Positions 1-32,552 of a DNA stretch of 32,552 bases are shown here, piece after piece. The translations under genes and the position numbers were made by a program. Every line of letters starts with the position of its first letter. Position 1 is the first letter of the stretch. Under the pieces are notes generated by a model. The model did not search any database. It saw nothing but the letters and a program-made list of their open reading frames with translations, and was not told the DNA's origin. This DNA is from Deltaproteobacteria bacterium (GTDB taxonomy: Bacteria; Desulfobacterota; DSM-4660; Desulfatiglandales; HGW-15), in the NCBI GenBank assembly GCA_016931115.1, contig JAFGFM010000220.1, forward strand, positions 1-32,552, in the 5' to 3' direction.

Positions 1-3000
1 ATACTCTGTCTGAATCGTTCACGATCAAGGTTGATTGATACTCCCGCATTAAAATTTGTCTTAACAGTTATGCCTTTTGGAGGCTTTGTTTCATCCAGAA
101 CATCCCTGATCCAGTCATCAAGGGTGGTAGGATCGAGTGCAAGCGCCTTTATCCTGGAATAATTAAGTAGTTCATCTATTATCAGATCACATCTTTTGAT
201 ATTCCTTTCAGCCCGGTCAAGGGCGACAGTGACCTTTTCATCCTCTCCTTTCAGACGTTTTCCAATGGCAAAAACAGAAGTCCTTATTGTACCCAGAGGG
301 TTTCTTAATTCATGGCTTACAGTTGCAGTAAGTTTGCCCAGGGTAGCCATCTTTTCACTAACAAGCAGTTCTTTCTGTGCCTTTTCAAGACTGGCTGTAC
401 GTTCCTCAACCATTTTTTCAAGACTCTCTCTGTAGTTATCCAACTCCGCATCGATTCTTTCACGCATAAGAAAATTTGCGAATATTTCAGCTACGAGTTT
501 AAGTCTTCTTATTAATTCATCTGTCCACCTTTTTTCATGGGTAAGTGAAGCAAAAACCATACTCCCTACAAGAGTATTCCCGGCAATAAGAGGCAGCATA
601 AGTATTGATCTTGTACCTTCATATCTTACTTTCTGCGCCCATAACCTCAAATCATCCGGCAGGGTTTCATTTATGCTGTCAAACTTGATATATTCCCCAT
701 TCATAAGATATTTTTCAAGTCCATATCTTCTTGTTGCATTACTAATTACCTCTGGAAAGGCCATTGGCGGTGGGGCAAGATCAGGGTTTATATAGGTACA
801 TAAAAATTTAAATAAACTAAAATCCTTCTCATATTGACCTATCGCACATCTGTCAACATCCATTAATTGGGAAAATCGTTTAAGCCATAATTCAAGTTCA
901 TTTTTAACATCTTCAATCTTTACATTAATCAATGTTGCTGAGAACTCTGACACAAGTTCCTCAAATTTTAAACGTTCCTCCAGCTCTTTTTTTGCCTGAT
1001 TCAAATCAGAAATATCCCTGGTAAAACAGAAAAACAGCCCTTCATCAGGTAAAAAATTGGTACTTATTTCTACATCAAATACTGTTCCATCTTTTCTAAT
1101 ATGTTTTCTTTCGTTATGAGATGAGCCTCTTGAAATAGAGTCAGCCCCATCTTTTTCTATCTTCTCTGGGTCTTTTGTTGAATCGATATCAGAGATTTTC
1201 ATACTTGTAAGTTCATCATGAGTGTACCCCGACATCCTGCAATATTCATCATTTACAGCAAGGATTCTCTGATTGGTATCAGAAATCCAGAAACCAACAT
1301 TTGCGGTTTTGATTATAGAGGTATACCTCTGTTCCAGTTGTTGCCTGCGCTGCATTTCAGATATGAGCGCATCACTTGATCTTTTCCTTAAAATGGCATT
1401 GGCTATTATCTCTCCGATCAGTTTGATCCTTCGGACAAATTCATCTGACCAGCTATGTTCTTTTGTGTATGTGGCAAATGTAAGATTTCCAATAATCTGA
1501 TGCTCTGCTGAAAGTGGGACAATCAATATGGATTTTGTCTTATGTCTTCGGATTATTGTGTCATTAAATATAGGAGGTAAATCATCAGGTATCTTTTTTG
1601 CCCTGATTATATCCCCTTTTGCCAGTTTATCCATGATTGATTGAGGGGCTTGATTACTTCTGTCTGTTGGGGGGACATCAATAATGGGTACAGTATAAGT
1701 AGAAACGGCATTTATGCGCTTATTATTATAATCATATTCGTTAACTATCCCTCTTTCCACTTCAAGAAACTCAACGAACTTTTTTACCCAGGGGTTAAAG
1801 TCGTTATCTATATTATCCAGTTTTAAATTTATAAGGGCGGCAGAAAATTCAGAGGTCAATTTCTCAAATCCAAGTTGTGCTTCAAGGTCTTCCCTGGCGA
1901 TTTTCAGCTCGGTAATATCCCTTATAAAACAGCAGATAATACCCTCTTTTTCAAGCAGATTGGCGCTTACAAGGACATTAATTACCCTGCCATCTTTCCT
2001 AACATGACTGGTCTCATGATGAAATGATCCTATTTCAGCAATACTCCCTTTGTCATTATCTACTTTCTCAGGGTCACCTGATATGTCCAGATTGAAAATC
2101 TTCATGCTTAGTAATTCATTACGATTGTAACCTGTCATTTCACAATAGGCATCATTAACATCAAGGATATTTGCCTCCATGTCGGAAATCATAAAACCCA
2201 CATTTGCGGTTTTTATAATAGATGAGTAACGCTCCTCTATCATTTGACGGCGTTTCATTTCATCCAGAAGTGCCTCATGTGACCGCATACGCAGGATGGC
2301 GTTGCCAACAATCTCAGCTATAAGCTTAATTCTTCTTATATATTCATCAGACCAATTATGTTCCTTTCTATAATAAGATATTGCTAGGTTACCGAATATC
2401 CTGTTGCCTGTTAAGAGAGGGACAATAATGAATGATTTGGCATTGCTCTTTTCAATGAAACTTCCAATAAACATCGGTGGCATATCTTCGGTAACTCTTT
2501 CTACTCTTATTACTCCTTTTTCCAATTCAGATATTTCCCCAGGTGGAGTAGCACGCTCATCCGGAACAGGAATATTTATTTCAGGGGTTGAATATTGCAT
2601 CAGGTTTTTTATAATTCTGTAATTATCACTATATTCATTTACAGCGCATCTATCTGCATCAATGAGTTTAACAAATTTTTCAAACCATTTATTAAGCTCA
2701 CTCAGGATATGCTCCGGTTGAATATTGATAAGTGCATTGGAAAATTCAGAGATAACCTCTTCAAACTCAAGCCGCTCCCTGAGATCCTCCTTTGCCATAT
2801 TTAATGCTTCCTGGGCGCGCATGCGTAATATTGCACTTGCAATAATTTCCCCAATGAGTTTAATCCGGTTAAAGATATCATCTGGCCATTTTCGTTCTTT
2901 TATATAACCTGCAAATGTAAGATTTCCTATAATCTGACTTTCTGAGACAAGAGGTACAACGACAAGTGATTTTGTATTATGTCTTTCTATAATCCATCCG

Positions 3001-6000
3001 CGAAATGGATCAGGCAGGTCTTCAGGTATCTTTTCAGCCCGGATCATTGTGCCTTTTTTTAATTCAGCCATAACTGTATCAGGAATTTTAAGGAGAGTAT
3101 CATGTGGAGAGGTCTCATTAATAGTCTCAGGAGCCGTATAATTTACCAGGGCTATCATGGTGCTATTATTATAATCATATTCATTAATAATACCCCTGCC
3201 TATATCAAGAAACTCGACGAACTTTGCAAGCCATCTTTTGAGTTCTTCATTTATCTCTTCCAGTTCAATATTCATTAGTGAAGCGGAGAATTCTGATACG
3301 AGCTCTTCAAAGGCAAGCCTTTCTTCTCTATCAATTTTGGCCTGTTTTTCTTCGGTTATATCCTTCATAAAACTGTAAAGGATCTCTTCTTTTTTATTCA
3401 AGGTGCTGCTTACAGAAAGATCTATAATATTGCCATCTTTTTTTCTATGCCTCACTTCATGGTGAACAGACCCGGTGGTTACTAATTCATTCAGAATCTT
3501 CTCAGGATCGGTGTTAAAGGAGATATCAATCTCCGGCACCTTCATGGCAAGAATTTCTTCGCGGCTGTAACCAGACATACGGCAGTATTCATCATTTACA
3601 TCAATTATATTCTGCTCAATATCTGATGACCAGAAACCGACATTTGCATTCTTCACAATTGAAGAATATCTCTCCTCAAGCATTTCGCGGTGAGCTGTTT
3701 CATTTAAAAGCGTTTCATGAGAACGCTTACGCAGGATTGCATTACCTATCATCTCTCCAATTAGTTTAAGACGCTTAACCAGATCATCAGGCCATCTGCG
3801 TTCATTTCTGTAATTAATAATAGTAAAGTTCCCTATAATCTCATTGCCAGCAATAATGGGGACTATAACTATTGCTTTCACATTTTCCTTTTCAATTAGA
3901 CCGCCACGCAGGCCTTGAGGAAGATCATAAGGTATCTTTTCTGCCTTTACACTTAACCCTTTTTTAAATATCTCATTAATGTTCGATGGTGTTTTGTGGA
4001 AATAGGTGAGAGGGACATCAATACCTGGCGCTGAATAATTAAGCAACAGATGAATCATATCCTTTTCGTATAAATGCTCATTTATCATTGCCCTGTCAGC
4101 CTTTAAAAACTCTACAAAGATCTTTAGCCATTTATTGAGCGCCTCATAGATATCCTCAGGGTGCATATTTATGAGTTCAGCTGAAAAATCAGAAATGAGC
4201 TCTTCAAACCTCAGTCTTTCCTCTTTATCCCTCTTAGACTGATTCAGTTCAGTGATATCCCGCATAAAGCTGAAAATAAGATCTTCTCGTTCAAGTTTGT
4301 TGATACTTACGTCCACATCCATAAAACTTCCATCTTTTTTTCTATGGATCACCTCACTGTGGATTGGTGTAAACTTATCAAAATCATCCAGGAGCCTTAG
4401 CACCTTTTCACTGTTAAATGAAATATCAATATCAGATATCTTCATTTTCAGGAGTTCGTCTCGGCTGTAACCAGACATGCGGCAGTATTCATCATTTACA
4501 GTAAGGATATTCTGCCATTTATCCGAGATCCAGAAACCGACATTTGCATTTTTAATTATTGTTGTATATCTTTCCTCCAGCATCTTGCGCAGTTCGGTTT
4601 CGGCAATCAGCGTTTGATGAGAGTACATGCGCAAAATGGCATTGGCTACAATCTCGCCGATAAGCTTTATTCTTCTTACAAGCTCATCCGGCCACCTGCG
4701 CTCTTTAGTATAACTGGAAAAGGATATGTTACCGAATACCTTTTCCCCTGATAAAAGTGGAACAACAATAAGGGATCTGGTTTTATGCTGCTCTACAAAA
4801 GTATTGGAAAATACAGGGGGCAGGTCTTCTGGTATCCTCTCTGCCTTTATTATCCCTTTTTCAAGTTCGTTAATAATACCTAAAGGCGCCTTACGCAGAT
4901 CTTCAGTAGGGATATCGATACCAGGAACAGTATATTCAATCAGGACATGGACATTTTGCTGATTATTAACATATTCATTGATTAAGCTCCTTTCTACATC
5001 AAGGAAGATTACAATCTTTTCGAGCCAGCGTTTAAGTTCATCCTTGATATCATCCGGTTTAACATTAATTATCGCAGCTGAAAATTCAGAAACAAGCTCT
5101 TCAAACCTGAGCCTTTCCTCTTTTTCTATTTGCGCCTTTTTGATTTCAGTAACATCGCTGATAAAATTACAGACAATACCCTCTTCAGCAAAGACATTGG
5201 CGCTTACAGACACATCAATAAAAGCGCCATCTTTTCTTTTATGTCTGGTTTCAAGATGAATAATGCCATTCTGATCCACCATTGAAGTCCTTTCTTTAAT
5301 AACTTTCTGAGGATCACCAGAGGCGTCAATCTCCCAGATCTTTTTTGAAAGGAGTTCATCACGGCTGTATCCTGTCATGCGGCAGTATTCATCATTTACA
5401 TCTAAAATTGTTAAACTCGCAAAATCAGTTATCCAGAATCCTACGCTGGCATTTTTTAGTATGGAGGAATATTTTTCTTCAAGTATCTTCCTGCGATTAA
5501 CCTCTTCAATGAGGGCATCACTTGAATGTTGTCTGATGATAGAATTGGCTATTATTTCTCCAATAAGTTTAACACGTCTGACCATATCATCAGACCATTT
5601 GTGTTCTTCTCTGTAGGTTGCAAAGGTAAGGGAACCAACTGCTTTACTGCCTGTTGAAAGAGGCACAATAATAACAGATCTTGTGTTATCCTTTTCTATT
5701 AATCCCCCTCGCAGCAATTCAGGGATATCATCAGGTATTTTTTCCGCCTTAAGAAACATCCCCTTTTGAAACTCCACGATTTCATTTTCCGGTATATCAT
5801 AAAGCTCATTAAGAGGAGGCAAATCGATTTCAGGTACAGAATATTGCATCAGTACCTTTACTTTCTTTAATTCAATGCTGTGCTCAACAATAACCCCCCT
5901 GTCAACCTCCAGGTATTCAACAAACCTCTTTAACCAGTAATCAAGCTTCTGTGAATAATCATCAGGAGATATCAGTTCTGTTGAAAAATCTGAAATAAGC

Positions 6001-7928
6001 TTTTCAAAATTAAGTCGTTCTTCTAATTCTTTTTGTGTCAGGTTTATATCGGTTATATCGCGAACGAAACTGTAAACAATGTTGGGATCCTTTGAAAAAA
6101 GGTTACTGCTTATCTCAACATCAAAAATGGTCCCATCCTTTCTTTTATGTGACGTCTTTATATGAACTGCGCCCTCTTTAGAAGCAGATTTACCATCCTC
6201 AATTATCTTGTCCTGATCCATTGTGGCATCTATTTCCCAGGTCTTTTTGCCGATAAGCTCCTCACGGCTGTATCCTGACATGCGGCAGTATTCATCATTT
6301 ACATCTACTATTGAATGGCCTGAAAGGTTGATAATCATAAAACCCAGATTGGCATTCTTTATTACAGAAGAATAGGTCTCTTCAAGATTCTCCCGATGTT
6401 CAACCTCCCTGATAAGACTTTTTTGTGAGCGTATGCGAAGGATAGCGCTTGCAATTATTTCACCTATAAGCTTAATTCTTTTTATCAAATTATCAGGCCA
6501 GTCAAGCTCTTTCTTATGGCTCGCCAGTGTAATATTCCCTATGGCCCTGCTTTCAGACATAAGAGGGATAATTACAAATGACTTGATTTTTTCACTTTGT
6601 GTCCATTGTAAAATCTCTTCGGGCAGATCTTCGCTTAATCTCTTTGCCTTGATAATAGTTCCCCTGTCATATTCCTTCATCATAGTGTCAGAGACACTGT
6701 AACTTTCTTCAAGAGGTTTCAGATTGAATTCCTCGGAGGTGTAACTCATTATAATTCTTACAGTGCTTTGATCCCTCTCATATTCACCAATTACACCTCG
6801 ATCAACCTTAAAAAATTCAACCAGTTTTTTAATTAACAGATTCAGCTCATCGCTTATGTCTTCAGCTCTACTGTTTACGAGGGTATTTGAAAATTCCGAA
6901 ACCAGTTCTTCAAATTTAAGACGTTCCTCAAGTTCTTTTCGGGCAAGATTAAGATCAGTTATATCCCTCATAAAACTGCATACAATGCCCTCTTCTATAT
7001 AAAGATTGCTGCTCACATCTACATCAAAGAAAGTGCCGTCTTTTCTTCTGTGTCTGGAGAGATGGTGATTCACACCCGATCTATTAAGATTACGCCCTTC
7101 TCTTTTAACCTTATCCTGATCAAGAGTAGCATCAAGCTCCCAGATCTTCTTTGAAATGAGTTCTTCGCGGCTGTAACCCGACATGCGGCAGTATTCATCA
7201 TTAACGTATACTATTGCTCCCTCTTTGTAATTTGTAATCCAGAAACCAACACTGGCATTTTTTAGAATATTTGAATATCTCTGTTCCAGTATCTCCCTGC
7301 GTTCAACTTCATCATTTAGTTTTTTTTGTGAACGCATGCGCAGGATGGCATTCGCAATTATTTCACCAATAAGTCTTATTCGTCTTATAAGATTATCAGG
7401 CCAGAATCGTTCATGCGTATGACTTGCAAGTGTAATATTACCTAAAACCTGATCTCCGATTTTAAGAGGAACAATGAGAAATGATTTTATATTGTCTCTT
7501 TGAGCCCACTCAAGGATCATGGAAGGTAAACCATCATGTATCCGGTCGGCCCGTATGATTTCTCCTTTTACATACTCTTCCATCCATGTTTCAGGGATTT
7601 CATATAATTCTTCAAGTGGAGAGATGGTCTCCTCTTCTACAGTATAATGGAGCAGGACCCGTATCATATTTTGATCCGGCAAATACTCTGTAATAACACC
7701 ACGATCAAGTTTTAACAGTGTTACAAGTCTTTTCAGCCACTGGTTTAGTTCTTTATTTATTTTATCAGGCTTTATGTCAATCAGTGTTGCAGAGAATTCT
7801 GTTACAAGCTCTTCAAACTCAAGAATTTTTTTGGGAATGCTTTTTTTTGTGGGTGAAGTCGATTTTCCGGGATTTTTTTCCTGAACTATCCCTGACCTCT
7901 TATTGCCCTTCTCTTTTTTAATGGCCAT
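1..7928 (-). CDS. Giant multi-GAF/PAS sensor histidine kinase (3' end cut by window)
   Basis: A single frame stays open from an ATG at 7928 (AGGA seven bases upstream) to base 1, at least 2,642 codons. The N-terminus is Lys-rich and has no signal peptide or membrane segment, so the protein is probably cytosolic. Domain order by rough residue: GAF 33-203, PAS 210-323, GAF 337-500, PAS 510-623, GAF 637-800, PAS 810-927, GAF 940-1100, PAS 1110-1227, GAF 1238-1400, PAS 1410-1525, GAF 1537-1700, GAF 1717-1880 (no PAS between these two), PAS 1889-2005, GAF 2020-2183, PAS 2190-2307, GAF 2317-2480, a coiled linker, then HisKA with H-box ATVSHELRNPLG (His about 2539). The ATPase domain should lie beyond base 1. 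PAS units repeat VNDEYCRMSGY almost unchanged. Autokinase function is inferred from the H-box; ligands are unknown. Most PAS/GAF kinases have far fewer input domains. Confidence 0.93.
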   Translation of the reverse strand, partial: MAIKKEKGNKRSGIVQEKNPGKSTSPTKKSIPKKILEFEELVTEFSATLIDIKPDKINKELNQWLKRLVTLLKLDRGVITEYLPDQNMIRVLLHYTVEEETISPLEELYEIPETWMEEYVKGEIIRADRIHDGLPSMILEWAQRDNIKSFLIVPLKIGDQVLGNITLASHTHERFWPDNLIRRIRLIGEIIANAILRMRSQKKLNDEVERREILEQRYSNILKNASVGFWITNYKEGAIVYVNDEYCRMSGYSREELISKKIWELDATLDQDKVKREGRNLNRSGVNHHLSRHRRKDGTFFDVDVSSNLYIEEGIVCSFMRDITDLNLARKELEERLKFEELVSEFSNTLVNSRAEDISDELNLLIKKLVEFFKVDRGVIGEYERDQSTVRIIMSYTSEEFNLKPLEESYSVSDTMMKEYDRGTIIKAKRLSEDLPEEILQWTQSEKIKSFVIIPLMSESRAIGNITLASHKKELDWPDNLIKRIKLIGEIIASAILRIRSQKSLIREVEHRENLEETYSSVIKNANLGFMIINLSGHSIVDVNDEYCRMSGYSREELIGKKTWEIDATMDQDKIIEDGKSASKEGAVHIKTSHKRKDGTIFDVEISSNLFSKDPNIVYSFVRDITDINLTQKELEERLNFEKLISDFSTELISPDDYSQKLDYWLKRFVEYLEVDRGVIVEHSIELKKVKVLMQYSVPEIDLPPLNELYDIPENEIVEFQKGMFLKAEKIPDDIPELLRGGLIEKDNTRSVIIVPLSTGSKAVGSLTFATYREEHKWSDDMVRRVKLIGEIIANSIIRQHSSDALIEEVNRRKILEEKYSSILKNASVGFWITDFASLTILDVNDEYCRMTGYSRDELLSKKIWEIDASGDPQKVIKERTSMVDQNGIIHLETRHKRKDGAFIDVSVSANVFAEEGIVCNFISDVTEIKKAQIEKEERLRFEELVSEFSAAIINVKPDDIKDELKRWLEKIVIFLDVERSLINEYVNNQQNVHVLIEYTVPGIDIPTEDLRKAPLGIINELEKGIIKAERIPEDLPPVFSNTFVEQHKTRSLIVVPLLSGEKVFGNISFSSYTKERRWPDELVRRIKLIGEIVANAILRMYSHQTLIAETELRKMLEERYTTIIKNANVGFWISDKWQNILTVNDEYCRMSGYSRDELLKMKISDIDISFNSEKVLRLLDDFDKFTPIHSEVIHRKKDGSFMDVDVSINKLEREDLIFSFMRDITELNQSKRDKEERLRFEELISDFSAELINMHPEDIYEALNKWLKIFVEFLKADRAMINEHLYEKDMIHLLLNYSAPGIDVPLTYFHKTPSNINEIFKKGLSVKAEKIPYDLPQGLRGGLIEKENVKAIVIVPIIAGNEIIGNFTIINYRNERRWPDDLVKRLKLIGEMIGNAILRKRSHETLLNETAHREMLEERYSSIVKNANVGFWSSDIEQNIIDVNDEYCRMSGYSREEILAMKVPEIDISFNTDPEKILNELVTTGSVHHEVRHRKKDGNIIDLSVSSTLNKKEEILYSFMKDITEEKQAKIDREERLAFEELVSEFSASLMNIELEEINEELKRWLAKFVEFLDIGRGIINEYDYNNSTMIALVNYTAPETINETSPHDTLLKIPDTVMAELKKGTMIRAEKIPEDLPDPFRGWIIERHNTKSLVVVPLVSESQIIGNLTFAGYIKERKWPDDIFNRIKLIGEIIASAILRMRAQEALNMAKEDLRERLEFEEVISEFSNALINIQPEHILSELNKWFEKFVKLIDADRCAVNEYSDNYRIIKNLMQYSTPEINIPVPDERATPPGEISELEKGVIRVERVTEDMPPMFIGSFIEKSNAKSFIIVPLLTGNRIFGNLAISYYRKEHNWSDEYIRRIKLIAEIVGNAILRMRSHEALLDEMKRRQMIEERYSSIIKTANVGFMISDMEANILDVNDAYCEMTGYNRNELLSMKIFNLDISGDPEKVDNDKGSIAEIGSFHHETSHVRKDGRVINVLVSANLLEKEGIICCFIRDITELKIAREDLEAQLGFEKLTSEFSAALINLKLDNIDNDFNPWVKKFVEFLEVERGIVNEYDYNNKRINAVSTYTVPIIDVPPTDRSNQAPQSIMDKLAKGDIIRAKKIPDDLPPIFNDTIIRRHKTKSILIVPLSAEHQIIGNLTFATYTKEHSWSDEFVRRIKLIGEIIANAILRKRSSDALISEMQRRQQLEQRYTSIIKTANVGFWISDTNQRILAVNDEYCRMSGYTHDELTSMKISDIDSTKDPEKIEKDGADSISRGSSHNERKHIRKDGTVFDVEISTNFLPDEGLFFCFTRDISDLNQAKKELEERLKFEELVSEFSATLINVKIEDVKNELELWLKRFSQLMDVDRCAIGQYEKDFSLFKFLCTYINPDLAPPPMAFPEVISNATRRYGLEKYLMNGEYIKFDSINETLPDDLRLWAQKVRYEGTRSILMLPLIAGNTLVGSMVFASLTHEKRWTDELIRRLKLVAEIFANFLMRERIDAELDNYRESLEKMVEERTASLEKAQKELLVSEKMATLGKLTATVSHELRNPLGTIRTSVFAIGKRLKGEDEKVTVALDRAERNIKRCDLIIDELLNYSRIKALALDPTTLDDWIRDVLDETKPPKGITVKTNFNAGVSINLDRERFRQS
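3340..7830 (-). repeat. Five tandem ~900-bp GAF-PAS coding repeats
   Basis: Inside the giant kinase the PAS landmark (GCGGCAGTATTCATCATT and close variants, on the plus strand) recurs near 7187, 6290, 5389, 4490 and 3589, with steps of 898 to 902 bp. Two further diverged copies lie near 2148 and 1245. The 3589-2148 step is about 1,440 bp because one extra GAF lacks its PAS. The near-constant period and conserved DNA wording imply growth by in-frame duplication of whole GAF-PAS units. This stretch is a likely recombination and assembly hazard. Confidence 0.88.
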
Positions 7929-7999
7929 ATCTGATCCTGTTAAGGAAACATATGTTATAAAGAGAGTATATATGATTAACTAAATTAGAGTCAAGAATC

Positions 8000-8218
8000 T
8001 TAAATTAAATTATATCTATCCTCTTTTTTATTACTGCATGGATGGGTGCAGTTTTTACAGTCACCTGAACACCTTCGGCTACCGTTCAGACCGCACATGA
8101 GGCCGCATACACCACACCCGCTGTTTGGCTCTATGCCAGTGCCGCTTATCCTGAATGATATATAATACAGATAAGAATACATTATCAATTTACTATACAT
8201 ATTAATATACATTTTCAT
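8000..8218 (-). CDS. Small Cys-rich protein of unknown function (uncertain gene)
   Basis: A 72-codon ORF of unrecognised family. The N-terminal third is Tyr/Met/Ile-rich and hydrophobic. The C-terminal half carries seven cysteines arranged C-x2-C-x3-C-x7-C-x3-C-x2-C-x3-C, almost a mirrored pair of CX2CX3C-type groups, which could bind a metal or Fe-S cluster or form disulfides. No good ribosome binding site precedes the ATG at 8218: GGGG lies about 20 bases upstream and a GG sits directly before it, so start and even coding status are uncertain. It lies on the strand of the giant kinase, 72 bp upstream of that gene's start. The cysteine spacing argues for a real product, but this could be chance. 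Confidence 0.4.
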   Translation of the reverse strand: MKMYINMYSKLIMYSYLYYISFRISGTGIEPNSGCGVCGLMCGLNGSRRCSGDCKNCTHPCSNKKEDRYNLI

Positions 8219-8426
8219 CCATTAAACATCTGAATTCCCCTTTATAAGGCTTTTATTTAAAGTGCCCTATCGATTTTAAATCTTAATATTTACAATTATT
8301 TTAAGATGTTAAAGGCATAGCATTCGAATTGGTCAGGTTTTAATTCTTTTTTGGCATAAAGATTGAAGTGGATATGGGCAAGGATAACGTATAGTCAACT
8401 TCAGGGGTTTAAAATAGGAGAGTGCC

Positions 8427-8738
8427 ATGAAAAAATTAATCTTTATAATGATATTTACAATAGCGTTCATTTCTATCCCCAATACAAACTCGGCAAATAT
8501 AAATACGGGTACAGGGGCCATGATCAATACAACAGGGGATGATACAGGTATCAAAGCACAGGCAGCCATTAAAAGCATAGTTATCGATAATGCCACAAAG
8601 GTTGAGAGGATCAGGCCCAATCTTGTTACAGAAAAGGCGACCAGTCTGAATAAAAGATTATCAGTGCACAGGGTACCTGCTGAAAAACGTGATAAACTCT
8701 TTGGTTTACTGCTGCTCGCATATGGAGGCAAAAGATGA
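8427..8738 (+). CDS. Small secreted/periplasmic protein, unknown function
   Basis: This 103-aa protein begins with a Sec-type signal peptide (KK followed by a hydrophobic stretch to about residue 17, then small polar residues with possible cleavage near NSA-N). The mature part is Thr/Gly/Asn-rich at first, then charged, and ends in a short Leu-rich segment (LFGLLLLAYGGKR). A strong AGGAG lies seven bases before the ATG. Its stop overlaps the next start in an ATGA arrangement, so the two genes are probably translated together. No recognised domain. A 132-codon ORF opposite is treated as a shadow. The 8219-8426 upstream gap is AT-rich with no clear promoter. Confidence 0.75.
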   Translation: MKKLIFIMIFTIAFISIPNTNSANINTGTGAMINTTGDDTGIKAQAAIKSIVIDNATKVERIRPNLVTEKATSLNKRLSVHRVPAEKRDKLFGLLLLAYGGKR

Positions 8739-9001
8739 AAGGCAGAATAGCCATATCAGTTTCAGCTATCATTTTTTCTATGCTCATTTCAGGATGCGCT
8801 AGCGTTAAGCCCAATTTTTCAAACGCTAACATTACAGGATTCAACAATTCATATAATATGGGATATATGCGTCCTGGTAATTATTCCTATGAGCCCTCTT
8901 CAGGGAGATTAAGCAGCAGCGATAACAGCCTGATAAACATGAAAAAAGACAGCCTGAAACTCTCAATATCATTTCCTCCTTCAGCCAGACTAGAATTCTA
9001 A
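8735..9001 (+). CDS. Small predicted lipoprotein, unknown function
   Basis: The 88-aa product starts with a lipoprotein signal peptide: positive MKGR, a hydrophobic core, and lipobox LISGC with the acylated Cys at about residue 21. The mature protein is Asn/Ser/Tyr-rich with low-complexity stretches (FNNSYNMGYMRPGNYSYEP) and has no recognised domain. GGAGG nine bases upstream and the four-base overlap with the preceding exported peptide indicate one bicistronic unit. The pair may form an envelope-associated complex, but only their shared export is supported by sequence. The following 146 bp contain no obvious terminator. Confidence 0.78.
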   Translation: MKGRIAISVSAIIFSMLISGCASVKPNFSNANITGFNNSYNMGYMRPGNYSYEPSSGRLSSSDNSLINMKKDSLKLSISFPPSARLEF

Positions 9002-9067
9002 AGACCCTCATCCTTTTTTATATCCTTAATATTTCAGTTTCCCTGATATTCATTCTCCAATAGTACC

Positions 9068-9096
9068 TTGCTATTTTTATAAACATACAATATTGA
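9068..9096 (+). promoter_or_regulatory. Possible sigma70-type promoter for the DUF3237-apbE pair
   Basis: TTGCTA and TATTGA are separated by 17 bases, about 50 bp before the ATG at 9148. The match is moderate and the region is AT-rich, so chance is possible. Confidence 0.3.
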
Positions 9097-9147
9097 TTAT
9101 GAAATAGAATAGATTTCAAATCATAAGGTAGCCAAGGAGATATCTGC

Positions 9148-9675
9148 ATGTCAGAATTAAATTACAGCAATTCCCTGCCCGGTGTTTCTGATCCGGGAGA
9201 GCCAAAAATGCATTTCTGTTTTGAAATAACGCTCACCTTTCCAAGGGTACAGAATATCAATAATATGCCCTCAGGTGCAGGTCGTGGGGCCGTCTATCTG
9301 GATCAGGGCGTAATCAAAGGACCTTATCTGAATGGCAGGATAGTGCCCAGCAGCGGTGGTGATTATGCCATGTTCAGACCGGATGACACAGTAGAACTTA
9401 ATGGCCGTTATATGCTTGAGGCAGATGATGGAACGTTAATCTATATGCAGAACCGCGGATACCTGTGGGGAAGATATAAAGACTCCATGAAAAAGATAAA
9501 GGCATGGATGTTTGAAAACGGGTCAGAGGTATCTAACAATGAATATTACCTTAGGGCAAATCCGGTTTTCGAGGTGGAAAAGGGTAAATATGACTGGCTC
9601 ACACGTTATGTTTTTGTAGGTATTGGTACACGTCAGAAACTCGGGAACACTATCAGATATTATGCGCTTCTGTAA
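9148..9675 (+). CDS. DUF3237 (UPF0311) family protein
   Basis: This 175-aa cytosolic protein matches the DUF3237 pattern: a short N-terminal extension, the segment GAVYLDQGVIKGPYLNGRIV (about residues 47-66), PSSGGDYAMFRPDD, then YMLEADDGTLIYMQNRGYLW (about 88-107) and a C-terminal strand with RYVFVGIGTRQ. The family forms small beta-barrels of unproven function. AAGGAG lies eight bases before the ATG, supporting this start. The 3' end overlaps the apbE start by 14 bases, so the two genes are translationally coupled, but the family gives no clear link to flavin transfer. Confidence 0.88.
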   Translation: MSELNYSNSLPGVSDPGEPKMHFCFEITLTFPRVQNINNMPSGAGRGAVYLDQGVIKGPYLNGRIVPSSGGDYAMFRPDDTVELNGRYMLEADDGTLIYMQNRGYLWGRYKDSMKKIKAWMFENGSEVSNNEYYLRANPVFEVEKGKYDWLTRYVFVGIGTRQKLGNTIRYYALL

Positions 9676-10699
9676 TAAATATGCCCTGCTTTTTTTTGTA
9701 CTTCTTTTCTCCCCTCCCCTTTTCAACTGCGGAGGAGATAAAGAGATGCAGCAAGAGATCGAGACACGCACATGGGAGGCAATGGGGACACAAATAAGCA
9801 TCAGCCTTTGCGGGGATGATAAAGAGAAACAGGGTGTTCTTTTTGATGAGATTGCCTCCCGTGTAAACCATCTTGAAACCATACTCAGCTCACACATGCC
9901 TGATTCAGAGCTTAACCGCCTGAACAAACTACCTGTAAATCTGAAGATGAAAATATCGGATGAATTGTGGGATGCTATCAATGCGGGAAAGAGCTGGAAT
10001 GCCAGAACCCTTGGCGTATTTGACATTACCGCAGGCCCTCTTATAAAGATGTGGAAGGCTGCCGGTAAAAACAGGCTTTTACCATCGGATCAGGAAATAA
10101 AGAGAGCACTTGAAAAGATTGGTGCAGAAAAGATCACTCTTGAACATACAGATTCAACCGTGTCGAAAAATGCAGAAATATCCATTGATCTTGGCGGTCT
10201 GGGCAAAGGTTTTACAGCAGATAACATTATTGATCTTCTTAAAGGTCGTGGAGAGAAGGCAGCGCTTGTTGCCATGTCAGGTGATATAAGGGCAATGGGC
10301 AATCGACCGGATGGTAGACACTGGCGTGTTGGTATACAGGACCCGCGTTTTCCGGAAAATCCTGATGCGCTTGTGACTGTTGTTGAACTCACAGATATGG
10401 CTGTCTCCACATCCGGTAATTACAGACGTTATGTGGAGATTAATGGCAGGCATTATTCCCATATTGTTGACCCCAGAACAGGGCTTACAGCAGAAAATGT
10501 CCCAAGCGTCTCGGTTATAGCTCCGGACACCATTACAACTGATATTATGGGTACAGCGTTGAGTGTACTCGGTGTTAATGAAGGCCTGAAACTTGTTGAA
10601 TCCATGAAAGGGGTTGAGGCCCTTTTCATGGAGGTGAATGATGCCGGTGAATTAATACTTACCCGCAGCAGCGGTTATGCACATTATGAGGCTAAGTGA
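9662..10699 (+). CDS. apbE: FAD:protein FMN transferase, ApbE family lipoprotein
   Basis: ApbE enzymes transfer FMN from FAD onto a Thr of target proteins (for example Rnf/Nqr subunits) at the outer face of the inner membrane. From the ATG at 9662 the protein has 345 residues; the frame is open to 9623, but only this start gives a clean signal peptide. The hydrophobic leader ends in LFNC, a non-canonical lipobox. Family motifs follow: WEAMGT at the mature start, HMPDSELNRLN, DITAGPLIKMW, DLGGLGKGFTAD, GDIRAMG, STSGNYRRY, HIVDPRTG and the metal/FAD-binding end DTITTDIMGTALSVLG. It is full length. No flavinylation substrate gene is nearby. No convincing terminator lies in the 32-bp convergent gap to ktrA. 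Confidence 0.93.
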   Translation: MRFCNKYALLFFVLLFSPPLFNCGGDKEMQQEIETRTWEAMGTQISISLCGDDKEKQGVLFDEIASRVNHLETILSSHMPDSELNRLNKLPVNLKMKISDELWDAINAGKSWNARTLGVFDITAGPLIKMWKAAGKNRLLPSDQEIKRALEKIGAEKITLEHTDSTVSKNAEISIDLGGLGKGFTADNIIDLLKGRGEKAALVAMSGDIRAMGNRPDGRHWRVGIQDPRFPENPDALVTVVELTDMAVSTSGNYRRYVEINGRHYSHIVDPRTGLTAENVPSVSVIAPDTITTDIMGTALSVLGVNEGLKLVESMKGVEALFMEVNDAGELILTRSSGYAHYEAK

Positions 10700-10731
10700 C
10701 ACGAAGAACTAATTAGTGTCCATTCAGAAAG

Positions 10732-11388
10732 CTACTTTAGTTCCCTGATCTTTTTTATATCATCGGTCTTGCCAAGCATTATCAGTATATCACTGTCTTT
10801 AATAAGAAAACCTGCCGGTGGGACAAGGATAAAATTATCAGGAACCAGCTCTTTTATCGCAATAATATTCACATTATATCTTGCCCTCAGATTCAGTTCT
10901 GCAAGAGTTTTACCTATGAATTCCCTGGGTGGCCCCACCTGAACAAGATCATAATCATCAGCCAGCGGTACAAAATCCAGAAAATTTGGCCTTGAAAGGC
11001 TGCGTGAGACCCTGATTGCCATGTCACGTTCAGGGTGTATGATCTCCTTTGCACCAACGCGTCTTAATATCTTGCCATGATCTTCATCAATTGCCTTTGC
11101 AAGAATATTTTTTACACCCATTTCATGCAAATAAAGGCATATGAGGAGACTTGTGCTTATTTTAGTGCCGGTAGATACAATAACCCCGTCCATGCTCTCA
11201 AGGCCCAGGGCACTTAGGGCCTCTTTATCTAAGGCATCCAGCACAATAGCCTCCGTTGAATATGGATCAATAGCATGAACCCTTGCCTTGTCACCGTCTA
11301 TTGCAATAACCTCATTCCCATCTTCATACAGCGCCTTTGCAGCATGAAACCCAAAATTACCAAGGCCTATAACAGCAAATCTTTTCAT
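10732..11388 (-). CDS. ktrA: KtrA/TrkA-type RCK regulator of K+ uptake
   Basis: This 218-aa cytosolic protein has an N-terminal RCK Rossmann domain (GLGNFG near residue 8, acidic DGD after beta-2) and a C-terminal RCK_C domain (about 135-215). That is the single-unit KtrA architecture, not the doubled E. coli TrkA. KtrA rings bind ATP/ADP or NAD(H) and gate the partner channel. GAGAGG lies six bases before the ATG. The gene starts 13 bp after the KtrB-like channel, its expected partner, and ends the eight-gene run. Confidence 0.92.
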   Translation of the reverse strand: MKRFAVIGLGNFGFHAAKALYEDGNEVIAIDGDKARVHAIDPYSTEAIVLDALDKEALSALGLESMDGVIVSTGTKISTSLLICLYLHEMGVKNILAKAIDEDHGKILRRVGAKEIIHPERDMAIRVSRSLSRPNFLDFVPLADDYDLVQVGPPREFIGKTLAELNLRARYNVNIIAIKELVPDNFILVPPAGFLIKDSDILIMLGKTDDIKKIRELK

Positions 11389-11401
11389 AATATACCTCTC
11401 T

Positions 11402-12772
11402 TTAACCGATCATTATGTTTTCTTCGGAATATTCAATCCCGTTTGAATACTCTTTCCCGATAAAAATATAGGAAAAGGTAAGAACCCCTACGCGACCTAC
11501 AACCATCATAAAAATAATCCATGTTTTGCCCCATGTTCCAAGAGCAGATGTAGCACCCATGGACAGCCCTACTGTGCCAAAAGCTGAAACCGTTTCAAAA
11601 AGATATGAAAGAAAGGAGCCCCTGTATCCTGACAACTGTCCAGGCGCAGGAGCCTCTCCAATAAGTAGAAAAAATAAAACAATCCCGATGACACTTATTG
11701 ATATAAATATGAGAAATATACTTCGGTTAACCGCATCAAAGGGAATACTCTTTCTGAACATGTTTACATGAGAGTTTCCTCTTATCCTATGAAAGGTAAA
11801 AGCCCCGAGCAGTGCAAGGGTAGTTGTCTTTACACCTCCCCCGCAGGAGCCCGGGGATGCGCCTACAAACATCAGAAAAATCACCAGTATCAGGGTGCAT
11901 TCCCTTAATGCGGATATATCAACCGAATTAAAACCGGCAGTGCGGCATGTGACAGACTGGAATATTGAAATCATTACCCGGTGTGAAAAGGAGTGTGTAT
12001 CCTTAAGCAATTCATGTTCAAGAAAAAAGAACAGGATGGCGCCAGCAGAAATAAGTAAGACAGTGGTGACAATAACGGTCTTTGTCTGAACAGAAAGTTT
12101 CTTACGCTGATTTTTTTTTCTTCTGAACCATAATTGAAGGTCATAGAGTACAGGGAAACCAATACCGCCTGAAATTATCAGCATGCACATTACCACATTA
12201 AGCATTAAACTGTTGCTGTATTGTGTCATGCTGTTTGGAAACAGTGCAAACCCCGCATTGCAAAAGGCCGATACTGAATGAAAGATTGAAGTATAGAGGG
12301 CATTTATGAAAGGGAGTTCCTGGCTCCAGTGAAGAGTCAGCAGGAGCGCTCCAGACACCTCTGCAATAACTGTAAAAAACAGGGTACTTTTAATAAGGCT
12401 AAATATGTCTTTTCGCGGTGTGTGTGCAAAGATATCCTGCATGGCCATACGCTGCCTGAAGGAAACACTTTTTCCGAGCCATCGAAAGAGCAATACCGAG
12501 ACGGTCATTACCCCGAGGCCGCCAATCTGGATCAATGAAAGGATCACACACTGACCGAAAATGGTGAAAAAACTGCCTGTATCCACAACCACAAGACCTG
12601 TAACACATACAGCGGATGTTGATGTAAAAAAGGCATCAACCCATGATATAGAGCCTGTTTTTACTGAAAAGGGCAGCTTTAAAAGCAGGCCACCAATAGC
12701 AATAGCCAAAAGAAAGCTGAGCAATACAAGAGCTGCAGGGTGCAGCTTAAGGATTTTATTACTGAAATTCAT
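11402..12772 (-). CDS. ktrB: KtrB/TrkH-family K+ channel-like transporter
   Basis: A 456-aa polytopic membrane protein with four M1-P-M2 repeats. The pore loops are readable as STSAVCVTGL, SAFCNAGF, TCRTAGFNS and SAFGTVGLSMG; the glycines of the K+ filter are all present. Its length (about 450) and the following ktrA indicate the KtrB branch, which is Na+-stimulated in several bacteria. The start overlaps the stop of the upstream Cys protein (ATGA), so translation is coupled. It is the second K+ channel gene in the run, distinct from the TrkH at 13350-14828. Confidence 0.92.
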   Translation of the reverse strand: MNFSNKILKLHPAALVLLSFLLAIAIGGLLLKLPFSVKTGSISWVDAFFTSTSAVCVTGLVVVDTGSFFTIFGQCVILSLIQIGGLGVMTVSVLLFRWLGKSVSFRQRMAMQDIFAHTPRKDIFSLIKSTLFFTVIAEVSGALLLTLHWSQELPFINALYTSIFHSVSAFCNAGFALFPNSMTQYSNSLMLNVVMCMLIISGGIGFPVLYDLQLWFRRKKNQRKKLSVQTKTVIVTTVLLISAGAILFFFLEHELLKDTHSFSHRVMISIFQSVTCRTAGFNSVDISALRECTLILVIFLMFVGASPGSCGGGVKTTTLALLGAFTFHRIRGNSHVNMFRKSIPFDAVNRSIFLIFISISVIGIVLFFLLIGEAPAPGQLSGYRGSFLSYLFETVSAFGTVGLSMGATSALGTWGKTWIIFMMVVGRVGVLTFSYIFIGKEYSNGIEYSEENIMIG

Positions 12773-13365
12773 GATCTGTTTTCCAGGCTTAGGTAGTTTT
12801 CGCAGAACATGTGGCTTTCTGTTTCACAGAGCTGCCTGAGTCGTCTTCCTCCAAGCACCATCCTGTTATACCATGCTTTGCATACTGTCAACTCGTTTTG
12901 TGAGTATATATCTAAATAATTAATGAATGGGCACATCTGTAATATTTGTCGTTCTGGTGAATCGTTTATTTTCATATTGTTAATAAGTTCCAATATTAAA
13001 TTCAGATCTAATTCTGCACTTCCAATATACCGGGTATAATCTACTTTTGCGTGTGCCAGGTCCTCTAATAAGCCGCGGTGTTTGGTATGAAGGATTGCCA
13101 GAATAGTAATATTTTTCGTAATACTGTTTTTCTTTAGAATTGTGCATAGTTCAATAAGGTAATTAATTTCCGAAGCGGCTAAGTTAATAAATGAAATAAC
13201 AATTATCTGTGGTTTCTGTTCAATAGCCCAATGTATACAAAGAGAAGGGCTATTTACCCATTTTACTTCCGATGTAATATTGAGTAATATATTTTTATCT
13301 ATATCACATACCAGTAAACTAACAAATTTTCTTACCCTGTTTTCACTTTCTAATACAGGTTCCAT
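12769..13365 (-). CDS. Receiver-like protein with C-terminal four-Cys motif
   Basis: No firm family assignment. Residues about 14-130 alternate strands and helices like a response-regulator receiver (VSLLVCDID near the start, IIVISF at strand 3, ITILAILH at strand 4), but strand 3 has no phospho-acceptor Asp and the Lys motif is not evident, so it appears degenerate. The C-terminus holds C145-PF, C162-KAW, C180-ETE and C188-ENY (C-x16-C-x17-C-x7-C), a plausible metal or Fe-S site. From memory, similar C-terminal Cys patterns occur in other Desulfobacterota regulators; this is unverified. AAGGA seven bases before the ATG supports the start. It overlaps trkH by 16 bases and ktrB by four, so it is embedded in the potassium operon and may modulate uptake. 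Confidence 0.82.
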   Translation of the reverse strand: MEPVLESENRVRKFVSLLVCDIDKNILLNITSEVKWVNSPSLCIHWAIEQKPQIIVISFINLAASEINYLIELCTILKKNSITKNITILAILHTKHRGLLEDLAHAKVDYTRYIGSAELDLNLILELINNMKINDSPERQILQMCPFINYLDIYSQNELTVCKAWYNRMVLGGRRLRQLCETESHMFCENYLSLENRS

Positions 13366-14828
13366 ACACTATCCTTTTTTCCTAACATTTTTCTGCTGTC
13401 ATCCGCAATCTTTATTATACTGGTAAAGACAATGATCAGTTCCATACGTCCAAGGAACATTGCAATAGTCTCAGACCACAATGCAATATCGGCCATTTGA
13501 GGACTGGTTACACCTATGGAAATACCGACAGTCCCAATTGCTGAGGCAAACTCAAATAGTGAGTCGGATAGGCTATAACCGCAGCTACATAAAACCATTA
13601 CGCCAAGCACATAGGTCGCCATGTACAGAGAAATAAAGGTCATTACCTGCCTTACCTTTGCGTCATCCACAAAAACCTGTCTGTTTCCTTCCCAGACAGG
13701 ACGTGCAAAAACAGCAGTAGTTGGCAATAAATAGCTTTTTATTTCCCAGTAGAGCATTTTCAATAAAAAGTATATCCTGAATTGTTTGATGCCACCGGCT
13801 GTGGAACAAGTTCCCCCTCCAATCATCATTAATATAACTAAAAGAAATATACCTAATGCATTCCAGTTATTATATGTAACTGTTGAAAAACCTGTTGTTG
13901 TGATAGCCGATACAGCCTCAAACACAGCAACACGTATTGGCTTTTCTATGCCGGGAAACAGTGCGCTGCTGGTCAATATATACAATAATGCAACTGACAA
14001 TGGGATTAAAACACCCATCAGGCGTACCTCACCATTCCTGGAAACGACACGGAATTCTCCACGCCACAAATACCATGCTGTGACAAAGCTCAGGTTCCCG
14101 AGGATCATCAATATTACAGACACGGCCTCTATGGTGGCAGAATCCCAGTACCCTATGCTGTCATACCTTGTCGAAAACCCGCCTGTAGAAACAGCAGTAA
14201 AAGAATGGTTGAAGGCATCAAAAAGGGACATGCCTGAAATATGATAAGCAATAATTCCGGTTATTGCATATAAGAGATATATTATAAGCACAATGCGGGC
14301 TGACCGCCGGACATTGGGCACAAGTTGATCGCTTCTTCCCTCTGCGCTTGATATGCCGACACCAGTTGGCCCAATGATGGCAGACATCATTATAATAGCC
14401 AACCCTGCGCCACCAGCAAGCTGGATTATGCTTCGCCATATCAGGATCATTTTGCAGGCGCTGCTTACATCAACTACAGAGAGCCCTGTAGTTGTCCAAC
14501 CGCTTACAGATTCAAAGAGAGCCCTTGAATATGGGATACCCAGCACAGAGGTAAATGGCCAGGCAGAAAATAAAATGACAATAATCCAACTGAATATTAC
14601 AACTACCCCACCCTCCTGAACCGTGAGTGTTATACTGTACGGCGGGTGGAACCATTTCCACATGGTAATACCGATAAGAGAGAGATAAATAGATGGTATG
14701 ATAAAATCCCATGCATGATTAGCCTCTTCAGGAAATGAAAAAAGGATCAGAATGGGTGTAACCATTACAAAACTTGACAGAAACAGGATCATACCAATAG
14801 AGGAAATGATCCCTGAATAACGAGTCAT
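13350..14828 (-). CDS. trkH: Trk system K+ uptake protein TrkH
   Basis: A polytopic membrane protein of about 492 aa with four pore repeats: SGWTTTGLSV, TAVSTGGFST, SAITTTGFST and SAIGTVGISI, plus the TrkH landmark GGGTCSTAGGIK. It carries K+ inward with the RCK proteins encoded just upstream. I chose the ATG at 14828 because AAGGA sits seven bases before it; an in-frame TTG at 14849 with GAGGTG upstream would add seven residues and cannot be excluded. It lies 33 bp (or 12 bp) after the RCK gene and overlaps the next gene by 16 bp. Confidence 0.93.
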   Translation of the reverse strand: MTRYSGIISSIGMILFLSSFVMVTPILILFSFPEEANHAWDFIIPSIYLSLIGITMWKWFHPPYSITLTVQEGGVVVIFSWIIVILFSAWPFTSVLGIPYSRALFESVSGWTTTGLSVVDVSSACKMILIWRSIIQLAGGAGLAIIMMSAIIGPTGVGISSAEGRSDQLVPNVRRSARIVLIIYLLYAITGIIAYHISGMSLFDAFNHSFTAVSTGGFSTRYDSIGYWDSATIEAVSVILMILGNLSFVTAWYLWRGEFRVVSRNGEVRLMGVLIPLSVALLYILTSSALFPGIEKPIRVAVFEAVSAITTTGFSTVTYNNWNALGIFLLVILMMIGGGTCSTAGGIKQFRIYFLLKMLYWEIKSYLLPTTAVFARPVWEGNRQVFVDDAKVRQVMTFISLYMATYVLGVMVLCSCGYSLSDSLFEFASAIGTVGISIGVTSPQMADIALWSETIAMFLGRMELIIVFTSIIKIADDSRKMLGKKDSVWNLY

Positions 14829-14861
14829 AAGAAATTCCTTTTCACGCAAGATTACACCTCA

Positions 14862-15524
14862 CTAACTCCTTTCACCGGTTAATATTTTTATAACAGTACC
14901 GTGGTTTTCAGGAAGTGTGATGATAATTATCCTGTCATCAGGTTTCAAATCATTTGACCCATTAGGTACAATAGGCATATCATTTCTTATTATTACAGCC
15001 ACAAGGGAGTTTTCAGGCAACCTGATATCTTTCAGCGCCCTTCCTGCAACAGGAGAATCATCATTAATGATAACTTCAGTTACATTTACACGACCTTCAC
15101 CAACAGGTAACAGGTTTGTGATCTGTTCAAGTGATGCCCTCTGTTCGATAAGGCTTCCGACTATCTGTGTAATTGAAAAACCTGTTATACCCAGCTTTTC
15201 AAATACCTCCGCATTATCAGGATCATTGGCAAGGGCTATGGTTCTTGAAACACCGAACTTAATAGAGGCCAGTTGGCAAATAACCAGATTATCCTGATCA
15301 TCGGGAGTAATGGCAAGCACAGCATCAGCCCCCATTGCACCGGCATCCTTTAATATTTCAGAATCGCTTCCATCTCCGCATATTATGCGGGCCTTTAACT
15401 GCCTGGCCAATTGAATGCATTCTTCTTTGTCCCTATTGATAATGACTACATTATGACCCTGGGAGATAAACTTCCGGCTCAAAAAATAAATGGTCTTTCC
15501 ATTACCTATGATAAGCACCTTCAT
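14862..15524 (-). CDS. trkA: TrkA-type K+ regulator, RCK_N plus RCK_C
   Basis: The 220-aa protein opens with KVLIIGNGKT (Rossmann loop, GxGxT rather than the usual GxGxxG) and NRD as the adenine-ribose contact. An RCK_N domain spans about 1-120 and an RCK_C domain about 135-217. It follows a shorter RCK_N protein with a four-base overlap; together the two resemble a split and reduced E. coli TrkA, which has two RCK_N/RCK_C units in one chain. It probably forms the cytoplasmic ring on TrkH (13350-14828). Confidence 0.9.
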   Translation of the reverse strand: MKVLIIGNGKTIYFLSRKFISQGHNVVIINRDKEECIQLARQLKARIICGDGSDSEILKDAGAMGADAVLAITPDDQDNLVICQLASIKFGVSRTIALANDPDNAEVFEKLGITGFSITQIVGSLIEQRASLEQITNLLPVGEGRVNVTEVIINDDSPVAGRALKDIRLPENSLVAVIIRNDMPIVPNGSNDLKPDDRIIIITLPENHGTVIKILTGERS

Positions 15525-15961
15525 GATTTTTCTCCATCCATATTCAGGTATCCATTTTCGACAGCTTTAAGGAACATCTCTGCCGCCATTGAGGTCGGGC
15601 ATATGGTATCAATATGCAGATGAGCGTAAACCTCTTCTCTCTTTGGATCATAAACCCTTGCCAGCACCTTCGGGACATTGAAAACCTTCTGAGCAACCTG
15701 AGCAACCATTAAATTGACATTGTCTTCATGTGTGGTTGCAAAAAAGATATCAGCCTTATCTGCCTTTGCCTCCCTGAGCATAGCAATTTGCGTTGCATCC
15801 CCATGTATCTTAAACCCGCTGAAGTCTGAGGAGAGGTTATTGAAGGTAGATTCGTTTATATCAATCACCACGATTGAATTTCCGATTCGGCTCAGGTGGT
15901 TTGCCAGATAAGAGCCTAACCTGCCGCAACCCACTATTACGATATATAAATTATTTCTCAT
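15521..15961 (-). CDS. Short TrkA-like protein, RCK_N domain only
   Basis: From the ATG at 15961 (GGAG about ten bases upstream, inside the previous gene) the protein has 146 aa: an RCK_N Rossmann domain with VGCGRLG near residue 10 and VIDIN after beta-2. There is no RCK_C domain; the chain ends after the dimerisation helix. A longer in-frame start at 16006 exists but adds residues unlike the family. It overlaps the upstream regulator by 11 bases and the next trkA by four. It probably pairs with the following TrkA protein; the NAD/ATP-binding loop is intact. Confidence 0.88.
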   Translation of the reverse strand: MRNNLYIVIVGCGRLGSYLANHLSRIGNSIVVIDINESTFNNLSSDFSGFKIHGDATQIAMLREAKADKADIFFATTHEDNVNLMVAQVAQKVFNVPKVLARVYDPKREEVYAHLHIDTICPTSMAAEMFLKAVENGYLNMDGEKS

Positions 15962-16664
15962 TAGGATCATCTCCGGGCTTTTCCAGGGGCTGCCTCGCAG
16001 CACCAAAATCTATCTTCCCCAGTTTGTACCATGATGTGATACGCTCCAGGTTTACCATAGCCGGTTTGAAGGTCGGTTCTATATCCAGTGCCGCCCTGTA
16101 GAATTTAATTGCTTCATCACTCTCTTCGGTGATTTCATGCAGGGCGCCCAGCAGGTTATATGCCTCAGGCATGGCAGGATCGAAAGATATGGCCTTTTTT
16201 ACAGTATCACGGGCAGTCTTGAAATTTCGGTCAGAAATATACCTTTTAGCCAACTCTATTAATGCATAATAATCATTAGCATTTTCCTCGTTAAGCTCCT
16301 CTCTTGCCAGTACCTGTTTAGCCAGGTTCCTGATTTCAACTGGTGTAAAAGGTTTCTGGATGAAATCCACAGCACCCAGTTTCATTGCCTCAACAGCAGA
16401 TTCTATTGTTCCATGAGCAGTAATTATAATCACACGGATTTTCGGCCAGCGTTTATTAATTTGCCTGAGTACATCCATGCCGTCCATGCCAGGCATTTTC
16501 AGATCAAGGAACACAATACCAAACCCGCCTTCATGCAGCTTTATGAGCGCCTCCTCACCATTAACTGCTGTATAAACAGGGATCTCAAGCGCCTCAAGTG
16601 ATTGTGAAACAGTCAGGCGTATATTCTTTTCATCATCAACTACCAGGATAGAATTTTTTTCCAT
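15951..16664 (-). CDS. Response regulator with receiver and TPR domains
   Basis: A 237-aa cytosolic protein. The receiver domain (1-125) has DDE at 10-12, phospho-acceptor Asp54 in FLDLKMPGMDG, Thr82 and Lys104 in IQKPF, so it looks active. Instead of a DNA-binding output it has TPR-like helices (about 130-215; YNLLGALHEITEESDEAIKF is typical), suggesting output through protein contacts. It starts directly after the stop of the upstream kinase (GGAGAG just before), so that kinase is the likely phosphate donor. The downstream K+ genes make control of transport a possible role; the target is unknown. Confidence 0.92.
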   Translation of the reverse strand: MEKNSILVVDDEKNIRLTVSQSLEALEIPVYTAVNGEEALIKLHEGGFGIVFLDLKMPGMDGMDVLRQINKRWPKIRVIIITAHGTIESAVEAMKLGAVDFIQKPFTPVEIRNLAKQVLAREELNEENANDYYALIELAKRYISDRNFKTARDTVKKAISFDPAMPEAYNLLGALHEITEESDEAIKFYRAALDIEPTFKPAMVNLERITSWYKLGKIDFGAARQPLEKPGDDPNEK

Positions 16665-18512
16665 TTATCTCTCCTCTTCCGCTACAGGTAATGTGAATAT
16701 AAAGGTACTTCCATGCCCTGTTCCTGATTCCACCCAGATGCGCCCCCCATGCGCCCTAACAATCTCCTTGCATATGGCAAGCCCAAGCCCTGTACCCTCT
16801 GATTCATGCCCCTTTACCTGTACAAATTTGTTAAATATTTTTTTCTGATATTCTGCCGGAATACCTGGCCCATCATCATTAACTGAAATATGTACTGTTG
16901 ATCCTACCCTGTTGGCTGTTATGTTTATATGCCCGCCATTACTGACGTATCTGAGAGAGTTTGAAACCAGATTTGTCATAACCCATGTTACCTTATTGGC
17001 ATCCGCATGGATATCAGGTACATCTTCATTAAGCCTGGTCATCAGGTTAACTCCCTTAATATTCAACTGGCTTTTAAAGACCTCTTCAACATACTTAAAC
17101 AGTGTGGAAACTGACACCCTTTCAAAATCGAGCTTTATCCTTCCTGTCTCCATTTTTGATAGATCAAGCAATTCACTTACAAGGCTCTTCAGCCGGTTGA
17201 CATCATCATTTGCAGCAAAAAGAAGGGTGGCATCACGGCGATCCAGTTTCTGCACAGTATGCTCCATAAGAAGGGCAATACTCATACCAAGACTGGTAAG
17301 CGGTGTACGAAGTTCATGAGAAGCGGCCATGACAAACTCTGTTTTAAGCTGCTCAACCTCCTTCATGCGCGTGACATCTCTCAGTAATACTACTACCCCT
17401 ATCAGTTTGCGGTCTCTGCCACGAATCGGTGTAGCAGAGAAGAAAAAATAGGAAGGTTTTTTCTCATCAGACATCTGGATTATACGCTGCTCTTCAGGTA
17501 TATCAGGCTGGCTCCCAGTCTCTATGGTTTTTTTTATGAATTCACAGAGGTTGTTCTTAAACAGGATATCTGAACACATAATTGAGGAAATCTCTTTATA
17601 CCCCATTTTTAGCATCATCCTGGCTGCCGGATTTATGCCGGTGAGTTTCAGATCAGTATCAAAAATCATTAACCCGTCTTCAATACTGGAAAGGATGGCA
17701 TCACCCTTGTTTTTTTCAGATATTATCTGATCAATATTGATTTCATGATATTTAAAGAGCTGGGAGGTCATCTGGTTAAACTCATTAGCCAAAATGCCAA
17801 GTTCATCACCTCTAGTAAAAGGTATCTGAACAGAATAATCACCCTTGGATATCTTGCGTGACGCATCTACAAAAGAGCTGAGAGGACGGGTAATCCTTTC
17901 TGCAAGTATCAGACTTAAAACAAGTGCGAGACTGAGGGCTGACACGGCTGTGATAATTGTTGAAAAGATTGCATGTCTTGCCATATTATTAGCCTTGGAA
18001 CTGGCATTATACATTGTCCCTTCATTTAGCTGTCTCAACTTTAGACATGATTCACGTACCTTTGTAAATATAGGGTGTATCTCTTTAATGTAGATTGAAT
18101 AAGGGGTGTTAATTTTATTAATCCCATTGTCTGTTAAAAGGGTTAGTGAAGAAAATTGTCTCCGGTATTCTGCATATTGTCCATCGATGGATCGAACCAG
18201 TTCAGATTCTCCCTCTACTGTAATGTTATCTTTTGCACGTCCAAGCCATTCAATAAACATGGCCTCGTTTACTCTGTATTGATAAAGGCCTTTTTCTCTA
18301 TCTCCAAGAAACATGGCTAATGCCCCGCTATTCTGCTCTTCCAGCGCATTGGTCATATTCACGGAAGCCAGGATACTCCGATAGTTTTCCCTTAATATTT
18401 CATCTGTTGCTTTTCCAAGGGAGACAAGGTTTGCTATTGCCCAGGCTATAACAAGCCCCATGAGGATGAAAACCACACCATAACCAGTAAGTATCTTTTT
18501 TTTAAGCCTCAT
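16665..18512 (-). CDS. Membrane sensor histidine kinase, KinB-like
   Basis: From the ATG at 18512 (AGGGGAT upstream with good spacing; the frame is open to 18569) the protein has 615 aa. TM1 lies at 10-32, a helical periplasmic sensor at 33-181, TM2 at 182-204, HAMP to about 255, PAS about 270-390, HisKA with ASHELRTPLTSL (His399), and HATPase_c with N-box NLVSNSLRY, DDGPGIP and EGTGLGLAI. All catalytic motifs are present. The layout resembles KinB-type kinases that pair with NtrC-family AlgB regulators, and an NtrC-like gene lies just upstream. The immediate partner by position is the receiver-TPR protein. A sigma54-type promoter and two perfect hairpins precede it. Confidence 0.93.
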   Translation of the reverse strand: MRLKKKILTGYGVVFILMGLVIAWAIANLVSLGKATDEILRENYRSILASVNMTNALEEQNSGALAMFLGDREKGLYQYRVNEAMFIEWLGRAKDNITVEGESELVRSIDGQYAEYRRQFSSLTLLTDNGINKINTPYSIYIKEIHPIFTKVRESCLKLRQLNEGTMYNASSKANNMARHAIFSTIITAVSALSLALVLSLILAERITRPLSSFVDASRKISKGDYSVQIPFTRGDELGILANEFNQMTSQLFKYHEINIDQIISEKNKGDAILSSIEDGLMIFDTDLKLTGINPAARMMLKMGYKEISSIMCSDILFKNNLCEFIKKTIETGSQPDIPEEQRIIQMSDEKKPSYFFFSATPIRGRDRKLIGVVVLLRDVTRMKEVEQLKTEFVMAASHELRTPLTSLGMSIALLMEHTVQKLDRRDATLLFAANDDVNRLKSLVSELLDLSKMETGRIKLDFERVSVSTLFKYVEEVFKSQLNIKGVNLMTRLNEDVPDIHADANKVTWVMTNLVSNSLRYVSNGGHINITANRVGSTVHISVNDDGPGIPAEYQKKIFNKFVQVKGHESEGTGLGLAICKEIVRAHGGRIWVESGTGHGSTFIFTLPVAEEER

Positions 18513-18547
18513 GAGATATCCCCTGTTAGAGGTTAATAAATATATCC

Positions 18548-18570
18548 ATTGGGAATAGCAGTTTCCCAAT
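18548..18570 (-). promoter_or_regulatory. Perfect 8-bp hairpin in the kinase operon leader
   Basis: ATTGGGAA and TTCCCAAT flank a seven-base loop, between the predicted sigma54 start site and the ATG at 18512. No T-run follows on the minus strand, so it is not a simple terminator; it may act as an operator or leader structure. Confidence 0.5.
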
Positions 18571-18571
18571 A

Positions 18572-18598
18572 CCTGTAATCAACTGTAGTAATTACAGG
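18572..18598 (-). promoter_or_regulatory. Perfect inverted repeat overlapping the -12 region
   Basis: CCTGTAAT and ATTACAGG are separated by 11 bases; the repeat ends inside the -12 element of the sigma54-type promoter and covers the likely start site near 18586. This position suits a repressor or co-regulator site. Function is inferred. Confidence 0.45.
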
Positions 18599-18612
18599 CA
18601 AACTGCGTGCCA
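18597..18612 (-). promoter_or_regulatory. Sigma54 (RpoN) promoter for the kinase-K+ operon
   Basis: On the minus strand the sequence is TGGCACGCAGTTTGCC, which fits TGGCAC-N5-TTGC exactly, with ten bases between the -24 GG and -12 GC. It lies 85 bp before the kinase ATG and directly downstream of an NtrC-family activator gene with an intact GAFTGA loop. It probably drives kinase, receiver-TPR protein and the six downstream K+-region genes. Confidence 0.72.
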
Positions 18613-18691
18613 TTAACAATAACTGATTGATTTATATATTATTGTTTATTTCAGGATGATATTCAAGGTGTTTGAAAATGAAGAAATATTG

Positions 18692-18724
18692 AATTATGCA
18701 ATAAAAACGATTTGCAAAATGCAA
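18692..18724. promoter_or_regulatory. Candidate upstream activating sites for the NtrC-type regulator
   Basis: Two related motifs lie 80-130 bp upstream of the sigma54 promoter: AATTATGCAATAAA (18692-18705) and the palindrome TTGCAAAATGCAA (18712-18724). The first recurs exactly at 20527-20540 on the other side of the ntrC-like gene. Distance and symmetry fit enhancer sites for an NtrC-type activator, but no binding data are visible. Confidence 0.4.
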
Positions 18725-18729
18725 TACCT

Positions 18730-20061
18730 TCAGTCGATCTGATATTTTTTGCGCTTACGCCATAATGTTGCAGGGTCTATTCCCAAAACCCTTGCAGCCT
18801 CTTCAAGTGAATTTGTACTGAGAATGACTTTTTGCATGTGGTTTTTTTCTATGTCAGCCAGATTCTGTAGATTCATAGCAGCACCGGAGTCCTTTTTGTA
18901 ATCTTTTATTCCTCTTGGGAGATCATCTGCTATAAGCTCACTGCCACGCGCCATTATTACACCGCGCTCTATTACGTTGATAAGCTCCCTGATATTCCCG
19001 GGCCAGGGGTATTCCTGCATGATCTGCATGGCCTCGGATGAAATGGCCTGGATGGCCTTTCCATTCATACGATTTGCCTGTTTAATATAGTGTTCAGCCA
19101 GCAGAGATATATCTTCAGCCCTCTCTCTGAGCCCAGGAAGGAAAATCTCAAGCACATTGACCCTGAAATAGAGATCTTCACGAAAGGCGCCATCCTTTAC
19201 CAGTTCATCGAGATCCCTGTTTGTAGCAGCAATTACACGCACATCCACCTGTTGAGGTACAGGGTCTCCAACACGTTCAAATTCACGATTCTGTAAAAAA
19301 CGCAATAGCTTTCCCTGTATTGAAGCAGGGATTTCAGATACCTCATCTAAAAACACTGTACCGCCCTCTGCAAGTTTGAGTTTTCCTATCTTGTCGCGAA
19401 CAGCACCTGTAAAGGCGCCTTTGATATGTCCGAACAGATCGCTTTCAAGCAGGTTTTCCTGAAAACCGGCGCAGTCCACAGTAACAAAGGGTTTACCCGC
19501 TCGATGGCTCCATTCATGAATAAGATGGGCCAGCAGGCCCTTTCCTGTTCCGCTTTCACCTGAGATAAGGACAATTGCATTGGACTCAGCTGCCTGTCTT
19601 GCATTCTGGAGAATTCTTCTCATTTTGTGGTTTCGAGTAATAATACCACCTTCCGAAAAAATGCCTTTAAGTGAGGCTATTTCGGTTTCAAGTGCATGGA
19701 ATCTTTTAATCCTTTCTATTACAAGATCAAGCTGCCCGGGGACAAATGGCTTTGGAAGATAATCGAATGCCCCCATCTTAACCGCACTAACAGCGGTTTC
19801 TATGCTTGCATAGGCTGTGATCATCAGAACATGGGTTTTAATGCCACTTGCGATGATTTCCTTGAGCACTGAAAGCCCATCCCGATCAGGTAGTTTCATA
19901 TCCAGCAGCACCAGATCAGGCCTGCTTTTTTGAAAATATTCAAGCCCCTGAATACCTGTATTTGCACTAACTACCTCAAGGCCTTTATCTTCAAGATAGA
20001 CCTCAAGTGTTGTAAGAATATTTCTGTCATCATCAATGATCAGCGCCTTTTTCATATCCAT
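18730..20061 (-). CDS. NtrC-family sigma54-dependent response regulator
   Basis: A 443-aa protein: receiver (DDD at 10-12, Asp54 in LLDMKLPDRDG, Lys104), sigma54 AAA+ domain with Walker A GESGTGKG (168-175), sigma54-contact loop GAFTGA (215-220) and Walker B GGTVFLDE (233-240), and a Fis-type helix-turn-helix at the C-terminus (AARVLGIDPATLWRKRKKY). All parts for activating RpoN promoters are intact. Two starts are possible, ATG 20061 or ATG 20055; the second has better spacing from GGAG. The most likely target is the sigma54 promoter 120 bp downstream. Its original kinase partner may be the HisKA fragment overlapping its start, now reduced to a stub. Confidence 0.93.
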   Translation of the reverse strand: MDMKKALIIDDDRNILTTLEVYLEDKGLEVVSANTGIQGLEYFQKSRPDLVLLDMKLPDRDGLSVLKEIIASGIKTHVLMITAYASIETAVSAVKMGAFDYLPKPFVPGQLDLVIERIKRFHALETEIASLKGIFSEGGIITRNHKMRRILQNARQAAESNAIVLISGESGTGKGLLAHLIHEWSHRAGKPFVTVDCAGFQENLLESDLFGHIKGAFTGAVRDKIGKLKLAEGGTVFLDEVSEIPASIQGKLLRFLQNREFERVGDPVPQQVDVRVIAATNRDLDELVKDGAFREDLYFRVNVLEIFLPGLRERAEDISLLAEHYIKQANRMNGKAIQAISSEAMQIMQEYPWPGNIRELINVIERGVIMARGSELIADDLPRGIKDYKKDSGAAMNLQNLADIEKNHMQKVILSTNSLEEAARVLGIDPATLWRKRKKYQID

Positions 20062-20240
20062 TTTCTCCTGCTGGTATCCAGAAAATATGGGAGATGCTCC
20101 CCGCGTTCATGAAGCATCTCTATGCTCATCAGGAGTGAGGTCATTGGCGTCTTTAACTGATGTGATATATCGGTAATAAACCTCTCCCTTGAATTATTAA
20201 TTCGATTTATATCATCGGCTTTTCTATCTGTTTTTTTCAT
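20052..20240 (-). pseudogene. Orphan HisKA fragment (kinase remnant or mini-protein)
   Basis: A 62-codon ORF encodes only a histidine-kinase dimerisation helix: FITDISHQLKTPMTSLLMSI carries the phospho-acceptor H-box, close to ASHELRTPLTSLGMSI of the kinase at 16665-18512. There is no sensor part upstream and no ATPase domain downstream; the frame ends in YFLDTSRRKWI and overlaps the ntrC-like start by ten bases. No clear ribosome binding site precedes it. The best reading is the stub of a deleted kinase that was once paired with the NtrC-like regulator. A functional phospho-acceptor micro-protein is an alternative because the H-box is unbroken. Confidence 0.6.
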
Positions 20241-20345
20241 GATTATAGGATTGACTATACCTATTGGGTAAGGTCTCTTTATAAAATGTTATTAGATAAA
20301 GCAGTACTATTATTATTTGCTTAACTCATTCTTTTTTAAATTTAA

Positions 20346-20494
20346 TTGTTAATATTGATGGCCTCGTAAAAAAGCTGATTCTCACACAAAGACACAAAGT
20401 CACAAAGGAAAATACTAAAATAAAACTATTTTTCTTGGTGTTCTTTGAGGCTTTGCGTGATAACTTACCTTTTTACAATGTTGTCAATATTGAT
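20346..20494. repeat. CAAAG-type palindromic element with flanking direct repeats
   Basis: In the 314-bp gene-free stretch 20241-20554, arms at 20382-20408 (CACAAAGACACAAAG type) and 20431-20460 form a long imperfect inverted repeat. It is bracketed by TTGTTAATATTGAT (20346-20359) and TTGTCAATATTGAT (20481-20494), 13 of 14 identical. This looks like a small mobile palindrome (REP/MITE-like) and, from memory, similar CAAAG palindromes are common in Desulfobacterota genomes. No gene was seen in the rest of the gap. Confidence 0.5.
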
Positions 20495-20526
20495 TTTTTT
20501 TCGCGGTAGTTTACTCTTGAAAATTT

Positions 20527-20540
20527 AATTATGCAATAAA
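20527..20540. repeat. Second copy of AATTATGCAATAAA
   Basis: An exact 14-base match to 18692-18705. It lies just beyond the ftsH stop and upstream of the HisKA/ntrC-like genes, so it could be an autoregulatory site or chance in an AT-rich region. Confidence 0.3.
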
Positions 20541-20554
20541 CTTATAAAGTTGGT

Positions 20555-22369
20555 TCAGAAATTACAGGGATTTACTTCCGGTATGGTTTTTGTGCAACCT
20601 TGCATCAACTCATAAATCTCGTCACGATTTAATGTCTCTTTCTCCAGGAGGGCATTGGCTATCCGGTGAAGTGTTTCAAGGTTATTCCTGATAAGCTGTG
20701 ATGCATTCTTATATGCGGTGATAACAATCTCACTCACCTCTTTATCTATCATATTTGCTGTCAATTCACTGAAATCTCTCTGCTGGGTCAATTCCCTGCC
20801 CAGAAATATCAGCTCATCTTTACTGCCATAGGATAGAGGCCCCATATTTTCACTCATGCCATGCTCGCATACCATCTTTCGTGCCAGATCAGAGGCCCTT
20901 TTTATATCCTCCTCTGCGCCGGTTGTCTGAATATTAAGGGCAATCTCTTCAGATACCCTGCTGCCCATTGATATACATATTATGCCTTCCAGATAATCGT
21001 ACTGATAAATATGTTTTTCATCTATGGGCAGTTGCCAGGTAAGGCCAAGCTTCCTGCCCCTGGGAATAATCGTCACTTTATGTATTGGGTCGGTGTTGGG
21101 AAGAAGCATGGCCAGCAGTGCATGTCCTGCTTCATGATAGGCAGTTGTCTTTTTATCCTGATCACTGATAACCATACTTTTACGGGCAGCCCCCATCATT
21201 ACCTTATCCCTTGCCTCTTCAAAATCAGCCATTTCAAGACTCTCTTTATTTTTTCTTGCTGCCATCAGGGCTGCCTCATTTACCATGTTTTCAATATCAG
21301 CTCCTGTGAAACCGGGTGTCCCCCTTGCAAGGATATTTATGTCAACATCGCCTGACATGGGTGTCTTTCTTGAATGAACTTTTAGTATCCCAATTCTACC
21401 TGATATATCAGGTACAGGAACAACAATCTGTCTGTCAAACCGCCCCGGTCTTAACAGCGCAGGGTCAAGTACATCAGGTCTGTTTGTGGCAGCAATAAGG
21501 ATTACACCCTCATTTGATTCAAAGCCGTCCATCTCAACAAGAAGCTGGTTTAGTGTCTGCTCTTTTTCATCATGACCACCACCCAGGCCAGATCCCCTTC
21601 TACGGCCTACTGCATCTATCTCATCAAGAAATATAATGCAGGGTGCATTCTTTTTGCCCTGTATAAAAAGGTCCCTTACCCTTGAGGCGCCAACTCCTAT
21701 AAACATCTCAACAAAATCAGACCCGCTTATGCTGAAAAACGGCACACCTGCCTCACCGGCTATAGCCTTGGCCAGCAGGGTTTTCCCTGTGCCGGGGTCG
21801 CCAACCAGTAGAATCCCCTTTGGGATTCTTCCCCCGAGCCGCGTAAATTTTTTAGGGCTTTTAAGAAAGTCTATAATTTCCTGCAATTCTTCTCTTGCTT
21901 CATCAATTCCGGCCACATCATTGAAGGTGATCTTTTTTTGAGAAGCAGACATGAGTTTTGCGCGGCTTTTTCCAAATGAAAATGCTCCCCCTCCCCCGCT
22001 CTGGTTCCTTCGCATGAAGAATACCCATACCCCTATCAATAGAAGCATGGGTAACCATGAGAGAAGCAACATGTAAAACGGATAACCTTTTTGAGGAACT
22101 CCCGATATATTAACCCCTTTGTTTTTTAACAGTTTAATCAGGCCCGGGTCCTCTGGTGCATGTGTAGAAAAAGGTCCCATGGATGAAAACCCTGATATAT
22201 TGTCTCCCTGTATGGTTACCTCACTGATATTTTCATTATAAACCATGTTTAAGAATTCGCTGTAATCCAGTGATAGATTAGCGGCCGGTTGTTTGAATTG
22301 CCTGAAAAGCGAGAACAGGACAATTGCGGTAATAATCAGGATAGCTGTATATTTATATTTTTGATTCAA
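20555..22369 (-). CDS. ftsH: ATP-dependent zinc metalloprotease FtsH
   Basis: A 604-aa inner-membrane AAA+ protease: TM1 about 8-24, a small periplasmic domain, TM2 about 99-119, AAA+ domain with Walker A GDPGTGKT (190-197), Walker B IIFLDEID, second region of homology [19 protein letters not shown], zinc motif HEAGH (412-416) and the third-ligand region [18 protein letters not shown]. The start is TTG with AAGGGA upstream; no ATG fits. The usual GGRxAEE after the zinc motif is SMGSRVSEE here, and the Gly-rich C-terminal tail is short, so it may be an accessory paralog. It follows the GT4/GH130 genes on the same strand with a 74-bp gap. Confidence 0.95.
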
Positions 22370-22443
22370 ATTTATATTCCCTTAATGAAATTTACTAACA
22401 TGACAAAAGACTTTATGCACCATTTAAAGCCATTTAATATTTA

Positions 22444-23922
22444 TTAATTGACTGAATGCATAGAGCTAATCAATTCTTTTACATCAACAGTCACTATTCC
22501 GGTTTTAATATCGGATATGCCATATGGAATAACCATGTCATTATTGTGAAAAATCGCTCCGCAGGTATAAACAACATTAGGGACATACCCCTCTCGCTCC
22601 GCCTCAGAAGGAGCAATTAAAGGCTCTTCAAGGCGCGCAATGACCTTTTCCGGGTTCTCAAGATCAAGCAGCATCGCACCGATACAATACTTGCGCATTG
22701 GCCCGACACCGTGGGTAAGCACAATCCAGCCCTTATCTGTTTCCAGAGGTGACCCGCAGTTACCGACCTGAATAAACTCCCAGGGCCGCGATGGTTCCTG
22801 AATGATTCTGCTCTCCTGCCAGAAATGGACATTGTCTGAGAGCATGATACGATTATTTTCACCGTCCTGGCGTGAGAGCATAACGAACCTTCCATTGATT
22901 TTACGCGGAAAAAGGGCCATCCCCTTGTTTTGTATTGCCTTGCCGTTCATGGTAGTTATTTTAAATTTTATAAAATCCTTTGTTTCTATAAGCTGAGGGA
23001 GGATTTTAAACCCGTTGTAGGCAGTATATGTGGCATAATATGTAAATTCACCAGTACCATTATGAAATTGAACGAATCGGGCATCTTCAATTCCCCTGCT
23101 TTCATTTTTTGAAACAGGGAAAATGACCCGTTCAGAGATGGCATTATTTTTATTGAATGCAACTTCATAGTTGGAATTGGCAAGCCAGTACATGGTTTTA
23201 AAGGTCTGGTTCTGACGTGCTGCCGGAAAAGCCGGAGATTCCTTAAGGTTGTTGATTTTCTGACTTAATTCATTAAAGGTAAATTCTTCCGGCAGTTGTC
23301 CAAGGAGATGTGTTGTCACCTCGTTGCATGCCTCCATTTCATTCAGCTTCAGATGAAACAGATATTTTTCGTAGACCGGATCCAGGCGAATATCAGGTCT
23401 CTCTACAAAATCACTGGTCTTATCAAAAATGACCCTGTTATCAGAGTCAAGTATTCCGCTTCGAAATACAATTGACGAAATATGGCCTTCACCGGTCGCC
23501 CTCAAGCTCATGATAAATCGCAGACACCCCTTTTTCAGATTGCTTTGATCAGGGTGGAGCACAATGGAAGGGTTGAAAAGCGCAGCGGATTCAATGGCAT
23601 ATTCCATTGTAAAACAGGCGCCTATAAGGCTCTTTTGAACATCATTAAGCATTACATCCTGTGGAAGGTATTCCTTCACTTCATTCAGATGCCTCTTGAA
23701 AATAATTACAAGGTTTTTGTGCCGCCCTGAAAATTCTATCATTATCTGATTCAGTAAATTGTTTGCCTCTTTTCCTGATAAACCTGTTATTCTATTTATA
23801 ATTTTATGTATGCGGGAAATGCTATCGGGCAGATGAAGCCTGGTGATCACCCGTGATGTATCGCCTTTGATTTCATGTTCCAGCCTGTTGACCTTCAGAT
23901 GATTTCGATTATTAGAATGCAT
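22444..23922 (-). CDS. GH130-family mannoside phosphorylase/hydrolase
   Basis: GH130 enzymes phosphorolyse or hydrolyse beta-mannosides, often beta-1,2-linked. From the ATG at 23922 (AAGGGGGG upstream; an in-frame TTG at 23961 is less likely) the protein has 492 aa. The five-bladed propeller part begins after about residue 190 and shows RGIEDARFVQF (catalytic Asp region, about 278-280), ATYTAYNG, RQDGENNRIMLSDN and GNCGSPLETDKGWIVLTHGV. The first ~190 residues are an extension typical of long GH130 proteins. It directly follows the GT4 gene (39-bp gap), a pairing that suggests synthesis and turnover of the same oligosaccharide. Phosphorylase versus hydrolase cannot be decided from sequence here. 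Confidence 0.87.
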   Translation of the reverse strand: MHSNNRNHLKVNRLEHEIKGDTSRVITRLHLPDSISRIHKIINRITGLSGKEANNLLNQIMIEFSGRHKNLVIIFKRHLNEVKEYLPQDVMLNDVQKSLIGACFTMEYAIESAALFNPSIVLHPDQSNLKKGCLRFIMSLRATGEGHISSIVFRSGILDSDNRVIFDKTSDFVERPDIRLDPVYEKYLFHLKLNEMEACNEVTTHLLGQLPEEFTFNELSQKINNLKESPAFPAARQNQTFKTMYWLANSNYEVAFNKNNAISERVIFPVSKNESRGIEDARFVQFHNGTGEFTYYATYTAYNGFKILPQLIETKDFIKFKITTMNGKAIQNKGMALFPRKINGRFVMLSRQDGENNRIMLSDNVHFWQESRIIQEPSRPWEFIQVGNCGSPLETDKGWIVLTHGVGPMRKYCIGAMLLDLENPEKVIARLEEPLIAPSEAEREGYVPNVVYTCGAIFHNNDMVIPYGISDIKTGIVTVDVKELISSMHSVN

Positions 23923-23961
23923 AATATTAATACCCCCCTTAACGTAATCCTTTGATTTCAA

Positions 23962-26250
23962 CTAAGGCTGTTTCAGCAACTCGTCAGCATAAAGATTTTG
24001 CAATGTCATAAGTGATAACAGCCATTCAAGAGTGGACTCAGCGCCCTCATTCTGATTTATTCCGTCCGCCATCAGACCGTCACGGCAGCCGCCTGTTTTT
24101 GCATCATACAGCAGCATGTTGAGGTCATTGTTTCCGAGAAACCAGTTGAAACACATAACCGCACTTTCAATCCAAATTTTATCTCTGGTGACATTAAACG
24201 CCTCTACACATGCATCTATCATAGCGTTCGCCTCTATCGGCTGCTGATCAAAACGGGCCTTCAGGCCTCCTTTTTCATACCATCCATTGCTCCCTATCGG
24301 GGCAAAGTGGCCATCTTCAGTCTGTATTGAGAGCAGCCACTTAAGTGAATTAAGCCCCATATCGATCATGTCACTTTGCGGCACCCATTGACCGGAAAGC
24401 AGAAGCGCATGCGGAAGTTTTCCATTTGAATAATTCAGGCTATTTTCCAGCCAAGGCCAATCCTTAGTAGTGTTGTTTTTAAACTGGCTGAAAAGTCTTT
24501 CTGCAAGAATCTCTCTTATTCTGCGCACATCACTGTCACCGGAGAATTTTTTCAGGTAGGCATGCATGCCCACAAGACAAAAGGCAATGGCCCGCGGTGA
24601 AAGGAAGGTTTCAACAGCCCTGATTGCCTTGTTAAAAAGGGTTGTGCATATGGCAAGATGACCGGGATCATCAAGAAATGCGACAGACTTTCCAAGACAC
24701 CAGATCACTCTTCCATGGGCGTCTTCAGAACCAACATCCTCCATCCATTCACGTGAATAGGTCATAAAATTTCTGAAGCGGCCATTCTTTTCATTATATG
24801 AATAAAGCAAAAAACCAAGGTAATGGCCTGTCAGATGAGAAAGCCCATGGCCGTTTATTGGCAGGTATTTCTGACCCATGGCAGCAACCAGAAGTGCCCT
24901 CGCATTATCATCAGTGCAGTAACCGTGTGTTCGATCCGGAATTGTATAATTGGCATGCTGCATTATGCCTGTATCATCTGTAAAGGCATTCATATGATCA
25001 AGCTTGAGCTCAGGAAGATCATAATCTGTTATAGCCTTGATGTTATCAATATAGGAATAGCGTGGTCGGGGATTTCTTGTCCGGTTTTGCTTTACTTCGC
25101 AAAATATTTGAAGATATTTTTTAGAAACCTCCTTCCAGATCGCCTGTCGACTGAATGTATAGGCCTTTTTTCGTATGCTGTGTCTCTCTACATCATTATC
25201 CAGAAGATAGTTGATTTTATCCGATATGGCATCCGGATTATTGAATGGTACAATTATACCACGTCCTTCAGCAAGCATCTCAGTGGCATACCAGTAAGGG
25301 GTAGAGATAACTGCCTTGCCCGTTCCCATGGCATAGGCAAGTGTACCGGAGGTAATCTGCGCCTCATCCATGTAAGGGGTTATATAAATATCCGCAATGC
25401 CAAGAAACTCACATAACTCTTTCAGTTCTACAAAACGATTCTGAAAAATTACATGATCATTGATATCAAGTTTTCGAACAAGCTGCTGAAGCATGATGCG
25501 GTAGGCATCCCCCTGGGACTTAAGGATTTGAGGATGAGTAGCGCCCAGAATAATATAAACGATATCAGGGTGTTTTTTAATTACAGCAGGAAGAGCACGT
25601 AGTACATTTTCAATGCCCTTGTTTGATGAAAGCAGTCCAAATGTCAGCAGTACCTTTTTACCCTCCACCCCAAACTTGTCTTTGTTAAAGCTGGGATCTA
25701 TAAAGGGTGTATCATGGATGCCATGATGGATAAATGCTATTTTCTCGTCAGGCACACCATAGATGTCCCTGAGAAACCCAAATGCCATATGGCTCATTAC
25801 GACCAGTTTGTCAGAAAGATCAGCAAGCTTACACATAACGTCGCGATATTCAGGTGCAGGATCCTTCAAAACAGTGTGTAATGTCGTAACCACAGGCATG
25901 CGTAAATCACTTAAGAGCCCCAGCAAGTGACTGCCAGCCGAACCGCCGAAGATACCGAATTCGTGCTGTACACATACAATGTCCGGCTGACTTATATTGA
26001 TAAATTGTGATGCGGTAATATAGTCATTCAATTTATTTCTATTGATCTCAAACCGAACCTTCTCTGGGTAATCGTATCCTTCGGGTATGTCGTTCATGGC
26101 TGTAACCCAGTTATAGATATCAGGAGCTGCCTTGGACAGCCCTTCAACCAGGTCAGTGGTAAAGGTGGCTATTCCGCACTGGCGCGGCTGATAATTACCG
26201 ATTACTGCGACCGAGTCGATTCCATCATAATACTTACTAACATCTGCCAT
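23962..26250 (-). CDS. GT4 glycosyltransferase with C-terminal alpha-barrel-like domain
   Basis: A 762-aa cytosolic protein. The N-terminal half (about 12-390) is a GT-B glycosyltransferase of family 4: GNYQPRQCGIATFT near the start, VQHEFGIFGG, LLTFGLLSSNKGIENVL (donor-side Rossmann start) and TPYMDEAQITSGTLAYAMGT (acceptor/nucleotide Glu region). The C-terminal half (about 410-755) starts TYxxxD-like at HGYCTDDNARALL and is helical, resembling an (alpha/alpha)6 glycosidase or epimerase scaffold. AAGGAAAA precedes the ATG. The neighbouring GH130 gene suggests mannose transfer, by analogy with beta-1,2-mannan metabolism; donor and acceptor are not determinable. Confidence 0.9.
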   Translation of the reverse strand: MADVSKYYDGIDSVAVIGNYQPRQCGIATFTTDLVEGLSKAAPDIYNWVTAMNDIPEGYDYPEKVRFEINRNKLNDYITASQFINISQPDIVCVQHEFGIFGGSAGSHLLGLLSDLRMPVVTTLHTVLKDPAPEYRDVMCKLADLSDKLVVMSHMAFGFLRDIYGVPDEKIAFIHHGIHDTPFIDPSFNKDKFGVEGKKVLLTFGLLSSNKGIENVLRALPAVIKKHPDIVYIILGATHPQILKSQGDAYRIMLQQLVRKLDINDHVIFQNRFVELKELCEFLGIADIYITPYMDEAQITSGTLAYAMGTGKAVISTPYWYATEMLAEGRGIIVPFNNPDAISDKINYLLDNDVERHSIRKKAYTFSRQAIWKEVSKKYLQIFCEVKQNRTRNPRPRYSYIDNIKAITDYDLPELKLDHMNAFTDDTGIMQHANYTIPDRTHGYCTDDNARALLVAAMGQKYLPINGHGLSHLTGHYLGFLLYSYNEKNGRFRNFMTYSREWMEDVGSEDAHGRVIWCLGKSVAFLDDPGHLAICTTLFNKAIRAVETFLSPRAIAFCLVGMHAYLKKFSGDSDVRRIREILAERLFSQFKNNTTKDWPWLENSLNYSNGKLPHALLLSGQWVPQSDMIDMGLNSLKWLLSIQTEDGHFAPIGSNGWYEKGGLKARFDQQPIEANAMIDACVEAFNVTRDKIWIESAVMCFNWFLGNNDLNMLLYDAKTGGCRDGLMADGINQNEGAESTLEWLLSLMTLQNLYADELLKQP

Positions 26251-26325
26251 AAATTTTTCCTTTTACATTAATTCACTCAAGTTTGTTAAAAAATCAGGAT
26301 AATAGAACATTGACCCGGTTAACCC

Positions 26326-27753
26326 CTATGTTAGCGTTGTTACCTGATATTCTGATTGTATATAACAGGGCTCAGATTTCTCAGAGACACCTTTCATCAT
26401 AGAGACAAAATCAGCATATACCTTTCGATTCAGTTGAAGATTACGCCTGTATGAAAGATTGCTTATCAAGCTGATCTTCAGTTCACGGTGTTGAATGATA
26501 TTTCTGAATATCCTGCCAATTATCCTGGGTATAGAATAAAAAGTACTATCGCATGAGGCCATTTCATCTATGATCTGCTCAAGTGACAGGTTTTTATATC
26601 GCGCCACAGGAAAGGTCAGGGTGTAATATTTCCAGTCTTCAGGAAACATATCAAGTGCAATACGTTTATCAGTTTTCATCTGATCCCAGAGGCGTGTACC
26701 TGGCAAAGGTGTGAGAAACAGTGAGTTAAGACAATCAACACCATATGCCTGTGCAACATCAGCTGTCTGTCTACCTATGCCTGCTTTATCAGTGTCAAGG
26801 CCGATGATAAAAGAACCCACAACAAATATGTTATGCCTTTGTATGCGCTTAACAGAAGTTTTAAAATCACGATTTTTCTGAAGGTTAATCTTTTTCCCGA
26901 TTTCCTTGAGTCCCTCAATTGAGGGGCTTTCAAAACCAATAAATACACCTCTGCATCCCGCCTTCTCAGCCAGTACCAGGAGTTCTTCATCATCAGCAAA
27001 GTTAATGGATGCCTGGCCAACCCACTCTTTTCCAAGATTGGCCCATGCCATAACCCTGAATAACTCTTTAGCGCGTTCTATGTGGCCCGGACTTGTCCCG
27101 ATAAAATTATCGTCAACAATGAGAACACGTTTTTCCTTTATTGACCTGAATTCTTTAATTACGTCAGGGATAGAACGCTGGCGGTATTTGGCTCCATTAA
27201 AGGCTGTAACGCTGCAAAAATTGCAGTTCATTGGACAGCCCCTTGTAGTTTGAATAGCGCCGAATGCATAACCTTCAGATAATAAATCATGGCGGGCAGC
27301 AGAGACATTTTTTATCTCTGCCAGACCTCCTTCATATATGTGCTGAAGTTCTCCCTTCTCAGCATCCTCAAGAAGACTGGCCCAGACACTTTCCGCCTCG
27401 CCTGTAACAACTGCATCTACCCGCTCCATTACCTCGTCAAGACACATTGTCGCATGAATGCCTCCCATGACTACAGGTATTCCCATACACCGATAATAAG
27501 CTGCAATTTCATAGGCGCGGTTAACCTGAGAGGTAAAAGCGGTAATACCCACCAGGTCAGGCGAAGGCATGGCCTTATAGTCCGGCATACCTATGTTCTC
27601 ATCAATAATTGTTACATCCCACTCTTTGGGTGTCAGACCAGCAAGAACCATAAGACTGAGCGGTTTCCATACGCGGTATCTGTTCCATCGGCTCTCTCTG
27701 ATATTTACAATACTAACAAGAGGATTGGATGGATTAATAAGATAAAGTTTCAT
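26326..27753 (-). CDS. B12-binding domain radical SAM protein
   Basis: A 475-aa protein: an N-terminal cobalamin-binding-like Rossmann domain (1-150, ending in TGEAESVW; the DxHxxG motif is absent, as is common in this branch) and a radical SAM domain with CPMNCNFC (CX3CX2C, about 173-180) followed by VDDNFIG, GFESP and IGLDTD. The C-terminal ~90 residues are basic. GGAGG lies ten bases before the ATG. It resembles the radical SAM protein at 30168-31676, so the two are paralogs. Such proteins methylate or rearrange unactivated carbons of lipids, peptides or small molecules; the substrate is unknown. It sits between groEL and the GT4 gene. Confidence 0.9.
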   Translation of the reverse strand: MKLYLINPSNPLVSIVNIRESRWNRYRVWKPLSLMVLAGLTPKEWDVTIIDENIGMPDYKAMPSPDLVGITAFTSQVNRAYEIAAYYRCMGIPVVMGGIHATMCLDEVMERVDAVVTGEAESVWASLLEDAEKGELQHIYEGGLAEIKNVSAARHDLLSEGYAFGAIQTTRGCPMNCNFCSVTAFNGAKYRQRSIPDVIKEFRSIKEKRVLIVDDNFIGTSPGHIERAKELFRVMAWANLGKEWVGQASINFADDEELLVLAEKAGCRGVFIGFESPSIEGLKEIGKKINLQKNRDFKTSVKRIQRHNIFVVGSFIIGLDTDKAGIGRQTADVAQAYGVDCLNSLFLTPLPGTRLWDQMKTDKRIALDMFPEDWKYYTLTFPVARYKNLSLEQIIDEMASCDSTFYSIPRIIGRIFRNIIQHRELKISLISNLSYRRNLQLNRKVYADFVSMMKGVSEKSEPCYIQSEYQVTTLT

Positions 27754-27821
27754 AATACACTATTCCTCCCTTGTCTTTATTTATATATCCCCATGCGGGA
27801 TTAACTGCATCGTGAGAATAT

Positions 27822-29402
<1,581 letters not shown>

Positions 29403-29421
29403 TTAAATCCCTTTATTAGAT

Positions 29422-29438
29422 TTCCATAATTTATGGAA
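29422..29438. promoter_or_regulatory. Perfect palindrome upstream of groEL
   Basis: TTCCATAA-T-TTATGGAA is a perfect 8-bp inverted repeat with one central base, 23 bp before the groEL ATG. Length and symmetry fit a dimeric repressor operator, and it is unrelated to CIRCE. The binding protein is unknown. Confidence 0.5.
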
Positions 29439-29453
29439 CATCTTCCTGTGTCA

Positions 29454-29469
29454 GATCAATTGATTGATC
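29454..29469. promoter_or_regulatory. Second palindrome between lapA-like gene and groEL
   Basis: GATCAAT-TG-ATTGATC is a perfect 7-bp inverted repeat 16 bp upstream of the previous one. There is no T-run on the minus-strand side, so it is not a clear terminator; an operator is possible. Confidence 0.35.
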
Positions 29470-29494
29470 TTTTCATTATATGACCAATCCACTC

Positions 29495-29806
29495 CTACAT
29501 CTCCTGAGGGATTTGCACTTTTTCAATTTTGCCAGCTTGTTCTTTATTTATTAATGCCATATTTTCTTTTAATTTATTGATTTCCCGATTCAAGCTTCTC
29601 AGTTGAAGTGATTTCTTCACCAGCCTTGGCAAGGTCAGAATCGCGATAATGGCACCGCCAATTATAGAGGAATAAAAGATCAATGCTGTAATAGACATCT
29701 GGATATCCCAGATGATAAATTTTATCCCCAGAGGCATACTGTTTTGTATCCCGGTAATGACAATTACAAGGAGAAGCACAATAGTGATGATTAATGAAAC
29801 ATACAT
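29495..29806 (-). CDS. LapA/DUF1049-domain inner-membrane protein
   Basis: A 103-aa protein with two transmembrane helices (about 4-22 and 38-60), the QNS motif after TM1 typical of LapA (lipopolysaccharide assembly protein A)-domain proteins, and a charged coiled-coil tail (residues 65-95). In E. coli LapA/LapB help FtsH control LpxC, so the presence of ftsH 7 kb downstream is suggestive, though no lapB is seen. GGAGAG lies six bases before the ATG. A pseudoknot-like leader separates it from the upstream membrane peptide gene. Confidence 0.85.
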   Translation of the reverse strand: MYVSLIITIVLLLVIVITGIQNSMPLGIKFIIWDIQMSITALIFYSSIIGGAIIAILTLPRLVKKSLQLRSLNREINKLKENMALINKEQAGKIEKVQIPQEM

Positions 29807-29820
29807 AAGTTCTCTCCTTT

Positions 29821-29912
29821 TATCCCGGCTTTGATCATTATGGCGATAGATAGGAGAAGTAAAAATATGATATTTGTTGAATTTATGTTCCGGGATATTT
29901 CCTCCTATCTAT
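29821..29912 (-). ncRNA. Pseudoknot-topology leader upstream of the lapA-like gene
   Basis: In the 111-bp gap, two perfect inverted repeats interlock in the order A-B-A'-B'. Arms are TATCCCGG (29821-29828) with CCGGGATA (29890-29897), and ATAGATAGGAG (29846-29856) with CTCCTATCTAT (29902-29912). In the minus-strand RNA the 11-bp stem forms first; the 8-bp stem closes three to four bases before the AAGGAGAG ribosome binding site. This geometry would allow translational control of the lapA-like gene. Independent protein-binding palindromes are the alternative. Confidence 0.45.
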
Positions 29913-29917
29913 TTTTT

Positions 29918-30091
29918 CTACTCTTTTTTATCTTCCTCAACCAATGTTGTTTCTTCCCTCATCTTTTTTTCCGCTTTTGCCAGAAGCTCGGCAGTGTTCT
30001 TTTTAAGGTCTTTAATTCCTCCAGTTCGTTGAAATGCTATAATTGCAACAATTAGGGCTATGATGGCGATGATAAAATTTAAAATGTTCAT
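29918..30091 (-). CDS. 57-aa single-pass membrane protein
   Basis: ATG at 30091 with GGAG eight bases upstream, stop TAG at 29918. One transmembrane helix fills residues 3-20 (NILNFIIAIIALIVAIIAF), followed by a short turn and a highly charged, Lys/Glu-rich helix likely to be coiled coil (LAKAEKKMREE). The family is unknown. It shares the layout (membrane anchor plus charged cytoplasmic helix) of the LapA-like protein encoded next, so they may interact. The strong ribosome site and gene order on the same strand support a true gene. Confidence 0.75.
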   Translation of the reverse strand: MNILNFIIAIIALIVAIIAFQRTGGIKDLKKNTAELLAKAEKKMREETTLVEEDKKE

Positions 30092-30167
30092 AGTTGGTTC
30101 TCCTTTTATAGGGTTAGTAAAATTAATGATCTCTGTTACTATTGATTCATATACTCTGTCAGATTTC

Positions 30168-31676
30168 CTATTCCGATATTAAAAAACTATCTCCAGTTTC
30201 AAATAAATATATTTCACATATCTTTCGATAGTGATGGCCGTAAATTGCAAGGGTGACTGCCAGTGACAAGAGCCTGGGCCTGCGGATCAAGGTCCAGATC
30301 AAAAGACGCCAGTAATGAAAACGCTCTTTTCCACATATACCCAGACGAAAACAGGATCGGAATAATGCGAGGATTCTCTGCATATCTATGGGGACTTGAA
30401 AATTTGTGTTTTTTACCTCCTTAAGTAAATTCCTGACCCGTGTGTAGAAGTTATGAGGGGAATAGATATGTTTCATAATTGACCGGTATCCTTCCATCAG
30501 ACTATCCATGCCCATTCTGGGAATGATATTGGTGGTCCCATCAACATTGTCACCGGAAAATTCTTCGGTTACCCTGTTTTCTCTTTTCAACCGGTCAAAA
30601 AGCCTTGTACCGGGAGGCGCCTGAAGCAGCCCTACCATTGCTGCGACGATCCCGCTATTCTGAATAAAATCGATCTGCCTCTGAAAAATGGATGGTGTGT
30701 CACTGTCAAAGCCGACAATAAAACCGCCCATCACCTGCAACCCGCCCCGCTGGATGATTTTCACACTTTCAAGAAGGTCTCTGTTCCTGTTCTGTGTCTT
30801 ATGACATTCTGAAAGGCATGCATCATCGGGCGATTCTATACCTATAAACACCGAATCAAATCCTGCTTTTACAATCATATTGAGTAGATCAGGGTCATCA
30901 GCCAGATTGATAGATGCCTCAGTAAAAAACGCACACCCTTTTTTATTCTTTCGCCACTCGATCAGGGCAGGCAGCACCTCTGTTTTAAGAATATTTTTAT
31001 TGCCAATAAAATTGTCATCAACAAAAAATATTGGCCCGCGCCAGCCTGTATCGTAAATATTATCAAGCTCGGCTATGATCTGCTCATGTGTCTTAACACG
31101 TGCCTTATGGCCAAATAGAACCGTCACGTTACAGAACTCACAGTTAAACGGGCATCCTCTGGAAAATTGAACAGACATTGAGGCATAATTTTTTATATTT
31201 ATCAGATCAAGTGAGGGCATTACGCTGTGCTCAAGATCACAATATTCGGAAGCCCTGTAGATCTTTTTTGTGTGACCGTTTTTAAGATCTTCAAGAAAAT
31301 TGGGAAGAGTAATTTCCGCTTCATCCAGGACAAGAGAATCCACATTATCAAATGCCTCCGGCTCCGCAGTAAAAAGGGGGCCACCTGCTATAACCCTTAG
31401 CCCCTTTGATTTGCAGCGGGCAATTATCTTTTTAGCAGATTCTCTTTGAACAGCCATCCCTCCGATAAAGACCAGGTCTGCCCATAATAGATCATCATCT
31501 GTAAGGCCATTCACATTGGTATCCACAAGGCGCTTTTGAAAATCATCAGGCAGCAGTGCTGCAACAGTCAAAAGGCCAAGCGGTGGAAAGGCCGCCTTTT
31601 TATGTATAAAGCTCAAGGCATATTTAAAAGACCAGAATGTGTCAGGGAATTTCGGGTAAATCAGTAATGCTTTCAT
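30168..31676 (-). CDS. B12-type radical SAM protein, DUF4070-like
   Basis: About 502 aa from the ATG at 31676; AAGGA with six-base spacing favours this over the ATG two codons earlier. An N-terminal cobalamin-binding-like domain (1-150) precedes radical SAM motif CPFNCEFC (about 180-187), VDDNFIGN, the GIESPD segment and GFDSDTP. The C-terminal ~130 residues (helical, basic) match the DUF4070 tail shared with the hopanoid C-2 methylase HpnP family, though identity to HpnP itself is not claimed. Substrate unknown. It follows the ABM-domain gene by 14 bp, so the two are probably co-transcribed, and it is a paralog of 26326-27753. Confidence 0.9.
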   Translation of the reverse strand: MKALLIYPKFPDTFWSFKYALSFIHKKAAFPPLGLLTVAALLPDDFQKRLVDTNVNGLTDDDLLWADLVFIGGMAVQRESAKKIIARCKSKGLRVIAGGPLFTAEPEAFDNVDSLVLDEAEITLPNFLEDLKNGHTKKIYRASEYCDLEHSVMPSLDLINIKNYASMSVQFSRGCPFNCEFCNVTVLFGHKARVKTHEQIIAELDNIYDTGWRGPIFFVDDNFIGNKNILKTEVLPALIEWRKNKKGCAFFTEASINLADDPDLLNMIVKAGFDSVFIGIESPDDACLSECHKTQNRNRDLLESVKIIQRGGLQVMGGFIVGFDSDTPSIFQRQIDFIQNSGIVAAMVGLLQAPPGTRLFDRLKRENRVTEEFSGDNVDGTTNIIPRMGMDSLMEGYRSIMKHIYSPHNFYTRVRNLLKEVKNTNFQVPIDMQRILALFRSCFRLGICGKERFHYWRLLIWTLIRRPRLLSLAVTLAIYGHHYRKICEIYLFETGDSFLISE

Positions 31677-31690
31677 TGGCATTCCTTTCT

Positions 31691-32014
31691 TTATTGACTC
31701 CTCAGATTAAATACAGCATCAATACCTTCTGTTTGGGATACCGAATGAATTTTTATTTTCATTGGCACAGCTAAAAGGCTTTTTGTACCGAGTATAATGC
31801 TGAATCTTTCAGATCTTAAATACCTGTTAAGGTCTTCACGGGTGTTCCATTCTTCTATCAGGTTAAATACTGTTGTTTCATATATATCGGTAAGGATGTT
31901 ATATCTAAGACACCCCTTTTCTTTACCATTCTCCTCAAACATTGAGAGAAGGGTCTGCATAAGCTCTTTTCGCTTTTCCGGCAGGGCATTAAAAATTAAT
32001 ATTGCTAAGATCAT
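31691..32014 (-). CDS. Antibiotic biosynthesis monooxygenase (ABM)-domain protein
   Basis: A 107-aa protein with the ferredoxin-like ABM fold: start ILAILIFNALPEKRKEL, GCLRYNILTDI, and FNLIEEWNTREDLNRYLRS, where the EEW-type segment is the family landmark. Members include YgiN-type quinol monooxygenases and heme-degrading enzymes; many have no known reaction. GGAAGG lies 12 bases before the ATG, a little far. It starts the co-directional run that continues with the radical SAM gene. Confidence 0.82.
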   Translation of the reverse strand: MILAILIFNALPEKRKELMQTLLSMFEENGKEKGCLRYNILTDIYETTVFNLIEEWNTREDLNRYLRSERFSIILGTKSLLAVPMKIKIHSVSQTEGIDAVFNLRSQ

Positions 32015-32123
32015 ATTGAAAATGTACCTTCCATTTTTAAAATCTCCTATTAAGCAATTTTCCAGAATGCCGTTGTTTTAGCGGCAAGAATTCTCTGAAA
32101 TAGACAACTTGATTATTATATAT

Positions 32124-32138
32124 CCAAGCTTCGTGCCA
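32124..32138 (-). promoter_or_regulatory. Weak sigma54-like site upstream of the ABM gene
   Basis: TGGCAC-GAAGC-TTGG on the minus strand has a perfect -24 hexamer and right spacing, but the -12 GC is GG. It lies 110 bp before the ATG at 32014. The same -24 hexamer drives the kinase operon at 18597, so shared control is possible. Confidence 0.22.
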
Positions 32139-32238
32139 TAATGGTCATAGGTGTTTTCAAATGCTACAACCTGTTGATTTATAATAGTTAATATAGTCCC
32201 GAAAGGTTTTGGAAAAATATCACTAAAATTAAAAATAG

Positions 32239-32271
32239 TGGCCACATATGGTTAATGGTTAAATATGGCCA
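32239..32271. repeat. Imperfect palindrome TGGCCAcATAT...ATATGGCCA
   Basis: In the 538-bp gene-free stretch 32015-32552, arms TGGCCACATAT and ATATGGCCA lie 13 bases apart, about 105-115 bp upstream of the weak sigma54-like site. It may be an activator site. No ORF was seen in this stretch. Confidence 0.3.
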
Positions 32272-32411
32272 TGATATTATAAGTGGCATGGTAAAAGAAA
32301 AGTTACATTGCATTTGCCTTTCCTAACAACCGATAGCCCATTACCTATTACCTGCTTTCACCTTTGAGCTTCGAGCCTTGAGCTTTCAGCATAGTTATAT
32401 GATGACACCTA

Positions 32412-32468
32412 AAATCTTGAATCTTGAACTTTAAATCTTGAACTTTAAATCTTGAATTTTGAATTTTG
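32412..32468. repeat. Short AT-rich tandem repeats (TCTTGAACTTTAAA type)
   Basis: A 14-base unit, AATCTTGAACTTTA, recurs two to three times with decaying copies ending GAATTTTGAATTTT. Just upstream (32341-32390) related GAGCTT/GAGCCTT strings occur. This simple-sequence tract immediately borders the hairpin-rich end of the window. Confidence 0.6.
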
Positions 32469-32552
32469 TCGCGCCAGGAAAGTCTGGAGCGTGGGAATAG
32501 GTGGTGATTGAGCCACCATTGAAACTCGCTGAAGGAGTCTAATGGGTTCGAG
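32468..32552 (+). ncRNA. Hairpin-rich RNA-like segment running off the window (possible group II intron 5' end)
   Basis: GC content jumps after the AT-rich repeats, and three hairpins follow closely: CCAG-GAAAGT-CTGG (32474-32487), GGTGG-TGATTGAG-CCACC (32500-32517) and ACTC-GCTGAAG-GAGT (32524-32538). The start GTCGCG resembles but does not match the GTGCG of group II introns. No ORF is visible. A structured RNA is likely; its class is a guess because the rest lies outside the window. Confidence 0.3.

Follow-up and report, generated by a model that had tools for sequence, protein, structure and literature searches.

A giant soluble sensor histidine kinase with a duplicated GAF-PAS array and unit turnover between two related species

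Introduction

How one histidine kinase gene comes to carry sixteen input domains in tandem, and how so long an array could serve a single kinase core, is the question raised by the first gene on a stretch of deltaproteobacterial DNA of 32,552 nucleotides, referred to here as the window. In the draft genome to which it belongs (G000; 240 contigs, 98.5% complete), the window is contig C42. It was compared chiefly with G001, a separate genome of the same genus, with G003, a member of the same family, and with G006, the third genome found to bear the array. A sequence-only reading of the window had offered three explanations for the repeated domains: that they integrate many ligands, that they act as a length-tunable lever, or that they are subject to duplication-driven variation.

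The most interesting feature of the locus is the turnover of its units, apparently by recombination, with fixed helix spacing. It is a naturally occurring example of entire sensory modules being lost, acquired and exchanged between two species of a genus while the reading frame and helix spacing are kept, and it opens to testing both the reach of a signal along stacked PAS and GAF domains and the origin of new sensor combinations. We consider it probable that the gene encodes a histidine kinase whose GAF-PAS array arose by duplication, turns over by recombination and relays several inputs through helices of fixed length.

Domain architecture and classification

The gene is a minus-strand open frame over bases 3-7928 with its ATG at 7928, and it continues for 2,642 codons until it runs off the contig edge. 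The single uninterrupted frame of more than 2,640 codons described earlier was thus borne out, and no stop interrupts it. The gene does not end there: the contig edge cuts the frame shortly after HisKA, where the ATPase domain begins. A Pfam search of the protein matched PAS in seven stretches, GAF in many and HisKA once (PF00512, residues 2530-2595, E 4.6e-13 for the protein), with the H-box SHELRNP in the translation. With a profile built from the units themselves, nine GAF and seven PAS domains were placed over residues 34-2500 in the order GPGPGPGPGPGGPGPG, giving the domain string G P G P G P G P G P G G P G P G. The earlier domain count and the HisKA H-box at the window edge were therefore both correct. 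Domain limits were set by splitting the protein at its own repeat boundaries, which places the GAF starts near residues 34, 335, 637, 938, 1237, 1536, 1718, 2017 and 2318 and the PAS starts near residues 213, 515, 815, 1116, 1416, 1896 and 2197. The parts of the gene in window coordinates, all on the minus strand, are as follows.

3..7928, minus: giant soluble sensor histidine kinase (predicted), 2,642 codons, 3' end missing at the contig edge
7293..7829, minus: GAF1 (unit profile)
6927..7292, minus: PAS1 (unit profile)
6390..6926, minus: GAF2 (unit profile)
6021..6389, minus: PAS2 (unit profile)
5487..6020, minus: GAF3 (unit profile)
5118..5486, minus: PAS3 (unit profile)
4584..5117, minus: GAF4, forming with PAS4 the unit not present in the G001 orthologue (profile and alignment)
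4221..4583, minus: PAS4, not present in the G001 orthologue (profile and alignment)
3684..4220, minus: GAF5 (unit profile)
3324..3683, minus: PAS5 (unit profile)
2778..3323, minus: GAF6, fused straight to GAF7 with no intervening PAS (unit profile)
2241..2777, minus: GAF7, core 2349-2717 apparently replaced relative to the G001 orthologue (alignment)
1881..2240, minus: PAS6 (unit profile)
1341..1880, minus: GAF8 (unit profile)
978..1340, minus: PAS7 (unit profile)
1029-1433 (residues 2166-2300), minus: probable replaced segment at PAS7, silent sites saturated (comparison with G001)
429..977, minus: GAF9, the most divergent GAF (33-39% identical to the others), adjoining the kinase core
342..491, minus: putative helical linker from GAF9 to DHp, signalling-helix-like (assigned by eye from the sequence)
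144..341, minus: HisKA (DHp), H-box SHELRNP (Pfam and translation)
1..227, minus: overlap with contig C55, identical over 169-227 (59 nt) and diverged over 1-168 (20 mismatches)

The array consists of seven GAF-PAS units of about 300 residues, homologous over their whole length, together with GAF6 and GAF9. The modules had been called near-identical, which is wrong: pairwise identity is 33-55% among the GAF units and 41-59% among the six PAS units compared.

A simple Kyte-Doolittle scan of the window kinase found no transmembrane helix, the highest 19-residue hydropathy being 1.86 at residue 1353, inside the strands of GAF5. No Response_reg domain was found in the window protein or in the complete G001 protein, so neither is classed as a hybrid kinase. 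The gene product is predicted to be a soluble, cytoplasmic sensor histidine kinase of the HisKA type. NCBIfam models gave only partial matches far below their curated cut-offs, a PAS-domain model excepted, and no NKFDE-like pattern of cyclic-nucleotide binding was found in the array. A phytochrome of the plant or cyanobacterial type was considered and rejected on the bilin-binding GAF cysteine, seven of the nine GAFs being free of cysteine.

Unit turnover between the two species

Evidence for turnover comes mainly from two genomes, those of the window and G001, the gene in G006 being broken inside the array. In G001 the frame is intact at 2,766 codons and has its 16 domains in the same order, followed by HisKA and HATPase_c, and the DNA upstream of the kinase matches that of the window over roughly 4 kb, which makes the two kinases orthologous loci. 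Each of these comparable genes holds exactly nine GAF and seven PAS domains, though some of the units differ. In a global alignment, the 299-residue window unit GAF4-PAS4 is missing from G001, and G001 has one extra N-terminal unit relative to the window. The N-terminal GAF of G001 groups in the tree with that of G006, which suggests that the extra unit was lost in the window lineage. Where the unit is missing, 43 nt at the G001 junction are identical to the beginning of window GAF4, and beyond them the sequence tracks window GAF5, the pattern that would be expected of recombination between homologous FEEL-SEFSA boxes.

Since units have been deleted, added and swapped while the number of modules is equal, recombination among its own repeats appears to be what alters the gene. 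That constancy gives no support to the length-tunable lever. Duplication-driven variation is supported across the two species by the unit deletion with its recombinant junction, by the extra N-terminal unit and by the replaced segments described below.

Helix spacing, constraint and proposed mechanism

The spacing between domains is held far more strictly than the domains themselves. In 17 units from three genomes the GAF-to-PAS helix aligns without gaps or insertions, the seven PAS-to-GAF linkers in the window share one length, and identity among units is 0.61 in the helix against 0.37 in the GAF bodies. These figures, taken with the unit comparison, support recombination of whole units with helix spacing held fixed. 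Helices that transmit signals between domains of this sort have been described (PMC1592074), and related systems also restrict the length of their linkers (PMC9587094). A structure model of GAF-PAS-GAF contains an unbroken helix of 48 residues between GAF and PAS (pLDDT 80), in a monomer model whose pTM of 0.44 leaves the arrangement of the domains uncertain. The structures that match it best are PAS-GAF pairs of phytochromes, with a resemblance confined to the fold (TM-score about 0.3 by query length). Outside the replaced parts the kinase is under purifying selection (dN/dS 0.10-0.18), and orthologous unit bodies are 0.81-0.84 identical. Integration of several putative inputs fits bodies that differ strongly among units yet are conserved between orthologues.

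The mechanism we propose begins with a GAF-PAS unit of about 300 residues, which would have been multiplied by in-frame duplication ahead of a standard HisKA-HATPase core. Homologous recombination between units would later delete, add or swap whole units or parts of them, and the location of crossovers in conserved boxes where units meet would keep these changes in phase. Each GAF or PAS body may change shape when its own ligand or partner binds, and the fixed-length helices would relay this change along a dimeric rod to the DHp domain. Kinase output would then be a combined reading of several inputs, and the phosphate would most likely be passed to a REC-REC regulator encoded just downstream.

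A possible but less probable account is that only a few units sense, for example GAF9 and the PAS6-GAF8 pair nearest the kinase, the rest being duplicated spacers or dimerisation modules with little sensory role. It draws on the greater conservation of linkers than of bodies among units, on the gain and loss of units between species, and on the C-terminal block of PAS6, GAF8, PAS7 and GAF9, which is the part traceable in G006. Bodies far from the kinase are nevertheless as well conserved between orthologues as given above, with dN/dS about 0.12, although folding alone could require this. The relay of several inputs along the array remains the reading that we prefer. As an extension of it, we tentatively suggest that the array could serve as a sensor cassette, in which unequal crossing-over and conversion between units, restricted to the conserved boundary boxes, would continually reshuffle the inputs of the kinase with the helix register kept, the length of the array being held by selection.

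The missing 3' end and the neighbouring response regulator

The window frame ends ahead of HATPase_c, a domain that the sequence-only reading had proposed to look for past base 1 and that is present both in the G001 orthologue and on contig C55 of the window genome. The first 227 bases of C55 overlap the first 227 of the window at 91% identity; along the coding direction, the overlap opens with 59 identical nt, and 20 mismatches fall in the remaining 168. Past the overlap, C55 encodes HATPase_c, a stop and then a REC-REC (double-receiver) response regulator. It is likely that C55 continues the window kinase and that the fork in the overlap reflects a strain variant or a second copy, and the last 168 bases of the window gene could be a variant branch. 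The REC-REC regulator adjoins the kinase in G001 and G006 and lies on the same contig in G003, while its place beside the window kinase depends on C55 being the continuation of the gene. The genes downstream of the regulator differ between the window species and G001.

An overlap that is 91% identical and not exact would also fit C55 as the end of a second, paralogous giant kinase. We regard this as unlikely, as each genome yielded only one such regulator and only one giant kinase, and as the 2,642 codons of the window together with about 105 from C55 correspond to the length of the intact G001 protein.

Replaced segments in GAF7 and PAS7

Two stretches of the window gene depart sharply from the G001 orthologue. 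In the core of GAF7, amino acid identity is 0.44, against 0.84 and 0.92 in the flanks, and identity at four-fold sites is 0.45, on only 20 sites. At four-fold sites the PAS7 segment has an identity of 0.14-0.26, whereas its flank reaches 0.81 (Fisher p about 5e-8 for segments picked after inspection). Because the segments had been chosen in this way, all silent sites were scanned as well, and no value as low as the observed minimum, at residues 2165-2213, occurred in 5,000 shuffles. The N-terminal part of the PAS7 segment is 77% identical in amino acids while its four-fold sites fall to 0.26, and a loss of silent identity alongside conserved amino acids is a sign of different ancestry and not of selection on the protein. 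In the PAS tree, PAS7 of G001 pairs with a PAS of G006 and not with window PAS7 (support 0.94), which makes it probable that replacement took place in the window copy. No close donor for either segment was found among all units, the best reaching about 71-73% DNA identity over long stretches. The PAS6-GAF8 region has a dS of 0.25 compared with about 0.5-0.6, a difference for which the scan gave no clear significance (339 of 5,000 shuffles).

Both patches lie in sensory bodies, where change could be selected, and the GAF7 four-fold figure is based on few sites, so fast evolution under relaxed or positive selection might be invoked in place of replacement. This is very improbable given the pattern in the N-terminal part of PAS7, which is the opposite of that expected from selection at the protein level, the sharp patch edges in the G001 alignment and the grouping of G001 PAS7 with the G006 PAS.

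Integrity of the assembly

A 16-domain array produced by collapsed or expanded repeats or by a strain chimera might be suspected in a draft whose contig ends inside the gene and forks from C55 after 59 identical bases, all the more as the G006 gene is also broken within the array, but it is highly improbable, since no 31-mer occurs twice in the gene and exact direct repeats reach 29 bp at most, so that the units can be placed even by short reads, and since G001 has the same string intact. Assembly expansion, raised earlier as a way in which the repeat count could prove false, is unlikely on the same grounds.

The G006 homologue is split over contigs C126 and C201 (loci L043 and L044), both breaking inside the array. 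An 81-nt stretch at the start of C126 recurs exactly within the N-terminal GAF on C201, so the number of units in G006 is not readable from its assembly.

Distribution and comparison with known kinases

A profile of the unit, applied with strict cut-offs to 85 genomes of the class and 395 of the phylum, found it in G000, G001 and G006 only, all of one family. When the unit was aligned against about 85,000 species genomes, identity above 50% was seen only in G006 contigs, although this set may leave out genomes very close to that of the window. A whole-protein scan of the genome collection found no relative. In G003, a related core and regulator are combined with ordinary GAF-PAS-PAS inputs, so the GAF-PAS array looks like a lineage-specific expansion. 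We found no description of the array in a literature search drawn mostly from papers outside subscription.

The earlier claim that such kinases are rare holds in part. It applies to the GAF-PAS unit, found in three of the genomes searched, and less to size, which is not new in itself because giant multi-PAS kinases occur elsewhere. A frame of 2,795 codons in a Bacteroidetes MAG (locus L106) is similar in length, with many input domains and a HisKA-HATPase end. Unlike the window kinase, it is dominated by PAS domains and has no regular GAF-PAS alternation, and its PAS units are less alike (mean about 26%, a rough estimate).

Group III (Nik1-type) arrays consist of HAMP modules and belong to fungal hybrid kinases. 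To our knowledge, these HAMP arrays and the GAF-PAS array of the window are not homologous. They are alike in that a tandem array of input or relay modules feeds a kinase core (PMC3848655, PMC3418262). Soluble sensor histidine kinases with multiple PAS and GAF domains are common in archaea, and MsmS and RdmS of Methanosarcina are likewise cytoplasmic, with serial PAS and GAF domains before HisKA-HATPase (PMC5847659, PMC6944256). The window kinase differs from them in that its 16 inputs derive from one amplified GAF-PAS unit, and whereas haem- and thiol-based sensing has been described for MsmS and RdmS, most of its GAFs (7/9) have no cysteine. In phytochrome-linked diguanylate cyclases (PMC9587094), the length of inter-domain linkers is also strongly constrained, but these have other domains and another output, and their lengths mostly differ by multiples of seven where the window kinase keeps one fixed length. 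The number of PAS inputs likewise varies between related species in Bacillus KinA (PMC3734008), which has only two or three PAS domains and no tandem GAF-PAS array.

Other observations

Elsewhere in the window genome, at about 2620-5330 of contig C2 (locus L145, 1121-3827), a bare HisKA-HATPase of 244 residues with no input domain adjoins a REC-PAS-HK-REC hybrid kinase. The bare core is about 36-39% identical to that of the giant kinase, and contig C90 of G001 holds a corresponding pair. Within the window, positions 10735-20061 form one minus-strand run that includes two TrkH and three TrkA-type potassium uptake genes, a REC-TPR protein, a HAMP-PAS histidine kinase and a sigma-54 response regulator. 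A 32-bp sequence from G001 (contig C108, 99-130) recurs at 91-97% identity in contigs C189, C118, C103, C106 and C18 of the window genome, where it is an apparent dispersed short repeat.
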